Assembly: GCF_014217215.1 (NCBI RefSeq)
Contig: NZ_CP056080.1
Coordinates: 1,922,001 to 1,986,000, forward strand
Direction: 5' to 3'
Origin: Rothia nasimurium
Lineage (GTDB): Bacteria > Actinomycetota > Actinomycetes > Actinomycetales > Micrococcaceae
Length of the DNA stretch: 64,000 nucleotides
This document shows positions 1 through 64,000 of the stretch, one piece after another (the first letter of the stretch is position 1; each line of letters starts with the position of its first letter). The notes under the pieces are model-generated. The model worked only from the letters and a program-made list of their open reading frames with translations. It was not told the origin of the DNA and did no database searches. The translations under genes were made by a program, and so were the position numbers.

Positions 1-408
1 ACCAGTGGTCATTCACCAGGTAGGTGTAGGCAGTGTTGTCTTCCAGAGTCTGGAAAGAGTTGCCTACCCCGCGGGGAACAAAAACAGCGGTATCGGGGCC
101 AAGCTCTACAGTGACGGTCTTACCAAATGATTCCCCGGCCCGCAGATCAACCCAGGCACCAAAAATGCGACCGGTAGCGACAGAAACATACTTATCCCAG
201 GGTTCAGCGTGGATACCACGGGTGGTACCTGCTGTTGCGTTAAAGGAAATGTTGTTCTGTACGGGGCCGAAATCCGGCAACCCCGCAGCAACCATTTTCT
301 CGCGCTGCCAGTTTTCTTTGAACCAGCCACGGTTATCGCCGTGCTGGGGAATATCGATAACGAGCAGACCCGGAATCTCCGTTGTGTGAACGGCTAATTC
401 TTTAGGCA

Positions 409-409
<1 letters not shown>
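1..409 (-). CDS. rmlC: dTDP-4-dehydrorhamnose 3,5-epimerase (partial, runs off left edge)
   Basis: Only the first 136 residues lie in the window; the gene continues past base 1. The product begins MPKELAVHTTEIPGLLVIDI and carries the RmlC cupin signature RGIHAEPWDKY (about residues 65-75), which contains the conserved catalytic His of the family. RmlC epimerises dTDP-4-keto-6-deoxyglucose at C3 and C5 in dTDP-L-rhamnose synthesis. The ATG overlaps the TAA of rmlB (TAATG), so the two are translationally coupled in one transcript. In many actinobacteria this domain is fused to the RmlD reductase in one long protein; the wording of the motif fits that type, but the fusion cannot be confirmed because the 3' part is missing. 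Family call is secure. Confidence 0.88.
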
Positions 410-1428
<1,019 letters not shown>

Positions 1429-1489
1429 TCACCTCATTTTGGGTTTCTGATAGCGCCTAAACATGTGGTGTTCATGCCAGAATGGGGGT

Positions 1490-2350
1490 ATGAAGGGAAT
1501 TTTACTCGCAGGTGGCACAGGCTCACGCCTCCACCCCATCACGCTCGGCATCAGTAAGCAGCTCACACCGGTTTACGACAAACCGATGATTTACTACCCC
1601 ATTTCCACCCTGATGTTGGCAGGTATCCAAGATATCCTGATCATCACCACGCCTCAGGACCAGGACCAGTTCCGCCGTCTTCTGGACGACGGTTCCCAGT
1701 TCGGCGTTAACTTCACTTACAAGGTTCAGCCTTCGCCCGACGGTCTAGCACAGGCCTTCCTCCTGGGTGAAGAGCACGTTGGTGATGACTCAGCTGCTCT
1801 TGTTTTGGGCGACAATATTTTCTACGGCCCCGGTCTCGGTAACCAGCTCCGTAAATATAACGACGTAGATGGAGCTGCTGTCTTTGGTTACCGGGTAGCA
1901 GACCCCACTGCATACGGCGTTGTTGAATTCGATGATGACTTCAGGGCTGTATCTATCGAAGAAAAACCGGTAAATCCCAAGAGCGACTATGCAATTCCTG
2001 GATTGTACTTTTACGATAACAATGTTGTTGAGTACGCAAAAGCTATTAAGCCTTCACCGCGTGGTGAACTAGAAATTACCGACCTTAATCGCGTCTATCT
2101 TGAGCAGAGAAAACTCCAGGTAGAAGTTCTTCCCCGTGGGACGGCTTGGCTGGATACTGGCACATTTGATTCCCTAGCCGATGCCACGAACTTTATTCGC
2201 ACCGTCCAGGCACGTCAGGGGCTTTCTATTGGCTCTCCTGAAGAGATTGGGTGGCGAATGGGCTGGATTGATGATGCCCGTCTTGAAGAACTAGCTCAGC
2301 CGCTTGTTAAGAGTGGCTACGGCACGTACTTGATGAGCCTCCTAAAATAA
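1490..2350 (+). CDS. rmlA: glucose-1-phosphate thymidylyltransferase
   Basis: A nucleotidyltransferase of 286 residues beginning [20 protein letters not shown], with the family signature GGTGSRLHP, the uridylyl/thymidylyl-binding stretch LALGDN-like ([14 protein letters not shown]), and EEKP in mid-protein. It makes dTDP-glucose from dTTP and glucose-1-phosphate, the first step toward dTDP-rhamnose. The frame stays open upstream to an ATG at 1463, but that would add a Cys-rich nonconserved tail. The ATG at 1490 matches the family N terminus and length. It is divergent from rmlB-rmlC, so the whole rhamnose set probably shares the 1408-1489 control region. Confidence 0.93.
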
Positions 2351-2422
2351 AACTACGTATAGATACCCCAGCAAAGGCTGTAGTGGCGTCGGCAATACGT
2401 TTTGCTGAACACAGATACAACC

Positions 2423-2451
2423 TTGACTGGGGTATTCGTTGTTAGAATTAT
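2423..2451 (+). promoter_or_regulatory. possible promoter of the BY-kinase gene
   Basis: TTGACT at 2423-2428 is a good -35 match. Candidate -10 boxes are AATTAT at 2446-2451 (17-nt spacer) or TAGAAT at 2443-2448 (14-nt spacer, short). It lies in the 155-bp gap between rmlA and the BY-kinase gene. Seen by eye only. Confidence 0.35.
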
Positions 2452-2505
2452 CCTCGGGTTCGCGCTAGAACCTACTCGTTTCACTGCTAAACCTTTAGGG
2501 CGTCT

Positions 2506-3927
2506 ATGACCATACTTGATTTCCTGCGCATGCTCCGCGCCAACCTCAAACTTCTCTTGATTGGCCTCGTTGTCGGTGCACTTCTGGGTTTTGGTTATTC
2601 TTTACTGCAGCCTCGCGTGTATTCTTCTTCTTCGACGGGATACGTCACCGTAGGCGACGGTGCCGGAATCGGTGATGTGATTTCAGGTTCAACTGCTGCT
2701 AAAGAAAAGGCTAATGCATATCTTGCCTTTGTTAACAGCGGTCCCGTTGCTGACGAAATTATTGCAGCTAACCCGGAGTTTAACCTTACCCGTGGTCAGG
2801 TACAGGGCAACCTTACTGCCACTGTAGACGCCAACTCAGCTCTTATCAGAGTGACAGCTACTGGAAGTACCCCAGAGACTGCTCAAGCACTCGCTAATAG
2901 CTCACTCGAAGCAGTTGCTAAGGTAGTTAACGATTTGGAGGGGTCAAGTACTGTTCGCGTTATCCCCTTGGAAGACGCAGGGTTAAGCTCTGCTCCCATC
3001 AGCCCTAATACAAGAAAACTAATTCTTGTAGGCGCTGCGGGAGGACTGGCTCTTGTATTTGCTGCTGTTTTGTTGCGACGAACTGTTGATACCAAGCTCC
3101 GCACCCGCGACGATGCCACTAAGGCAACAGAGGCCGGTGTGCTCGGGGTTCTTCCGGTCTCTGACGAGCTCACCGAAGAAAATATCCTGCGCGCTAACAG
3201 CGACCACGTAGCTCAAGAGGCTATCAGGCAGATGCGCACCAATCTCCGGTTCGTTAATGTCGATAACCCGCCCAAATCTCTGATTGTCACTTCTGCTGAG
3301 CCGGGTGAAGGCAAGTCAACGGTGTCCACCTCTATTGCTAGGGCGCTTGCTGATGCTGGGTCTCCTGTCATTCTCATCGATGCTGACCTTCGTCGCCCCA
3401 CCATTGCGAAGAAGTTCAAGATTGACTCAAAGGTTGGTCTCACCCAGGTGCTAGCTGGGCAAGTTGAGCTATCTGATGCAGTTCGTCAGTTTGAAGATAC
3501 TCAGCTCTTTATTTTGCCTGCCGGCCGTATTCCCCCTAACCCCTCTGAGCTTCTTGGCTCAGATAAGATGCGCCAGCTTATTTCAGAGCTCTCCAGCGAA
3601 TTCACGGTCATTGTTGATGTTCCCCCGGTACTCCCTGTAACTGACGCTACTCTACTCTCAACAGCCGTTGACGGCGTTGTTCTTGTTGGAGCTGTCGGGA
3701 AGACCCGCAAGGAGAACCTTGCAGAAGCAGCAGCTAACCTTCGTAAAGTAAATGCTACGCTCCTGGGAGTTGTGATTAACAAAGCGCCCCGTACGGGGTT
3801 GGGCAATTCCTACTATGGCTTTGCGTACAGCTCAACGGGAGCATACACCAGCTACTATGGTCAGACGCCCAGGACGGCAAGAAAAAGGGCGCGAGGAAGA
3901 AGAAAGCTAAGATTAGCCTCTAGCTAA
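2506..3927 (+). CDS. Wzz / bacterial tyrosine kinase (BY-kinase) for polysaccharide chain control
   Basis: A single 473-residue protein joining a chain-length-determinant (Wzz) domain to a cytoplasmic tyrosine kinase domain. TM segments lie near residues 15-35 and 170-190, with an extracytoplasmic loop between. The kinase part has Walker A SAEPGEGKST (about 262-271), Walker A' VILIDADLRRP and Walker B FTVIVDVPP. The C terminus has six tyrosines within about 20 residues, followed by a strongly basic tail (RTARKRARGRR). These tyrosines are the expected autophosphorylation sites. In this family autophosphorylation cycles control export and length of capsule or wall polysaccharide. A matching low-molecular-weight phosphatase is encoded at 27922-28515. 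The fused Wzz-kinase form is the one known from actinobacteria and proteobacteria, unlike the split Firmicutes pair. Substrate is unknown. Confidence 0.88.
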   Translation: MTILDFLRMLRANLKLLLIGLVVGALLGFGYSLLQPRVYSSSSTGYVTVGDGAGIGDVISGSTAAKEKANAYLAFVNSGPVADEIIAANPEFNLTRGQVQGNLTATVDANSALIRVTATGSTPETAQALANSSLEAVAKVVNDLEGSSTVRVIPLEDAGLSSAPISPNTRKLILVGAAGGLALVFAAVLLRRTVDTKLRTRDDATKATEAGVLGVLPVSDELTEENILRANSDHVAQEAIRQMRTNLRFVNVDNPPKSLIVTSAEPGEGKSTVSTSIARALADAGSPVILIDADLRRPTIAKKFKIDSKVGLTQVLAGQVELSDAVRQFEDTQLFILPAGRIPPNPSELLGSDKMRQLISELSSEFTVIVDVPPVLPVTDATLLSTAVDGVVLVGAVGKTRKENLAEAAANLRKVNATLLGVVINKAPRTGLGNSYYGFAYSSTGAYTSYYGQTPRTARKRARGRRKLRLASS

Positions 3928-3933
3928 AATTCT

Positions 3934-4001
3934 AAGAGCCGTTACGGTTTATGCCAGCTCAGCATTCTCTGCTAGCTGGCATAAACTGTATACAGGCTCT
4001 T
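3934..4001. repeat. nested inverted repeat (two-step hairpin)
   Basis: Outer arms AAGAGCC (3934-3940) and GGCTCTT (3995-4001) enclose perfect 13-base arms GTTTATGCCAGCT (3947-3959) and AGCTGGCATAAAC (3974-3986) around a 14-base loop. It sits just after the BY-kinase stop and ahead of the nucleotidyltransferase start. There is no clear U-tract, so it may be an attenuator or processing site rather than a simple terminator. Confidence 0.6.
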
Positions 4002-4034
4002 ATCAGCCGTAAACTGAATGAGGATGAAATCATC

Positions 4035-4880
4035 ATGACCGATACGCCAACGCAAGTCCAGGATGTCCCGCTTCCCATCCGCATACAGCTTTCTCATGCA
4101 TATTTTCAGCACCTTGCTAACCGCCTAAGAGTTGATGTTCTTCATGTCAAAGGGTATGCCTTCGCAGATGATGTGTATCGCCCAGGTCGCTCAAGCACTG
4201 ATGTTGACTTACTGGTGCGACCAGAACATCTTGATCGGTTCATTGAGGGTGCTTTGGCAGATGGCTGGAGAGTTCTCACCCATTTTGAAACCGGGTCAAT
4301 TTTTGAACATGCTATGACCCTCTACCACGGATCATGGGGACTTGTTGATATTCATCGGTATTTCCCTGGAATCGGTGATGCTCAAGGCTCAGCGTTTGAA
4401 ACGCTCTGGCAACAACGGCGAACGCGGGAGATAGCCCATTACCCTTGTTATCTCCCTTCTCTGACCGACTCCCGTATTTTTGTTGTAGTACACGGGGCAC
4501 GCTCCGAAAATGAGTACAACGCCGATATCGAGTATCTTCGGAAGACTCTCTCCCCCGCCGAGTGGCAGGAAATGAGAGATCGTCTACCGGCGCTAGGTGC
4601 TGAACTGGCATTTGCGGCTGCTCTCCACGAGCTGGACGGCTTCACGGATCACCCTGATTACCTACTCTGGAAGTCAGTATCGGAAAAGACCTCCACCTAT
4701 ATCCGGTGGAAGGCCCGGTTCATGCATGCCAAAGGGTTCAGGGCAAAGATGAGGGTAGTGTTCAGTATCGTGCTGGTCAATAAAGATCATCTCGCCATGG
4801 AACTAGGGCACCCACCCACCAAAGAAGAAGTCCGTCAGAAGTTCTTCTCCCGGTTCCTCTTCTGGAAGAAGAAATCATGA
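4035..4880 (+). CDS. nucleotidyltransferase-fold protein (NTP_transf_5-like)
   Basis: A 281-residue protein with the signature of the uncharacterised nucleotidyltransferase family: a Lys-Gly turn (HVKGYAFADDVY, about 37-48), then RSSTDVDLLV (about 52-61), whose two aspartates correspond to the metal-binding DxD of pol-beta-type nucleotidyltransferases. The frame is open from 3951, but that start lies inside a hairpin. ATG 4035 is preceded by GAGGA about 10 nt away and gives a sensible N terminus. The next gene, a PqqD-like protein, overlaps its stop region. Such pairs occur in polysaccharide loci and in some peptide-modification loci, where the role of the nucleotidyltransferase is unsettled. 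It is placed right behind the chain-length kinase, which suggests a task in surface polymer production (inference). Substrate and reaction are not known. Confidence 0.65.
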   Translation: MTDTPTQVQDVPLPIRIQLSHAYFQHLANRLRVDVLHVKGYAFADDVYRPGRSSTDVDLLVRPEHLDRFIEGALADGWRVLTHFETGSIFEHAMTLYHGSWGLVDIHRYFPGIGDAQGSAFETLWQQRRTREIAHYPCYLPSLTDSRIFVVVHGARSENEYNADIEYLRKTLSPAEWQEMRDRLPALGAELAFAAALHELDGFTDHPDYLLWKSVSEKTSTYIRWKARFMHAKGFRAKMRVVFSIVLVNKDHLAMELGHPPTKEEVRQKFFSRFLFWKKKS

Positions 4881-4885
4881 AGGAG
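4880..4885 (+). promoter_or_regulatory. ribosome binding site fixing the PqqD-like start
   Basis: AAGGAG lies 6 nt before ATG 4892. An earlier in-frame ATG at 4877 overlaps the stop of the preceding gene but has no such site, so 4892 is preferred. Confidence 0.7.
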
Positions 4886-4891
4886 CGAACG

Positions 4892-5182
4892 ATGCGATAC
4901 AGCCGCGCGCACCATATCGGCTTCATTATGGGCTTCGAGAGTGAGGAAAGCGCAGATGACGAAACCTATGTAGCGAATCTGCTGACCTCGGAGATTTCTG
5001 TTCTACGCGGTCCCAGCGCGGTGATATGGGAGATTCTGGACTCCCCCCGTAGCTCCGAAGAGATTATCGCTGATATGCAAGATATCTACGGTGTGCCCCG
5101 GGAAACCGTGGCGGATAGCGTCCTCAATTTTCTGGATTCGTTGGTCCGGCAAAATCTTCTAGTGCTCACGGACAAAGCCTAA
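4892..5182 (+). CDS. PqqD-family small protein
   Basis: A 96-residue protein with the PqqD fold pattern: a strand-turn segment (ANLLTSEISVLRGPSAVIW), then helices EEIIADMQDIYGVPRETV and DSVLNFLDSLVRQNLLV. Classic PqqD proteins bind precursor peptides and present them to radical SAM or other modifying enzymes. Here no precursor peptide, radical SAM enzyme, lasso protease or cyclase gene is seen nearby, so the partner is open. It follows the nucleotidyltransferase gene with a 12-nt gap between the preceding stop and the preferred start, and a strong RBS. A hairpin terminator follows, so this gene closes the rightward unit that begins at the BY-kinase. An alternative start at 4877 would add five residues. 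Family call is good; function is not known. Confidence 0.7.
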   Translation: MRYSRAHHIGFIMGFESEESADDETYVANLLTSEISVLRGPSAVIWEILDSPRSSEEIIADMQDIYGVPRETVADSVLNFLDSLVRQNLLVLTDKA

Positions 5183-5189
5183 AACTGAT

Positions 5190-5223
5190 GAGGGCGGGTA
5201 ACAGCTATCTGTTACCCGCCCTC
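5190..5223. terminator. bidirectional hairpin terminator
   Basis: Perfect 15-bp stem: GAGGGCGGGTAACAG (5190-5204) and CTGTTACCCGCCCTC (5209-5223), with loop CTAT, followed by TCTGTTT. It lies between the convergent PqqD-like gene (+) and the last gene of the long leftward operon (-). Confidence 0.88.
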
Positions 5224-5243
5224 TCTGTTTAAGACCCGTTGCG

Positions 5244-6365
5244 CTATTGCTTGAGCTGTTCCCTGATTTGCTGGATAAAGCGTTCTTCGCTGAACTGGGA
5301 AACATGCTCCTGAATACGCTGAGGTGGATAGTCCTCAGGGCGGAAGTCTTCAACCGCCCGGCGAATCTCAGGAGCCGTTGGGGCATCGATAAAGGTTCCC
5401 GTGATGCTCTCAACGATGGTGTCGAGGAAGCCACCTGCCTTGAGTGCGATGGTGGGCTTGCCGAAAGCACCGCCCTCAAGCGGGGTAATCCCAAAATCTT
5501 CGTGAGATACGGCTAGCAGGGCGGTTGCATGGGTGTAAGCGTACTGCATTTGCTCATCGGAAAGATGTGATGCGAAGGCGACATTGGGGGTGCTCATCGC
5601 TTTGAGCTCATCGAGCATGGGACCGGCACCGATCACCAGCAGTTTCTGCTCAAGCCCGGCGAAGGCCTCAATGGCGTGCTGGACATTTTTGTACGGTAGC
5701 AGACGCGAAACAACCAGGTAGTAGCCATCTGCCATGAAGCTCTCAAGGCCCGGTATCGGACTCACGGGGCCACCGGCATTCATGGAGTAGGGCGGGAAGA
5801 TAATCTCTGTCCGTTTGCCGTACACATCAAAAATTCTTTGCTGGATAATGCTGGAATTAGCGATGTAGTGATCATGTTTGCGAGCGGCAAGCTGATCCCA
5901 CCGGCGTAAAAAGGGGCGCAAGACTTTGAAGCCCAGCTCAATGCCCTTGTTCATGGTGTTACCCATGTACTGGTCGGTCAGGTAGATCCACCGTGCAGGT
6001 GAGTGACAGTAAATGACACTCTTCTGCGGGAGGTCAAACCCGTGGGCCCACCCGGTTGACGATACAATCACCCGCTCAGCATCAACTTTGAGTCTGCTCG
6101 AGAAGAAGGGAAGTACCGGTAGCGCTAGGCGGTGGTCTTTACGGAACAGCCCCACCTTGTTAAGGGGCGAGGTGATAATGGTGCAGTTCTTAAACTCTGG
6201 GTAGGTCTTGTCCGGGTCGTAAAGCGTGGTGTAAATGGGCGCGTCGGGGAAAGCCTTATGCAGGGCAAGAACTACCCGCTCGGCACCGCCACGCTGGGTG
6301 AGGTAGTCGTGAGCTATAGCTACCGGGTAGCGTGAACCGGCCACAGAAGTAGGACGAGAACGCAT
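5244..6365 (-). CDS. glycosyltransferase family 4 (GT-B fold)
   Basis: 373 residues. The N-terminal domain begins with AIAHDYLTQRGGAERVVLAL (about 17-36), the GGAE motif being typical of GT4 enzymes that bind the acceptor. The C-terminal domain has the nucleotide-sugar motif HEDFGITPLEGGAFGKPTIA with its E-x7-E spacing. Such enzymes transfer a sugar from a nucleotide donor with retention, at the inner face of the membrane. It is the last gene of the leftward operon, 22 nt behind the GT2 gene. Donor and acceptor cannot be told from sequence; mannosyl- or rhamnosyltransferase is possible given the neighbouring rhamnose genes (inference). A shared terminator follows. Confidence 0.85.
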   Translation of the reverse strand: MRSRPTSVAGSRYPVAIAHDYLTQRGGAERVVLALHKAFPDAPIYTTLYDPDKTYPEFKNCTIITSPLNKVGLFRKDHRLALPVLPFFSSRLKVDAERVIVSSTGWAHGFDLPQKSVIYCHSPARWIYLTDQYMGNTMNKGIELGFKVLRPFLRRWDQLAARKHDHYIANSSIIQQRIFDVYGKRTEIIFPPYSMNAGGPVSPIPGLESFMADGYYLVVSRLLPYKNVQHAIEAFAGLEQKLLVIGAGPMLDELKAMSTPNVAFASHLSDEQMQYAYTHATALLAVSHEDFGITPLEGGAFGKPTIALKAGGFLDTIVESITGTFIDAPTAPEIRRAVEDFRPEDYPPQRIQEHVSQFSEERFIQQIREQLKQ

Positions 6366-6386
6366 GGGGGTGGGTTCTTCTTTCGG

Positions 6387-7328
6387 CTAGAAGTTTTTTT
6401 GTGCACGGTGGGGGTATTTTGCCCCCGCATAGCTAGAAGATTCGACAACAAGGGAGATAATTTTCTCGGCGAATTTTGGTGGAACAATAGGTGCCAACCG
6501 GTCCGCGATATTACCCATGTACTTTACGCTTCGTTCAGTCGCGAATTGTGCTAAAAACTTTACGGCAAAACCCCATAAACCTGAGGGGTGTATAGGTTTA
6601 AGCACGTCACGACCGTGTTTTTCAAGAAATATATTTCGGGCAGAGCCAGAGAATAGCGCTCTGCGGGCTTTACCAGCTGTTGTTGTTGCCGCAATATAAT
6701 GCTTTACTTCAAGGTCGCGGGCAAGGACAAAAGTCGCGCCAGCGTCGGCGAGCATCTTACCCATATCAACGTCTTCCCAGCCGTACAGGCGGTACCGCGG
6801 ATCATAACCGCCTACCGAGTAGTAAAGGTCAGAGGGCATAGAGCAGTTAGCTGCCCAGTAATGCCACCAACCTGCGGGGTCCGATAAATAGGCTTCGTCT
6901 CTGAACCTTTTATCGCGGTAATAGCCGTAGAACTTAGCGTGAGGCGTATCAGGAAAGACATTGTGTACAAGCCCCATAACAGCCCGCCGAGGCTGTTCCC
7001 GATGGTACGCAATATGTCGAGAAATGTATTCCTCGTTCATTTCGATGTCGTCATCACAGCGAATCAGGATAGCGGCATCGGCGGCCCGGTAGCCTGCATT
7101 CAGTGCTGCTACCCGCCCCTGGTTCTCCTCAAAAACAATCATGCTGAGGTTAAGACGCCCACGGTCAATGTAGCTTTGGACAACAGCGGCTGAATTATCA
7201 ATATCGCCATCAAGGACGACAATAACCTGAAAGTTCTTTTCGGTTTGTGCTTCTAAGGCGTCCAAAGGGTAATGCAACTTGGGCGCTCCCCCGCGGCTGG
7301 GAATAATAACGGCGGCTTCGTAAGTCAT
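6387..7328 (-). CDS. glycosyltransferase family 2 (GT-A fold)
   Basis: 313 residues. Begins with AAVIIPSRGGAPKLHYPLDA and shows ILIRCDDDIEMNEEY, containing the metal-binding acidic triad of GT2 enzymes, then a GWEDVDMGKML motif (the ED acid/base region). Inverting transfer from a nucleotide sugar is expected. The C-terminal part is basic with an amphipathic segment that could sit on the membrane. It starts 2 nt after the stop of the acyltransferase-3 gene, so the two are coupled. Acceptor unknown. Confidence 0.85.
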   Translation of the reverse strand: MTYEAAVIIPSRGGAPKLHYPLDALEAQTEKNFQVIVVLDGDIDNSAAVVQSYIDRGRLNLSMIVFEENQGRVAALNAGYRAADAAILIRCDDDIEMNEEYISRHIAYHREQPRRAVMGLVHNVFPDTPHAKFYGYYRDKRFRDEAYLSDPAGWWHYWAANCSMPSDLYYSVGGYDPRYRLYGWEDVDMGKMLADAGATFVLARDLEVKHYIAATTTAGKARRALFSGSARNIFLEKHGRDVLKPIHPSGLWGFAVKFLAQFATERSVKYMGNIADRLAPIVPPKFAEKIISLVVESSSYAGAKYPHRAQKNF

Positions 7329-7330
7329 TT

Positions 7331-8410
7331 TTACTTCTTTACTTTCTCGACCAGTTGCAGAGCTTGGGGGACATTAAATAACCACGGTACCCGCTTTTCT
7401 AAAAGCACAGCGGTAACCAGAGGTAATCCTACTCCAGTAATCAGTGAAATTACCATGAGAATAACGGGGTTATCGATCCCGCTACGCACCAGTAATATTC
7501 TGGTCAGCGGAGTAATCAGCAAATGCATAAGGTAAATGTGCAGGGAATAACGGCCAATAAATTCTAGGGGCCTAAAAGAGATCCATCGAGAGAGGGAGGC
7601 AACGGCAAGAACTACACCCGTAACACCGGTAAGTGTTGCGATAATCCCGAACAGAATACTGGAACCGGTGCGGTAGGGGTCATCGAGCGTGGGTGTAGAG
7701 ATATAAAGTTTCGACAGAACCATCGATAGGAAAACAATAAGGCTGACCAAAGCAACCGAGATAGTTACCGGAGGCCGTGCCTTATTGAGCTGGCCCATTC
7801 GCTCGGTGCCGATGAGCGCACCAACTACAGCAAACAGGTAAATCGCTACACCGCTACCGAAGATCACAGCATAGTTCACGCCCCACAGCACTACCGCACA
7901 AGCAGCGCATACGGTCATCGATAAGACCGCTCGAACCTTTGTTTCCCAGGGCCTAACGATAACGAGGCACCCGAAGATAAAGACCATCCACGGCAGATAC
8001 CACAGGTGCGCAAGGGGGCGCGAAAGGTTGGCGACCTCAGCCCAGGTTGTTCCCCCGTTGGAGAACCGCGCTCCCAGCACTTCTGCGGTGCCCTGTATCA
8101 ATGACCACACCAGGTAGAGATAGATAAACCCGATGATGCGGTTGGCCGCGTACACCAGGCTCCCCCGCCTTCTCCAGGAGCCGGGTATGTTAAACCCGAA
8201 AAGTAAGGCGAACAGCGGCATGTGGACGCTGTATAGAGCAATATTTAGGCGCTTATACATTTGGGGGGCATCTTGCGTCAGCCCGGCCTGCATAATACCA
8301 AGATTGATGTGGCCAAGAACTACCGCAAGGATAGCGATTCCTCGGAGGGCATCGAGAGATCTATTGCGTTGGTTTATCCCGGAGGAATATCTTGAATCGC
8401 TTCTAGGCAA
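7331..8410 (-). CDS. membrane acyltransferase family 3 (OafA-like)
   Basis: 359 residues, nearly all hydrophobic with about ten predicted TM helices. The N terminus carries the family hallmark RNRSLDALRGIAILAVVLGH (about 16-35) with the conserved Arg and the helix-1 His. Enzymes of this family add acetyl or other acyl groups to membrane-linked sugars, peptidoglycan or antibiotics. In a polysaccharide operon O-acetylation of the repeat unit is the most likely job (inference). No extra SGNH domain is present. It is the first of two such genes in the operon (the other is 10396-11442), so two different acetylation positions may exist. Confidence 0.85.
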   Translation of the reverse strand: MPRSDSRYSSGINQRNRSLDALRGIAILAVVLGHINLGIMQAGLTQDAPQMYKRLNIALYSVHMPLFALLFGFNIPGSWRRRGSLVYAANRIIGFIYLYLVWSLIQGTAEVLGARFSNGGTTWAEVANLSRPLAHLWYLPWMVFIFGCLVIVRPWETKVRAVLSMTVCAACAVVLWGVNYAVIFGSGVAIYLFAVVGALIGTERMGQLNKARPPVTISVALVSLIVFLSMVLSKLYISTPTLDDPYRTGSSILFGIIATLTGVTGVVLAVASLSRWISFRPLEFIGRYSLHIYLMHLLITPLTRILLVRSGIDNPVILMVISLITGVGLPLVTAVLLEKRVPWLFNVPQALQLVEKVKK

Positions 8411-8411
8411 G

Positions 8412-9296
8412 CTAATCGACCATGCTCTCGATGTAGGTTGGTTGAGCCGATTTTTTGGGCCCCTTCAGAATATACGCCAAGATAGATAGCGGCTTAAGCA
8501 AGTACCTTAAAGAAGCGGTATAGTTTTTATTTTTAATATGCCCTATAGCAATTGTGAAAGACACAATGAAGGAGTTAAGTACCCAGACCCTATTATTCAT
8601 CTCAGGGAAATTATTTGGGCATTTCTTCCAGATATATATTTCAGAAAGATTTGACTTAAAAATTTTTACCAGTCTGCTTTTAAGATTTTTAGTCTCCCGA
8701 AAAAATACAATCATTTGCGGATTACAGGTGTATGAATCAACCACCCTGCTAAGACGTAATGCCAAATCTATATCTTCACCTCCATAGGCAGGTAAAGACA
8801 TATCAAAACCACCAACCTCAATCAGCAAGCTTTTTTTGATAGCAAAGTTACACGAAACCACACCAAACCCTTGGGTGCGAAGGGGATAAATAGAGTTTCT
8901 CCCTAAGCGGCCACCCCGCACGCCATCTCTCAGACTATACAAGGGGCCACCAATAACGTTAGCGGATTTCGAGGACTGATAAATAGCCTCAACCCATCCA
9001 TCTGAAACCTCATCATCAGCATCACAAAAAGCGACAAAATCTCCTCTTGCTTTAAGTACACCGAGATTTCTCGCTCCGGCTGCCCCGGGGAATTTTGCTG
9101 AGCTAATGTAGATTAGAGAAACTGGAAAATTCTCCGAGAGATCTCTTATATATCCCTGCGTATTATCTGTAGACCCATTATCAGAAACAATCACCTCCCA
9201 AGTTGCTGTGGTCTTCTGTTGCGCCAGAGCCTTTAGTTGGTTCTCTAGCAAAGGAAGACCATTCTTACTCGGAATAACAACACTGATATCAACCAT
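8412..9296 (-). CDS. glycosyltransferase family 2
   Basis: 294 residues from ATG 9296, which overlaps the upstream stop by 8 nt. A GTG at 9320 would add eight residues. It has the GT2 N terminus MVDISVVIPSKNGLPLLENQ, the UDP-binding VSDNGSTDNT and the metal motif FCDADDEVSDGW (DADD). The C-terminal half resembles the GT2 genes at 19764, 20748 and 32955 (for example PAYGGEDIDLALR), so these are paralogues. The DNA is visibly more AT-rich than the flanking genes, which suggests it was acquired separately. Sugar specificity is not known. Confidence 0.85.
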   Translation of the reverse strand: MVDISVVIPSKNGLPLLENQLKALAQQKTTATWEVIVSDNGSTDNTQGYIRDLSENFPVSLIYISSAKFPGAAGARNLGVLKARGDFVAFCDADDEVSDGWVEAIYQSSKSANVIGGPLYSLRDGVRGGRLGRNSIYPLRTQGFGVVSCNFAIKKSLLIEVGGFDMSLPAYGGEDIDLALRLSRVVDSYTCNPQMIVFFRETKNLKSRLVKIFKSNLSEIYIWKKCPNNFPEMNNRVWVLNSFIVSFTIAIGHIKNKNYTASLRYLLKPLSILAYILKGPKKSAQPTYIESMVD

Positions 9297-10371
9297 GGAT
9301 ATGACTTCTTTCAAGCTCACTCATTAGTTCCTCTAATCTGCCCTTACCTGCAGCCGGCGAGAACCTTTCCTGCCACCGCCAAAATAGGTTTTGAACTTCC
9401 CGTGCGAGACGCTGAGGATTTTTGCGCCCGGTGGTTACTAAATCATCTATATTCTGGATCAGCGACTTCACGCTCCCCTGCTCAGCTACCCAAGGGTATT
9501 CTTCTCCCACCACTTCGGGCAGGGCACCTGCGTTAGATACTACAAGGGGCACACTGGCGCTCATGGCTTCTGCAGCTACCAGCCCAAAGACCTCGTCCCA
9601 GTTAGAAGGAACAACCAGAAGGTCTACCGCCCCCAGAAGCTCGCTGGGTTCCACCCATCCCAGCCGCTGGGTAACTGCGTCCACCTTACTCATAGCGCTC
9701 TCGATAGAGTTCTGCGCTGCTTGGTCAATATACTTAGCTTCGCCAGCTAAAACCAGTTTGTAAGTGACTCCGGAATTTCTCTCATTGAGCTGGTAGATCG
9801 CCTCCGCCAATAAGTCTGTACCTTTAATAGGGGAAGGCCTACCAAGAAAACCTACTTTTACCACGTCGCTTTCGAACCGGGATCGCGGTAGAGAAAACTC
9901 GACGGGCTGGACCCAGTTATAAAAATACCTGGCATGAGCCACTCGCTGAGAAGCAAATTTGCTGGGTACTAGAATCTGTTTAGCCCCGGAGCTGGCGACC
10001 CTGGCAAGCAAAGAGTTTTTGCCCTTCGGTATCTGGTGCAGGTGCACCAGGCGCCCTCTGAGCCCTGTAGTTGATACAGTTGGAACCAAGCCGTTGCACC
10101 AAAGTATCCCCTCGGTGTTAGCTTTTTGGCTAGCCCACCAACGACGCAACTGAAGCATATATTGAACACGAGAAGTTGCAGGTAAGGTCACTGTAGTGAA
10201 CCCTTCATCCTTGGCAGCTTCCAGTAAATCCCCTGGATAAGTAGGAGCGACAACTGTAACTTGCCTACCCGTTGAGCGGGCAGCACGCGCAATGTTTAGG
10301 AGCATCACCTCGCCCCCGCCTATATCACCGTTGTTGGTGGCTAAGTATATTTTCTGTTTCATATTTTTCAC
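9289..10371 (-). CDS. glycosyltransferase family 4
   Basis: 360 residues if the GTG at 10371 is used; ATG 10362 would give 357 and starts MKQKIYLATNNGDIGGGEVM. Neither has a strong RBS. The GGGEVMLLNIARAA motif marks the N-terminal GT-B domain. VGFLGRPSPIKGTDLLAEAI (sugar-nucleotide domain start) and NWDEVFGLVAAEAMSASVPL (E-x7-E region) mark the C-terminal domain. Retaining transfer from a nucleotide sugar is expected. It overlaps the next GT2 gene by 8 nt. Confidence 0.84.
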   Translation of the reverse strand: MKNMKQKIYLATNNGDIGGGEVMLLNIARAARSTGRQVTVVAPTYPGDLLEAAKDEGFTTVTLPATSRVQYMLQLRRWWASQKANTEGILWCNGLVPTVSTTGLRGRLVHLHQIPKGKNSLLARVASSGAKQILVPSKFASQRVAHARYFYNWVQPVEFSLPRSRFESDVVKVGFLGRPSPIKGTDLLAEAIYQLNERNSGVTYKLVLAGEAKYIDQAAQNSIESAMSKVDAVTQRLGWVEPSELLGAVDLLVVPSNWDEVFGLVAAEAMSASVPLVVSNAGALPEVVGEEYPWVAEQGSVKSLIQNIDDLVTTGRKNPQRLAREVQNLFWRWQERFSPAAGKGRLEELMSELERSHIHG

Positions 10372-10395
10372 ATCAACTATTTATTTGAAAATCAG

Positions 10396-11442
10396 CTATC
10401 TTTGCAAGAATAGTTTTATTTTCATACTTATTTTTCTCTCAAGAAAGATATAACTAACATAAGATACGGTGACCACAACAGCTAAAGAAAGAAGCCTGCT
10501 TCCCCATAGCCCCAGGTAATTTTGCGTGAGATGAATGATAATGAATCCCAATATAGTGTGGAAGAGATAGAGCGAGTAGGAAATTCTGCCCAAGAATTGC
10601 AGGGGGCCACGGTCCAGGACCGCAACATTTCGGAACTGCACCACAGCGAAGAAGAGTACAACGATCACCAATACGCCCAGCGCATGAGCTAGCCCGTGTG
10701 CCAGGTAGGTATTAGCAACGGCTACCGTGGCAAAAAAGGGAATGTACCACGAGAAAGTACGGGTATTGAAGTACATGTACATGGCCATGCCGAAGCAGAA
10801 GAAAGCGGCATGCTGGGCAAGCACAGCCCACACAACCATCTTTGCAATCCCCGTTGAAGAGTCACCGGGGTACAGGGCCATTAAGGCAAACCCGATGCTC
10901 GACCACAGGAGACCTAACCTCATCAGGTAGTCGTTACGAAGACGTCCCTTAGAAACCAGAATGCACACCAGCATGAGCAGGTAGAACTGCATTTCAACAG
11001 CGAGTGTCCAATACACCTGGTCTACGTTTTCCACCAGGACGAACCGTTGGAACATCGTGAGGTTAATCAGGACCTGAACCAGGTTAATCTGACGGGCCTC
11101 AATACCAACCCAGGTGATCAGGGCGGCCGAAAAAATCACCGCAAACCAGTAGGTCGGGTAGAGCCTTGTAAATCGTGAAATTACAAAGCCCTTAGCGGTC
11201 TTTCCGTGCGCGGCGCTCATCAGAATAACAAAACCACTGATGATGAAAAACAGCTGGACGCCCAGCTCCCCCAGGGTGAAGGCATAAGGGGCGGTCTCAT
11301 CCGACGGGTAGTAGGTGTTAAAGGGAGTACCAAAATGGTAAACCACAACTGCCAGGACGGCGAGCCCTCGCAAACCGTCAAGAGCTTTAAAACGCCCTGA
11401 AGCGCCTAGGATATCGGCGAGATAATTACTGTGAGGTTTCAA
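10396..11442 (-). CDS. membrane acyltransferase family 3 (second copy type)
   Basis: 348 residues with about ten hydrophobic helices. The N terminus has the family motif GRFKALDGLRGLAVLAVVVY, followed by HFGTPF (helix-1 His). FIISGFVILMS and RFTRLYPTYW are the usual loop signatures of this OafA/YrhL group. Probably O-acylates a lipid-linked sugar or the wall polymer (inference). It differs enough from the 7331-8410 protein that it is not a recent duplicate. It lies 7 nt behind the polymerase-like gene, so repeat-unit decoration and polymerisation are co-transcribed. Confidence 0.85.
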   Translation of the reverse strand: MKPHSNYLADILGASGRFKALDGLRGLAVLAVVVYHFGTPFNTYYPSDETAPYAFTLGELGVQLFFIISGFVILMSAAHGKTAKGFVISRFTRLYPTYWFAVIFSAALITWVGIEARQINLVQVLINLTMFQRFVLVENVDQVYWTLAVEMQFYLLMLVCILVSKGRLRNDYLMRLGLLWSSIGFALMALYPGDSSTGIAKMVVWAVLAQHAAFFCFGMAMYMYFNTRTFSWYIPFFATVAVANTYLAHGLAHALGVLVIVVLFFAVVQFRNVAVLDRGPLQFLGRISYSLYLFHTILGFIIIHLTQNYLGLWGSRLLSLAVVVTVSYVSYIFLERKISMKIKLFLQR

Positions 11443-11449
11443 TGTTTCC

Positions 11450-12670
11450 CTATAACGCTAAATCGGTGGAGGTCAGAGAACCTGGCTGAGACTTTTTAGG
11501 CCGCGCAGTCAGGCTCAGGGCAAGACCGACAGCAAAGACCCACGGCAAGGTCAGCATCACTTCGCCCAGACGCCAGCTACAGACCGCCAGAAAAACAGTT
11601 GCCGCTTCCGCAGTCAAGACGCGTCGGCCCTTTACGATTCCGTGTTGCTTCCAGATAAATACAGACAGCAGGGTTAGCCCCGCAACCAGTACCAGCCAGA
11701 TAACGCCGCCCTCGACCAGAAGGGTCCAGTAGGAGTTGTGGAAGAAGAAAGGACGGTCCAAGATATTTACCGTTGCCTGGCCCATTCCCCAGCCCGACCA
11801 AGGGGCCGAAGAAACCTTCTCCCAAGAGGCCTCATCGATACGGGAGCGCAACTGATCGGTACCTGTCCGGTCACCGAAAATGGGGTTATCCGCAAAGTTC
11901 GTCTGAAGCCACTCGAAGAGCCACGCGACGAAAGCACCCAAACCAAATTTCAGGACAACATTTACTTTCTGGGCAAACAGAATCCACAAAACACCGATCA
12001 AAAGGCCGGCCATACTGGTTCGTGAGCCGGTCTCCCACAGAAGCGGTAGGAAAATTACCAAGGTCAGGATACGATGGCTAGTTTTGGGGAAGAGACCGAA
12101 CATCAAAATGGGGATAATGCCGTAGTAGAGGCCGGATACGTTCTTATCATTCAGCCAGCCCGTAAGCGCACCGCTATAGTTATTTGGCGCAATACCGGCG
12201 TAGAAAGCAAGCGCATTGACCACTAGACCGATAGCCAGACCCAAGATGAGCGATCTGAAATCGATACGACGGTCAGCAATCAGCAAGAGAACCGCAATCA
12301 AAATCGAGATTCGGGCCAGACGCCTACCCACATCATCAGGAGTTGAGATACCGACGTTCAGCGATGTAATTGCCACGTAGGTTAGACCCAGAAGTAGCAC
12401 TGCGGCAAAAAGGCTCCGGTTAGGGACGTCAAAACGCGAAGGCTTACTGATTCTCAAGAGGGTAAGGATTGCAAGAACCATCAACCCCATCGGAAAGCCA
12501 AGAAGGGGAACACCCATCGTTACCAGGAGCGCGCCGGCAATTACTTCAACCATCACCAAGGAGCCAGTGCCCTCGGCAAGGATCCGTGCCTCTTGACCCA
12601 GTGCAGCGGTAAATCTGCTCAGTCGCTCTTCAGCGCTAATCTTCTGTTCCTGTGTATCTGAAAAGCTCAC
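11450..12670 (-). CDS. O-antigen polymerase/ligase-like membrane protein (Wzy/WaaL family)
   Basis: 406 residues with about ten TM helices and one large hydrophilic loop (about residues 250-310). Near its end is the family pattern GWGMGQ ... FFHNSYWTLLVEGGVIW, the H-NS-x-L-x-x-G signature of the O-antigen ligase (Wzy_C) domain. Such proteins join undecaprenyl-linked repeat units or transfer glycans. In this operon a polymerase role is likely, because wall attachment is usually done by LCP enzymes in Gram-positive bacteria. It overlaps the upstream GT4 gene by 4 nt. A polymerase and a ligase cannot be told apart from the sequence. Confidence 0.8.
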   Translation of the reverse strand: MSFSDTQEQKISAEERLSRFTAALGQEARILAEGTGSLVMVEVIAGALLVTMGVPLLGFPMGLMVLAILTLLRISKPSRFDVPNRSLFAAVLLLGLTYVAITSLNVGISTPDDVGRRLARISILIAVLLLIADRRIDFRSLILGLAIGLVVNALAFYAGIAPNNYSGALTGWLNDKNVSGLYYGIIPILMFGLFPKTSHRILTLVIFLPLLWETGSRTSMAGLLIGVLWILFAQKVNVVLKFGLGAFVAWLFEWLQTNFADNPIFGDRTGTDQLRSRIDEASWEKVSSAPWSGWGMGQATVNILDRPFFFHNSYWTLLVEGGVIWLVLVAGLTLLSVFIWKQHGIVKGRRVLTAEAATVFLAVCSWRLGEVMLTLPWVFAVGLALSLTARPKKSQPGSLTSTDLAL

Positions 12671-13800
12671 AGTTCCCTACCCTTGTTATATGAGCTCACG
12701 ATGCCCTCGGCCATGCGTGAAATAGATATCCATTCAAAGTCTGTCTGCGCACCGGTAGTTTGTTCTACCATGCGCTGGGCGACCGTTCTGACGGCGGTCT
12801 GGCGGTTCATCTGGTTCAGTGAAGGCACAAGCTCCTTGCCGCCCAGAATCTCGGGGTTACCCCCAACCGCTGTTGCCACAACAGCAAGCCCTGCGGCCTT
12901 AGCGTCCAGCAGGGTGTAGGAACAGTTCTCCCACACCGAAAGCTGAACCAGCAGGTCCGACCGGCCCATAGCCTCTACGGGGTCCACAAAACCGGCAAAG
13001 ATCACAGAGTCAGAAAGCCCGAGGTCCTTCACCTGTTTCTCCAGGTCTTCTTTCAAGTCGCCGCTACCAGCGATTTCCAGGGTTGCCCCTGGAATGTCAC
13101 GGCGCACGGCGGCAAAAGCCTCTACCAGGACGTCCAGCCCTTTCTCGGGAGCTAGCCGGGAAAGCGATAGCACGCGCAGGGCACCGGGAGCAGGCTGAAC
13201 GCGGCAGGCCTCAACAGCTGAGGCGACCTGCGCTGTGTCAACACCGTTATAGACCACCTCGACCCTACGGGCACCCCACTTGCGTTTCATCTGGTCAGCG
13301 GTGGACTGAGAAACAGCTAGCGCACCGTCTGTACCCCACAGGCGCACGCGGTGTACCTGCTCCATCAGCCGCGAGCGCCAAGAAGCGCCGTGGTAGACTG
13401 CATCGTCCCCGGCAATACCGTGCTCGGTGGTGAATACCCGAGGGATATGGGTCCCCCTGTGCCGTAGCTTGTTAACCTTACGCAGGTTGACGGTCGCAAC
13501 GGCGACCACATCGGCGTAAGCCAGGTGGCTGTGCACGATTGCTGGTTTGAGTTCGTCGATGACGGTGTTGAGGGTTGCCCGGGAGGTCGCAAAACCTGAG
13601 GCCGTTCCAAAGTCAGCTTCGCGGACTTCGGTACCGAGTGCCTTGAGTCGGGCGGAGAGAGCACCGGGTGGGCAGAGAACTACTAGGCGGTAGCCGGGTA
13701 GCCCGGCCTCAGCAAGATCGCTGATGTGCCGGGCTACGCCACCAAAATCGGGAACCGGAACGCAGTGAAGCGCTACCGGCAGGTCGCTGTTTACAGCCAC
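12667..13800 (-). CDS. glycosyltransferase family 4
   Basis: 377 residues. VPDFGGVARHISDLAEAGLP gives the N-terminal GT-B glycine-rich loop. VLSLSRLAPEKGLDVLVEAF and LLVQLSVWENCSYTLLDAKA give the donor domain; the E-x7-E pattern is altered to ENCSYTLLD, a conservative Glu to Asp change at the second position. VVYNGVD is the linker usual in GT4. It overlaps the polymerase gene by 4 nt and the NeuB-fusion gene by 10 nt, so all three are translated as a block. Donor sugar unknown. Confidence 0.84.
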   Translation of the reverse strand: MAVNSDLPVALHCVPVPDFGGVARHISDLAEAGLPGYRLVVLCPPGALSARLKALGTEVREADFGTASGFATSRATLNTVIDELKPAIVHSHLAYADVVAVATVNLRKVNKLRHRGTHIPRVFTTEHGIAGDDAVYHGASWRSRLMEQVHRVRLWGTDGALAVSQSTADQMKRKWGARRVEVVYNGVDTAQVASAVEACRVQPAPGALRVLSLSRLAPEKGLDVLVEAFAAVRRDIPGATLEIAGSGDLKEDLEKQVKDLGLSDSVIFAGFVDPVEAMGRSDLLVQLSVWENCSYTLLDAKAAGLAVVATAVGGNPEILGGKELVPSLNQMNRQTAVRTVAQRMVEQTTGAQTDFEWISISRMAEGIVSSYNKGREL

Positions 13801-16034
13801 TTTTCCAGCCTATCCAGGGCAGTGAAGAAGCCTTCGCCGTTGTTGACGTGGCCCTGCCAGATTTCGGGGATAAAGGAGGAGTTGGGGGTGAGCTCGCGGA
13901 GCTGCTTGCCCAGAGCGGCCCAGTCTACGTCGCCTTCGCCCACCTGGACGCCTTCGCCGTCAACGCCTACGCCGTCGACCAGGTGCAGGTGGATAGAGCG
14001 GGGTGCGAGCAGGTCCACGGCTTCTGACAGCGGCATCTTGAGGAAGTTAGCGGCCAGCATGGTGTGGGAGATATCCAGGCAGAGGGCGGTGTCGTAGGTG
14101 TCGGAGAACTCTGCGGTGTCCTTGGGGTCAAGGAAGAGGTTGTGGTACTGCTGGCCGCCCATGAGCCAGGGGTAGGGGGGCAGGGTCTGAGCCGCGATAC
14201 GCACTCCTGAGGTATCGAGCTTGGCCAGTGCCTCGCCGATACGCTCATACTTGTCGGCACGGGCGGACGGTGCGATGTGGCCGTCCTTGGTGAAGCCGCC
14301 CATGGTGACGACCATGACCGGGTCGTCGTCCACGGTGAAGTAGCGGGTCAAATCGCGGGTGATGTCGATGGTGCGTTGGACCTCTGCGATGGAGCGCTCC
14401 CAGGTTTCCTGATCACGAGAAGCCAGGTCTACCAGGAAGTCACCGGCGAAGAGGTCAGGCAGGTGGGTGGTGAAAGACATGTCGAGCTTACGGTCGAAGA
14501 CCTCATCGATGTCGACTTCAAGATCCTTGTAGGAGAAGTGGAACTCCAGGAAGTCAGGCTCAGCGTCCTCAATCAGGGGCTTGTAGTCGTGGTAGCGGAC
14601 GGGCAGGCCCCAGGGGCGGTCAAACGTGAAGTCGCGGCGGGTCACGAGGTCGTCCTTCAGGTCGCCCTCAAAGAAGAAGGTACCAGCTTCAACCTCACGC
14701 TGCATGGTGCGGCCCAGAAGCTGGGGCAGGTAGTTGGGCTGCAGACCGCGGCCGGGTGACTTAACCTCGACGTCCGCCTCGGTCACGACCTCACCCTTAG
14801 CGATGGTGCGGGTAGCAACCAGTGACTTAGCAAGGTTGACGCGGTTCATGAGCTCACCGGTGGAGACCTCGCGGGGGGCTGAGGTACCGATAGATTCCTC
14901 TACCTCACGAATCTGCTGCACCATAGCCTTGAACTCGTCAGGCAGCAGGGAGACGGTGTGGTCGTTACCTTCGAGAGTCTTATCGATGGTGAAGTGCTTT
15001 TCAATAATCTTGGCACCGCGGGCAACGGCTGCGATGGGCACGTGGTAGCCGCGTTCGTGGCCTGAGTAGCCCACCAGGCACTGGCCGATTTCAGCCAGGC
15101 GGTCCATGTAGGCCAGGTTGACGTCCTTGAAGGGCGCGGGGTAGGTGGACTGGCACTGTAGCAGGGCGTAGGAAGCGCCCAGGGAGCGCAGCAGGTTAAC
15201 CGACTCGCGGATTTCTTCTTCGCGGCTCATACCGGTGGAGACCAGCATGGGCAGACCGCGGGAGGCCATATCGCGGAGCAACTCGTGGTTGGTCAGGTCG
15301 GCTGAAGCAACCTTGAGGCCCTGGATACCGTAGTCGACCAGAGCCTGGACCGAGGGGCCGTCCCAGGGGGTGCACATGATGTCCATATCATGCTGTTTGA
15401 CGTGGTCAAAGACCTCGTACATCTGGTCTACGGTCAGGGAGAAGCGGGAAAGCAAATCGAGGGTGTACTGCACACCCAGGTCTTCGCCGGCTGACTTTGA
15501 GCCCTTCTGTCGGTAGAGGGCATCCATGTCGCGAAGCTGGAACTTAACGGCGTCTGCACCGGTATCAACCGCCAGGTCAACCAGGCGCTTGGCCAGGTCA
15601 ACGTCGCCCTGGTGGTTGTTGCCGATTTCGGCGATGATGAAGGAGGGTGAGTCTTCGGTGATTTCGGTGCGGCCGATACGCAGCACGTTCTGCTCGTCCA
15701 TGGCGATAGCAACCAGGTGGCCGCGTTCGTCGACCAGGGGAAGGTGGCTAATACCCTTGGCAAACTCGCCCTGAAGCTCTGCGGGCTCCGAACCGATGGG
15801 AGCGGTCTTGACGCCCTGGTTAGCTACCTCAAGGGCACTGGTCTCAAGAGATGCGGTGGGGTTGGCGATGAGCCAGCGGCGGAAGTCACCGTCTGACAGG
15901 GAGCCCTTAAGCACGCCTGATTCGTTGACCAGGAAGATAATACGCTGCCCGTTAGCAGAAATCTTCTGCAGGGCGGTGAGTACCGGGTCCTCAGAGAAAA
16001 CGATGTAGGGGGTGATATTACGTTCGATAATCAT
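13791..16034 (-). CDS. CBS - NeuB (nonulosonic acid synthase) - SAF - TIM-barrel fusion protein
   Basis: 747 residues from ATG 16034, 4 nt after the cytidylyltransferase stop. The longer open frame to 16115 lies inside that gene and is not used. Four parts are seen. Residues 1-120 look like a CBS pair (RIIFLVNESGVLKGSLSDGD; ISHLPLVDERGHLVAI). Residues 130-375 are NeuB-like, with AEIGNNHQGD, VKFQ, and EKHFTIDKTLEGNDHT binding metal, PEP and substrate. Residues 400-462 are an antifreeze-like SAF domain (SLVATRTIAKGEVVTEADV). Residues 470-747 are a xylose-isomerase-like TIM barrel (EFHFSYKDLEVD, LCLDISHTMLAA, IHLHLVDGVG). NeuB enzymes condense PEP with a six-carbon amino sugar to make sialic, legionaminic or pseudaminic acid. 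The TIM barrel could be an epimerase or isomerase supplying the substrate (inference). Standard NeuB proteins are about 340-350 residues, so the extra domains are the notable feature. Confidence 0.82.
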   Translation of the reverse strand: MIIERNITPYIVFSEDPVLTALQKISANGQRIIFLVNESGVLKGSLSDGDFRRWLIANPTASLETSALEVANQGVKTAPIGSEPAELQGEFAKGISHLPLVDERGHLVAIAMDEQNVLRIGRTEITEDSPSFIIAEIGNNHQGDVDLAKRLVDLAVDTGADAVKFQLRDMDALYRQKGSKSAGEDLGVQYTLDLLSRFSLTVDQMYEVFDHVKQHDMDIMCTPWDGPSVQALVDYGIQGLKVASADLTNHELLRDMASRGLPMLVSTGMSREEEIRESVNLLRSLGASYALLQCQSTYPAPFKDVNLAYMDRLAEIGQCLVGYSGHERGYHVPIAAVARGAKIIEKHFTIDKTLEGNDHTVSLLPDEFKAMVQQIREVEESIGTSAPREVSTGELMNRVNLAKSLVATRTIAKGEVVTEADVEVKSPGRGLQPNYLPQLLGRTMQREVEAGTFFFEGDLKDDLVTRRDFTFDRPWGLPVRYHDYKPLIEDAEPDFLEFHFSYKDLEVDIDEVFDRKLDMSFTTHLPDLFAGDFLVDLASRDQETWERSIAEVQRTIDITRDLTRYFTVDDDPVMVVTMGGFTKDGHIAPSARADKYERIGEALAKLDTSGVRIAAQTLPPYPWLMGGQQYHNLFLDPKDTAEFSDTYDTALCLDISHTMLAANFLKMPLSEAVDLLAPRSIHLHLVDGVGVDGEGVQVGEGDVDWAALGKQLRELTPNSSFIPEIWQGHVNNGEGFFTALDRLEKWL

Positions 16035-16038
16035 GGTT

Positions 16039-16758
16039 TTAGCCTTCGTTTTCTTCTGATGCGAGGGTGGTGAGCAGTTGGTGCTCTGCGACGGAGAAGT
16101 CGATGGGAGCGTCAATGTCTACGCCTTCGACCTCATCGAGCATGAAGAGCTCGATGTTGCCGCCCAGTCGGTTGTGCAGGGTTTCGTAGAGCTCAGTCTT
16201 GGTGATGTACATGGAGCCGTTTTCGCGGTAGCGGAAGGTCTCACGGGTGAGTTCCTGACGGCGGGGGCGGGCCATGACCTCGTACTGGGCAGTCGGTGGC
16301 TCGGTAGCAGCCCAGATAAAGGGGCCGATAGGGATAACGCCCACCATTGAATCCGATGCAGAGGCAGCGAACTGGCGGATAGCCCGGGCCAGGGTGCCGG
16401 GCAGGCGGACGGGTGAGGTCGCCTGCAGGAGCATGACGGCGTCCGGACGTTTGCCCTCCGCTGTATAGAACTCGATAGCGTGCTCAATCACCGGTTCGGT
16501 GGCGGTAGTGTCTTCTGCTAGATGGGCCGGGCGCATGAAGGGTACCTCTGCCCCGTACTGGCGGGCAATATCAGCTAGCTCCGCGTCGTCGGTTGAGACC
16601 AACACGTCAACCAGGTGCTCGCCTTCCAGCTCAGCCTTTGCGGCAAGGGCCTGTTCAATGGTCCAGGCGACGAGAGGCTTACCTGCGATGGGTTTGAGGT
16701 TCTTTCGGGGGATTCCCTTGGACCCACCGCGAACGGGTATCACGCAGAGAATGCGCAT
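16039..16758 (-). CDS. acylneuraminate cytidylyltransferase (CMP-nonulosonate synthetase)
   Basis: 239 residues, the length of the NeuA/PseF/LegF family. The nucleotide-binding start is ILCVIPVRGGSKGIPRKN (residues 3-20), followed by KPLVAWTIEQAL and VSTDDAELADIA. It activates a nonulosonic acid with CTP to give the CMP-sugar. It lies directly before the NeuB fusion gene (4-nt gap), which confirms a nonulosonic acid module. Which acid is made is not decided: no NeuC epimerase and no PseB/C/H/G or Leg set is present in the window, so the precursor must come from elsewhere or from the extra domains of the fusion protein. Confidence 0.88.
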   Translation of the reverse strand: MRILCVIPVRGGSKGIPRKNLKPIAGKPLVAWTIEQALAAKAELEGEHLVDVLVSTDDAELADIARQYGAEVPFMRPAHLAEDTTATEPVIEHAIEFYTAEGKRPDAVMLLQATSPVRLPGTLARAIRQFAASASDSMVGVIPIGPFIWAATEPPTAQYEVMARPRRQELTRETFRYRENGSMYITKTELYETLHNRLGGNIELFMLDEVEGVDIDAPIDFSVAEHQLLTTLASEENEG

Positions 16759-16763
16759 GCTCT

Positions 16764-17837
16764 TTAGTTCTCCAATGATCGAGTGAGGTATTCAGCGATG
16801 TGCTGTGCTGGTTCCTGTGCTGGCACCGGGGGCGCCGGGGTAGGAGCGCTCCCCCACTGGTTCATACCGTAGCGTTCCCAAAACTCGGTAACCCAGGCGG
16901 GTGGGTTAGGGTGATATACCCAGGCGGGCACTCCGCGCAGTGCAGCTTCTAGCACACCGGTTGAGAATATTGACACAACCGGGTTATTCACCTGGTTGAG
17001 GGGCTGCTGGGAGCGGTCAATATCGATTCCTAGTTTACTCATAAGAGAGTGGGTTAAGTGGGAAAGTTTATCTTTCTCACTCGGATGCGGTCGATAGATA
17101 GCCTTGTGCTCGCGCGTGAACTTGATGCTCGCTCGTGCGAAAGATACTCGAGGCAGCTCAGCCCCGTGCATCTGCCCCAGAAAAATAGGGGTTTCGGCGA
17201 TAGCGGCGGGCTCTACCGGGGGCTTCTGAGCAGCCTCCCAGAAGAGCTGAGAACCAACTACGTCATAGGTGACGTCTTCTCTGCCTGTTACCCAGAATTC
17301 AGCGTCTGCCTGACTAAACGCAAGAAGGTGGGTACCAGGTGCTAGCGGGGGTGCGTAAGGGGTATGGAGACCGTGCTGGACGGTGATGAAGCGAGCACCC
17401 GTGCGTTGGGTGAACCGGTAGGCGGCAGCACCCCAGGCCATATAGTGCCCCAGGGCAAGAACCTGCTGTACTTCTTCTAACGCAGCGTCGAGGTCGGCTT
17501 CATCCAGTGCAGTAACCTGCCAGTTACCTTCAGGAAGGTGTTCGGTGACGTCTTCGGGTGCCCACACAGCATATGAACCTGGTACTAACCAACGGGCAGG
17601 CCTTATCAGGGACCCCAGGGAGGTCGGCGACGTAGAATCCAGAGCAAGCAGAATTTGCGGTTTACTACCGGGTACGTGAAGATACCCTGCCACAGAAGCA
17701 GGTGCGTCGGGCGAGGCATTACCTCCGCGAGCCCGAACGAAAATACTCTTGAGCGCGTTTTTTGCCCGACGGAGCAGATGGGCGTTAGCCTGCCACTTGC
17801 TCCAGGCCTCGAGATCTGCAGGATAGATTAGACCCAT
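16764..17837 (-). CDS. GT-B-like transferase, candidate nonulosonate or polyol-phosphate transferase
   Basis: 357 residues, no TM segment. The C-terminal half has YRPHPSEKDKL (about 246-256) and VVSIFSTGVLEAALRGVPAW (about 287-306). This layout, an RPHP motif then a Ser/Thr-Gly-x-x-EA motif, is shared by CDP-glycerol glycerophosphotransferases, polysialyltransferase-like and Kdo/sialyltransferase-like GT-B enzymes. An HG pair (VQHGLHTPY) precedes it. It starts the nonulosonate block, 5 nt ahead of the cytidylyltransferase gene, so it is a good candidate for the enzyme that uses the CMP-sugar (inference from position). Not assigned to a named family with certainty. It overlaps the upstream gene by 10 nt. 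Confidence 0.55.
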   Translation of the reverse strand: MGLIYPADLEAWSKWQANAHLLRRAKNALKSIFVRARGGNASPDAPASVAGYLHVPGSKPQILLALDSTSPTSLGSLIRPARWLVPGSYAVWAPEDVTEHLPEGNWQVTALDEADLDAALEEVQQVLALGHYMAWGAAAYRFTQRTGARFITVQHGLHTPYAPPLAPGTHLLAFSQADAEFWVTGREDVTYDVVGSQLFWEAAQKPPVEPAAIAETPIFLGQMHGAELPRVSFARASIKFTREHKAIYRPHPSEKDKLSHLTHSLMSKLGIDIDRSQQPLNQVNNPVVSIFSTGVLEAALRGVPAWVYHPNPPAWVTEFWERYGMNQWGSAPTPAPPVPAQEPAQHIAEYLTRSLEN

Positions 17838-18835
17838 AGGGTATTCATTTTCTGTGCGCGATGGAAGAAAGTATGTTCAGCCTGGCTACGCTTAAGGCCG
17901 GCAGAGCGAATTGAGTCGCTCCAGCTAGGGTCAGCGATAATACGCTGGCACAGTTCAGTCAGCTCTTCGGTGCTCTGATAGAGGAGAACCTCAGAACCGA
18001 CCTCGTAGAACTCCTCAACGTCAGGGCGGTCAATGAGCTGGAGTCCGTTCATACCGGGCACCTCAAAAGTACGCATAGCCAGACCCGCCTGCAGGCCGTG
18101 GACATTGAGCGAGGCTGCCGCTGCAGCCTGTACCCGATAGGCTTCAGCCAGCGGGATATCGCGTTCAGCTGGCAAATCGGGGCGTTTAAGCTCCCAGGTA
18201 CGAAGGCGGTCAAAGGGGTGGTGTGACCAGGCCCGCCCGTACACGCGTACCGGAACACCGGCGTCCTTAAGAGCAAGCATCATTGTTTCGCGATTTTCGT
18301 AGCGAGAACCGACAAAGACGATTTCTGGAACGCGAGTACGAGGGAAATCTGCCAGTTTGGGGTCGTAACCATTAGCAACGAAGTGAGCGTTAATACCTTC
18401 TGTTGCGAAGGCTTCGGCTTCAGATCGGGCGTAGCTGACAACCGTAGGGAGGCTACGTAGAAAATCCCGGGTGTAGCGGTGACGCTTAAGATCGTCGTAC
18501 AGCCAGAGGATATAGGGGATTTTTCGGTCGGTGACAGCCTGCCAGAAGTTATCGCCTAGGGTATCTGCTTTGATGACGATGAGTTTATCGGGGTTCACCT
18601 CTCGAAGAACCTGGAGGGCTTTGACTGTAGCCGCTTTTTCAGCAGCTTTCTGCCCGTCAAAGCCAACTTTTGAGGGTAATTCGTAGAGAGCTTTATTGCG
18701 TAGCTTGTCTTTGACCGTATCGAAGGCATCGTAGCGGTGTACCGTTACGTCGTAGCCTAACTGGGTAAACCCATCTGCGATGGAATAGCAGTAGCCGTGG
18801 AAAGCAGGGCTGATGATGAGGAGTTTCTCTGCCAT
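17828..18835 (-). CDS. CgeB-type glycosyltransferase
   Basis: 335 residues. The N-terminal domain LLIISPAFHGYCYSIADGFT lacks the usual GT4 glycine loop. The mid part YILWLYDDLKRHRYTRDFLR and IVFVGSRYENRETMMLAL, and the end AEHTFFHRAQKMNTLW, match the CgeB / Glyco_trans_1_2 pattern, in which the final His-Thr-x-x-x-Arg is characteristic. Members are found in spore-coat maturation and in surface glycan clusters. It overlaps the following transferase gene by 10 nt and abuts the upstream GT2 stop with no gap. Donor unknown. Confidence 0.75.
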   Translation of the reverse strand: MAEKLLIISPAFHGYCYSIADGFTQLGYDVTVHRYDAFDTVKDKLRNKALYELPSKVGFDGQKAAEKAATVKALQVLREVNPDKLIVIKADTLGDNFWQAVTDRKIPYILWLYDDLKRHRYTRDFLRSLPTVVSYARSEAEAFATEGINAHFVANGYDPKLADFPRTRVPEIVFVGSRYENRETMMLALKDAGVPVRVYGRAWSHHPFDRLRTWELKRPDLPAERDIPLAEAYRVQAAAAASLNVHGLQAGLAMRTFEVPGMNGLQLIDRPDVEEFYEVGSEVLLYQSTEELTELCQRIIADPSWSDSIRSAGLKRSQAEHTFFHRAQKMNTLWV

Positions 18836-19777
18836 TTATCGTTTGCTTTCTGCTTTCTTGATATAGGTCAGTTCTTCACGAAGTGTGGCGTAAGGGGTAA
18901 CAGCTCGGTTTCGGATTGCCCGTAGGGAGTTAAAGAGGAAGTTTGCAATAGATACGGTTCTCAAGGCAGCAGCCAGGTGCTTACCTTCATTCCATTTTGA
19001 ATTATAGATAAAGCGAGAATCGAGTACCCATTGGCGACGTTGGGCAGAAGCTCCCGATGATCCGCCGCCTACGTGTTCTACTACTATATCTCCCCGGAAG
19101 ACTCGTTTGATGCCCTGTGCGGCTAGTCTGCGTTGCAGGTCAATTTCTTCGCTGTTCATGAAGAAGCGTTCATCCATCCCGCCGACTACGTTGAAGTCTT
19201 CGCGGCGAATCATCATGCAGGCACCCATGAGCCAGTCAGGTTCTGCCCGGTTGCCGGTGGTGCATGCTAAATCGTGACCAACCATTGCATGCCAAAATTT
19301 TGTGGGGCGCAGTCGAGCTGCGGGGGTGAACCACTCCCACGCATGATGGCGGGTTTTAGGGAAGACTCTTCCGCCCCATTGAGATTCACCGTTATGGCCT
19401 GTGATTTGTGGGCTAAGCATAACGCTCTGCTTGGTTTTACGTGTTTCTTCTTCTGCGGCTGAGATCATGTCAGCGAGGAAGTTAGGGGGGAGAGTAAGGT
19501 CACTGTTGAGGATGAGAACCCATTCCCCGGTCGCGGCTGCTACGCCGGTGTTTACGTTTGCCCCGAAGCCACCGTTGTGTTCCCGTCGCACAACAGTAAC
19601 CCCTTCAGTTGCAGGAAATGGGGTGGGGGACGCATCGTCTGAGACAATTATTTGATAAGGAAATGAAATGCTCTGAATTTTCATCTGATTAATCAGATTC
19701 AAGACATCACTGGGGTCACCATAAAAAGGTATTAAAATAGAAAGCTGCAAAGAAGAGTGAAGTTTATTTCTTTTCAT
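18836..19777 (-). CDS. glycosyltransferase family 2, rhamnosyltransferase-like
   Basis: 313 residues. LQLSILIPFYGDPSDVLNLI, the UDP/dTDP-binding IIVSDDASP, VRREHNGGFGANVNTGVAAA and the metal motif LILNSDLTLPP (SDL in place of DxD) are the pattern of the rhamnosyltransferase/galactofuranosyltransferase-like GT2 group. MIRREDFNVVGGMDERFFMN and EEIDLQRRL carry the catalytic base. The rhamnose donor pathway at the left of the window would fit (inference). It overlaps the upstream GT2 gene by 14 nt. Confidence 0.82.
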   Translation of the reverse strand: MKRNKLHSSLQLSILIPFYGDPSDVLNLINQMKIQSISFPYQIIVSDDASPTPFPATEGVTVVRREHNGGFGANVNTGVAAATGEWVLILNSDLTLPPNFLADMISAAEEETRKTKQSVMLSPQITGHNGESQWGGRVFPKTRHHAWEWFTPAARLRPTKFWHAMVGHDLACTTGNRAEPDWLMGACMMIRREDFNVVGGMDERFFMNSEEIDLQRRLAAQGIKRVFRGDIVVEHVGGGSSGASAQRRQWVLDSRFIYNSKWNEGKHLAAALRTVSIANFLFNSLRAIRNRAVTPYATLREELTYIKKAESKR

Positions 19778-20720
19778 ACCCGAAACCCTCCATAAATGTT
19801 ATTGGAGTATTTAAATATTTATATTTATATTTACCAACCAACAAACCTACGACAGTCAATGCTGTCGATAGCCTTGCAATATTTCCTTCAATATCATTCC
19901 GTTTATATCTTAAAATGAATTTAGCGAAAGATTTAGGGATTGATATAATCGTTAAAGATTTATAAGGCCCTACCCAGTCCCAAGCATTATGTTTATATGT
20001 AAGTTTAGAAAAAGTGATTCCTGTCTGATATCCTCGCAGAATAAGCTTGGGCAAATTTTCCCTAATTCTATATAAAATTCTCATATTCCGCGCTTCAATT
20101 AACTGTACACCCGCACATTTGACCCTATACGAGAAGTCATTATCCTCCGACCCGGACTTAAAGTAAGTATCGAAGCCACCAATGGAGTCAAATAAAGATT
20201 TATGGATTGCAAAATTTCCACCTAAAATCACTGGAGCAATAGCCCCATGTGGGGCTTCAGAATAAATTTCTGTAGTATCCAGTGCATCAAATTTAATCCA
20301 TCCTTCCTCTACTGTGGCGATCGAAGAAAATTCGCTTTCAAAAATTGTTTTTGCCACTCCAGTAACCACCGGGTATTTACCTAAAGCTTGCACTGCATTT
20401 TCTACCCAATGCGCATCAACAAGATCATCAGCATCGCAGAATAACAAAAATAGACCAGAAGCTTGACTGGCTGCTTTATTCCGTGCATAAGCCGCCCCCT
20501 TGGTTGCACTGGCATCAACGTACTTCAAATTTAAGAGTTGAATCTGCTTTTCTTTAATCCATTCCTTTAACCCATCTGTAGATCCATTATCCGCAACGAT
20601 GATTTCAAAAGGTGCTAAAGTTTTTTGTTTTTCCAATGCCTCAATTTGCAGGGGTAAGGTACTTAGGCCATTAAAAACTGGAATAACAACGGAGGCAATA
20701 TAATTCTCTTTAAAGTTCAT
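19764..20720 (-). CDS. glycosyltransferase family 2
   Basis: 318 residues. Begins YIASVVIPVFNGLSTLPLQI, then IVADNGSTDG and LFCDADDLVDAHW with the DADD metal site; GGFDTYFKSGSEDNDFSYRV carries the acid region. AT-rich, including long A/T runs at its 3' end, and clearly unlike the housekeeping genes in base use. Related to the GT2 proteins at 8412, 20748 and 32955. The neighbouring 20748 gene starts its coding 27 nt upstream of it. Acceptor unknown. Confidence 0.84.
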   Translation of the reverse strand: MNFKENYIASVVIPVFNGLSTLPLQIEALEKQKTLAPFEIIVADNGSTDGLKEWIKEKQIQLLNLKYVDASATKGAAYARNKAASQASGLFLLFCDADDLVDAHWVENAVQALGKYPVVTGVAKTIFESEFSSIATVEEGWIKFDALDTTEIYSEAPHGAIAPVILGGNFAIHKSLFDSIGGFDTYFKSGSEDNDFSYRVKCAGVQLIEARNMRILYRIRENLPKLILRGYQTGITFSKLTYKHNAWDWVGPYKSLTIISIPKSFAKFILRYKRNDIEGNIARLSTALTVVGLLVGKYKYKYLNTPITFMEGFGYEKK

Positions 20721-20747
20721 TACAATTAACCTATAATTTTCAAAAAA

Positions 20748-21662
20748 CTATATCGATACAGAGGCTTTTTTACGCTTTTTAAGAATCCGGTATTTCAGTA
20801 TTCCTTCAAGCGCACCAATATTTGCTCCCAGAATTCGCATTCCCTTCAGCCTACTCTGCGGGTTAATCACCAGCGGAATAGACCTCATAGACTGGATTAC
20901 TGAATACTTGATGCTAGGGCCAGACATTCCTTTCCCCCTGTATCGCATCCATAGCAAAATACGAGCACGATGTTGAATCCTCTGCTGCCGGAAAATTGAA
21001 TGCGTATCGTGCTTTAGCCGGTAATGGATGACAGCACGTGGAGCAACAACAACTTGATGCCCGGCTTCTTGAGCTCGCCAGGAGAAATCTGTTTCTTCAG
21101 CTCCTCCAGGATAACTATAATCCATACCACCAAGGGCTAAATAATCTGATTTACCAAAAGCAAAACTACCGCCTGGAACGGTCGGTAGATAACCAGCATA
21201 CTTAGGTGCCTCATGCACAACTGTTATGTCACCCAAGCTTTCCGGATCATCCGGTATGCCATATGCGTCGAGAACGGCTGACGAGTTAAACCTGTTATGG
21301 TGTATCGCCCCTGATACTAACGCACCGTTGGAAAGTTTGTACGCATTATATAGCTCTCGTACCCAGATATCGTTTACGTAATCATCAGAATCACAAAAAA
21401 GTAGTATATCTGCCTGAGCTTGTTCTGCACCTATATTTCGAGCATAAGAGGCACTTTGTGGGCCTGATGCATCAATTACCCGAAGATCGAATTGTGATGA
21501 AAATTCTTGTACTATTTTTACAGTGTTATCTGTACTGCCGTTATCGCAAACCAGAACTTCAAATACGGGAGCATCAATTTGATTATTCAAAGATTGCAAC
21601 TGCTCAATTATCCAAGCTTCTGAGTTTTTTGCTGGAATAATAACAGACACTTCAGGTTTCAT
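20748..21662 (-). CDS. glycosyltransferase family 2 (paralogue of 32955-33869)
   Basis: 304 residues. EVSVIIPAKNSEAWIIEQLQ, VCDNGSTDNT and LLFCDSDDYVNDIW form the GT-A core. Its C-terminal half shares the string KGMSGPSIKYSV and the ending pattern GxNxGALxGI with the protein at 32955-33869, which has the same length (304). A hexapeptide acyltransferase lies immediately upstream in both loci, so acyltransferase plus GT2 is a repeated module. Moderately AT-rich. Confidence 0.85.
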   Translation of the reverse strand: MKPEVSVIIPAKNSEAWIIEQLQSLNNQIDAPVFEVLVCDNGSTDNTVKIVQEFSSQFDLRVIDASGPQSASYARNIGAEQAQADILLFCDSDDYVNDIWVRELYNAYKLSNGALVSGAIHHNRFNSSAVLDAYGIPDDPESLGDITVVHEAPKYAGYLPTVPGGSFAFGKSDYLALGGMDYSYPGGAEETDFSWRAQEAGHQVVVAPRAVIHYRLKHDTHSIFRQQRIQHRARILLWMRYRGKGMSGPSIKYSVIQSMRSIPLVINPQSRLKGMRILGANIGALEGILKYRILKKRKKASVSI

Positions 21663-21667
21663 GATGA

Positions 21668-22186
21668 TTAGTCCTCTGATAAATCCCGTATACGGCGAGC
21701 TGGAACTCCCGCATACAAACCGTTAGGTTCACAGTCACGGGTAACTACCGCACCTGCTGCTATGACACACCCACGACCAATTACAACACCTGGCAATACA
21801 GTTACGTTGCCCCCAATCCAACAACCATCTTCAATAACAATGGGGGCGTGATTTCCACCGCCCTGTATGCGAGCCTCCGATGGTCCAATATGATGCGAAC
21901 CAGTCAAGAAAGTGCATCTAGGGCCAATCCCAACTTCTTTTCCTATAGTAATTGGCGCGCTAGAGTCAAAATATGACCCTTGGTTAATGAAGGATCCAGC
22001 ACCGATAGATGTATTGAAGCCGGTAAAATTATTCAACTTTTCAATCAAAGAATAATTCACTCCCTTACTTCCAGATATCCTAAGAATTCTCCATCTTAAT
22101 GCTGCTGGAATTAAGGGGTGAGAGGAAATGTAATTTATATTTTTTTTGATGTAAATTTTAATATTTGCCAAAACTGCTCCATGCAT
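21668..22186 (-). CDS. hexapeptide-repeat acyltransferase (left-handed beta helix)
   Basis: 172 residues with hexapeptide repeats (ITIGKEVGIGPRCTF, IVIEDGCWIGGNVTVLPGVV, VIGRGCVIAAGAVVTRDCEP) ending GLYAGVPARRIRDL, the typical WcaF/Maa/NodL ending. GSHHIG holds the catalytic His of this group. It probably O- or N-acetylates a sugar of the repeat unit using acetyl-CoA, in the cytosol as a trimer. It is the first gene of the 16-gene leftward operon; the operon promoter should lie in 22187-22284, shared with the divergent GT11-like gene. AT-rich. Confidence 0.85.
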   Translation of the reverse strand: MHGAVLANIKIYIKKNINYISSHPLIPAALRWRILRISGSKGVNYSLIEKLNNFTGFNTSIGAGSFINQGSYFDSSAPITIGKEVGIGPRCTFLTGSHHIGPSEARIQGGGNHAPIVIEDGCWIGGNVTVLPGVVIGRGCVIAAGAVVTRDCEPNGLYAGVPARRIRDLSED

Positions 22187-22284
22187 GAAATTTTATATCT
22201 GATTATCAGAGTATATCACAGCTTTTATAGTTCTACTATGCTAGAATCTTACTAAACACAAATTTACCCCAGGAGCTAAGGGCC

Positions 22285-23217
22285 ATGGAAACCACCGAAA
22301 GTAGTCGACAAAATAGCTACGTCCCCACCCCCACTTCCTCAGAAAAGGCTGATTCAGCACCTAAAAAATATATAGGAAAGATAAAAAATAGCTTGATGTC
22401 TTTAGTGCGAAGAGGGCCTGAATCGGCAATTTTTATCCCCAGAGTCTCTCGCGGGGGGAACTGGTTATATGAATGGCTTGCAGCTGACAATATAGTCGCC
22501 CACACGAAAAAACCTGCCTATATTTTATTTGCAGAGGGCATGGAAGAATGGTTAGAGGAATTTCCTCGTCTCAAAGATATTACTCGCGACAAAAAAGATA
22601 TGCGTTTTAGAGCTATTAGAGTAATTGGACATCATCAAGAGGTAGAGATGCATTTTTCTGCAGATGATTTCAAAAGGTTTATTACTACCTATCTTTCATC
22701 AAAAAATTTCCGATCTAGAATTAAGAAGGCCCACCAGTACATTGGCAAAGATACTCTCGTTATCAACGTTAGGCGTGGAGACTACTACTCAAATCCTGAA
22801 ATAAAAAGAAACTTTGGAATCAATACGTCTAATTACATTCAAACAGCGGTTGAAAAATCTTTAAAAAACAAAGTTTTTAATAACATTTTTGTTGTAAGTG
22901 ATGACTTAGAGTGGTGTTCTAAAAATCTATCATTCTTAAATGATATTGCTAGTACTCGATTTGAACGTCTTGGACAAAGTATGTTTGATGATTTGGCAGC
23001 AATTTCTTCCTCATACCATTTAATTCTTACAAACACCACATTTGGATATTGGGGAGGCTATATCGCAACTTATATGAATAACTGTCAGGTTTTCGTTCCG
23101 AATGTTCATCAACAGGATTTATCCGAATACTATAAGAGCAAACCTCGCCCTGTTCAGCACCTACCCGAATGGGTAGAAGTTGTCCCAAAGCGTCCCGCAG
23201 GAAGTTGGTTTGATTAG
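22285..23217 (+). CDS. GT11-like (alpha-1,2-fucosyltransferase family) glycosyltransferase
   Basis: 310 residues from ATG 22285 with RBS CAGGAG. Family motif I appears as VINVRRGDYYSNP (about 160-172): the HxRRxDY of GT11 enzymes with the His replaced by Asn. Motif II/III regions are seen as NIFVVSDDLEWC and LTNTTFGYWGGYIA (compare the FSWWGA motif). The N-terminal 45 residues are charged and of low complexity, which is unusual. Classic members use GDP-fucose with inverting chemistry. No GDP-fucose pathway gene is in the window, so another donor is possible. Strongly AT-rich and transcribed against its neighbours, so probably horizontally acquired. Confidence 0.68.
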   Translation: METTESSRQNSYVPTPTSSEKADSAPKKYIGKIKNSLMSLVRRGPESAIFIPRVSRGGNWLYEWLAADNIVAHTKKPAYILFAEGMEEWLEEFPRLKDITRDKKDMRFRAIRVIGHHQEVEMHFSADDFKRFITTYLSSKNFRSRIKKAHQYIGKDTLVINVRRGDYYSNPEIKRNFGINTSNYIQTAVEKSLKNKVFNNIFVVSDDLEWCSKNLSFLNDIASTRFERLGQSMFDDLAAISSSYHLILTNTTFGYWGGYIATYMNNCQVFVPNVHQQDLSEYYKSKPRPVQHLPEWVEVVPKRPAGSWFD

Positions 23218-23228
23218 TTAACGTATAC

Positions 23229-23267
23229 ATTTGGGAGAACTGTTATATAAAAACAGTTCTCCCAAAT
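23229..23267. terminator. bidirectional hairpin terminator
   Basis: Perfect 16-bp stem: ATTTGGGAGAACTGTT (23229-23244) and AACAGTTCTCCCAAAT (23252-23267) with a 7-base loop. It lies between the convergent GT11-like gene and the ABC transporter gene, 5 nt from the latter's stop. Confidence 0.88.
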
Positions 23268-23272
23268 AACGT

Positions 23273-25078
23273 TTAGTCCGGTAGCTGACCTAACTCAACG
23301 AGACGTGCAAACTCAGCATTTTGTGCACGCACCTCCGAGAAAGTCCCTTGGGTCATAATTTTTCCCTGGGACATAAATAGGAGCTGATCAACATCACGTA
23401 TGGTTGATAAACGGTGGGCAACGATGAAAACCGTTCGCCCCTCCGCTAATCTACTAATCGCCTTTGTAATTTTATGTTCAGTCTCATTATCGAGAGCGGA
23501 AGTTGCTTCATCTAAAATTAGAACACTAGGGTTGCGATAAAAAGCTCTAGCCAAACCAATTCGCTGTTTCTGGCCGCCTGATAAACGTGTGCCGTTCTCA
23601 CCTATCAGTGTATCTAACCCATCTTCCAGAGAAAGCACAACATCTTCCAACTCAGCTAAACGAACGCATTCCCAAATTCGATCCTCATCAATCTCATCTG
23701 AGAGCAAACCATATGCAATCTCTTCACGTACAGTCTTACCTGAGATAAAAACATCTTGCGGGACATAACCAATATTTGAATACCATGCTTCGATATTCTC
23801 TTGTATATCTTCACCGTTTACAGTAACTCGTCCATATGTCGGTTGTAGAAGTCCCAAAATAAGGTCAATTAGAGTAGTTTTGCCTGATCCTGAACCTCCC
23901 ACAAATGCAACCGAAGTACCGCTCGGCACATCGAAGTTCAGTTCTTTCAAGACATTGTCTTCACCGTCAGGATATCGAAAGCTTAGATTTTCAATCTTAA
24001 TATCGAAGCGCTGGATAGTTCTATTTACTTGTGTAAATTGTTCTATCTGAGGCTCATTTTCTATAAACACAAATTGGCCAACGTGAAGCTCGTTAATTGT
24101 ATGCTCAAATTTATCTAAGTAAGGTCGTGCACTGCGTATGTTGCCTAGAGTCGAAACAACACGTACAAAGTTCGGTAGAATTCGTATACAGGCAGCAGCA
24201 AATACAGCCATATATGCAACCTGTTGCATACCCCCAGTCATAACCATAACAGCCATAATGACCGCGATGCCGCCGATGAAAACAATTTCCAACAAATATT
24301 TAGGTAAATCTGCGTAAAAACTTTTACGTCGACTAGCCTCGACTAATTCAAGTCTCGCGTTCTGGAAATTATATAAACTGCGCTCAGATACTCCATGGAT
24401 AATATTTTCACGGAATCCATCTATTGCTGTAAGGGTCGTTGCTGATGACTCGACTTCTTTGGACCACACAACATAGCCTGCATTAAAATTTTTAGTCTTC
24501 AAAAATTTTTGAATCGTATATGCAGAAAGGCCAAAATATATAAAAGCAATAAGAGTTTCCAAAGGCATTACGGCCAGAAGAAGGCCCATCAAAAGAGCAA
24601 TTGAAAGCCCTTCGCCGATTATTGACAGCACCCCACTAATATAGGCATTATATACTTGCCCTACAGAGTTACCTACTGTCTGTAAAATTTCAGCAGTTGT
24701 GCGTTTGCGATGGTCAGTATAAGGTTCTCGCAGATAACCACCTAATACTGCTACTGCACTCGCAGTCTGCTGACGAGCGATAAATCCAGAACTCCACCAT
24801 TTAATTGCCAGCGAAAAAATACCTTTGAAGATAAAAGAGGCTACAAGAATACCACTCATGAGAAGAATAAATTTCTCACGTTCAGGACTCCCAAAAATCA
24901 TATGGATTCGTCCAAGATAACCTGACGTGTAATCCTCGCCCATAGCTACTTGAATAACCGGCAAGATAGCTGCGACGCCTAACAGGTCAAGGAGCGACAC
25001 AAGAAACAACAAAATCACGTTGAGTATGAGTAGATAGAAGTTCTTACCCGGAAAGAGGTACTTCAACCTGTTTATCAT
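23273..25078 (-). CDS. ABC transporter, fused permease and ATPase (lipid-linked glycan flippase, PglK/MsbA type)
   Basis: 601 residues from ATG 25078; the frame continues to a TTG at 25111 but the ATG is preferred. The first about 330 residues form six TM helices (LNVILLFLVSLLDLLGVAAI, FILLMSGILVASFIFKGIF and others). The ATPase domain has Walker A GGSGSGKTTL, signature LSGGQKQRIGLARA, Walker B SVLILDEATSALD and the H-loop VAHRLS. Single-chain exporters of this form, such as PglK, flip lipid-linked oligosaccharides. No Wzx-type flippase is present in the window, so this is the likely translocase for the repeat unit (inference). AT-rich coding. It is followed by a shared terminator. Confidence 0.85.
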   Translation of the reverse strand: MINRLKYLFPGKNFYLLILNVILLFLVSLLDLLGVAAILPVIQVAMGEDYTSGYLGRIHMIFGSPEREKFILLMSGILVASFIFKGIFSLAIKWWSSGFIARQQTASAVAVLGGYLREPYTDHRKRTTAEILQTVGNSVGQVYNAYISGVLSIIGEGLSIALLMGLLLAVMPLETLIAFIYFGLSAYTIQKFLKTKNFNAGYVVWSKEVESSATTLTAIDGFRENIIHGVSERSLYNFQNARLELVEASRRKSFYADLPKYLLEIVFIGGIAVIMAVMVMTGGMQQVAYMAVFAAACIRILPNFVRVVSTLGNIRSARPYLDKFEHTINELHVGQFVFIENEPQIEQFTQVNRTIQRFDIKIENLSFRYPDGEDNVLKELNFDVPSGTSVAFVGGSGSGKTTLIDLILGLLQPTYGRVTVNGEDIQENIEAWYSNIGYVPQDVFISGKTVREEIAYGLLSDEIDEDRIWECVRLAELEDVVLSLEDGLDTLIGENGTRLSGGQKQRIGLARAFYRNPSVLILDEATSALDNETEHKITKAISRLAEGRTVFIVAHRLSTIRDVDQLLFMSQGKIMTQGTFSEVRAQNAEFARLVELGQLPD

Positions 25079-25153
25079 AATAGTGTTTATTTCCCCTACT
25101 AGAAAGTGCAAGTGGCCCGAACTCGAGCCCGTATAGGACTACGCTACATCTAA

Positions 25154-25187
25154 AGATAGCTCCGTGCCACCAGGCACGGAGCTATCT
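25154..25187 (-). terminator. hairpin terminator after prs
   Basis: Perfect 15-bp stem AGATAGCTCCGTGCC (25154-25168) and GGCACGGAGCTATCT (25173-25187) with loop ACCA; on the minus strand it is followed by TTTAG. It separates glmU-prs from the ABC transporter gene. Confidence 0.88.
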
Positions 25188-25206
25188 CTCAGTGATATTG
25201 ATAATG

Positions 25207-26190
25207 TTAGTTAGCTCTACCATCAAACAGGCTAGTCACTGACCCCTCGTCAAAGACTTCCTTGATGGCACGTGCCAGCAGAGGCGCGATTGAGAGCACA
25301 GTCAGATTATCGAAAGTCTGTTCGGGCTTCAGCGGCAGGGTGTTAGTAACAACAACTTCGCTGGCACCGCAGTTTGCCAGGCGCTCAGATGCAGGATCTG
25401 AGAAAACAGCGTGGGTTGCTGCAATGATAACGTCCTTAGCGCCGTTCTCCTTAAGAACGCGCACAGCACCGGCGATAGTTCCGCCGGTATCAATCATGTC
25501 GTCGATGAGCACGCAAGTACGCCCCTCGATGTCACCCACAACGGTCTTTGAAACAGCCTGGTTGGGCACATTGATGTCGCGGGTCTTGTGCACGAAGGCC
25601 AGCGGTGCGCCGCCCAGCAGCTCGGCCCACTGCTCAGCAACACGCACGCGACCGGTATCGGGTGAAACCACGGTGACGTTATCGGTATCGACCTTGCTTG
25701 CTACGTACTCAGCGAGCAGGGGAATAGCCATCAGATGGTCAACGGGCCCGTCAAAGAAGCCCTGGATCTGAGCGGTATGTAGGTCAACGCTCATCAGGCG
25801 GTGGGCACCGGCGGTCTTGTAGAGGTCAGCAATCAGGCGGGCTGAGATGGGCTCACGGCCCTTGTGCTTCTTATCCTGACGCGCATAGGGGTAAAAAGGA
25901 GAAACAACAGTAATTGAACGGGCTGATGCACGCTTGAGCGAGTCAATCATAATCAACTGTTCCATGATGGCATCATTAATCGGTGCCGGGTGTGACTGAA
26001 TTACGAATGCGTCCTTCCCTCGCACCGACTCGTTGAACCGTACATAGGTCTCACCGTTGGCGAAGGTGTAGGCGGATGAAGGAAGAACTTCGTTCCCCAG
26101 TTCCGCTGCGATTTGTTCAGCGAGTTCGGGGTGGGCGCGGCCTGAGACCAGCGCCATCTTCTTTTCACCTGGATTCGTAATCTCAGTCAT
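25207..26190 (-). CDS. prs: ribose-phosphate pyrophosphokinase (PRPP synthetase)
   Basis: 327 residues, normal for class I PRPP synthetase. Visible motifs are DLHTAQIQGFFD (the divalent cation/ribose-5-P region), VVSPDTGRVRVAEQW (PRPP/5-phosphate loop) and CVLIDDMIDTGGTI (PRPP-binding signature). It makes PRPP from ribose-5-phosphate and ATP for nucleotide, His and Trp synthesis, and in actinobacteria also for decaprenyl-phosphoryl-arabinose. It lies 5 nt behind glmU, the usual actinobacterial pair. Confidence 0.97.
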   Translation of the reverse strand: MTEITNPGEKKMALVSGRAHPELAEQIAAELGNEVLPSSAYTFANGETYVRFNESVRGKDAFVIQSHPAPINDAIMEQLIMIDSLKRASARSITVVSPFYPYARQDKKHKGREPISARLIADLYKTAGAHRLMSVDLHTAQIQGFFDGPVDHLMAIPLLAEYVASKVDTDNVTVVSPDTGRVRVAEQWAELLGGAPLAFVHKTRDINVPNQAVSKTVVGDIEGRTCVLIDDMIDTGGTIAGAVRVLKENGAKDVIIAATHAVFSDPASERLANCGASEVVVTNTLPLKPEQTFDNLTVLSIAPLLARAIKEVFDEGSVTSLFDGRAN

Positions 26191-26195
26191 TACTG

Positions 26196-27671
26196 CTATT
26201 CGCTTTCCTTAACTGAGTCGGCTGACTCCGCGTCGAGTGCAGCCTGAGCTGCCTCTGCGGCTTCAGTACCGGCTCGCTTTTCAATGACCCAGCGTTCGAT
26301 GTTGCGCTGAGGGGCTTCGTTAATTGCGAGGGCGCCTGCGGGGACGTCCTTGCGGATGACGGTTCCAGCTCCAGAATACGCGCCATCTCCGATATGTACG
26401 GGTGCGACATACATGTTGTCGGACCCCATTCGGACATTGTTTCCTACGGTAGAGCGATGCTTATTCACGCCGTCGTAGTTCACAAAGACTGATGCTGCGC
26501 CGATATTTGAGTTTTCGCCGATCGTCACGTCCCCCGCGTAAGAGAGGTGGGGCAGTTTTGAACCGGCGCCGATTTCGGCATTCTTGGTTTCAACGAAGGT
26601 GCCAATCTTGCCCTTGAGGCCAAGCTTGGTACCGGGTCGCAGGTAAGCGAAGGGGCCAACGGTAGCGCCATCAGAGATTTCTGAGTCAGAGCCTTCGGTA
26701 CGGGAGATAGTGACGTTCTCCCCCACCTTAACGTTGGTCAAAGTGGTGTCAGGGCCAATCACTGAACCGGTAGCGATGTGGGTGGTTCCGCGCAGGTGGG
26801 TGCCGGGCAGGATAGTAACGTCATTGTCGATGGTGACAGTGACATCAATCCAGGTGGATTCGGGATCAACGATAGTAACACCTGCGACCATATGCGCATG
26901 AGTTAGACGGTCGTTGAGCTTACGCCCCAGCTGAGCTAGCTGGACACGGTCGTTAGCACCCTCAACTTCCCAGCGGTCCTCGATATCGAGAGCGCTGGTG
27001 CGGTAGCCGTCCTCGCGCGCAATGGAAAGGACGTCGGTGATGTACTTTTCGCCCTGGGCATTGTCGGTGGTCACGCGGGTCAGCGAGTCACGCAAAACCT
27101 TTGCATCAAAGGCGTAAATACCGGAGTTGATCTCGGTGATAGCAAGCTGCTCGGGGGTGGCATCCTTGGCTTCCACGATAGCGGTTACTTCGCCAGCTTC
27201 GTTGCGGACGATACGGCCGTAGGAACCGGGTTCATCGATGTGGGTTGTCAGAACGGTGACGGCGTTCTTGCCTTCTTCGTGGAAGGCAATGAGCTTGCGC
27301 AGGGTCTCGGTCTTCAGCAGGGGAACGTCACCATAGGTCACCACAACGGTGCCTTCGACCTCTCCCGATTCAGCGTCAAGACCTAACAGACCGACTTCAA
27401 CGGCGCGCCCGGTACCGGGAATTTCGTCCTGATCAACAATGGTGACGTCAGCGTCAAAAGCAGTGACATGAGCCGCTACCTTATCGCGCTGGTGGCGCAC
27501 AACAACGGCCAGATCCTTGGGGTTAAGTTCACGAGCCACAGCTACCGCGTGTTCCACCATAGAGCGCCCGCCGATGGGGTGCATGACCTTGGGGGTGGAA
27601 GACTTCATGCGGGTTCCAGCTCCGGCAGCTAGAACGATAACAGCGGACGGAACTGAAGCAGTAGCAGTCAC
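26196..27671 (-). CDS. glmU: bifunctional UDP-GlcNAc pyrophosphorylase / glucosamine-1-phosphate acetyltransferase
   Basis: 491 residues. The N-terminal uridylyltransferase domain starts VIVLAAGAGTRMKSSTPKVM (12-31). The C-terminal left-handed beta-helix acetyltransferase domain has hexapeptide repeats (GPFAYLRPGTKLG, IGENSNIGAASVFVNYDG with the catalytic His-x-x-Tyr-Asp-Gly region). A Glu/Ala-rich tail of about 35 residues follows, as in other actinobacteria. The start is GTG with AAGGAG upstream. It makes UDP-GlcNAc for peptidoglycan and for amino-sugar precursors, possibly including the nonulosonic acid route. tRNA-Gln lies just upstream on the same strand. Confidence 0.97.
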   Translation of the reverse strand: MTATASVPSAVIVLAAGAGTRMKSSTPKVMHPIGGRSMVEHAVAVARELNPKDLAVVVRHQRDKVAAHVTAFDADVTIVDQDEIPGTGRAVEVGLLGLDAESGEVEGTVVVTYGDVPLLKTETLRKLIAFHEEGKNAVTVLTTHIDEPGSYGRIVRNEAGEVTAIVEAKDATPEQLAITEINSGIYAFDAKVLRDSLTRVTTDNAQGEKYITDVLSIAREDGYRTSALDIEDRWEVEGANDRVQLAQLGRKLNDRLTHAHMVAGVTIVDPESTWIDVTVTIDNDVTILPGTHLRGTTHIATGSVIGPDTTLTNVKVGENVTISRTEGSDSEISDGATVGPFAYLRPGTKLGLKGKIGTFVETKNAEIGAGSKLPHLSYAGDVTIGENSNIGAASVFVNYDGVNKHRSTVGNNVRMGSDNMYVAPVHIGDGAYSGAGTVIRKDVPAGALAINEAPQRNIERWVIEKRAGTEAAEAAQAALDAESADSVKESE

Positions 27672-27731
27672 TAGTTGGTACTCCTTGAGCGAGTGAGACC
27701 CCTACGGTTTGCAGGTTGAGGGGGTGTTGAG

Positions 27732-27803
27732 CTCCGCCACAAGGACTCGAACCTTGAATAACGGCTCCAAAGGCCGCTGTGTTGCCAATTACACCATGGC
27801 GGA
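27732..27803 (-). tRNA. tRNA-Gln (anticodon TTG)
   Basis: Folds as a standard cloverleaf of 72 nt: acceptor TCCGCCA / TGGCGGA, discriminator G, anticodon stem GCGGC / GCCGT with loop CTTTGGA giving anticodon TTG, and a T loop GGTTCGAGTCC. The 3' CCA is not encoded. It lies upstream of glmU on the same strand, an arrangement common in actinobacteria. Confidence 0.95.
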
Positions 27804-27921
27804 TTACAGTCTGCGTTTCTTCTAGAGAAGCAGTACAGACGAATCTAGATATTACCAACTCTCACGCCCAGAACGAAACGTACCCGGGGTAGGTGTCGGC
27901 AAAACATTCGTGGGAAAGCTA

Positions 27922-28515
27922 TCAGGGCCCCAACCAGGGAATAATTTTTGTGAGAGCTAACTCAATTTCTTCAACGGCTTCACGGGCAGCTTCAGCCCCT
28001 TTGCGATAGGGGTCATCTATTTTGTCCCCTCGTGCAGGAACCTCATCTAACTGATACATGAAGGTCACTGGATCCGCTCTACGGCCTGCGGTTTCTCGCA
28101 CTCTGGCCATCTGCTTGAGCAGGTGAATTTTAGCGCGGTGCTGGGGCCACTCTCTCATTAGCCAGTTTAGGTGCTCTTTTTCCATGACTAGCACTAGGGC
28201 TGAGCTTTCGATGAGATCACCTGTGATTTGTTTTGCCTTGTGATGTCTGAATTCGACTCCGCGGGAATCTAGCTCCTCATCAATAAACGGTGCGACGCCA
28301 GAACCTACCACAGCTCCAGTGCCGGCACTGTCAAAAGTCCAGCTAGATTTAGAACCTACCAGTTGCTCCGCGATGTACTGGGCAGAGGCGCTACGAGCAA
28401 TATTTCCTGTGCAGACGAAAAGAATTTTTTTCTCTGCGGGGACTGAGGATTGCGGTAGCTCAACGGGACGTTTTGCTTGCCCTTTAAGCAGCGCTCCAAC
28501 ATTGAATTGCGCCAT
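27922..28515 (-). CDS. low-molecular-weight protein-tyrosine phosphatase (Wzb-like)
   Basis: 197 residues. The phosphate loop is FVCTGNIARSASAQY (C-x5-R-S; Cys at about residue 31) and the general acid loop is DDPYRKG near residue 172. The first 28 residues are an extension before the core. This family removes phosphate from BY-kinase tyrosines, and the BY-kinase at 2506-3927 is the natural partner although it lies 24 kb away. The spacing between P-loop and acid loop is normal, so the enzyme should be active. It is divergent from the GT-B gene at 28660. Confidence 0.88.
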   Translation of the reverse strand: MAQFNVGALLKGQAKRPVELPQSSVPAEKKILFVCTGNIARSASAQYIAEQLVGSKSSWTFDSAGTGAVVGSGVAPFIDEELDSRGVEFRHHKAKQITGDLIESSALVLVMEKEHLNWLMREWPQHRAKIHLLKQMARVRETAGRRADPVTFMYQLDEVPARGDKIDDPYRKGAEAAREAVEEIELALTKIIPWLGP

Positions 28516-28659
28516 TAGTTCGGGTTCTCCGCCTTGTTTGTGTTAAAGGAATCTTTTATCTCTAGAGATTCTACCCACTGTTCCGGTTCCCTTTCTAACC
28601 CTCATATAAACTATGGATAAGTATCACATCGCTTTAGACCACATCAGGACCCTATTTAT

Positions 28660-29694
28660 ATGACACCGATATTCGACTTGTATGTAGCCACACCTGGCGG
28701 GCCAGGGTGGGCGCCCGTTGAGAACATGGCTAAGCTTCTAGGGAGCTACCTTGGTACTAGTCCCATTCAAGTCGACAACCGATCTTCTCTCACAAAACTA
28801 ACTAAGGTTTTGGGCACTTTGCCGCGATTTTCCTCGAAGAAGCGGATTGCGATTGTCATTGCCTGCGATCCCGGCCAGCTAAATGCTATTGCCCAAACTC
28901 GTTTTGTATTCAAACGATATTCAGCAGTCTATGGTTGGGTTATCGACAGCTTTTGGGAAGACCGTATCCCACGTATTGCCAAATCTTCCTCTACTTACAC
29001 CAAGATTTTTGTCACAGATCCAGGCGATGTTCAGGACTGGCGAGAAAAAGGCATCAAGAAAGTGGACCTTCTACCATGGGGAACCGATGTATGGAGCAAC
29101 TTCAATGAACGTATCGCTGCGGCCTCTGCGAAAACTACCGATTTAGTACGCGTTGGAAGACAGCCTATAGCCTGGGATGACGACACCAATACCGCCGCTC
29201 TCGCTCAAAAACACTCGCTAGTTTTTGAGGGCCGCCCTGGCTTTGGTAACTCAGTAGACTCCTCTGTGCGCTTACTCCACGAAGCGTTTAAACGAGCTAA
29301 ATCAGTGCTTGCTTTTTCAGTGCGGGTCAGTCCAGCGCCTTACACGCACCCTACAAAGGACTACGTCACGGCACGCTGGCTTGATGCCTTAGCCTGGGGC
29401 TGCCTTGTAGTAGGTCAAAAGCCCCGGTCAGCTGGAGCTGATTTGCTGCTTTGGGATGGAGCAACGGTAGATATTAGTCACAATAATGTAGAGCAGGGTA
29501 TGGGAGAGGTGGAAGTTGCTCTGAAAAGCTACAGCAAAGATACTGCGGAGCGCAATGTTCGCCTAGCTCTTGAAAAGCTGGATTGGCGACACCGTTTTAA
29601 AGAACTCTTTACGACGATTGGTTACTCATCAGAACAGCTAGATAATGAGCTTGCACTCATGAAGCAATCGTATCTAGCTCCCGATAAGGAATAA
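28660..29694 (+). CDS. GT-B glycosyltransferase-like protein (Glyco_trans_1_2 type)
   Basis: 344 residues. The N-terminal domain (FDLYVATPGGPGWAPVENMA) has a glycine loop, then WVIDSFWEDRIPRIA and IFVTDPGDVQDWREKGIKKV typical of Fringe/CgeB-like GT-B proteins. The C-terminal part KDYVTARWLDALAWGCLVVG and the end LEKLDWRHRFKELF match the family's last-domain pattern. Donor and acceptor unknown. It precedes the ABC-F gene by 13 nt and may be read through into it. The base composition is somewhat lower in GC than the ABC-F gene, which suggests it was inserted beside it. Confidence 0.65.
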   Translation: MTPIFDLYVATPGGPGWAPVENMAKLLGSYLGTSPIQVDNRSSLTKLTKVLGTLPRFSSKKRIAIVIACDPGQLNAIAQTRFVFKRYSAVYGWVIDSFWEDRIPRIAKSSSTYTKIFVTDPGDVQDWREKGIKKVDLLPWGTDVWSNFNERIAAASAKTTDLVRVGRQPIAWDDDTNTAALAQKHSLVFEGRPGFGNSVDSSVRLLHEAFKRAKSVLAFSVRVSPAPYTHPTKDYVTARWLDALAWGCLVVGQKPRSAGADLLLWDGATVDISHNNVEQGMGEVEVALKSYSKDTAERNVRLALEKLDWRHRFKELFTTIGYSSEQLDNELALMKQSYLAPDKE

Positions 29695-29707
29695 ACATAC
29701 TCAGACC

Positions 29708-31531
29708 ATGGCACATCTACTTGGCGGGGAAGACCTGCATATTGAATTTCCCACCCGCACTATCTTTGAGGGCATCACTGTTGGCCTGAATGAGGGTGAC
29801 CGTATCGGTATTGTGGGCCGCAACGGTGACGGTAAGTCGACCCTACTCTCCCTGCTCGGTGGGCGCCTTGAACCAGACTCAGGCAAGGTAACGGTGCGCT
29901 CTGGTACCCGCATCGGTTTTCTAGACCAAGCTGATGTGCTCGATGATTCGCTCACTGTAGGCCAGGCAATTGTGGGTGATACACCCGAGTATGAGTGGGC
30001 TTCAGACGCTAAGATTCGCGATGTTATTTCGGGTCTGGTATCAGATTTAGACTGGAACGCACCCGTCTCCTCTCTCTCAGGTGGCCAGCGCCGCCGTGTT
30101 GCCCTTGCCGCTTTGCTCGCAGGTGACTGGGACGTCCTGATGCTTGATGAGCCCACCAACCATCTCGATGTTGAGGCTATCACCTGGCTGGCTAACCATC
30201 TCAAAAACCGTTGGTCCAAGAACGCGGGTGGCCTACTGACCGTCACCCACGACCGCTGGTTCCTCGACGAAATTTGTACCGATACCTGGGAAGTTCACGA
30301 CGGCGTCGTAGAGCCCTTCGAGGGCGGGTACGCCGCCTACATTCTGCAGCGGGTTGAGCGTGACCGCCAGGCGGCTGCTACCGAGGCAAAACGCCAAAAC
30401 CTCATGCGTAAGGAACTTGCCTGGCTACGCCGCGGCGCCCCCGCACGTACCTCCAAGCCCAAGTTCCGTATTGATGCCGCTAACGCCCTCATTGCCGACG
30501 TACCGCCGGTGCGCAACAAGGTGGAGCTGTCGCAGATGGCGGTGTCCCGTCTGGGCAAGGACGTCGTGGATATTGAGGACGTCGATGTCAGCTACCCCGA
30601 TGCCAGCACGCCCGGTGCAACCAAGGACGTGCTCAAGAAGGTTACCTGGCGTATCGCGCCGGGTGAGCGCACCGGCATCATGGGGGTCAACGGTGCCGGC
30701 AAATCAACCCTGCTAGGCCTTGTGACTGGTTCGGTAGAGCCTACCCGCGGGCGGGTTAAGCACGGTAAGACCGTGAAGGTCGCTACGCTGACCCAGCAGC
30801 TCGATGAGCTACGCGAGATCGAGAATGACCGAGTTTCAGATATCATTGGGCGCAAGCGCACCTCGTATGTAGCTGGCGGTAAGGAGATGACTCCGGGGCA
30901 GCTTCTGGAACGTCTAGGGTTTACGTCAGCCCAGCTATCTACCCCGGTTAAAGACCTGTCAGGTGGTCAGAAGCGTCGCCTTCAGCTCCTGCTGATTCTG
31001 TTGGATGAGCCCAACGTCCTTATTCTTGACGAACCCTCTAACGACCTCGATACCGATATGCTGGCGGCGATGGAGGACCTTCTCGATACCTGGCCCGGCA
31101 CGCTCCTGGTGGTTTCCCATGACCGCTATCTGATGGAACGTGTGACCGACCAGCAGTATGCTCTCATTGACGGCACTTTTAGGCATCTGCCGGGCGGGGT
31201 TGATGAGTATCTGCAGCTTTCGATGTCTGCAGCTGCCACTCCGTCGACGAAGGCCGTTGATTCTTCGCCGCTGGGTAAGCAGGACGCCGGTAGTAGCTCA
31301 GCGGCTAAGGTCAGTGGTGCGGAGGTTCGGGCAGCTCAGAAGGAAATCAATCAGATTGACCGCAAGTTGGCAAAGTTAGCAGACCAAAAAGCCAAGCTGG
31401 AAGAGAAGATGGCCAGCTATGATCCTTCAGATTATGAAGGTTTGGCTGCGCTCTCTGCTGATCAGCAATGTATCCAGAGCGAAATAGATGAGCTGGAGAT
31501 GCGCTGGATGCAACTCAGTGAGTTAGTATAG
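29708..31531 (+). CDS. ABC-F family ATPase (Uup-like, two ATPase domains)
   Basis: 607 residues, no membrane segment. Domain 1 has Walker A GRNGDGKST, signature LSGGQRRRVAL and Walker B LMLDEPTNHLD. Domain 2 has Walker A GVNGAGKST (about residue 326), signature LSGGQKRRLQL and LILDEPSNDLD. The C-terminal 65 residues form a coiled coil (EINQIDRKLAKLADQKAKLE), as in Uup. ABC-F proteins act on the ribosome or, for Uup, in DNA stability and ribosome assembly; they are not transporters. The gene lies near ispE in many actinobacteria. Here an accessory segment separates the two (31532-35172). Confidence 0.9.
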   Translation: MAHLLGGEDLHIEFPTRTIFEGITVGLNEGDRIGIVGRNGDGKSTLLSLLGGRLEPDSGKVTVRSGTRIGFLDQADVLDDSLTVGQAIVGDTPEYEWASDAKIRDVISGLVSDLDWNAPVSSLSGGQRRRVALAALLAGDWDVLMLDEPTNHLDVEAITWLANHLKNRWSKNAGGLLTVTHDRWFLDEICTDTWEVHDGVVEPFEGGYAAYILQRVERDRQAAATEAKRQNLMRKELAWLRRGAPARTSKPKFRIDAANALIADVPPVRNKVELSQMAVSRLGKDVVDIEDVDVSYPDASTPGATKDVLKKVTWRIAPGERTGIMGVNGAGKSTLLGLVTGSVEPTRGRVKHGKTVKVATLTQQLDELREIENDRVSDIIGRKRTSYVAGGKEMTPGQLLERLGFTSAQLSTPVKDLSGGQKRRLQLLLILLDEPNVLILDEPSNDLDTDMLAAMEDLLDTWPGTLLVVSHDRYLMERVTDQQYALIDGTFRHLPGGVDEYLQLSMSAAATPSTKAVDSSPLGKQDAGSSSAAKVSGAEVRAAQKEINQIDRKLAKLADQKAKLEEKMASYDPSDYEGLAALSADQQCIQSEIDELEMRWMQLSELV

Positions 31532-31538
31532 CAACCTT

Positions 31539-31546
31539 AGGAGGGG
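31539..31546 (+). promoter_or_regulatory. strong ribosome binding site of the interrupted acyltransferase
   Basis: AGGAGGGG ends 9 nt before ATG 31556. It shows that the short reading frame interrupted by the insertion sequence was a real gene start. Confidence 0.7.
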
Positions 31547-31579
31547 TAAATATTTATGATTCTTGAAAAGTCAATTAAT

Positions 31580-31582
31580 ATT
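31580..31582. repeat. target-site duplication, left copy (ATT)
   Basis: ATT immediately precedes the left IS end; the same ATT follows the right end at 32488-32490. Confidence 0.75.
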
Positions 31583-31601
31583 GAGGGTTATTCATAAGGG
31601 G
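31583..31601. repeat. left terminal inverted repeat of the IS
   Basis: GAGGGTTATTCATAAGGGG; pairs with 32469-32487 with one mismatch at the fifth base. Confidence 0.92.
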
Positions 31602-31704
31602 GTCCACACACCCACCCCCACCAACTAGACAACGGCCCCACCAGGTGACAAAAATAAGAGGGTTAAATCACTACAAATAACCTCAAGCCACACCGGAAGA
31701 ACCG

Positions 31705-32478
31705 TTGCTACACCAGCGTACAACCGGCCTCACCGCCACGCAATTCGCCACACTCCTCACAGCCCTCAACACCCACCTCACCTGGACCAAACCAGCCGAA
31801 AAACCCCGCAGACTTACCCTGGCTAAGGCCCTCAAAGTAACACTACTGAGCTACCGACACAACATCACTCAAGAAGCCCTCGCCCACCTCTTCGACGTCT
31901 CACAGCCCACCATCTCGCGGACTATCAGCACCATCGAAAAAGCCCTCACCCAGGTTCTCAAACCACTGAACAGACCCTTGCAAGAGGGGCTAAAAGCATC
32001 AGGTTCCCTCGTGATTGACGGAACCCTTATTCCCACCTGGAACTGGCGTTCACAAGGGAAAAGAAACTTCTCTGGTAAGCATAAACGAGCAGGATTTAAT
32101 CACCAGGTCATCTGCACCCTCGATGGCAGGCTCCTGGCTATCACTGACCCGTTGCCTGGTGCTAGACATGATGCTCATGCTTTCAGAGCCCATAGTCTAG
32201 ATCAACTACTTGATTCTTCGACTTTGGCTGATAAGGGCTACGTGGGTCTGGGGTTAGTTACCCCGGCAAAGCGTAAGCCTGGGCAGAAGCTCACCAAGGA
32301 GCAGAAGCGAAATAATCGGGTGCTGAATCGGCTACGGTCGGTGGTGGAGAGGGTCATCGCACGTATCAAGACCTGGCGGATTCTTCATACGGGGTTCAGG
32401 CGGCCGTTGGGGTTGTATGGGCGGGTGTTTTCGGTGGTGCGGGGTCTGGTGTTTTTGGCTGCTGGTTACCCCTTATGA
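31705..32478 (+). CDS. IS5-family transposase
   Basis: 257 residues. The N-terminal third has a helix-turn-helix (NITQEALAHLFDVSQPTISR). The DDE catalytic residues are visible as VIDGTLIPTW (first Asp), TLADKGYVG (second Asp) and NRLRSVVERVIARIKTW (Glu). The only available start is TTG 31705, because an in-frame TAA lies at 31678 and no ATG or GTG follows. The frame is complete with no frameshift, so the enzyme may be active. Codon use is high-GC and unlike the AT-rich gene it interrupts. Confidence 0.9.
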   Translation: MLHQRTTGLTATQFATLLTALNTHLTWTKPAEKPRRLTLAKALKVTLLSYRHNITQEALAHLFDVSQPTISRTISTIEKALTQVLKPLNRPLQEGLKASGSLVIDGTLIPTWNWRSQGKRNFSGKHKRAGFNHQVICTLDGRLLAITDPLPGARHDAHAFRAHSLDQLLDSSTLADKGYVGLGLVTPAKRKPGQKLTKEQKRNNRVLNRLRSVVERVIARIKTWRILHTGFRRPLGLYGRVFSVVRGLVFLAAGYPL

Positions 32479-32487
32479 ATAAGCCTC
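32469..32487. repeat. right terminal inverted repeat of the IS
   Basis: CCCCTTATGAATAAGCCTC; contains the transposase TGA stop (32476-32478). Confidence 0.92.
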
Positions 32488-32490
32488 ATT
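32488..32490. repeat. target-site duplication, right copy (ATT)
   Basis: Matches the left copy at 31580-31582. Confidence 0.75.
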
Positions 32491-32954
32491 CTTAAAGAAT
32501 ATATCACCTATTCAAAATTTACACCCAATAACCAGCGATGGAAATCTCTCAACAAATGCGGTTATAAAAATATACAAAAATCTCTCATCGGACACTCCCT
32601 GGTTCTAGATGGTAAGGAAATTACCATTCAAGAAGGTGCATTCATCAATAACAATGTATATATTGAGTGTCATGCTCCAGTGAATATCGGCAGCCGGACG
32701 GCATTAGGACCAGGCACAAAGATATTAACGGCTAATCACGATTTATCAGACCCCTTACAACGGGCAGGGGCTGTCATCCACCAAGGAGTAACGATTGGTA
32801 AAGGGTGTTGGATAGGCGCCAACGTGACTATTTTGCCCGGTGTAACTATTGCAGATGGATCAGTTATCGGAGCCGGGGCTGTAATTACAAAAGACACCCC
32901 CCCCCACAGCTTATCCGCAGGCGTTCCTGCCGTTAAAATTAAGGATTTACCCCG

Positions 32955-33869
32955 ATGACAATTAATATACCTGAGGTCTCCGTTATTATCCCCTGCAGAA
33001 ACGGTGGAAACTACTTAATCAAACAGCTTCACCATCTATCTCACCAGGTAAAAAATCCTAGCTTTGAAGTTATCATTAGTGATAATGGAAGTACAGATGG
33101 GGCACCTCAAAGAGCACTCGATTCTTTTATGGGAATTTTAAATTTAACAGTAGTAGATTCCTCCCAGATTGCAGGAATTTCTTATGCTCGAAATATTGGT
33201 GCCGAGTATGCAAGAGGAAAATATCTACTATTTTGCGATGCTGATGATTACGTAGAGCCCGAGTGGATTAGTGAAATTTACGCAGGATTCGTAGAAAACT
33301 CAGCCGATATTGTTGGCGGTCAGCTCATCCACTCAAAGATAAATTCTCCAGATTTACTTAAGAGTTATGGTATTACTGAGATAATAGATGACGAGCCAAA
33401 ACGATTTACACAGGCGGATCAGCTCAAACCAATTTTTGGCTACTATCCGTCAGTTGCTGGGTGTAATTTTGGTGTTACGCGACAAGTGTATAGAGGTTTA
33501 GGCGGAATGGATTTATCATTTGTCGGCGGGTCGGAAGAAACCGATTTTACATGGCGCGTCCTTGAAAATGGGGGAAAGATAGTATTTGCCAATAAAGCTA
33601 GAGTTAATTATAGACTGCGTTCAACACTGAAAGGTATTTTTAAGCAAAACTTCAATTATCAGAAAACAAAGGTTTTACTGTGGACACGGTACAGAACCAA
33701 AGGAATGAGTGGACCCAGTATAAAATACTCGGTTGTGGCTATTCTCAAGCATCTGCCAGGATTTTATAGGAAGGAAAGCCGGTTAGAGGCAGCCAGAATC
33801 ATAGGCGGAAATCTCGGTGCCCTCGCTGGGATTTACAGGTATTTTTTCAAAGAAAAATTTATACGTTAA
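32955..33869 (+). CDS. glycosyltransferase family 2 (paralogue of 20748-21662)
   Basis: 304 residues. EVSVIIPCRNGGNYLIKQLH, IISDNGSTDG and LLFCDADDYVEPEW form the GT-A core with the DADD metal site; GGMDLSFVGGSEETDFTWRV holds the acid region. It shares KGMSGPSIKYSV and the C-terminal layout with the operon gene at 20748. The ATG overlaps the stop of the broken acyltransferase (ATGA), so translation was probably coupled to it. Since the IS interrupts that gene, expression here may now be reduced (inference). AT-rich. Confidence 0.85.
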   Translation: MTINIPEVSVIIPCRNGGNYLIKQLHHLSHQVKNPSFEVIISDNGSTDGAPQRALDSFMGILNLTVVDSSQIAGISYARNIGAEYARGKYLLFCDADDYVEPEWISEIYAGFVENSADIVGGQLIHSKINSPDLLKSYGITEIIDDEPKRFTQADQLKPIFGYYPSVAGCNFGVTRQVYRGLGGMDLSFVGGSEETDFTWRVLENGGKIVFANKARVNYRLRSTLKGIFKQNFNYQKTKVLLWTRYRTKGMSGPSIKYSVVAILKHLPGFYRKESRLEAARIIGGNLGALAGIYRYFFKEKFIR

Positions 33870-34242
33870 CCACAAATAATCTTATATGCACTCTTCAAAA
33901 ATTTGCATAGTTAGAATATCGTTTTTTAAATATAATTTTGGAAACTCCCTGCATCTTCCGAAGACAGCTTACACTACGTCACATAATCTCACTGGGATAC
34001 ATAAAAAGAGCATGAGAGGTACTCAAGCACGTCATCGGTTAAATGTTCCAGAGTCTGAGTTAGCATGAATTGGGTAATTTATAGGTGGGCTTGAAGGGGA
34101 TTGAGATAGCTTGCAGACTGCATAGTAGCGCTGCAAGCTATCTGTCAAAACCTACTGCAGGTTTGTTGGGAATAATCTAGGGTTTATCTTGATAGCCCAG
34201 TTATTTACCCGATGATATTTGAAATATACTATTTAACTCTTA
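33870..34242. other. 373-bp intergenic segment, AT-rich
   Basis: Lies between convergent genes. It holds one hairpin (34104-34143). A 60-codon open frame at 33886-34068 has no convincing RBS and no recognisable family. Nothing else was seen. Confidence 0.5.
34104..34143. terminator. hairpin, possible bidirectional terminator
   Basis: Perfect 13-bp arms AGATAGCTTGCAG (34104-34116) and CTGCAAGCTATCT (34131-34143) with a 14-base loop, between the convergent GT2 gene and the GT32-like gene. There is no T-tract, so termination is uncertain. Confidence 0.5.
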
Positions 34243-35172
34243 TTATCTGTAAGAATCTACCCCATCATAGTTGGCACGAACAAAGTTATCAATGGATATT
34301 TTTTCAGAATATTTCAATGATAAAGGTCTAATGATAGAACTTAGAATCGAAAACCACGGGATTGGATAATTTGGGTTTTCAGTGCCCATTACGCCGTTAG
34401 CAGGGAATCTCTTTAGATCCACAGAAAAATAGTCAAGCCTTCGTTCAACCTCTGTTAGCCATTCAGCAGCAAATGGAGTCTTTGGCCGAAAAGCAAAACA
34501 AAATTGGGATAATGTATTTGCATAATGGATTTTTGCATCCCTGGCCAGCTTCCCTCCAACAGGAGGTGCACCAGTTCCGTACATCTCCGGGTCCCCCACA
34601 GCCCAAAGTGAAGGATTGTCGTTAAGTCGCGTTATCATTTTCGATATTTTTCCAGAAAAAGGTTTAATATCTAGGTACGCTCCGCCATGATGGTACATAA
34701 AATAAGCGCGAAGGTAGTCAGATCTGTGAACAAAGGATAAATCATAATATCTATCATGCAATGGATAACCTGGCACAATGAAATCTTTTAAATTACTGTC
34801 ATTCACCAAGATGACCTCAACATCTTCATTATTAAATCTCAGAAACTCAACTGATTTAGCTCTATTTTCTGTAATCGGGTTATCACCTGTCCAGAAAAGA
34901 TAAAGCCGGAAGGGAACTGCCTGTCTTTCCGCTACGGGTAGATTACTCACTAACCTCAGGTGATCCACTGGAAAGGTACTTGATGTTGGGGCTTTAAGCA
35001 GCCCTTTGCCATCCAATGTAACCTCATAATTTTCAGGAATATACCTATATCCAGAAAGTCTTGAATAATTCCTATAGCTCCAGCTTGTAGACCTATTTAG
35101 TAAAAAACTTACCTTTTTCTTTACTAAGAAGACCTGGTGCTTAATTGATTTTAAAGAATTAATAATATTCAT
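34243..35172 (-). CDS. GT32 / capsular polysaccharide synthesis-type glycosyltransferase
   Basis: 309 residues. The core is FRLYLFWTGDNPITENRAKS, then FVHRSDYLRAYFMYHHGGAYLDIKP (about 148-172, quoted as the RSDYLRA and GGAYLDI motifs). This is the pattern of Gly_transf_sug and Caps_synth families, in which the SDxxR and GGxYxD motifs bind donor and metal. Here the last motif reads LDIKP, lacking the second Asp of a plain DxD, as in Caps_synth members. It is strongly AT-rich and starts 2 nt after the ispE stop, in the same transcript as ksgA-ispE. This looks like insertion of a foreign gene behind a core operon (inference). Acceptor unknown. Confidence 0.7.
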   Translation of the reverse strand: MNIINSLKSIKHQVFLVKKKVSFLLNRSTSWSYRNYSRLSGYRYIPENYEVTLDGKGLLKAPTSSTFPVDHLRLVSNLPVAERQAVPFRLYLFWTGDNPITENRAKSVEFLRFNNEDVEVILVNDSNLKDFIVPGYPLHDRYYDLSFVHRSDYLRAYFMYHHGGAYLDIKPFSGKISKMITRLNDNPSLWAVGDPEMYGTGAPPVGGKLARDAKIHYANTLSQFCFAFRPKTPFAAEWLTEVERRLDYFSVDLKRFPANGVMGTENPNYPIPWFSILSSIIRPLSLKYSEKISIDNFVRANYDGVDSYR

Positions 35173-35174
35173 AA

Positions 35175-36089
35175 TTATTTCTCCATTAGATGAACAATTG
35201 TAGGCCCCGAACCCGATACGAAACTTGCAACCGTTTCAGACTGGGCTTCGGCCTGTTCCAACGTTTCTGCGAGTTCAGGCAACAAGGCAACAGCGGGCGC
35301 AGCCAGGTCGTTGCGCAGCAGCCCGGCGATAGCCGGCAGGCGCTCCTGCAGTGGCTCTGCTGAAGTCAGCAGGTCTAGCAGCTCCTGCGGAACCCGCAGG
35401 GTGGCGTCCGGAGCAGGGTAGCGCCCCTCAGCCCGGCCGGCGTCCAGCTCCCTAAACACCGCAGGAGTAGATAGCCCAGCCCTTGAAGGCACAAACCCAA
35501 ACCTCAGCGGCTCCACCCCCTCAGGAACCTCAACCGGAGTGAGCTTATCCCCCACCCCGGTGCCCACGGCCAGACCACCCAGCAGGGCAAAAGGCACATC
35601 GGCACCCAGCGGAGCGGCCAGCTCCAACAGGCGTTCAAGTGCAAGAGGCTCCGTAGCAAGACCGGCCTGTACCAGATAATCATTCATAGCCTTCATAGCA
35701 GCAGCAGCGTCGGCTGAACCACCACCCATACCACCGGCAACCGGAACTGCCTTATCAATGTGAAGCTGAACGGAGACGTCCGTGGGCTCCAGCCCGCGCT
35801 CACCCAGCACCGCTGCCGCACCGCGGTAGGCCAGGTTAGATTCGTCGAGCGGAACCACAGCCGGGTCAAAAGCACCGGCAGCGACCTGCTCCGCCACAGG
35901 GGAGCCCTCAGCAACGCTCATCGACTGGGCGATACCCGGCTCCTGAGCCGAAGAAATTGTCACGCGCTCCAGCACATCGGTAGCGGCGTAGAGCGAGGCA
36001 ACCTCGTGGTAGCCATCCTCTCTCAAGGGCCCCACCGCAAAATACAGGTTGACCTTGCCGGGGGCGGTAGCAGTAACACTCAGAGTCAT
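35175..36089 (-). CDS. ispE: 4-diphosphocytidyl-2-C-methyl-D-erythritol kinase
   Basis: 304 residues of the GHMP kinase family. [20 protein letters not shown] is the N-terminal substrate motif and [17 protein letters not shown] the ATP-binding glycine loop. [15 protein letters not shown] is the C-terminal motif 3. It phosphorylates CDP-methylerythritol in the non-mevalonate isoprenoid pathway, whose products feed the undecaprenyl carrier for wall synthesis. The ATG overlaps the ksgA stop by 4 nt, the usual actinobacterial arrangement. Confidence 0.95.
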
Positions 36090-36994
36090 GCGGACGCCCC
36101 CTCCCCGCTCTGGTCGGCAGGGGCAGGTACCTGCCGGGCGGCTTCGGCAATCTTGATGAAGTCAAAAATATCGAGCTTTTCCCCGCGTAGCTGCGGGTCA
36201 ATACCGGCAGCTTCAAGAATCTCACCGGCACGGGCAGCAGAACCAGCCCATCCAGCGAGCGCAGCCCGCAGGGTCTTACGACGCTGGGCAAAGGCGGCAT
36301 CGACAATAGCAAAGACCTCTTCACGAGGCAGATCAGACAGTAGCTCGGGGCGGCGCTTAAAAGCCACCAGGCCCGACTTAATCTTGGGGGCAGGCCAGAA
36401 AACATTGGTGCCGATCACCCCTGCCTTAGATACCTCGGCAAACCAGTTGGCCTTGACCGAAGGCACCCCGTATATCTTTGAACCGGGCTTAGCCGAGAGA
36501 CGGTCGGCAACCTCGTCCTGAACCATCACCAGGGCGTGCTCAATGGAGGGGAAGGTAGCGAACATGTGTAGGAGCACCGGCACCGCTACGTTGTAAGGCA
36601 GGTTGGCGACCAGGGCGGACGGGGTGCGCGGCAGCTCAGTAACCTTCATGGCATCGGAGAGCACCACATCGATACGGTCTTCTGAGCCGGGGCGGAACCT
36701 ATCGATAGTAGCGGGCAACTGCTCGGCCAGGGGCGGATCAATTTCAACAGCAACCATGTCGCGGGCAGCGTCCAGAATACCCAGGGTAAGGGATCCCAGG
36801 CCCGGGCCGACCTCAACCACCGTCTCATCGGGGCTAATATCGGCAGAGGCAATGATACGACGAATCGTATTAGGGTCAATCACGAAGTTCTGTCCCAGGG
36901 TCTTAGTGGGGCGGATGCCGAGCTGGGCTGCCAGATCACGAATGTCTTGGGGGCCCAACAGGGCATCGGGCACGGGAGATTGCTGTTCAGTCAC
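36086..36994 (-). CDS. ksgA: 16S rRNA (adenine1518-N6/adenine1519-N6) dimethyltransferase
   Basis: 302 residues from GTG 36994. The frame is open to 37123, but that would overlap the divergent gene at 37100 and add nonconserved sequence. A TAGACT hexamer at 37002-37007 lies exactly 7 nt upstream of the GTG, which fits a leaderless transcript. Motifs are [16 protein letters not shown] (N-terminal), [16 protein letters not shown] (SAM binding) and [14 protein letters not shown] (NLPY catalytic motif). It dimethylates two adjacent adenosines near the 3' end of 16S rRNA. Confidence 0.94.
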
Positions 36995-37001
36995 GGTCTC
37001 T

Positions 37002-37007
37002 AGTCTA
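37002..37007 (-). promoter_or_regulatory. -10 hexamer of leaderless ksgA
   Basis: TAGACT on the minus strand, 7 nt before GTG 36994; no ribosome binding site lies between. Confidence 0.6.
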
Positions 37008-37099
37008 CCGGGTCTGTATATACACATAGGTTTCCTCACTCCCAGAACACCCCCGGTAGAATTACTGCTCGTACCAAGCCACCCAACCCCGGGGACCCC

Positions 37100-38344
37100 A
37101 TGCCTGTAGCACCTGCCGCCCACCAGCGTCCGCCCATCGCCGCCCTTACCCGAGCGCTCACCAGCACACCTGCCCTGGTCACTGCCCTGGCGCTGACCCT
37201 CATCAGCGCCTACCCCTTCCTTTGGGACGAAAAAATGGTGGCCCGGGAATTCTTCGACTTACAGGTCTACTACGGCGGGGTGGCCCACTGGCTAGAAACC
37301 GGCCAGCTCTACAACTGGGCTCTGCCACCCGAAGAAATCTACGGGTTCACCTACCCGCCCTTTGCTGCCCTCGTTTTCGCCCCCTTTGTGCTGCTCACCA
37401 GTGCAGATACCGCAGGGCCTATATTCCTGTTGCTCAACATTGCCGCGCTGGTGACCCTGGTCTACCTCTCCTGCCGGGGTATGGGGGTAGGCAAGCGCCC
37501 CGCCCTAGCTGCCGGGCTCTGGCTCACTCCCCTGCTGCTCAAGTTCTTCCCCATCAGTTTCAATATGGAGCTGGGGCAGATCAACCTCTTTTTGGTACTG
37601 CTGATTCTCACCGACGTCATCTACCTCAAGAACACCCGCTGGCACGGGGTGCTGATTGCCCTCACCGCCTGCATCAAACTCACCCCGGCTATCTTCGGGC
37701 TGCTTTTCATCGCCACCCGCGATTGGAAGTCCCTGGGCCGGTTCGTGGGTACCGGTCTCGCGTCTATCCTGCTGAGCTTTGCCGTGGACTTCGAGGTAGC
37801 CCGCGAATACTTCACCGAAAAAATCTTTGAATCCTCCCGCGTGGGGTCAATTACCGGGGCGCTGAACTATAACCTGCTCGGCACCTGGGCTATGCTCTTC
37901 CCCTCCTGGCTCACCGGCGTCCTCTTTGCCGTCACCGCCCTGGGGTCGGTGGTGCTCACCTACCTGGCCGTGCGCAGGCTTGCCGGGCAGGACGTCCGTG
38001 GCACCTACCTAGGGGCTGCCTCCTGCGTGGCGACGCTGGGGCTACTGCTCTCCCCCATCTCCTGGACCCACCACTGGGTCTGGTTCGTCACCTTCCTCAT
38101 CTTCGCGGCCCTCTACGGCTGGCGCACCGCGCACACCGGCTACCTTTACCTAGCCGCCACCGGTGTGCTCATCTTTGCCATGCCCTTTGCGGTCTGGTTT
38201 GGCGGGCACGACTGGGGCGGCAACGAGTGGCCCGAGCACCTGGCTCTTCTACATGCCCTGCCGGTGGCCTGGGCGGTCGCCTACCTGGCTCTAACGGCTA
38301 GAAGCCCTCAATCCCCCAACTCCCGTAAGCTGCCAGGGAGTTAG
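37100..38344 (+). CDS. GT87 (DUF2029) membrane mannosyltransferase-like protein
   Basis: 414 residues with about ten TM helices. The first periplasmic loop has [23 protein letters not shown], with the catalytic Asp usual in this polyprenyl-phosphate-mannose-dependent GT-C family, then [11 protein letters not shown], the family's FxYPPxxAL motif. Related actinobacterial enzymes add alpha-1,2-mannose to lipomannan-type glycans. The start has GGGGA ahead of the ATG. The gene runs convergent to tatD and its last 47 nt overlap tatD on the other strand. Confidence 0.8.
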
Positions 38345-39374
38345 CTCGGATATCCCGGCAGAGCTCTTCAAGGTCGGCACCCAGGTGGCCGGCCATAAAG
38401 CGAACGGTGTAGTTGGTCATGTAGCTGGCATTAGGACGGCCCCGGAAGGGGTGGGGGGTCAGGAAGGGCGCGTCGGTCTCAGCCAGAATCAGCTCCCGGC
38501 GGGCTAGCTTCAGGGACTCCTGAATCCCGTGCGAGTTCTTGAAGGTCACGGTGCCGGCAAAGCTCATGTACCAGCCCTGCTCGTTACAGATTTCAGCCAG
38601 GTCAGGCCCGCCGGAGTAGCAGTGGAAAATCACGGTATCGGGCGCGCCCTCATCGAGCAGAATGCGGACGACGTCCTCGTGCGCGTCGCGGTCGTGAATT
38701 TGCACGGCCTTACCGTGTTTCTTCGCCATACGGATATGGGCGCGGAAGGACTCCTCCTGGGCATCCTTCCCCTCCTCACCGGTGCGGAAGTAGTCCAGGC
38801 CGGTCTCGCCCAGGGCACGGACGCGCGGGTCAGCTGCCAGGTTGTCAATCACAGCCAGGGCGGCTTCGAGCTGGCCCGCTTCAGCCAGCTTGGGAGCCTC
38901 GTTGGGGTGCAGGGCCACAGCGGCCAGGACGCGGGGGTCAGCCTGGGCAGCTCGCACAGCGTAGAGGGAACTGGGAACATCGCAACCCACCTGCACAATC
39001 GCACCGATGCCCAGGGCTTCGCCGGTATCGAGGGCGTCGCGGGCGGTGACGGCAACCTCGCCGTCGAGCAAATCCATGTGGGTGTGATTATCGACGATGG
39101 CATAGGGCAGGGGTGCGGGAGCGGGCGGGAAGACCAGGTTGCGGCGACGTCCGTCCTCCCCCTTCTCGCCGCGGCGGCGGGTACCCTCCCCGCTAGGCTC
39201 ACCCGCGGTGTTGTAGCGATCAGCCTGATAGGCCGGGGGTACCTCACCCTCCAGAATCGGCTCAGGGGTTTCAAAGATGGTGGCGGTCTGCTCGGCCTCA
39301 CTGGGCAGGTAGGAGGCAAAGCGCTCGGCAAGTTCGCGCAGCTCAGCGTCGGTCAGGGCGTGGTCGGTACACAT
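38298..39374 (-). CDS. tatD: TatD-family metal-dependent hydrolase
   Basis: 358 residues from ATG 39374, 4 nt after the rsmI stop. Metal ligands are seen as NHTHMD, GETGLDY, QIHDRD, FHCYSG and AETDAPFLTP, in the order usual for TatD. The core starts near residue 90; the preceding residues (rich in Glu, Arg and Gly) are an N-terminal extension not present in standard 260-residue TatD. TatD proteins act as 3'-5' exonucleases or D-tyrosyl-type hydrolases. An upstream frame to 39425 overlaps rsmI and is not preferred. Confidence 0.88.
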   Translation of the reverse strand: MCTDHALTDAELRELAERFASYLPSEAEQTATIFETPEPILEGEVPPAYQADRYNTAGEPSGEGTRRRGEKGEDGRRRNLVFPPAPAPLPYAIVDNHTHMDLLDGEVAVTARDALDTGEALGIGAIVQVGCDVPSSLYAVRAAQADPRVLAAVALHPNEAPKLAEAGQLEAALAVIDNLAADPRVRALGETGLDYFRTGEEGKDAQEESFRAHIRMAKKHGKAVQIHDRDAHEDVVRILLDEGAPDTVIFHCYSGGPDLAEICNEQGWYMSFAGTVTFKNSHGIQESLKLARRELILAETDAPFLTPHPFRGRPNASYMTNYTVRFMAGHLGADLEELCRDIRANSLAAYGSWGIEGF

Positions 39375-39378
39375 AGGT

Positions 39379-40263
39379 TTAGCTTTCTGAATCTTTGACG
39401 GCCAGGGTTGCCTGGTAGAGGTCACGCTTTGACACCCCGTGGGCTTCGGCGACCTGGGCGCAGGCTGCTTTCAGGCGGACGCCACCGGCTACAAGCTCCA
39501 GGACGAGGTCGGTCAGGTTCTCTGCCTCTTCTGCCTCGGGTTCGGGGGCGCCCTCAACCACGATGGCGATTTCGCCCTTGATCTGCTTAGATTCGGCCCA
39601 GGTAATGAGTTCTTGCAGGCTGCCGCGGGCAACCTCTTCGTGCAGCTTGGTCAGTTCCCGGCAGACAGCGGCGCGGCGCTCTGCCCCGAAGACTTCGGCA
39701 AAATCGTGCAGGGTCGCGGCCAGCCGGTGGGGGGACTCGTAGAAGACCATGGTGCGCTCTTCGCTAGCGAGCGCGGCCAGGCGCCGGGTGCGGTCGGAGC
39801 CCTTGCGGGCGAGGAAGCCCTCAAAAGTGAAACGCCCCGAGGGCAGGCCAGAAACAGCAATCGCGGTGACGACAGCTGAGGGGCCCGGCAGGGCGGTAAC
39901 GGTCAGGCCAGCGTTGGCCACAGTAGCGGCTGCGACATAGCCGGGATCGGAGACAGCGGGCATACCGGCGTCCGACATGAGCAGCACGGTCTGCCCGGCT
40001 GCCACAGCCTCAACGATCTGGCCAGCGCGGTCAGCCTCGTTGTGGTCGTGGTTGACCAGCACTCGTCCCCGGGTGGTGACGCCCAGCCCGGCGGCTAGTT
40101 TACGCAGGGTACGGCTGTCTTCAACGGCGAGGACGTCGGCGGACGCGAGCGCCTCGCGCAGGCGCGGGGAGGCATCGGCTAGGTTGCCGATGGGGGTTCC
40201 GCCAAGGATGAGGGCGCCGCCTTCGGCCGGCACAGTGGGTACGGTGTGAGGGGAGGATTCCAT
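39379..40263 (-). CDS. rsmI: 16S rRNA (cytidine1402-2'-O)-methyltransferase
   Basis: 294 residues from ATG 40263. Motifs are LILGGTPIGNLADASPRLRE (N-terminal GxPIGN), LMSDAGMPAVSDPG (the SAM-binding DAG-x-P-x-x-SDPG motif) and LPGPSAVVTAIAVSGLP. A C-terminal helical segment LKAACAQVAEAHGVSKRDLY follows. It methylates C1402 of 16S rRNA. TAGGGT on the minus strand (40272-40277) lies 8 nt ahead of the start, so a leaderless transcript is likely. Divergent from pmt, as in mycobacteria. Confidence 0.93.
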   Translation of the reverse strand: MESSPHTVPTVPAEGGALILGGTPIGNLADASPRLREALASADVLAVEDSRTLRKLAAGLGVTTRGRVLVNHDHNEADRAGQIVEAVAAGQTVLLMSDAGMPAVSDPGYVAAATVANAGLTVTALPGPSAVVTAIAVSGLPSGRFTFEGFLARKGSDRTRRLAALASEERTMVFYESPHRLAATLHDFAEVFGAERRAAVCRELTKLHEEVARGSLQELITWAESKQIKGEIAIVVEGAPEPEAEEAENLTDLVLELVAGGVRLKAACAQVAEAHGVSKRDLYQATLAVKDSES

Positions 40264-40340
40264 AGGGTTAAACCCTACTACTTTTACGCCCTGTGGGGCT
40301 CGGTGCTCCGCGTCCGCGCGCATGATTCTGCTGCCCCGGG

Positions 40341-40346
40341 TAGCAT
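40341..40346 (+). promoter_or_regulatory. -10 hexamer of leaderless pmt
   Basis: TAGCAT followed by exactly 7 nt and then GTG 40354. There is no ribosome binding site. Confidence 0.6.
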
Positions 40347-40353
40347 ATCTAGG

Positions 40354-41961
40354 GTGACATCTAACCCAACCTCTGCCGTCCTGACCCTCAAAGACGCTTT
40401 CACCGAGTCAGCCCTCCGGGCGCGACTAGCTGTAACAGCGGTACCGCTGCCCCGCTACGGCTGGGTGGCGCCCCTGCTTGTGCTGGTGCTTGCCGGGCTC
40501 ATGCGTTTTGTAAACCTGGCTAACCCTAACGCCATCGTCTTTGACGAAACCTACTACGCTAAAGACGCCTACTCCCTGCTGCACTTTGGGTATGAGCGCA
40601 ACTGGTCTGATACAGCCAACGAGACCTTCGTTGCCGGAACCCCCTCGGGTATCCTTGAAACCGCCGAATATGTGGTCCACCCGCCGGTTGGTAAGTGGAT
40701 GATCGCCTTCGGTATGGCAATTTTTGGGGACGATAATCCCTTCGGCTGGCGCTTTGCCGCAGCACTCACCGGCACCCTGTCGGTGGGCCTGGTCATGCTG
40801 GCTGGTTGGTTACTCTTCCGCTCAGTGACGGTAGCAACCCTTGCCGGTCTGCTAATTTCTATCGACGGCCTGCACTTTGTGCAGTCCCGTTTTGCCCTGC
40901 TCGATATCTTCCTCATGTTCTGGCTGCTGGCCACCTTCGTGGCCCTGCTGCTTGACCGTTACCAGGGAAGGCGCCAGCTCGCTGCCCGGATCGCAGCCCA
41001 CGCCCGCGACCACAACGGCGCCCCCACCGACGACTTCATGCGCTACGGGCCCTGGCTGGGCTTCCGCTACTGGCGGTTCGTCGCCGGCATCTGCGCGGGT
41101 CTGGCGGTCGGCGTCAAATGGAACGCCCTCTTCTTCATCGCTATCTTCGGCCTGATCACAGTCTTCTGGGACGCCAACGCCCGCCGTATAGCCGGCATCC
41201 ACCGCTGGCATGTCGCGGGCTTCCTGCGCGACGGCGTCCTCGCCTTCTTCGCCCTCATCGGCACCGGCCTGCTCACCTACCTGGTGACCTGGACCGGCTG
41301 GTTCCTTTCAGACTCCGCCTACGACCGCAACTGGGCAGCAGAGCACCCCGGCGAAGGAATTCTCTGGTTGCCTGAGTCTCTGCGCTCGCTCTGGGAGTAC
41401 CACCGCTCTGCCTATGCCTTCCATTCGGGGTTGGATTCCCCCCACACTTACGAGTCCCCGGCCTGGCAGTGGCTGATTTTGGGTCGCCCCACCAGCTACT
41501 ACTATGAGTCCCCTGACCTGGGCGTGAACGGCTGTACGGTTGATTCCTGCTCTGAGGCGGTGCTGAATATCGGCAACCCGCTCATCTGGTGGTCCTTTAT
41601 CATCGTTGCAACCCTGTCCCTGCTCATTGTGCTGCTGCGCCGCGACTGGCGTTTTGCAACCCTTTTCGCGGTCTTCGCGGTGGGCTATTTCCCCTGGTTT
41701 GCCTACCCCGAGCGCACCATGTTCTTCTTCTATGCTCTCTCCTTCGAGCCCTACCTGATTCTTATGCTGGCAGGTATTTTAGGGCTGGCGCTAGGACGCC
41801 CCGGCGACAGCGTACGCCGCCGCCGGGCAGGGCTACTGGTGGTAGGGCTCTTTGTGGTCTTCGCGCTGTTAGTCTCTATCTACTACTGGCCTATTTGGAC
41901 AGCCCAGACCGTCCCCTACACCGAGTGGCGCGAGCGCATGTGGTTTGACGCCTGGATTTAG
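40354..41961 (+). CDS. pmt: dolichyl-phosphate-mannose-type protein O-mannosyltransferase
   Basis: 535 residues from GTG 40354 (the open frame reaches 40246, which would overlap the rsmI start). The first extracytoplasmic loop has IVFDETYYAKDAYSLLHFGY with the catalytic DE pair, then HPPVGKWMIAFG, both hallmarks of the PMT family. About ten TM helices are predicted, with PWFAYPERTMFFFYALSFEP near the end. It transfers mannose from polyprenyl-phosphate-mannose to Ser/Thr of secreted proteins. The pmt-rsmI divergent pair is conserved in actinobacteria. Confidence 0.92.
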   Translation: MTSNPTSAVLTLKDAFTESALRARLAVTAVPLPRYGWVAPLLVLVLAGLMRFVNLANPNAIVFDETYYAKDAYSLLHFGYERNWSDTANETFVAGTPSGILETAEYVVHPPVGKWMIAFGMAIFGDDNPFGWRFAAALTGTLSVGLVMLAGWLLFRSVTVATLAGLLISIDGLHFVQSRFALLDIFLMFWLLATFVALLLDRYQGRRQLAARIAAHARDHNGAPTDDFMRYGPWLGFRYWRFVAGICAGLAVGVKWNALFFIAIFGLITVFWDANARRIAGIHRWHVAGFLRDGVLAFFALIGTGLLTYLVTWTGWFLSDSAYDRNWAAEHPGEGILWLPESLRSLWEYHRSAYAFHSGLDSPHTYESPAWQWLILGRPTSYYYESPDLGVNGCTVDSCSEAVLNIGNPLIWWSFIIVATLSLLIVLLRRDWRFATLFAVFAVGYFPWFAYPERTMFFFYALSFEPYLILMLAGILGLALGRPGDSVRRRRAGLLVVGLFVVFALLVSIYYWPIWTAQTVPYTEWRERMWFDAWI

Positions 41962-41965
41962 GGGT

Positions 41966-42988
41966 TTATTTGGTCAGGAGTTCTTTGAGCTCCTGACGCT
42001 CTGCCCGGCGCTTGAGGGCTAGCTGCTTGCGGTAGCGGGTAGGCCAGGTCACGGCGAGGACGGCTGCCGTCATCAAGAGGGTGAGGGCACCTGCAGTGGC
42101 GGCGGCGTCCACCCAGAACTGGGGCGGGTAGAGACGGATGAGGGTATCGCTCATGCGGAACTGCCAGTTGCCCTGGGGGAAGAAGACCTCGTGGAAGGTG
42201 GTAAAGAAGGCTTCCCAGCCGATAGCTCCGGTAACGCCCAGGCCAACAAGTAGGGCCAGGGTGAGCCAGGCACCGGTGAAGAGGGATGAGCGCAGGACGC
42301 CCGGGGCCCGCAGGCGCAGGGTTCGGGCTGAGAGCAGGGCCAGCACCAGCATGATGAGGGCAAACATGATGCTGATGAGCATGACCCGCTTGACATCGGT
42401 CATGTGCTCAACTTCGCTGGCAAGAAAGGCAGCTTTACCGCCGGTGGTGATATCAGCCAGGTAGGTGTGGGGGGCAAAGTTCAAGATATAGTCCAGCCCG
42501 TAAGAGCCCAGACGCAGTCTTTCCTGGGTATCGAAGCCGTAGCTGTCTGGGGGGAAGCCGGAGCGGTGGTATTCGAGCCAGAGGAAGGCGGGGCTGGCGA
42601 CGGCACGCACGGCTAGCATGATGGTCAGCACGGGAACGGCCAGGGCGATGATGGCCCGGCGCAGCCCCAGCAGGCGGGGCTTGTCGTCTACCGCGACTTC
42701 GCGGGCTTCGGCGCGTTCTGCAGCCGGGGTGGCTTCGGGAGCGGACGCGTTACCTTCGGGGGCTGCCACCGCGTCCAGGGGCGCGGTCCAGGGGGCGGTC
42801 TCTGAGGGAGTATCTGTGCCGGTCTGCTCTGCCGATGAACCGGTGTCGCCTACCTCGTGGGCGGTATGAGCCGGAGTCTGAATACCGCGTTCAGCCCTGC
42901 GGGCTGACAGTAGGCTATCGGCCTTAGGCGTGGTGACGGCGGGGGTGAGTTTCTTCCACTCCTGGTTCTGGTCGGGCTGCTGGGCCAC
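41966..42988 (-). CDS. TIGR01906/DUF1461 integral membrane protein
   Basis: 340 residues from GTG 42988 with GGGAGG upstream. The first about 110 residues are a disordered Ala/Glu/Thr-rich cytoplasmic tail; five TM helices follow. The region GWEAFFTTFHEVFFPQGNW and the later DTLIRLYPPQFWVD are the family signature (F-H-x-x-F-F and W). Lit, the lipoprotein intramolecular transacylase of some Firmicutes, belongs to this family as I recall, but that activity cannot be assumed here. The stop is 4 nt from the convergent pmt stop. Confidence 0.75.
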   Translation of the reverse strand: MAQQPDQNQEWKKLTPAVTTPKADSLLSARRAERGIQTPAHTAHEVGDTGSSAEQTGTDTPSETAPWTAPLDAVAAPEGNASAPEATPAAERAEAREVAVDDKPRLLGLRRAIIALAVPVLTIMLAVRAVASPAFLWLEYHRSGFPPDSYGFDTQERLRLGSYGLDYILNFAPHTYLADITTGGKAAFLASEVEHMTDVKRVMLISIMFALIMLVLALLSARTLRLRAPGVLRSSLFTGAWLTLALLVGLGVTGAIGWEAFFTTFHEVFFPQGNWQFRMSDTLIRLYPPQFWVDAAATAGALTLLMTAAVLAVTWPTRYRKQLALKRRAERQELKELLTK

Positions 42989-43051
42989 GGTGGGTTTCCT
43001 CCCGGGTATCTAGGGTGCGTCTGCCTGTGTATTCTACGCGGTAGATATCAA

Positions 43052-43097
43052 AAACTCCCGCTCGGGCACCGGGGGCGGTGCTACAGAGCGGGAGTTT
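43052..43097 (-). terminator. rho-independent terminator of the L,D-transpeptidase gene
   Basis: 12-bp stem AAACTCCCGCTC (43052-43063) and GAGCGGGAGTTT (43086-43097) enclosing an inner GCACC/GGTGC hairpin. On the minus strand it ends in TTTTTG. Confidence 0.85.
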
Positions 43098-43124
43098 CTA
43101 AGACTATTGAGGCAGGCTTTGACC

Positions 43125-44366
43125 TTACCAGTTACCCTTCCAGTTTGAGTCGTGGTAGTTGGCGAAGGGGATGTTCCAGTCGCCATAACCGTCGTCGGGG
43201 TCAGCCTGGGGGTAGCCGGTGTTTACGGTCTCCACAACGTCGCCTACACCGAAGGTGTTGTAGAAGAACTTAGCGTCTTCAGGGAGCATACCGATACAGC
43301 CGTGGGAGACGTTTACCCGGCCTACCGATGACCAGGATGAGGGCGAGGCCTGATGCACGAATACACCGCCGGAAGTCAGGCGGGAAGTCCAAGAAGCCCA
43401 GAAAGGCTCGTAGTAGTAGGGGTCACCAGGAGCCAGGTTAAGGGAGCCAGAGTTAAAGTAGTAGCTCTCAGCCTTTTCCATGATGACTAGCTGGCCCACT
43501 ACTGAAGGCCAGTCAGCATTTCCCAGGGTGATGTATGCTTCGCGCACCATGACATCATCTACGTACATTTTGATGGTCTTGGTGTTGTTATCTGCAAAAG
43601 CGTAGCGCTTATTCCAGGTTTTGAAGGTACGAGTGGTGGTGTGGTTACCGATCATGCCGTTGCCGACATCGAGACCAAAAATATCAATGGTGACAGTTAC
43701 GGTAGAGTTAGTGGCCCATTTATCTTCAGGGCGATAACGCACCATGTAATCGCTGTACCAACGGAACTTACCGGCTTGATCGCCTCCACCCTTCACGGTG
43801 ATGCGCTTTTCTACTTCAGCCTTGTTGAGCACGGGCTCAGAGAAATTGAACTGAATGATTTTACCGATACCGTAGCTGGCTCCATCTTCAAAGTTCATGA
43901 GGGCGTCTACTTCGTAGGCAGCGGAGACAGTAGAGAAGGTGCTCTCGCCAGTTCCTGCGGTACCTGCAGCGTCTTCTGCTTCCCACTCTACGGTGTAATC
44001 GCTGTGGAAGAGCATACGGTCGGTGGAGGTCCAGCTCTTACCGTCTGCAGCTAGCTCACCGGCGAGTTCCTCACCCTCCGCGGTGGTGACAGTAACCTTG
44101 GTGAGTGTTGAATCAGCAGTGGTAACGGTGACGGTCTCGATGGGGTTGATTTCTACCTCGTCGAGGGCGGGGTAAACCTCTACAGTACCGGCAAACTTTA
44201 CGGTAGGAGTGGGGCTTGAGCTTGCAGTCGCAGTGGCACTTGCGCTGCTGGTACTGCTCTCGGGTGTGGAGCAGGCAGCAAGAGTCATTGTGCCCAGAGC
44301 TCCTACGGTCACGAAGGACCGACGGGTAAAAGTGTCTCGGTTGGCTGCGTTGATGGGGTTGACCAC
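43125..44366 (-). CDS. L,D-transpeptidase lipoprotein (Ig-like domains plus YkuD)
   Basis: 413 residues from GTG 44366. The N terminus has TRRSFVTVGALGTMTLAACS: twin arginine and a lipobox LAAC, so it is exported and lipid-anchored. A Ser/Thr-rich linker, two Ig-like domains (about 60-250) and the YkuD catalytic domain follow. The catalytic region is GVFVHQASPSSW then VNVSHGCIGML, with His and Cys as in mycobacterial LdtMt2. The residue after the Ile is Gly, where Asn or Arg is usual. These enzymes make 3-3 crosslinks in peptidoglycan or attach lipoproteins. Terminator follows. Confidence 0.9.
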   Translation of the reverse strand: MVNPINAANRDTFTRRSFVTVGALGTMTLAACSTPESSTSSASATATASSSPTPTVKFAGTVEVYPALDEVEINPIETVTVTTADSTLTKVTVTTAEGEELAGELAADGKSWTSTDRMLFHSDYTVEWEAEDAAGTAGTGESTFSTVSAAYEVDALMNFEDGASYGIGKIIQFNFSEPVLNKAEVEKRITVKGGGDQAGKFRWYSDYMVRYRPEDKWATNSTVTVTIDIFGLDVGNGMIGNHTTTRTFKTWNKRYAFADNNTKTIKMYVDDVMVREAYITLGNADWPSVVGQLVIMEKAESYYFNSGSLNLAPGDPYYYEPFWASWTSRLTSGGVFVHQASPSSWSSVGRVNVSHGCIGMLPEDAKFFYNTFGVGDVVETVNTGYPQADPDDGYGDWNIPFANYHDSNWKGNW

Positions 44367-44467
44367 GAACTTATCTTCCTTATGTCACGTACTGTGGGCG
44401 CAAGTGTGTTGTGTGCTCGTCAAAGTTTATCAGATAAGGGCTCTTTTTGATATAGGGCCTACAAGAA

Positions 44468-44494
44468 AACCCGTTGGTCATAGACCAACGGGTT
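44468..44494 (-). terminator. rho-independent terminator of the DUF3499 gene
   Basis: 12-bp stem AACCCGTTGGTC (44468-44479) and GACCAACGGGTT (44483-44494), loop ATA, with TTTTCTT following on the minus strand. Confidence 0.87.
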
Positions 44495-44509
44495 ATACCG
44501 GATCTCGCT

Positions 44510-44773
44510 CTAAACAGAACGTAGGGGTGGGTAGGACGCTTCTGCCTGCTCTTCTGCCGCGGGGCTGGTGGTGGGCGCGTCTAGGCGCACAACATCCCAG
44601 CCCTGGGGGGCGGTGAGACGGTCAGCGTGGAATTCGCACAGGTCGTAGGCGTGGGGCTCCCGGTGCACCGAGAGGGGACCAATCACAGCGGTTGACTGGG
44701 CGTAGGCATAGGTGAGCGTGAAAATAGCCTCACGCTGGCAGGTTTGGCGTGAGCACTGGCGGGTGATTGCCAT
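44510..44773 (-). CDS. DUF3499 small zinc-ribbon-like protein
   Basis: 87 residues. The conserved pattern RQCSRQTCQREAIFTLTY, then HAYDLCEFHADRLTAPQGWD, with cysteines and histidines spaced as a metal site, identifies DUF3499, an actinobacterial family of unknown function. It lies 18 nt behind whiB, as in mycobacteria (whiB2 region), so a role linked to the WhiB regulon is plausible (inference). A terminator follows. Confidence 0.85.
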   Translation of the reverse strand: MAITRQCSRQTCQREAIFTLTYAYAQSTAVIGPLSVHREPHAYDLCEFHADRLTAPQGWDVVRLDAPTTSPAAEEQAEASYPPLRSV

Positions 44774-44791
44774 GAATCAAGCCCTTCTTTC

Positions 44792-45265
44792 TTAGATAGC
44801 TTGCTTGCGGAGGCGGCGGCGTTCACGCTCTGATAAGCCGCCCCAGATACCGAAGCGCTCGTCGTTTTCCATGGCGTATTCTAGGCAGGCTTCGCGAACG
44901 GGGCATTCGCTGCATACTCGCTTAGCGTCGCGGGTTGATCCGCCCTTTTCAGGGAAGAAGGCCTCGGGGTCGGTCTGGGCGCAGAGGGCATCTGCCTGCC
45001 AGGAGAGTTCGCCGTCGTCACCGTCTGTGCTGTAGATACCGGCGGCCTGCTGCCAGAGGGAGAGGGTCTCAGAGTCGGTGGAGAACATGTCGGTAGCTGA
45101 GCTACTGGCAAGTGAGCTTGCTCGGCCGCGGCCTTTGGGGGCGGCGGCATTGAGCAAGGCGGTAGCCTGGTCTTCTAAATACTGGGCAGAGTGCATAGTG
45201 TGGTACTGGGCCACATCAGGCGTGCGCCCTGCAGCGCCCTGAGGCAGGCGGCTGTGGAGGCCCAT
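44792..45265 (-). CDS. WhiB-family iron-sulfur transcription regulator (WhiB2/WhmD type)
   Basis: 157 residues from ATG 45265, which has AAAGGG 6 nt upstream; ATG 45280 is an alternative. The four cluster cysteines are seen as CAQTDPEAFFPEK, then CSECPVREAC, followed by the WhiB turn GIWGGLSERERRRLRK. The N-terminal 85 residues are a low-complexity extension. WhiB2-class proteins control septation and cell division genes. The neighbours (DUF3499, TIGR03089) match the mycobacterial whiB2 locus. A palindrome overlaps the promoter. Confidence 0.9.
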   Translation of the reverse strand: MGLHSRLPQGAAGRTPDVAQYHTMHSAQYLEDQATALLNAAAPKGRGRASSLASSSATDMFSTDSETLSLWQQAAGIYSTDGDDGELSWQADALCAQTDPEAFFPEKGGSTRDAKRVCSECPVREACLEYAMENDERFGIWGGLSERERRRLRKQAI

Positions 45266-45320
45266 AGTCTTCCCTTTCATATCCCAAACTGAGGACAGAA
45301 TAAAAAATTCCCTGCACCTA

Positions 45321-45350
45321 ATTACACGCGTGTAACCGCCTATTCGTCAA
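45321..45350 (-). promoter_or_regulatory. whiB promoter overlapped by a perfect palindrome
   Basis: On the minus strand TTGACG (45345-45350) and TGTAAT (45321-45326) are spaced by 18 nt and form a good -35/-10 pair. TTACACGCGTGTAA (45322-45335) is a perfect 14-bp palindrome covering the -10 and half of the spacer, a likely binding site for a dimeric regulator. Confidence 0.6.
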
Positions 45351-45465
45351 GCTGGGATTAAAAAAATCTTCTTCACACGAGATTCTCTCACAATAATTTG
45401 CGTTTCTCTGTGGTATATGCATTTACCGCGGTGGGCACTCTCTGGCCGCGGGGCGGGCGGTGCCC

Positions 45466-45471
45466 TAGAGT
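45466..45471 (+). promoter_or_regulatory. -10 hexamer of leaderless TIGR03089 gene
   Basis: TAGAGT followed by exactly 7 nt and ATG 45479. Confidence 0.6.
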
Positions 45472-45478
45472 AGGGAGC

Positions 45479-46231
45479 ATGACAGCATCTTTTTCCCAGG
45501 CAGCTTCTTCGTTCCCTCAGTTCATGAATCTCTTGGCTCAGCGGCAGTCTCCTGCCCTTCTCTGGTATTCAGCACCGGGTGAGCGGATTGAGCTTTCGGG
45601 TCGGGTTTTTGACAACTGGGTCGCAAAGACCGCTAATTTTTTGGTCGATGAGTGTGAGGTAGAGCCCGGCTCTCTGCTGGCGCTCCCCCAGCGCCTGCAC
45701 TGGCGGTCGCTAGTTTTGGCAGCAGCTGGTCTGCGGGTCGGGGCGACCTTGACGTGGGAGCTGCGGGCGGGGGCGGACGTCCGCGCCGCCTTTGATATGT
45801 CAGAGTTAGAGGACGCCGAGGAAGAATACCTGTTGGCTGTCGCCGCCGAGCCGCTGGCACCTCGTTTTATGGGACAGTTGCCGTCTGAGGTGCTTGATTA
45901 TGCCGCTGAGGTGAGGTCCCACCCCGACGTCTATGTGGGATGGGCAGCCCCAGCAGCAGAGGGGCATGCCTGGGAGGGCACCAGCTATGGCCGGCTGATG
46001 GAGCAGCTCACCGAGCAGGCTACGGCCCTGACTACCGAATATGAGCACGAAGTAGCCGCCCTCCAAGTTCCGGGGGAGCGTTTTGATGCCGCCTACCTAG
46101 AGCAGGCTCTGGCGGTTATGGCTTCAGGCCGGGCTGCTCTGGTTCTCGACCCAGCGGTCACCTGGGAGCAGGAGCGTCTTAGTCGAGTTTTGGGCGACGA
46201 ACGGGCCCGGTCTCTGCCTTCTCAACGATAG
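45479..46231 (+). CDS. TIGR03089 family protein (AMP-ligase N-terminal-like)
   Basis: 250 residues from ATG 45479; the frame extends to 45398, but the TAGAGT hexamer 7 nt before 45479 marks the start. The sequence resembles a truncated acyl-CoA synthetase N-terminal domain (LLWYSAPGERIELSGRVFDN, VEPGSLLALPQRLHWRSLVL) without the P-loop and C-terminal domain. This is the pattern of TIGR03089, an actinobacterial family next to whiB2 and LCP genes. Function unknown. The last 53 nt overlap the gtrA-like gene on the other strand. Confidence 0.8.
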   Translation: MTASFSQAASSFPQFMNLLAQRQSPALLWYSAPGERIELSGRVFDNWVAKTANFLVDECEVEPGSLLALPQRLHWRSLVLAAAGLRVGATLTWELRAGADVRAAFDMSELEDAEEEYLLAVAAEPLAPRFMGQLPSEVLDYAAEVRSHPDVYVGWAAPAAEGHAWEGTSYGRLMEQLTEQATALTTEYEHEVAALQVPGERFDAAYLEQALAVMASGRAALVLDPAVTWEQERLSRVLGDERARSLPSQR

Positions 46232-46754
46232 GCAGGGAGCCGGTCATAATTTTGGTGGCCTCTTCGATGAGCTCAGCGCGCTTTTCTTCGGAGGTCTTAT
46301 CGCCGTTATGGCTCCTGCTCTGAGAGAAGACCCAGAACTTGTACAGGAAGTAGCGCACGATAGTGCCCAAGATGGTACCGATGATGGTGCCCGAGATAAA
46401 GGACGCCCGCGGGCTAGTCAGACCCAGCACATAGACGCTAAAGAGCACGCAGGATGCCTCAACGCCGATACCGATGGCGTTGACGATGCCGAATTCGATA
46501 GCCTCACGTACCTTGTTGCCGGTACGTTTTTCGCGGAAGGTCCACAGACGGTTTGCTACCCAGGAGAAGATGGTGGCGACAACACCGGCCACGACCTTGG
46601 CCTTGGCGTGCCCATCAGAGAAGACGGAGTGCATGAGCGACCAGGTCACCACCGAGTTAATGATGAAAGCCAGGCCACCGACGCTCAGGAACTGGGCTAT
46701 CTCCCGGCCGTGACTGTGCCACAGGGTCTCTAGACGCTGTTTGAGTGCGCTCAT
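46179..46754 (-). CDS. GtrA-family membrane protein
   Basis: 191 residues from ATG 46754 with GAGGGAGAG upstream. Four TM helices: FLSVGGLAFIINSVVTWSLM, AKVVAGVVATIFSWVANRLW, IEFGIVNAIGIGVEASCVLF and FISGTIIGTILGTIVRYFLY, ending YKFWVF, the GtrA signature. A charged cytoplasmic tail of about 45 residues follows. GtrA proteins are thought to move polyprenyl-linked sugars across the membrane or to scaffold wall glycosyltransferases (Rv3789 type). Its neighbour on the other side is purK, an arrangement shared with mycobacteria. Confidence 0.87.
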   Translation of the reverse strand: MSALKQRLETLWHSHGREIAQFLSVGGLAFIINSVVTWSLMHSVFSDGHAKAKVVAGVVATIFSWVANRLWTFREKRTGNKVREAIEFGIVNAIGIGVEASCVLFSVYVLGLTSPRASFISGTIIGTILGTIVRYFLYKFWVFSQSRSHNGDKTSEEKRAELIEEATKIMTGSLPIVEKAETGPVRRPKLD

Positions 46755-46845
46755 AGTTTCTCTCCCTCGTCGTATGGTGCGGGCCCCTCCCGGCGGGAAC
46801 TGGTATAAGTTCGGCAGGGAACGTCTCAACGCACCGACTGAACTG

Positions 46846-46900
46846 GGGAGCAGGTCTTATTCTGTTCACATAGTACAGGCGCCATCCCCTACCTGCTCCC
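46846..46900. repeat. inverted repeat upstream of purK
   Basis: Arms GGGAGCAGGT (46846-46855) and ACCTGCTCCC (46891-46900), 35 nt apart, in the 273-bp gap between the divergent gtrA-like gene and purK. Nothing else was recognised in that gap apart from the purK promoter. Confidence 0.45.
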
Positions 46901-47014
46901 TTGCAGGGGTAGTGTTTTGCTCACAGATAGCGGGGCATTACCTGGGAGCTTGCCCAGCCTCCAGGGGTCTGTTCAGCATGTAGCGGGCGCTTTTACAAGC
47001 ACCCCGCACCCGGG

Positions 47015-47020
47015 TAGCCT
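47015..47020 (+). promoter_or_regulatory. -10 hexamer of leaderless purK
   Basis: TAGCCT followed by exactly 7 nt and GTG 47028. Confidence 0.6.
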
Positions 47021-47027
47021 AGTGACT

Positions 47028-48221
47028 GTGACTTACCCTATGACTGGACCAAAAATTGGTGTTGTAGGTGGCGGCCAGCTGGCGCGCATGATGGCGCCCG
47101 CCGCTACCGAGCTTGGTTTTGACCTTCGCATTCTGGCTGAGAGTGATGACGTCTGCGCCCGTAGGGCGATTCCGTTCGCGCCTGTGGGTGACTACCGTGA
47201 TTACGATACACTGGCAGCTTTTGCCCGCGAGGTTGACGTGCTTACTTTCGATCATGAGCATGTTCCCACTGATTTCCTGCAGCGCCTGATGGATGAGGGT
47301 GTCAATGTTCAGCCCCGCCCCGCCGCCCTGGTCCACGCCCAGGACAAGATTGAGATGCGCAAGGCCGTTGACCGCCTGGGCCTACCCAATCCCCGCTGGG
47401 CCGAAGTACGCACACTGGACGAGCTCCTCGCCTTTGGCAATGAGGGCGGCTGGCCTGTTGTTCTGAAGACCCCGCGCGGTGGCTATGACGGTAAGGGCGT
47501 GATGGTGCTCGATGATGAGCAGGACGCCCGCGAGAAGTCAGCGACCTGGTTTGAGCAGTTGCCGGCTCGCACCGACTTTTCAGCGCTCCTGGTAGAGGAA
47601 AAGGTTCCCTTTACCCGCGAGCTCTCTGCCCTGGTAGCCCGCCGTGATTCTGGGCAGGTTAAGGCCTGGCCCGTAGCTGAGTCCATTCAGGTGAACTCGG
47701 TCTGCGACGAAGTCATTGCCCCTGCCCCCGGCATCTCCCCTGAAGTAGCAGAAGCAGCCCAGGCAGCCGCCCTTAAGGTTGCAACCGAGTTGGGCGTCAC
47801 CGGTGTGATGGCCGCTGAGCTCTTTGAAGTTCCCGGCTCTGAAGCTGGCTTCCTCATTAACGAGTTCGCCATGCGCCCCCACAACTCCGGCCACTGGACC
47901 CAAGACGGCTCAGTCACCAGCCAGTTTGAGCAGCACCTGCGGGCCGTTGCCAACTACCCGCTGGGTAGCACCGACATCAAGGGCGAAGTCGCCCTGATGA
48001 AGAACTTCTTGGGCGGCACTAACGACGATATCTTCGGTGTCTACCCGCAGCTCATGGAAGACTACCCGGCTGCCAAGGTCCACTACTACGGCAAGGCGGT
48101 AAAGCCCGGCCGCAAGATCGGGCACATCAATATGACCGGCCCCGCCGACCAGCTAGCGGCCCTCCGCCAGCAGGCCACCGCGGCAGCCTCCCTGCTCACC
48201 GACGGCCCTTCTACCCCCTAA
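47028..48221 (+). CDS. purK: 5-(carboxyamino)imidazole ribonucleotide synthase
   Basis: 397 residues from GTG 47028; ATG 47040 is also in frame. The ATP-grasp features are IGVVGGGQLARMMAPAATEL (N-terminal), PVVLKTPRGGYDGKGVMVL (nucleotide loop) and NEFAMRPHNSGHWTQDG (metal-binding and catalytic). It carboxylates AIR with ATP and bicarbonate in purine synthesis. The longer open frame to 46917 is rejected because the TAGCCT hexamer lies between. purE follows 71 nt downstream in the same direction. Confidence 0.95.
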   Translation: MTYPMTGPKIGVVGGGQLARMMAPAATELGFDLRILAESDDVCARRAIPFAPVGDYRDYDTLAAFAREVDVLTFDHEHVPTDFLQRLMDEGVNVQPRPAALVHAQDKIEMRKAVDRLGLPNPRWAEVRTLDELLAFGNEGGWPVVLKTPRGGYDGKGVMVLDDEQDAREKSATWFEQLPARTDFSALLVEEKVPFTRELSALVARRDSGQVKAWPVAESIQVNSVCDEVIAPAPGISPEVAEAAQAAALKVATELGVTGVMAAELFEVPGSEAGFLINEFAMRPHNSGHWTQDGSVTSQFEQHLRAVANYPLGSTDIKGEVALMKNFLGGTNDDIFGVYPQLMEDYPAAKVHYYGKAVKPGRKIGHINMTGPADQLAALRQQATAAASLLTDGPSTP

Positions 48222-48292
48222 CCCCGCGGAATTAGCCCGGCCCTACGTAGGTGGGGCGGACGTCCGCACCACCCCTAGTTTCAAGGAGCAAC

Positions 48293-48937
48293 ATGACCTC
48301 CCCCTACGACTCCAATAAACCCATTGTCGGCATCGTGATGGGCTCAGACTCAGACTGGCCGGTCATGGAAGCAGCAGCTGAAGTCCTCGAAGAATTCGGT
48401 ATCCCCTACGAGGCAGACGTGGTCTCAGCCCACCGCATGCCCGAAGACATGATTGCCTACGGGCGTGAAGCAGCAGACCGCGGCATCCGCGTCATCATTG
48501 CAGGTGCCGGCGGCGCAGCCCACCTGCCTGGCATGCTGGCCTCTGTTACCCCCCTGCCCGTCATCGGGGTGCCGGTCAAGCTCAAGTCTCTCGACGGCAT
48601 GGATTCGCTCCTGTCGATTGTGCAGATGCCTGCCGGCGTGCCCGTTGCAACCGTCTCCATCAACGGCGCCCGCAACGCCGGCCTGCTAGCCCTGCGTATG
48701 CTCGGGTCAGGGAGCGACGGCTTTGCCCGCCAGGTACGGTCCGACCTCGTAGACTTCGCCGCTTCCCTACGTCAGACCGCTATGGACAAGGGTGCCGCTC
48801 TGCGCGCCAAGGTTGAAGAGCACAAAGCAGAACTCGATGGTGAAGGGGCCGCCCCCAGCGCACCCGCACAGTCGCTCACTGCTCCCGCCCACAATGACGA
48901 ACGGGACGGCCAGCAAAAGACCCCCTACGCACCCTAA
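48293..48937 (+). CDS. purE: 5-(carboxyamino)imidazole ribonucleotide mutase
   Basis: 214 residues from ATG 48293 with AAGGAG 5 nt upstream; an earlier ATG at 48251 lacks support. Class I PurE signatures are [20 protein letters not shown] and [11 protein letters not shown], then [14 protein letters not shown]. The catalytic His is in SAHR. The core is about 165 residues; the rest is an Ala/Glu/Pro-rich tail. It works with PurK in purine synthesis, and the pair is co-transcribed. A terminator follows. Confidence 0.95.
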
Positions 48938-49015
48938 CCCCCTGCCCAGAGGCTCCTGCCTGCCCCTCGGGAAGTTCAGGAAGACCGCTCCGGGAGCACC
49001 CAGCTTCTTTCAGTA

Positions 49016-49051
49016 GTGTGGTTGAGTAGATACCAAGATACTCAACCACAC
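49016..49051 (+). terminator. rho-independent terminator of purK-purE
   Basis: 13-bp stem GTGTGGTTGAGTA (49016-49028) and TACTCAACCACAC (49039-49051) followed by TCGGTTATTTTTC. Confidence 0.87.
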
Positions 49052-49092
49052 TCGGTTATTTTTCAGGCCCACCACGCCAGGGAGGCAAACAC

Positions 49093-50658
49093 ATGTCCGG
49101 TGAGCGCAAGCGCCCACGCTCCGCAGCCCCTATCACGGGTGTCAGGGGACGAGGTCAGCACCTGGTAGAACCTACCTACACCGATCCGCTGAAACACCCC
49201 GAAGCGGCATCGGCCTCTGTCCGTACCCGCCGGGCCTGGCTCCTGCTCCTGCTCACCCTCTTCCTCCCCGGCTCTGCCCAGCTACTCACCGGGCAGAAAA
49301 CCCTGGGCCGTCGGGCCCTGAAGGTTACCTTTACCATCTGGGGCCTTGTGCTAGCTCTACTGCTACTCTGGATGCTCCGCCGTACCCTAGTGCTTTCCCT
49401 GGTCACCAATACCTGGGTGCTACTGCTTGTGGCAGCGGCCCTGGTGGGCCTAGCTATTGGTTGGGTCTACCTCTTCCTAGCAACCCTGCGTGCCATTCGA
49501 CCCGGTCTGCTCGAAGGCCGCTCTAAACCCCTGGTCACTCTTGCCCTCGTCGCCTGCATCGCCCTCACCGGCGGCGGGCTAGGCTACGCCGCCTACATCA
49601 CCTGGGTAGGGCGCGGTGCACTCGGCAACATCTTCGCCGGTGGCGCCCCCATCAAAGAACAGGACGGCCGCTACAACATCCTGCTCATGGGCGGGGACGC
49701 CGGCGCAGACCGCGTGGGCCGCCGCCCCGACTCCATGACCGTGGTGTCCATCGACGCAGCCACCGGTCAGGCCATCACCATCTCAGTACCCCGCAACCTA
49801 CAAAACGCCATCTTTGAAGACGGCTCCCCCCTCTGGGACATCTACCCAGAAGGCTTCAACTGCGGCGACGAATGCATCCTCAACGCCCTCTACCCCACCG
49901 TCACCGCCGACTACGCTGACCTCTACCCCGGAGCCGACGACCCCGGCGCCGAAGCAACCATGGACGCCGTCTCAGGCGTCCTCGGCATCACCGTTGAGAA
50001 CTACATCCTCATCGACATGTCGGGCTTTGAACAGCTCATCGACGCCCTGGGCGGCATCACCATCGACGTAGGAGGCTACGTTCCCATCGGCGGCGGCACC
50101 AACGAAATCACCGGCCTACCCAACCCCATCGACGGCTACATCGAACCCGGTGTACAGCACCTCGACGGCTTCCACGCCCTCTGGTACGCCCGATCCCGCG
50201 AAGGGGCCTCAGACTACGACCGTCAAGCCCGCCAGCGCTGCGTTCAGGCAGCTATGCTCAAGCAGCTCGACCCCGCCAACGTACTCACCAAATTCGCAGA
50301 CATCACCGCCGCCGGCGAACAGGTTATCGAAACCAACATCCCCCAAAGCGGCCTCGCAGCCCTCGGGGACGTTGCCCTCAAATCCAAAAACTACGACCTG
50401 ATTCAGTTCGCAGCAGGCCCACCCTACTTCGACACCCTCTTCCCCACCTACCCCGACTTCGACCAGCTCCACACCGCCGTCCAGCAGGTCATCGCAGACT
50501 CAGCCTCAGGCATCCAGCCCACCGCCACCACCGCAGCTGCCGCAAACACCGGACCAGCAGCGTCCGCCCCCTCCAGCCTCGACGTCATCGAAACCGCCGC
50601 CTACCGCGCGCAGCTCACCTCAGAACTCAGCGAGAACGGCACCTGCTCCGTCCCCTAA
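49093..50658 (+). CDS. LytR-CpsA-Psr (LCP) family wall-polymer ligase
   Basis: 521 residues with RBS GGGAGG. Three or four TM segments lie in the first 170 residues (WLLLLLTLFLPGSAQLLTGQ and others), more than the single helix of most LCP proteins. The LCP catalytic domain has NILLMGGDAGADRVGRRPDS, where Asp and the two Arg bind the pyrophosphate, and YARSREGASDYDRQARQR. The end is Ala/Thr-rich. LCP enzymes transfer lipid-linked glycopolymer to peptidoglycan outside the membrane, so this is a candidate for anchoring the polymer made by the left-hand cluster. It lies with purK-purE, as in mycobacteria. Confidence 0.9.
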   Translation: MSGERKRPRSAAPITGVRGRGQHLVEPTYTDPLKHPEAASASVRTRRAWLLLLLTLFLPGSAQLLTGQKTLGRRALKVTFTIWGLVLALLLLWMLRRTLVLSLVTNTWVLLLVAAALVGLAIGWVYLFLATLRAIRPGLLEGRSKPLVTLALVACIALTGGGLGYAAYITWVGRGALGNIFAGGAPIKEQDGRYNILLMGGDAGADRVGRRPDSMTVVSIDAATGQAITISVPRNLQNAIFEDGSPLWDIYPEGFNCGDECILNALYPTVTADYADLYPGADDPGAEATMDAVSGVLGITVENYILIDMSGFEQLIDALGGITIDVGGYVPIGGGTNEITGLPNPIDGYIEPGVQHLDGFHALWYARSREGASDYDRQARQRCVQAAMLKQLDPANVLTKFADITAAGEQVIETNIPQSGLAALGDVALKSKNYDLIQFAAGPPYFDTLFPTYPDFDQLHTAVQQVIADSASGIQPTATTAAAANTGPAASAPSSLDVIETAAYRAQLTSELSENGTCSVP

Positions 50659-50681
50659 CCCCACGGCCAGCAGCAAAGCGG

Positions 50682-50687
50682 TAAGCT
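50682..50687 (+). promoter_or_regulatory. -10 hexamer of leaderless femAB-like gene
   Basis: TAAGCT followed by exactly 7 nt and ATG 50695. Confidence 0.55.
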
Positions 50688-50694
50688 GGTGCCC

Positions 50695-51714
50695 ATGAGT
50701 ACAATTCTGCAGTCAGATATTTGGGCCCAGCTCCAAGAAGCCAACGGCCATCAGGTCTTCCGCGGCAAAGGTGAAGGCTGGCAATACATGGCCACCCTCG
50801 AAGGCGGCTCCACCGGCCGCTACCTCTACGCCCCCTACGGGCCCGAAGCCGACAACGCCGCCGCTTTCGACGCAGCCATCGCAGATATGAAGCGCGTAGC
50901 AGCCGACAACAAGTGCTGGTTCATCCGCGTTGAACCCACCAACGATGCAATCTGGGGCGCCCAAAGCGGCGAAGCCTTCCTCGCAGCCCGCGGCTTCACC
51001 CTCTCCCCCCGCCAGGTGCAGCCCAGCCACACCCAGATTATCGACCTAACGCTGACCGAAGAAGAGCTACTCAAAAACATCGGCTCAAGCAACCGCAACC
51101 TGCACCGCAACATCCACAAAAAAGGCGTAACCTTCGAAAAATCCCAGGACCCCGCAGATATCAAGATTCTGCTCAAATACCTCGACGAAACCGCCGGCCG
51201 CGCAGGCTTCAACCGCCAGCAGGACGACTACCTCACCAGAGTTGCTCAGGTGCTTATGCCCGCGGACGCCGCTACCCTCTTCATCGCTAAGGTAGATGGC
51301 CAACCTATCGGTGCCTCCCTCACCTACGATTCAGACGACACCCGCGTCTACGCCCATGCGGCAACCTCATTCGAACACCGAAAACTACAGGTGGGAAACC
51401 CGCTGCTCTCCACCATTATTCTCGATGCCAAAGAAAAGGGCCTGAGCTACATGGACCTCTTCGGAATCGCCCCCAACGACGACCCCAACCACGAGTGGGC
51501 AGGCTTCACCAAGTTCAAGAAGTCCTTCGGCGGCACCTCAGTTGCCTACCCCGGCACCTGGGACCTGCCCGTCTCCGCCCTCGGCTACAAGGCCTACCAG
51601 GGCATCCGCGCAGGCCGCGAAGCCCTAGCTCAGGGCAAGAAGTTCGCCACCGGCACCCTGCTCCCCAAGGCCAAGGACGCTGTCGGTAAGGTTCGCACGC
51701 GTATCAGCAAATAA
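50695..51714 (+). CDS. FemAB/FemX-family aminoacyltransferase
   Basis: 339 residues from ATG 50695 (a GTG at 50689 is less likely, because TAAGCT lies 7 nt before 50695). It shows the two GNAT-like halves of the family: WFIRVEPTNDAIWGAQSGEA and GFTLSPRQVQPSHTQIIDLT, then GSSNRNLHRNIHKKGVTFEK, and GLSYMDLFGIAPNDDPNHEW, with the later GFTKFKKSFGG motif typical of FemX/MurM. These enzymes use aminoacyl-tRNA to build the interpeptide bridge of peptidoglycan on lipid II. Bridge peptides are expected in Micrococcaceae (A3alpha type). The stop abuts a nested inverted repeat. Confidence 0.88.
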   Translation: MSTILQSDIWAQLQEANGHQVFRGKGEGWQYMATLEGGSTGRYLYAPYGPEADNAAAFDAAIADMKRVAADNKCWFIRVEPTNDAIWGAQSGEAFLAARGFTLSPRQVQPSHTQIIDLTLTEEELLKNIGSSNRNLHRNIHKKGVTFEKSQDPADIKILLKYLDETAGRAGFNRQQDDYLTRVAQVLMPADAATLFIAKVDGQPIGASLTYDSDDTRVYAHAATSFEHRKLQVGNPLLSTIILDAKEKGLSYMDLFGIAPNDDPNHEWAGFTKFKKSFGGTSVAYPGTWDLPVSALGYKAYQGIRAGREALAQGKKFATGTLLPKAKDAVGKVRTRISK

Positions 51715-51823
51715 GATTGAGCAGGTCTTCCCTTCGCCGACTAACCTTCTTGGGCTCGCGCTGGGCGCTCGCCCAACTCATGCCAGCCCCAGCCAGTCGG
51801 CTCTCGAGAAGACCTGCTCAATC
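51715..51823. repeat. nested inverted repeat, 109 bp, four stems
   Basis: Outer perfect 16-bp arms (51715-51730 and 51808-51823), then GCCGACT/AGTCGGC (51736-51742 and 51795-51801), then TTGGGC/GCCCAA (51750-51755 and 51771-51776), and GCGC-TGG-GCGC (51758-51768) at the tip. It lies directly between the convergent femAB-like and glpX genes. It may be a bidirectional terminator, a structured RNA or a small mobile repeat. Confidence 0.7.
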
Positions 51824-51856
51824 TCTAGTATCCGAACCTACATCTGCTCTAGAGTT

Positions 51857-52852
51857 CTAACGGTTCATGGTCCCGGCAATCATTGCCGAGTAGCGGGAGA
51901 GCTTGTGCTCAGCCTCAATCAGGCGCACGGTGCCTGACTTAGAACGCATGACCAAGGACTGGGTGGTGACGGTGTCGCGGCCGTAACGCACACCGCGCAG
52001 GAGCTTACCGTCGGTGATGCCGGTTGCGGCGAAGAAGCAGTTATCGGTAGTGACCAGGTCGTCGGTGGTCAGCACGGCATCCAGGTCATGGCCGGCATCC
52101 AATGCCTTCTGGCGTTCAGCGTCATCGATAGGGGCAAGACGACCCTGGATAATGCCACCGGTGGCCTTAATAGCGCAGGCAGCCACAATACCCTCAGGGG
52201 TACCGCCGGTGCCCATCATCAAATCCACGCCAGTGCCCTCACGGCAGGCGGCAATAGCACCAGCGACGTCGCCGTCAAGAATCATGCGGGTACGGGCGCC
52301 AGTTGCGCGAATCTCTTCAACGAGCTTGGCATGGCGGGGGCGGTCCAGTACGCAAACGGTGAGCTGGTTAATGCTGGTGCCCTTAGCCTTAGCGACCAGG
52401 TGCAGGTTCTGCTTGACCGGCAGGCGTAAATCGACCAGGTCAGCTGCCTCGGGGCCGGTAACCAGCTTCTCCATGTAGAAGACAGCGGAAGGGTCAAACA
52501 TGGTGCCGCCTTCAGCTACCGCAATGACGGAGAGCGCGTTATCCATACCCAGAGCGGTCAGGCGGGTACCGTCGATGGGATCAACAGCAACATCGAACTT
52601 AGTTCCCGAGCCATCGCCCACCTGCTCGCCGTTGAAGAGCATGGGGGCCTCGTCCTTCTCACCCTCACCAATCACCACGGTACCGTTGAAGTGCACGGTC
52701 TTAAGGCGAGCGCGCATGGCATCAACAGCAGCACCGTCCGCCATGTTCTTATCGCCTGCGCCCACCAGCGGGCCCGAGGCAATAGCGGCAGCCTCGGTTG
52801 CACGCACCAGTTCCAGCGCAAGGTTACGATCTTCGTTCATTACTTCTGACAT
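51857..52852 (-). CDS. glpX: class II fructose-1,6-bisphosphatase
   Basis: 331 residues. [18 protein letters not shown] and [20 protein letters not shown] carry the metal-binding acidic residues (GEGEKDE; DPIDGT). [20 protein letters not shown] is the substrate-binding loop. GlpX hydrolyses fructose-1,6-bisphosphate in gluconeogenesis, and it is the sole FBPase of most actinobacteria. The ATG has AAGG upstream (CGAAGGTGAGTC). Divergent from the DUF4245 gene. Confidence 0.95.
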
Positions 52853-53027
52853 GACTCACCTTCGAGTAGCTTCTAACAGTGCCAGCTGGCTCCCTGGTAT
52901 GGGGCGCTCAGCCTCCACACTCTAGAGTACTCGCTTCCCCTCCGTGTTACGGGCCGGTGCACTCTACTTGACACAGATGATGCCGGCAATTCTCGCTCGC
53001 AAGTGGCACAGGGCGCCCCCTTTAGAC

Positions 53028-53033
53028 CAGAAT
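53028..53033 (+). promoter_or_regulatory. -10 hexamer of leaderless DUF4245 gene
   Basis: CAGAAT followed by 7 nt and GTG 53041; a 5-of-6 match to TAGAAT. Confidence 0.45.
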
Positions 53034-53040
53034 AGAAGGC

Positions 53041-53736
53041 GTGACTTCATCGACTAACCCCAGCAACCAGCCCCTGCCCCAGGCGTCCGCCCCTGAAACC
53101 CAGGCCCCGGACGTCACCGAGCAGGTAGTCCCACAAATTACCGAAAAGCAGGCTGCCCGCATCAATGCGCCCGCCCGTAATATGGTGATTTCGATGATCG
53201 TCATGGTGCTCTTGCTGTTGCCGGTCATCTGGCTGATGCCGCAGCCCAATAAGAACCCCTACCGACCCACCGTTGACCTCCCCGTGATTGCCTACGAGGC
53301 CAGCGCTCAGGCAGGCTACCCGGTTGCAGCCGCCGAGCAGGAAGGCTGGCACTACAACTACGCCCGCTGGAACACCGGCCAGGCAGACGGTATCAATTAC
53401 TGGTCCACCGGCCAAGTAACCCCCTCCAACGACTTCATCGAGCTCATTCAGGCCATCGACACCAACCCCACCTGGGTTGCCCAGACGGTGGGGCAGGCTG
53501 TACCCGAGGCTACGGTGCAGGCCGGGGGCGTGGACTGGGATGTGCGCTCTCTCGTGGACACTGACGACAAGAGCAAAGTCACCACTTTCTACATCGGAGA
53601 GGTAGACGGTACCACCGTCATTCTCAAGGGCGAGGCTGAGACAGCTGAGTTCCAGGCCCTGGCTGAGGCTACTGTCGCCTACATGGCAGCCCCCTCCTCC
53701 ACTGCCTCCCCCACCCCCTCAAGCGGAATCCAGTAA
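53041..53736 (+). CDS. DUF4245 membrane-anchored protein
   Basis: 231 residues from a GTG. A disordered N-terminal tail of about 42 residues precedes one TM helix (MVISMIVMVLLLLPVIWLM). The extracytoplasmic domain has YNYARWNTGQADGINYW and WVAQTVGQAVPEATVQAGGV, the DUF4245 pattern, and ends in a Ser/Thr/Pro-rich tail. The family is actinobacterial, of unknown function, and is nearly always beside glpX. No catalytic motif was recognised. Confidence 0.85.
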   Translation: MTSSTNPSNQPLPQASAPETQAPDVTEQVVPQITEKQAARINAPARNMVISMIVMVLLLLPVIWLMPQPNKNPYRPTVDLPVIAYEASAQAGYPVAAAEQEGWHYNYARWNTGQADGINYWSTGQVTPSNDFIELIQAIDTNPTWVAQTVGQAVPEATVQAGGVDWDVRSLVDTDDKSKVTTFYIGEVDGTTVILKGEAETAEFQALAEATVAYMAAPSSTASPTPSSGIQ

Positions 53737-53839
53737 GCCGCCCACCTGCGTCCTTACAAAAATGTAATTCACCTTACACAGGTCTTGGGGCTGGCAGGTT
53801 GCTAGGTTAGACCTAAGCCACTGCGAAAGGACGTCAGCT

Positions 53840-54463
53840 ATGACCGCTATCGAAACCCCCGTCCAGGCATGGGAACGCCTTGTTGAAGGCAATGCCCGCT
53901 TTGTGAAGGGCAACCGCTCCCACCCCCACCAGGACGCCGCCCGTCGTGCCGAACTGGTAGCTGGCCAATACCCCTTTGCCGCCATTTTCGGTTGTGGGGA
54001 CTCCCGCTTGGCAGCAGAAATTATTTTTGATCTCGGTTTGGGTGACGCCTTTGTGGTGCGGACGGCCGGGCAGGTGCTGGATGATGCAGTCCTCGGCTCC
54101 CTGGAATACGCCAGTGGTGAGCTCAAGACCCCGCTGATTATGGTGCTGGGTCATGACTCCTGTGGCGCTATTACCGCAACCCATAAGGCCCTGGTCGAGG
54201 GTGAAATGCCCGGCGGGTTTATCCGCAACCTGGTGGAGGGTATCTTGCCGTCAGTTATTTCACCGGAGTTGCCCGAAGGTGCCTCTATCAACGATATGGT
54301 GGTGGAGCATACCCGTCAGACTGCGGCCCGTATTGCTGAGCAGTCCGGGATTATCCGTGAAGGTATCGAGGACGGTTCCCTGGCCGTCATTGGCGTCTTC
54401 TACCACCTGGCCGACGGCAAGGCCGACCTGGTCTACTCTTCCTCACCCCTCATTACCGTCTAA
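53840..54463 (+). CDS. beta-carbonic anhydrase
   Basis: 207 residues. The zinc ligands are Cys in AAIFGCGDSRLAAE (CxDSR motif), and His and Cys in VLGHDSCGA (HxxC). GNARFV near the N terminus and AGQVLDD are family features. It catalyses reversible CO2 hydration in the cytoplasm. Preceded by GAAAGGA. In actinobacteria it often lies near glpX-fumC, which may be linked through carboxylation reactions, including the bicarbonate used by PurK (inference). Confidence 0.92.
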   Translation: MTAIETPVQAWERLVEGNARFVKGNRSHPHQDAARRAELVAGQYPFAAIFGCGDSRLAAEIIFDLGLGDAFVVRTAGQVLDDAVLGSLEYASGELKTPLIMVLGHDSCGAITATHKALVEGEMPGGFIRNLVEGILPSVISPELPEGASINDMVVEHTRQTAARIAEQSGIIREGIEDGSLAVIGVFYHLADGKADLVYSSSPLITV

Positions 54464-54558
54464 AACCGCCGCTTTTCCTGGATTACGCACCCGGGTTAGA
54501 CAGGCCTGCTAGCGCGTCATTTTTAGCACCCAATGCGACAGCCGTCACGGCGGCGTAT

Positions 54559-54564
54559 TAGACT
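54559..54564 (+). promoter_or_regulatory. -10 hexamer of leaderless fumC
   Basis: TAGACT followed by exactly 7 nt and ATG 54572. Confidence 0.6.
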
Positions 54565-54571
54565 AGTCGGT

Positions 54572-55978
54572 ATGGCAGAAAACACTGAATACCGCATTGA
54601 ACACGACACCATGGGTGAGGTCCGCGTACCCGTAGATGCCCTCTACCGCGCCCAGACCCAGCGTGCCGTCGAAAACTTCCCCATCTCAGGCCAGACACTG
54701 GAGTCTGCCCACATCCGCGCCCTCGCCCTCATCAAGAAGGCAGCAGCGAGCGCCAATGAGGAGCTGGGTGTTCTTGATGCCACCCGCGCCGCCGCCATCC
54801 GCGATGCTGCAGATAAGGTAGCTGCTGGTGACTACGATGAGCACTTCCCCATCGACGTCTTCCAGACTGGCTCCGGCACCTCCTCCAACATGAACACCAA
54901 CGAGGTGCTGGCGACCCTGGCCAACAAGGCCCTGGAAGGTCAAGACGTCGAGGTCCACCCCAACGACCACGTGAACGCCTCCCAGTCCTCCAACGACGTC
55001 TTCCCCACCTCTGTGCATGTGGCTGCCACCGAGGCCCTGCTCAAGGATCTGGTCCCGGCCCTGGAATACCTGGCCGAGTCCCTGGAGCGCAAGGCTGTGG
55101 AGTTCAAGGATGTCGTCAAGTCCGGCCGCACCCACCTGATGGACGCCACCCCCGTGACCCTGGGCCAGGAGTTCTCCGGCTACGCAGCTCAGGTGCGCTA
55201 CGGTGTTGAGCGTATCCACGCTTCCCTGCCCCGCGTTGCTGAGGTTCCCCTGGGTGGCACCGCGGTTGGCACCGGCATCAACACCCCCGACGGTTTCTCC
55301 GCCCGCGTCATTGAACTGCTGGCTGAAGAAACCGGCCTGCCCCTGACCGAGGCCCGCAACCACTTTGAGGCCCAGGCCAACCGCGATGGCCTGATTGAGG
55401 CTTCCGGCCAGCTGCGCAATATCGCCTACTCCTTCATGAAGATCAACAACGATATTCGCTGGATGGGTTCAGGCCCCAATACCGGTCTGGGTGAGCTACA
55501 CATTCCCGACCTGCAGCCCGGATCATCGATTATGCCCGGCAAGGTCAACCCCGTGATTTGTGAAGCAGCCATTATGGTCTGCGCCCAGGTCATCGGTAAC
55601 GACACCACCATCGCCCTGTCCTCCACCAACGGTGCCTTCGAGCTGAATGTGGGTATCCCGGTTATGGCCGCCAACCTGCTGCAGTCCATCCGTCTGCTGG
55701 CCAACACCTCTCGCGTGATGGCCGACAAGATGATTGACGGTCTGGAGGCCAACGTGGAGCGCGCCCGCTTCCTGGCTGAGGCCTCCCCCTCAACCGTGAC
55801 CCCCATGAACAAGCTGATTGGCTACGAGGCAGCGGCCAAGATCGCCAAGTACTCGGTGGCTAACAAGACCACCGTGCGCGAGGCCGTCATCGCCCTGGGT
55901 TATGTTGAGCGCGGCGAGGTCACCGAGGCCCAGCTCGACGAGGCCCTGGACGTCACCAAGATGCTGGGTAACTTCTAA
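54572..55978 (+). CDS. fumC: class II fumarate hydratase
   Basis: 468 residues from ATG 54572. The signature [12 protein letters not shown] (the flexible catalytic loop), [16 protein letters not shown] and [19 protein letters not shown] are typical of FumC. The enzyme interconverts fumarate and malate in the TCA cycle. The open frame reaches 54533, but TAGACT, 7 nt before 54572, lies inside that stretch. A terminator follows. The glpX-fumC neighbourhood is standard for actinobacteria. Confidence 0.95.
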
Positions 55979-56017
55979 ACCTACCGAACGAAGGACGCCC
56001 TGTTCGTGCGAGCCTAC

Positions 56018-56054
56018 AAAGGGCGGGTTTCCCTCTACGGGAAGCCCGCCCTTT
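56018..56054 (+). terminator. hairpin terminator of fumC
   Basis: 16-bp stem AAAGGGCGGGTTTCCC (56018-56033) and GGGAAGCCCGCCCTTT (56039-56054) with one G-U pair and loop TCTAC. Confidence 0.82.
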
Positions 56055-56183
56055 GTGCGTCTCTCTTGTGAACTAGCATTCAGGGGCGCGTGACCATATA
56101 GATAGTTCAAGAATAAACAAAAGTAAGACCGATAGGAGTAGACTAAAGAAAAGTAAGTGTACAGATTATTGAAAGGTTGCCCC

Positions 56184-57938
56184 GTGAAACTCGCTGATCA
56201 ACTCATCCAGCAACTCATAGACGCCGGCGTAGAACGTATCTACGGTGTCGTAGGAGACTCCCTCAACCCCATCGTTGACGCAGTCCGTGCCAGCGGCGGA
56301 TCTGCCAAGGGCGGCATCGACTGGATTCACGTACGCCACGAAGAGGTCGCGGCTTTTGCCGCAGCAGCAGAAGCACAGGTCACCGGCAAGCTCGCTGTGT
56401 GCGCAGGGTCTTGCGGCCCCGGCAACACCCACCTCATCAACGGCCTCTACGACGCGCACCGCTCAGGCGCACCCGTCCTGGCTATCGCTTCCCATATCCC
56501 CTCTGCACAAATCGGCACCAGCTACTTCCAAGAAACCCACCCCGACCGCCTCTTCGCCGAGTGCTCCAGCTACTCAGAGATGGCTATCAACCCTGCCCAG
56601 ACACTGCGCATCATGAACTCCGCCATGCGCCATGCGGTTGCAAACCGCGGTGTTGCGGTTGTCTCGATTCCCGGCGATATCGCCGCTGAGGATGCCGTTG
56701 ACTACGTGCCTGCCTGGGGCGATATGCGTCGCGGCACCATGACCCCGGACCAGGCAACCGTGCAAGAAATTGCTGACCGCATCAATGCCGCAGACAAGGT
56801 TGCTATCTTCGCAGGGATCGGCGCTAAGGGAGCCCACGATGAGCTCGTTGCAGTAGCCGATGCCGCCGCCGCACCGGTGGGGCACTCCATGCGGGGCAAA
56901 ATGTACGTTCAGTACGATAACCCCTTCGACGTGGGAATGACCGGGCTCCTCGGGTACGGAGAAGCCGCAGAGGGCCTTAAAGAGGCAGATCTGATGCTTC
57001 TGTTGGGCACGGATTTTCCCTACGACCAGTTCCTACCCGATACCGACACCATCCAGATTGACCGCTCCGCTCAGGTACTGGGTCGCCGTACCAACGTGAG
57101 CTTGCTGGTTGAGGCTGATGTTGCAGCGACCCTGCGGGCCGTCCTGCCTCTTATCAAGCGCAAGAAGAATCGCTCCTTCCTTGAGCGCCTGCTCAAGAAG
57201 AACGAAAAAATCATGACCAAGGTCGTGGGCGCCTACACCAAGAAGCCCTCGAAGAAGGGCCCTATCCACCCCGAATACGCTACGGCGATCCTGGATGAGC
57301 TCGCCGCCGACGATGCTATCTTCACAGCAGATACCGGCATGTGCAACGTGTGGACGGCCCGCTATATCACACCCAACGGCAAGCGTGAGCTACTCGGTTC
57401 ATTCCTACACGGTTCCATGGCTAATGCCCTCCCTCACGCCATTGGCGCTCAGGTTGCCGCCCCGGATCGTCAGGTTATCTCGGTATCGGGCGACGGTGGT
57501 CTCTCCATGCTTCTTGGCGACCTGCTCACCGCCCGCATGTACAGCCTGCCTCTCACCGTGGTGGTCTACAACAACTCCACCCTCGGCATGGTCAAGCTCG
57601 AGCAGCTAGTTCAGGGCTTCGAGGACTACGGAGTTGATGTGCCCGATACCAACTACGCTGCCATCGCCACCGCCATGGGCTTTGAGGCGGAGCGCGTTAC
57701 CGACCCCAAAAAACTGGAAAAGGCGCTCTCTCATGCTCTAGCCCACCGCGGCCCGTCCCTCGTTGAGGTTATTACCGACCCCAACGCGCTCTCTATGCCG
57801 CCCGAGGTAGAAGCCTCACAGATTGTTGGGTTTGCGACTTCGCTCTCCAAAATTGCCCTCAATCGCGGGGCCGGTGAAGCTGTAGCGATGGCTCGTTCTA
57901 ACCTGCGTAACGCCAGCGCCTGGCGTCAGCTCACCTAA
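56184..57938 (+). CDS. poxB: pyruvate dehydrogenase (quinone) / pyruvate oxidase
   Basis: 584 residues from GTG 56184, which has AAAGG 7 nt upstream and starts VKLADQLIQQLIDAG as in known homologues (579 residues in Corynebacterium Pqo, as I recall). The thiamine diphosphate domain has SVSGDGGLSMLLGDLLTARM then VYNNSTLGMV (the GDG...NN motif). The FAD domain lies in the middle (TGLLGYGEAAEGL). It decarboxylates pyruvate to acetate and CO2, passing electrons to quinone at the membrane. The gap before it is AT-rich and probably holds the promoter. Terminator follows. Confidence 0.93.
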   Translation: MKLADQLIQQLIDAGVERIYGVVGDSLNPIVDAVRASGGSAKGGIDWIHVRHEEVAAFAAAAEAQVTGKLAVCAGSCGPGNTHLINGLYDAHRSGAPVLAIASHIPSAQIGTSYFQETHPDRLFAECSSYSEMAINPAQTLRIMNSAMRHAVANRGVAVVSIPGDIAAEDAVDYVPAWGDMRRGTMTPDQATVQEIADRINAADKVAIFAGIGAKGAHDELVAVADAAAAPVGHSMRGKMYVQYDNPFDVGMTGLLGYGEAAEGLKEADLMLLLGTDFPYDQFLPDTDTIQIDRSAQVLGRRTNVSLLVEADVAATLRAVLPLIKRKKNRSFLERLLKKNEKIMTKVVGAYTKKPSKKGPIHPEYATAILDELAADDAIFTADTGMCNVWTARYITPNGKRELLGSFLHGSMANALPHAIGAQVAAPDRQVISVSGDGGLSMLLGDLLTARMYSLPLTVVVYNNSTLGMVKLEQLVQGFEDYGVDVPDTNYAAIATAMGFEAERVTDPKKLEKALSHALAHRGPSLVEVITDPNALSMPPEVEASQIVGFATSLSKIALNRGAGEAVAMARSNLRNASAWRQLT

Positions 57939-57958
57939 ATTAGTTCTCATACAACTAG

Positions 57959-57987
57959 AGGTGGGGCCCGTTCTGCTGGCCCCACCT
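57959..57987 (+). terminator. rho-independent terminator of poxB
   Basis: 10-bp stem AGGTGGGGCC (57959-57968) and GGCCCCACCT (57978-57987) followed by GTTTTAACC. Confidence 0.85.
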
Positions 57988-58011
57988 GTTTTAACCTCGT
58001 AGTACAAGAGA

Positions 58012-59208
58012 TTAGTCTGCGCGAAGAATCAGGGCATCACCCTGGCCACCGCCACCGCACAGAGCCACAGCCGCGTAGGTAGCGTCGGGGTTCTGGTTGA
58101 GGGTGTGAGCGGCATGAACCACCAGACGGGCGCCGGACGCTCCCACCGGGTGCCCTAGAGCAATAGCACCACCGTGGGGGTTGACCTTCTGCAGCTCAAG
58201 ACCAAGTTCACGGGCAGAGACCGCAGAAACGGCTGCAAAAGCCTCGTTGATTTCCACATGGTCTAGGTCGTCCGCGGTGAGACCAGCTCTATCAAGGGCA
58301 GCAGTGATAGCGCGGGAGGGCTGATAGTGCAGCACGTTCTCGGGGCCAGCGGTATTAGCCCAGGCGAGGACGGTCGCCAGCGGCTTAATTCCGTTCGCTT
58401 CAGCAAAATCGCGGCTTGAGAGCACCAGGGCCGCTGCCCCGTCAGACAGTGGGGAGGCATTACCGGCGGTAATCGTGCCGCCCTGCTCAAAAGCGGGCTG
58501 CAGTTGAGCGAGCACCTCGACCGTGGTTCCCTCGCGCACCCCCTCGTCAGCGCTGACCTCGGTTACCTGCCCCTTGCGTCCTTTCACCTGCACCGGGGCA
58601 ATTTCGGCCTCAAAAAGCCCGGCGGACGCCGCGGCGTGGGCCCGCTGGTGGGAAGCGGCCGCGATGGCGTCCTGCTCCTGGCGGGTCACCTCAAAACGGG
58701 CGTTAGACCCCTCGGTCAGCACGCCCATCGACTCCCCGCTCTGGGCATCGGTGAGGGCATCACGCTCAACGGCATCGAGCACGCCGGTAGCGCCGAAGAC
58801 CCTGCCCGAGCGGAAATCCGGCAGTAAGAAGGGGGCACGAGACATGGACTCCTGGCCGCCCGCCACAGCAACCTGAACCTCACCCGATCGGATGAGCCGG
58901 GCGGCATCTATCACCGCACGTAGACCCGAGAGGCAAACGCTATTGACCGTCACTGCGGGGGTAGCTACAGGAATACCGGCAGCACTTGCGGTCTGCTTGG
59001 CGGGGTTCTGCCCCGCACCGGCCTGCACCACCTGACCAAAGATCACAGCTTCAACCTGTTCAGGGGCTAGAGTGCTGGCATTGAGCGCCTGAGCCAGAGC
59101 CCGGGTTCCCAGTTCAACGGCGCTCAGCGATGAAAGGGTACCCATCATCTTGCCCTGGGGGGTGCGGGCAGCACCGATAATGACAACGTCCTTGTTGTGG
59201 GTCTGCAT
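58012..59208 (-). CDS. acetyl-CoA acetyltransferase (thiolase)
   Basis: 398 residues. The active-site Cys lies in VNSVCLSGLRAVI (about residue 90); PHGGAIALGHPVGASGARL and ALCGGGGQGDALIL give the His and second Cys. The ends match biosynthetic/degradative thiolase II (PhaA/AtoB type). It interconverts acetyl-CoA and acetoacetyl-CoA. The start is an ATG 12 nt after a GGAAGAAAC purine-rich stretch. It stands alone between poxB (convergent) and marR (divergent). Specificity is not decided. Confidence 0.9.
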   Translation of the reverse strand: MQTHNKDVVIIGAARTPQGKMMGTLSSLSAVELGTRALAQALNASTLAPEQVEAVIFGQVVQAGAGQNPAKQTASAAGIPVATPAVTVNSVCLSGLRAVIDAARLIRSGEVQVAVAGGQESMSRAPFLLPDFRSGRVFGATGVLDAVERDALTDAQSGESMGVLTEGSNARFEVTRQEQDAIAAASHQRAHAAASAGLFEAEIAPVQVKGRKGQVTEVSADEGVREGTTVEVLAQLQPAFEQGGTITAGNASPLSDGAAALVLSSRDFAEANGIKPLATVLAWANTAGPENVLHYQPSRAITAALDRAGLTADDLDHVEINEAFAAVSAVSARELGLELQKVNPHGGAIALGHPVGASGARLVVHAAHTLNQNPDATYAAVALCGGGGQGDALILRAD

Positions 59209-59372
59209 GTTTCTTCCTTCTGCAGCGACATCGCTGCACCGGCTATCTCATGGATTTCTTAGAGACTAACCCCCGGCGCCATGTCGGTCAAGACTAGACC
59301 GGTGAAAGGTGCTGCTCGCACGCTTTAGCCTGTAATAGGTGGCTTATTTTTCTCTCACAGCCGCGCAGTGAG

Positions 59373-59378
59373 TAGGCT
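59373..59378 (+). promoter_or_regulatory. -10 hexamer of leaderless marR-like gene
   Basis: TAGGCT followed by 6 nt and ATG 59385. Confidence 0.45.
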
Positions 59379-59384
59379 TAAGGA

Positions 59385-59888
59385 ATGGAACCATCACCCC
59401 GTAGCCACACCTACTGGTCTTTCATCGACCAGGTCACCGAGAACCTCGGTGGTTTAGAGGAACCCGTCAACGTTGACGCAACCCTGCTTGCCATGTCGCT
59501 AAACCGCGCCTCTGTGGCCATCACCCACGATTTTGAATCGAAGGTCCACCGCCCTGCCGGTAGCTCCTGGGCTGCCTACCGGGTGCTTTTTGCCCTCTGG
59601 AACTCGGGGGCGACGTCCGCTAGCTCCCTGGCGAATATCACCGGCATGACCAGGGCTGCTGTCTCAAACATCAGCAAGCCCCTTGAAACCAAGGGCTTGA
59701 TAACCAAAGCCAAAGATCCCAATGATGGTCGCGGCACACTGTTAGAACTCACCGACGAAGGAACCAGCTTCATCAAGGGTATCTTCAGCCAGCAAAATGC
59801 GGTGGAAACCAAGTGGGCCGAGAAACTGACCCCCGTTGAGCGCACCATGCTGGTTGAGCTGCTGCGGAAGCTCTCAGCCGAAGCCTAG
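59385..59888 (+). CDS. MarR-family transcription regulator
   Basis: 167 residues. The winged helix-turn-helix is in ATSASSLANITGMTRAAVSN and SNISKPLETKGLITKAKDPN, with the wing DPNDGRGTLLELTDEG typical of MarR. It probably acts as a dimer and may control its own promoter or the divergent thiolase gene (inference). The ligand is unknown. The stop directly abuts that of the convergent Nudix gene. Confidence 0.87.
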   Translation: MEPSPRSHTYWSFIDQVTENLGGLEEPVNVDATLLAMSLNRASVAITHDFESKVHRPAGSSWAAYRVLFALWNSGATSASSLANITGMTRAAVSNISKPLETKGLITKAKDPNDGRGTLLELTDEGTSFIKGIFSQQNAVETKWAEKLTPVERTMLVELLRKLSAEA

Positions 59889-60371
59889 CTACCGCGCTTC
59901 TAGATCGAACCGGGCGCCGTTCTGCCAGTGCAGGGCGGCGTCGATTCTATCGAGCATGCGTTCGCTACAGTAGTCGGCGAGTTTCTCCACCGGCACCCAC
60001 TGCACCTGGCTCGATTCCTCATCATTCACCCGTGCCTGCCCCGAGACATAGCGGCAGTAGAAGGTGTGATCCAGAAACTGGCAGCGGTCCCCGTTGCCGA
60101 AGGTCATGGGCGGGTCGGCTTTCAGCTGGGCAAAGCCCACCACCTCGATGATGACGCCAGCTTCTTCTTCAGCTTCGCGCAGGCAGGTCAGGGCGGGGTT
60201 CTCGCCGGGATCGACGATGCCGGTCACCGGCGTCCACGCCCCGGTATCGCTGCGACGCACCAGCAAAATATCGCCGTTATCCCGCTGGATTACGGCAGTA
60301 GCGCCCGAAAGCCAGAGCATGTCGGAGCCAATCTTGGCTCGCAGGTCGGTAATAAATTGTGGGGTAGGCAT
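59889..60371 (-). CDS. Nudix hydrolase
   Basis: 160 residues. The Nudix box is complete: GIVDPGENPALTCLREAEEE then AGV (G-x5-E-x7-REUXEEXG-U, about residues 51-73). These enzymes cleave nucleoside diphosphates linked to another group. The substrate cannot be told; the 160-residue actinobacterial type next to other cores is often annotated as a NUDIX hydrolase of unknown substrate. Confidence 0.88.
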   Translation of the reverse strand: MPTPQFITDLRAKIGSDMLWLSGATAVIQRDNGDILLVRRSDTGAWTPVTGIVDPGENPALTCLREAEEEAGVIIEVVGFAQLKADPPMTFGNGDRCQFLDHTFYCRYVSGQARVNDEESSQVQWVPVEKLADYCSERMLDRIDAALHWQNGARFDLEAR

Positions 60372-60434
60372 ATTTTCCTTTCGTGGGCAGGCACCCGGTG
60401 CGGACGCCCCAAGGCAGCAGCCGCGCGAGGCTAG

Positions 60435-60971
60435 CTAGGTTGCGGGAAAGAGCAGGGCAACAGTGGTGCCGAGAAGCATGAAGGGACCAAAAGCTATGTG
60501 GGTGCGGCCTGTAGCCCGACGAGCCAGTATGAGTACGAGGGAATATAGGCCGCCGGTCAGAAAAATGAGCAGGTTGCCCCAGAGCAGGTTCAGGGGCGAG
60601 AAATAGGCGAGCAGAAGACCTAGAACTCCGGCCAGTTTTACATCCCCCAGGCCTAGTGCCCCGCGGGATGCCAGGCGCATGAGCGCATACAAGCCAAACA
60701 TCACCGCTGCCCCATAGGCAGTCTGCCGCGCCTGGGCAAAGGGGTCGGGGGCCACTAGCACGATGGCTCCGAAAAGAGGTAGGCCCACCAGAGCATAGAG
60801 GGGTAGCACGATACGGTCGGGCAGACGGTGTTCGCGCACATCAATAACCCACAGCCGGGCCGCTGCCACCAGGTAGCACACCAGCACCCAGGCCAAAAGT
60901 AGGGCAGCCAAGGCCGCCTGCCAGCGTCCGTCCAGCCCTTCTGCCGCTAGGCTATATATCTGTTCGAGCAT
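60435..60971 (-). CDS. A24-type prepilin peptidase, short form
   Basis: 178 residues with about six TM helices. The two catalytic aspartates are in VIDVREHRLPDRIV (the D-x-R-x-x-x-L-P-D motif) and GALGLGDVKLAG (GxGDVKL). The N-terminal methyltransferase domain of standard PilD is missing, as in TadV/CpaA-type enzymes. It cleaves the leader of type IV prepilin-like proteins. No pilin, tad or com genes occur in the window, so its substrates are elsewhere. It follows uppS by 17 nt. Confidence 0.82.
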   Translation of the reverse strand: MLEQIYSLAAEGLDGRWQAALAALLLAWVLVCYLVAAARLWVIDVREHRLPDRIVLPLYALVGLPLFGAIVLVAPDPFAQARQTAYGAAVMFGLYALMRLASRGALGLGDVKLAGVLGLLLAYFSPLNLLWGNLLIFLTGGLYSLVLILARRATGRTHIAFGPFMLLGTTVALLFPAT

Positions 60972-60988
60972 AGCCGCCCCGGCTATCC

Positions 60989-61750
60989 TTAGGAACCGAA
61001 CCGGCGCTGACGCTGGGCGTAATCGCGCAGGGCCCGCAAGAAATCAACCCGGCGGAAGTCAGGCCACAGGGCCTCGCAGAAATAAAACTCGGAGTAGGCC
61101 GACTGCCAGGTCATAAAGCCTGAAAGGCGCTGTTCGCCCGAGGTCCGGATCAGCAGGTCCGGGTCGGGCATACCGCTGGTGTAGAGATGGCGGGAAATAT
61201 CGTCGCTGGTCAGACTTGAAGCGAGTTCTTCAAGGCTCCGGCCGGAAGCTGCTGCCTCACGCAGGAGGCCTCGCACGGCGTCCGTAATCTCCTGGCGTCC
61301 GCCATACCCAACAGCGATGTTCACCTGCAGGCCGCTGACCGCCGCCGTTTCTTCAACAGCCACCTCAAAGGCAGACCGCAAACTCGCTGGTAGGGATTCC
61401 AGCTGACCCACCGGGCGAACCCGAGCCAGGCCGCTGGCGGTCAGACGCCCCACGAACCCCTCAATTACCTCAACCAGGTCATTCAGCTCATCGCTACTGC
61501 GCTTCAGGTTCTCGGTAGACAGCATATAGAGGGTCACCATCGGAATCTTTAATTCCGTGCACCAGCCGAGAAACTCAATGATGCGGGCCGCACCGGCCTC
61601 GTGGCCGTGCTTGGTGCTCTCCCCCAAAAGGGCAGCCCAGCGGCGGTTACCATCGACCAGCACACCGATGTGCTGGGGCAGTTTCTCCGCTGGAATCGCA
61701 GAAATCAGGGACCGCTCATACACCGTGTACAGTGGCTGCGGTAGCTTCAT
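60989..61750 (-). CDS. uppS: Z-prenyl diphosphate synthase (UppS family)
   Basis: 253 residues with AGGAG ahead of the ATG. HIGVLVDGNRRWAALLGEST is the catalytic motif I (Asp in DGNRRWA), LYMLSTENLKRSSDE is motif III, and SGEQRLSGFMTWQSAYSEFY is motif V. It condenses IPP with allylic diphosphates in cis. It is beside a hemolysin III-like gene, as the mycobacterial short-chain Z-farnesyl diphosphate synthase (Rv1086) is beside Rv1085c, so it may be that enzyme rather than the decaprenyl one (inference from context). Confidence 0.92.
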   Translation of the reverse strand: MKLPQPLYTVYERSLISAIPAEKLPQHIGVLVDGNRRWAALLGESTKHGHEAGAARIIEFLGWCTELKIPMVTLYMLSTENLKRSSDELNDLVEVIEGFVGRLTASGLARVRPVGQLESLPASLRSAFEVAVEETAAVSGLQVNIAVGYGGRQEITDAVRGLLREAAASGRSLEELASSLTSDDISRHLYTSGMPDPDLLIRTSGEQRLSGFMTWQSAYSEFYFCEALWPDFRRVDFLRALRDYAQRQRRFGS

Positions 61751-61940
61751 GTGCTACTCCTGGTTGTGGGGTGGCAGGTTGTCTTTATACCCTGCTCATT
61801 CTACCTGCAAGGCGGGCTCGGGCAGGCCCCTGCCCTCCTCAGCGCAGGTCGGCGGACGCCGCGCCCCGGCTCCCTGCCCGTCATTTCAGCTTCTAGCTGC
61901 CCCCTAGACCGCCCTTATTTTGACCTGCCATACTAAATAT

Positions 61941-62681
61941 ATGGCTTCACGTGTTCACCGCTCCCAGACCTCCGGTTCATCAGCCGCACCCCACCAGGGC
62001 ATGCTTGACCAACTGACCGATGTGCAACGCGAAATCATCGATTTCTACCGCGAGAACGGCAAACCCCTACTCCGCGGCTGGATTCACGCAGGCTTTGCGC
62101 CCGTAGCCTTTATCGCCGGCATCGTGCTCATCGTTCTCTCCGGCGGCGGGATTGTCGGCATCGGCTGCGCTATTTTTGCCCTCACCGGCGTCCTACTCTT
62201 TGGCATCTCCGGTATTTACCACCGCGGTTTCTGGTCAGCCAGAGCCCGCATGCTCCTCAAACGGCTCGACCACGCCAATATCACCCTGCTCATCGCGGGC
62301 ACCTATACCCCGGTAGCCCTAACCCTCCTCGAGAGCACCCAGCAGACCATCCTACTCTGGAGCATCTGGGGCTGCGCCCTCTCCGTCACCCTCTTCAGGG
62401 TCTTCTGGACCGGAGCCCCCCGCTGGCTCTACACCCCCATCTACGTTGTGATGGGCCTGATGGCGGTCTTCTACCTGGGCGACTTCTGGCAGGTCTCCCC
62501 CGTCGCCACCGTGCTCATCGCCACCGGCGGAGCCAGCTACATCATCGGAGCCATCTTCTACGGCACCAAACGCCCCGCTATGGCCCCGCAGGTCTTCGGC
62601 TTCCACGAGCTCTTCCACGTCTTTACCGTGCTCGGCTTTATCCAGCACTACATCGCCGTGATGTTCTGCATCTTCCTCTAG
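61941..62681 (+). CDS. hemolysin III family membrane protein (TrhA/YqfA-like)
   Basis: 246 residues from ATG 61941. Seven TM helices are predicted. GISGIYHRGFWSARARMLLK and FHELFHVFTVLGFIQHYIAV give the conserved Ser, His and HxxxH pattern of the PAQR/HlyIII family; LDHANITLLIAGTYTPVAL is the family core. The role in bacteria is not settled; membrane lipid homeostasis has been proposed. CATACT lies 6 nt before the start, so a leaderless transcript is possible. Divergent from uppS. Confidence 0.9.
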   Translation: MASRVHRSQTSGSSAAPHQGMLDQLTDVQREIIDFYRENGKPLLRGWIHAGFAPVAFIAGIVLIVLSGGGIVGIGCAIFALTGVLLFGISGIYHRGFWSARARMLLKRLDHANITLLIAGTYTPVALTLLESTQQTILLWSIWGCALSVTLFRVFWTGAPRWLYTPIYVVMGLMAVFYLGDFWQVSPVATVLIATGGASYIIGAIFYGTKRPAMAPQVFGFHELFHVFTVLGFIQHYIAVMFCIFL

Positions 62682-62706
62682 ACCGAGCAAACAGCCCCTA
62701 TATCTC

Positions 62707-62740
62707 AAGGACGCCGCACCCGGCCGGGTGCGGCGTCCTT
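62707..62740. terminator. bidirectional hairpin terminator
   Basis: Perfect palindrome: AAGGACGCCGCACCC (62707-62721) and GGGTGCGGCGTCCTT (62726-62740) around GGCC, followed by ATTTTC. Serves hemolysin III (+) and the small membrane protein gene (-). Confidence 0.88.
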
Positions 62741-62761
62741 ATTTTCTCTTCCCTTAAAAAC

Positions 62762-63106
62762 CTAGTGGGGGCGGCGCAGGTGATCCTCAGCTACCACAGC
62801 CTCATCGCGCACGGTGGCGTGCACGGGCTCCTCGGTTTTCCCCTGGGCCGCAGCCTCAGCAGCCGCCCGCTCCTCAGCCTCACGAGCAATAGCGTATTCG
62901 CTACGGTAGCGTAGACGGCGAGCGCGCCGGGTCAAGTCGAGCCCCAGCAGTACGATAGCCAGGGCCAGGCAGAAGGTGACGATGAAGCCCACGATGCCGG
63001 GTGAGCCGCGGAAGGACCCGTCGGGGTTGACCGTGGTAATAACGGTGGGGGTCGCTTCGGCTGCAAGAATCGTAAGTGTTGGAGGGATCAGGGCTGACAC
63101 GGTCAC
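62762..63106 (-). CDS. small single-TM membrane protein beside mca
   Basis: 114 residues from GTG 63106 with AGAGGAAG upstream. A hydrophobic start, one TM helix (GIVGFIVTFCLALAIVLLGL, about residues 37-56), then basic RRARRLRYR and an acidic Ala/Glu-rich tail. The same position in mycobacteria holds a small protein (Rv1083) next to mca (Rv1082), so this is probably its counterpart. No function is known. Confidence 0.7.
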   Translation of the reverse strand: MTVSALIPPTLTILAAEATPTVITTVNPDGSFRGSPGIVGFIVTFCLALAIVLLGLDLTRRARRLRYRSEYAIAREAEERAAAEAAAQGKTEEPVHATVRDEAVVAEDHLRRPH

Positions 63107-63204
63107 GGCTTCCTCTGGTCTTGGGTGCAGGGCTTTATCTGGGCGCTGGCCTAGCTGGGCATGTAGTCCCCATTGTACGCGGTGGGGCTGAGCCTTTCCT
63201 GTCT

Positions 63205-64000
63205 TTAGGAGCTGTAGTCGATGCCGGTGGAGAAGCAGGTTTCGGGTAGTTCGCTCTCCACGCGGCTTTGGGCCAGTACATAGTCTTCGAAGGGCCAGAT
63301 TTTACGCTGAACATCGGGGGAAACGGCGAAGAAGAGGGAGTCAGGAGCTACCTGGGATCGGTGGGCGAGCAGGGCCGCGTCGCGCTTTTCGAAGTAGTCT
63401 GCTGAAGAGATGCGGGTGGTGGTCTGGTGGCGGGAGACCGGCGGACGGTGCCCCTCAATATTTTCTTCCATCGACATAGCAACCCACTGGGCGAAGGGGG
63501 ATTCGAGGCCGGCACCTTCGAGGTAGCTGTGGAAGGCCATGACCCGGTCAAAGTTGAAGGCGCGGTCGTAGTAGATTTTTGAGACCTGCCAGGGCTCGCC
63601 GGTGCCGGGGTAGGCATCCGCGTCCCCCGCCTTCTCAAATGCCTCTACGGAGACCCGGTGGGTCATGATGTGGTCGGGGTGGGGGTAGCCACCGATTTCG
63701 TCGTAGGTGAGGATGACGTGGGGCTTGAAGTCACGCACCAGGCGCACGAGCGGGGCGGACGCCTGCTCAAGCGGCAGGCTGGCAAAGGAACCGTAGGGCA
63801 GCGGGGGCAGGGGGTCGCCCTCGGGCAGGCCCGAATCGACGAAACCGATCCAGCGGTGCTCAATACCGAGAACCTCAGCTGCCTGCTTCATTTCGGCGCG
63901 GCGGACGCCCGCCAGGTCGCGGTGGGCGGCGGGGTTGCTGTTGACTGCCTCGTTGAGGATATCGCCGCGCTCGCCACCGGTCATTGACGCCACCATGACG
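63205..64000 (-). CDS. mca: mycothiol S-conjugate amidase (5' part beyond window)
   Basis: The last about 264 codons are present; the start and the HPDDE metal motif lie beyond base 64000. Seen are MTGGERGDILNE, GIEHRWIGFVDSGLPEGDPL, DFKPHVILTYDEIGGYPHPD (His and Asp metal ligands) and the ending region PFEDYVLAQSRV. The DSGLPEGDP stretch favours Mca over the related MshB deacetylase. Mca cleaves mycothiol adducts so that mercapturic conjugates can be exported, a detoxification system limited to actinobacteria. Confidence 0.9.
   Translation of the reverse strand, partial: VMVASMTGGERGDILNEAVNSNPAAHRDLAGVRRAEMKQAAEVLGIEHRWIGFVDSGLPEGDPLPPLPYGSFASLPLEQASAPLVRLVRDFKPHVILTYDEIGGYPHPDHIMTHRVSVEAFEKAGDADAYPGTGEPWQVSKIYYDRAFNFDRVMAFHSYLEGAGLESPFAQWVAMSMEENIEGHRPPVSRHQTTTRISSADYFEKRDAALLAHRSQVAPDSLFFAVSPDVQRKIWPFEDYVLAQSRVESELPETCFSTGIDYSS

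Follow-up and report, generated by a model that had tools for sequence, protein, structure and literature searches.

A conserved four-part NeuB fusion in Rothia nasimurium is probably a Kdn-type nonulosonic acid synthase

A single minus-strand open reading frame in a 64,000-nucleotide stretch of Rothia nasimurium DNA (contig NZ_CP056080.1; the window) encodes a CBS pair, a NeuB catalytic barrel, a SAF domain and an AP_endonuc_2 TIM barrel (Table 1). We show that this four-part fusion is real and conserved, and we consider the protein to be probably a Kdn-type nonulosonic acid synthase that uses an unacetylated hexose, most likely D-mannose. This reading is based on the domain layout, the kept catalytic residues, the loss of an active-site Arg, the lack of NeuC and LegB matches over cut-off in the genomes searched, and the conserved neighbourhood. 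The NeuB part would condense PEP with the unacetylated hexose to yield Kdn, which the adjoining cytidylyltransferase would convert to CMP-Kdn for a surface polysaccharide. For Rothia, we infer Kdn as the product. The extra domains are less telling than the synthase itself, which has lost the Arg that places the N-acetyl group and carries Trp at the place of F112.

Table 1. The fusion, its parts and the neighbouring genes (positions in the window).
Feature	Position	Strand	Remarks
Fused CBS-NeuB-SAF-TIM synthase	13791..16034	minus	747 aa from ATG; stop 13791–13793
CBS pair, residues 1–110	15705..16034	minus	First repeat over Pfam cut-off; KpsF/GutQ profiles to residue 110 below cut-off
NeuB catalytic barrel, residues 119–385	14880..15680	minus	Pfam and PDB alignment
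SAF domain, residues 403–458	14661..14828	minus	Pfam; S426 (codon 14757–14759) at the R314 place
AP_endonuc_2 TIM barrel, residues 466–747	13794..14639	minus	Pfam; Q616 codon 14187–14189
CMP-nonulosonate synthetase	16039..16758	minus	CTP_transf_3; best NCBIfam match PseF, below cut-off
GT-B protein, 357 aa	16764..17837	minus	No Pfam family; candidate CMP-Kdn transferase
Glycosyltransferase	17828..18835	minus	PF13524
Glycosyltransferase directly downstream of the fusion	12667..13800	minus	PF00534/PF13439
Wzy-like polymerase	11450..12670	minus	Wzy_C 27.2 bits, cut-off 31.7

The first-pass annotation had described a four-domain protein in one 747-residue frame, and profile searches of each part bore this out. 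The NeuB (residues 151–384, E 7e-78), AP_endonuc_2 (495–745, E 1e-21), SAF (403–458, E 2e-10) and CBS (9–55, E 1e-6) matches were all over their Pfam cut-offs, the last through the first repeat only, the second repeat being weak. Both repeats are spanned by the profiles of the arabinose-5-phosphate isomerases GutQ (residues 12–110) and KpsF (residues 18–110), but the rest of these profiles is unmatched in the fusion, and the scores of 22 and 19 bits lie far below the cut-offs of 481 and 204. With PF03102 and SAF over cut-off and the catalytic residues kept, the protein is a member of the NeuB superfamily. The mechanical open reading frame extends to a TTG at 16115; the ATG at 16034 is preferred because the TTG-started frame overlaps the CMP-sugar synthetase gene, and because most listed homologues are 747–748 aa long. 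The plus-strand reading of the same interval contains many stops.

The survey of the fusion across genomes revealed a widespread, conserved family present in several phyla. The protein search scored 7997 candidates of 0.55–1.75 times the query length (7949 with E < 0.001), and the best 120 were listed; of these, 117 are 746–757 aa long and 3 are shorter pieces. The fusion genera among the matches listed are Rothia, Kocuria, Arthrobacter, Sinomonas, Microbacterium, Micrococcus and others. The genome scan confirmed 288 stretches, the best 80 of which are all from Actinobacteria by title, and 79 loci besides the window were read as carrying the fusion at full length. These 79 loci and the uniform length of the listed homologues rule out two genes joined by a sequencing error or by chance. 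A plasmid or phage oddity was likewise rejected, as most of the query was found in 1 of 102 matching plasmid records and in none of 3 phage records.

An Ensifer homologue is 48% identical over its full length and has two CBS stretches. When it was used as the query, 119 of the best 120 listed proteins were 747–781 aa long, with names such as Parvularcula, Comamonas, Xanthomonas campestris, Methylobacillus, Desulfobacula, Saprospiraceae and Synechococcus among the matches listed. The barrel was found in 6 of 394 Actinomycetes genomes (E up to 1e-15), always within open frames of 712–781 aa. Searching proteins with the barrel alone yielded 276 matches, and many of the best 120, which were listed, are evident fusion pieces (with NeuB/SAF attached, or on short contigs). 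The matches listed also include a few proteins that consist of the barrel only and lie on long contigs, e.g., P0129 and P0159. One locus from another class of the same phylum (L094) encodes NeuB, SAF and the barrel, within which the contig ends; the synthetase gene lies immediately upstream. The CBS part seems dispensable, since only 11 open codons precede the NeuB match there.

In an unrooted tree of NeuB cores, 28 fused rows from several phyla formed one clade (99/95) and the other two NeuB groups formed one clade each; this tree gives no nearest NeuB group for the fusions. Streptomyces strains that make Kdn wall polymers were considered as carriers of the fusion, but the loci did not support this: at nine loci of one genus, perhaps Streptomyces (a guess), the NeuBs are without SAF and barrel. 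Two of these genomes also have a second NeuB, which lies outside the comparison.

The synthase active site was compared over 317 fused rows of at least 700 aa (80 loci, window and Ensifer included, and 237 rows from the protein searches), which are related and partly overlapping. The controls were 30 loci from a phylum draw (221 of 396 genomes with a match): 16 with SAF, 12 without SAF and 2 fused. The SAF-bearing controls are few, were picked by score and come from a single phylum draw. Meningococcal NeuB (NANA synthase, PDB 1xuu) shares with the window protein the NeuB and SAF parts and the catalytic and metal residues, but it is 349 aa long, without CBS or TIM parts. Its E25, Q55, K129, Y186, S213, H215, E234 and H236 are conserved in every group compared, and the window protein has E136, Q166, K241, Y298, S324, H326, E345 and H347 as catalytic residues.

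Two places differ. In the PDB alignment R314 of the meningococcal enzyme falls on S426, and the 4ipi and 4ipj chains differ at this place by Ala and Lys. Ser is found here in 315 and Cys in 2 of the 317 fused rows, and Ser in both fused proteins of the control draw, whereas all 16 SAF-bearing ordinary NeuBs have Arg. The place of F112 is taken by W224 (codon 15363–15365) in the window protein, with Trp in 316 of 317 fused rows and in 12 of 12 SAF-less controls, and Phe or Tyr in 16 of 16 SAF-bearing controls. Replacement of N184 by Ser is uninformative, because Ser is also present in 15 of the 16 controls. In earlier work, the R314A variant was inactive and R314K active, and this Arg places the N-acetyl group of ManNAc (PMC6795526). 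With its catalytic residues kept and R314 lost, the enzyme looks catalytically complete, with the acetamido contact gone. At the level of sequence, the loss of Arg and the F112W change point to a product without an acetamido group, that is, Kdn. The window protein scored 310.8 bits with the N-acetylneuraminate synthase profile TIGR03569, below its equivalog cut-off of 399.65, and has Ser426 where that family has Arg314; with the pseudaminic acid synthase profile TIGR03586 it scored 235.3 bits (equivalog cut-off 340.25).

The earlier annotation had seen no standard precursor pathway in the window, and profile scans agreed: neither NeuC, PseB nor LegB was over cut-off among 26 window genes (Pfam and/or NCBIfam; positions 7331–8410, 25207–26190 and genes beyond 32.5 kb lie outside the scan). 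The window genome (2.53 Mb) has one NeuB. Its sole PF02350 match, outside the window, is WecB (420 bits, cut-off 210) and not NeuC (88 bits, cut-off 236). LegB was over cut-off in none of 26 genomes, the window genome included, and NeuC in none of 25 fusion genomes. Nineteen of the 25 have no NeuB besides the fusion. PseB was over cut-off in 3 of 25, each with a second NeuB of ordinary size 5–13 kb away on the same contig. Several observations were counted against a simple Kdn picture: AGE-family proteins in 10 of the 25 fusion genomes, a second NeuB without PseB over cut-off in two (G402 and G404), two equal fusions in one (G417), and PseB-like proteins of 285–303 bits, below the cut-off of 408, in three (G409, G414 and G418).

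The neighbourhood is conserved as well. The CMP-activating enzyme was rightly placed next to the fusion by the earlier annotation: 4 bp separate the end of the upstream cytidylyltransferase gene from the fusion ATG. Counting only loci with enough room, 64 of 75 have a synthetase gene directly upstream of the fusion, 64 of 73 the 357-aa GT-B protein upstream, 58 of 72 the PF13524 glycosyltransferase, 63 of 76 another glycosyltransferase directly downstream, and 49 of 74 a Wzy-like polymerase. In the window, the surrounding genes make up a Wzy-type polysaccharide cluster with many glycosyltransferases; RmlA, RmlB and a Wzc-type kinase (eps_fam) score over cut-off there, and a Wzb-like phosphatase scores below it. 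The Ensifer locus has ManC directly upstream of the synthetase and the fusion, which speaks for the Kdn-type reading; against this, ManC is common in polysaccharide loci. To our knowledge, no product has been reported for any Actinobacterium with the fusion.

We regard the fusion as a NeuB variant, of which one relative, the NeuB of Serratia marcescens, has been studied genetically. In the accessible parts of the Serratia reports, the KL1 and KL2 NeuBs are described as similar in length to the fusion, with a COG1082 sugar isomerase/epimerase domain added and NeuA adjoining (PMC9000132; PMC12077157), and the window fusion fits the KL1 layout, in which a COG1082/AP_endonuc_2 barrel is joined to NeuB and NeuA lies beside it. 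Serratia belongs to another phylum, those parts of the reports mention no CBS part, and the likeness is one of description, not of sequence. The neuB of strain UMH9 (KL1) was cloned as an open reading frame of 2241 bp including 9 bp upstream, and its deletion reduced the sialic acid signal fourfold and abolished capsule production (PMC9000132). The KL1 and KL2 capsules contained Kdn and Neu5Ac at about 20:1, and the major sugar matched a Kdn standard by several methods (PMC9000132); Kdn is again given as the main Serratia sialic acid by PMC12077157. Since Serratia also yields some Neu5Ac, the enzyme need not strictly reject acetamido substrates. The extra domain was pointed out in the Serratia study, whose accessible text leaves its function open (PMC9000132). 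In the literature searched, which lacked most subscription journals, we found nothing else on the fusion, its CBS part or its barrel.

What the barrel does is less certain. By fold and by sequence it is matched best by sugar epimerases or epimerase-like proteins, and it has the barrel fold of ketose 3-epimerases of the D-tagatose 3-epimerase type (12–18% identity to the D-tagatose/L-ketose 3-epimerases MJ1311, 3wqo, and T. maritima 2zvr/5b7y). In enzymes of this type two metal-bound Glu residues act as opposed bases. By alignment with MJ1311, the first of these appears to be replaced by Gln616, a Gln in 317 of 317 fusion barrels. Q616, D654, H657, H682, H684 and E724 are invariant in the 317 rows, and 27 polar or Trp barrel residues, the metal-site ones included, are the same in at least 314. 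The barrel may be a metal-dependent aldose-ketose isomerase that supplies the hexose, e.g., mannose from fructose; we put such an isomerase feeding NeuB at somewhat short of an even chance. The CBS pair is plausible as a ligand sensor and might sense a nucleotide or a CMP-sugar; we found no usable literature on CBS domains and CMP-Kdo.

The annotation's proposal of a one-protein route, in which the CBS pair would control synthesis and the barrel would prepare or alter the substrate, is plausible; alteration of the product by the barrel is disfavoured, because the Serratia sugar matches authentic Kdn. In its fullest form, which we hold only tentatively and think rather unlikely, one polypeptide would be a complete, regulated Kdn factory: starting from a central ketohexose (fructose or its 6-phosphate), the barrel would form open-chain mannose by single-base isomerisation and hand it to NeuB-SAF, and the CBS pair would shut the enzyme when CMP-Kdn is plentiful.

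Kdn routes named in the literature start from mannose-6-phosphate, which counts against a Kdn-type synthase acting on a free hexose. The synthase could instead convert mannose-6-phosphate to Kdn-9-phosphate, with the TIM barrel, of endonuclease IV fold, as a metal-dependent phosphatase removing the 9-phosphate. We judge this improbable: the barrel resembles sugar epimerases, bacterial NeuB normally takes free sugars (in the literature, for N-acetylmannosamine), and a phosphatase could sit elsewhere in the genome. A slightly poorer candidate is a fusion that makes an acetamido nonulosonate (Neu5Ac-like), the barrel being an N-acetylhexosamine 2-epimerase in place of NeuC or AGE. The 25 fusion genomes without NeuC over cut-off would fit such a replacement, as would the minor Neu5Ac of the Serratia capsule, but there Kdn prevails about 20-fold (PMC9000132), the N-acetyl-placing Arg is lost near-invariantly in the fusions, and Gln at the first metal/base place would disfavour a two-base epimerase.

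The same Gln, in place of the usual Glu in every row, is what speaks for a barrel that is a non-catalytic scaffold, or an enzyme that turns Kdn into another nonulosonate after condensation. This is a quite improbable reading, against which stand the near-invariant polar and metal-site residues and the agreement of the Serratia sugar with the Kdn standard (PMC9000132). The 357-aa neighbour might also supply the precursor as a NeuC-like 2-epimerase, in which case the fusion would not be a self-contained route; we give this very little weight.

How frequent Kdn is in bacteria is unsettled: Kdn capsules are called apparently uncommon in one report (PMC9000132), and a table in another report gives bacterial Kdn as widespread (PMC7845648). 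Annotation is of no help, because the fused proteins are named 'N-acetylneuraminate synthase family protein' in the database. The fusion offers a defined enzyme for assaying the role of the barrel. Together with the loss-of-Arg signature, it would allow Kdn makers to be predicted from sequence, e.g., among Rothia, Micrococcus and Cutibacterium species. If the self-contained, regulated Kdn factory were true, many bacteria in several phyla that are at present annotated as makers of N-acetylneuraminate would instead make Kdn.

The NeuBs of 12 control loci (L096-L098, L101-L105 and L107-L110), which lack the SAF domain, formed a single clade in the NeuB tree, and the alignment placed Trp at the position of meningococcal NeuB F112 in all 12 as well as in the fused family. 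Nine of the 12 belonged to a single genus, perhaps Streptomyces, whose genomes measured 6-10 Mb; Kdn polymers are reported in Streptomyces walls (PMC11481543).

In Tessaracoccus massiliensis (locus L064) two copies of the fused gene with equal scores were found ∼19 kb apart, reflecting either a duplication or an assembly effect.

Features discussed in this section
Feature	Position	Strand	Remark
Fused gene, T. massiliensis G417, two copies	C14:23295-23999 and C14:43248-43952		opposite orientations
357-aa GT-B protein	window 16764-17837	-	conserved neighbour of fusion
Family 11 glycosyltransferase (PF01531)	window 22285-23217	+	within polysaccharide cluster
IS5-like transposase	window 31705-32478		match below NCBIfam cut-off

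The PF01531 gene is on the strand opposite to the surrounding polysaccharide cluster, and the transposase is outside the cluster, past its end.

The 357-aa protein belonged to no Pfam family in the 48 members scanned, with only weak matches, each in 1-2 members, and its predicted GT-B model had a pLDDT of 92.9. We consider it a candidate for a new CMP-nonulosonate transferase family.
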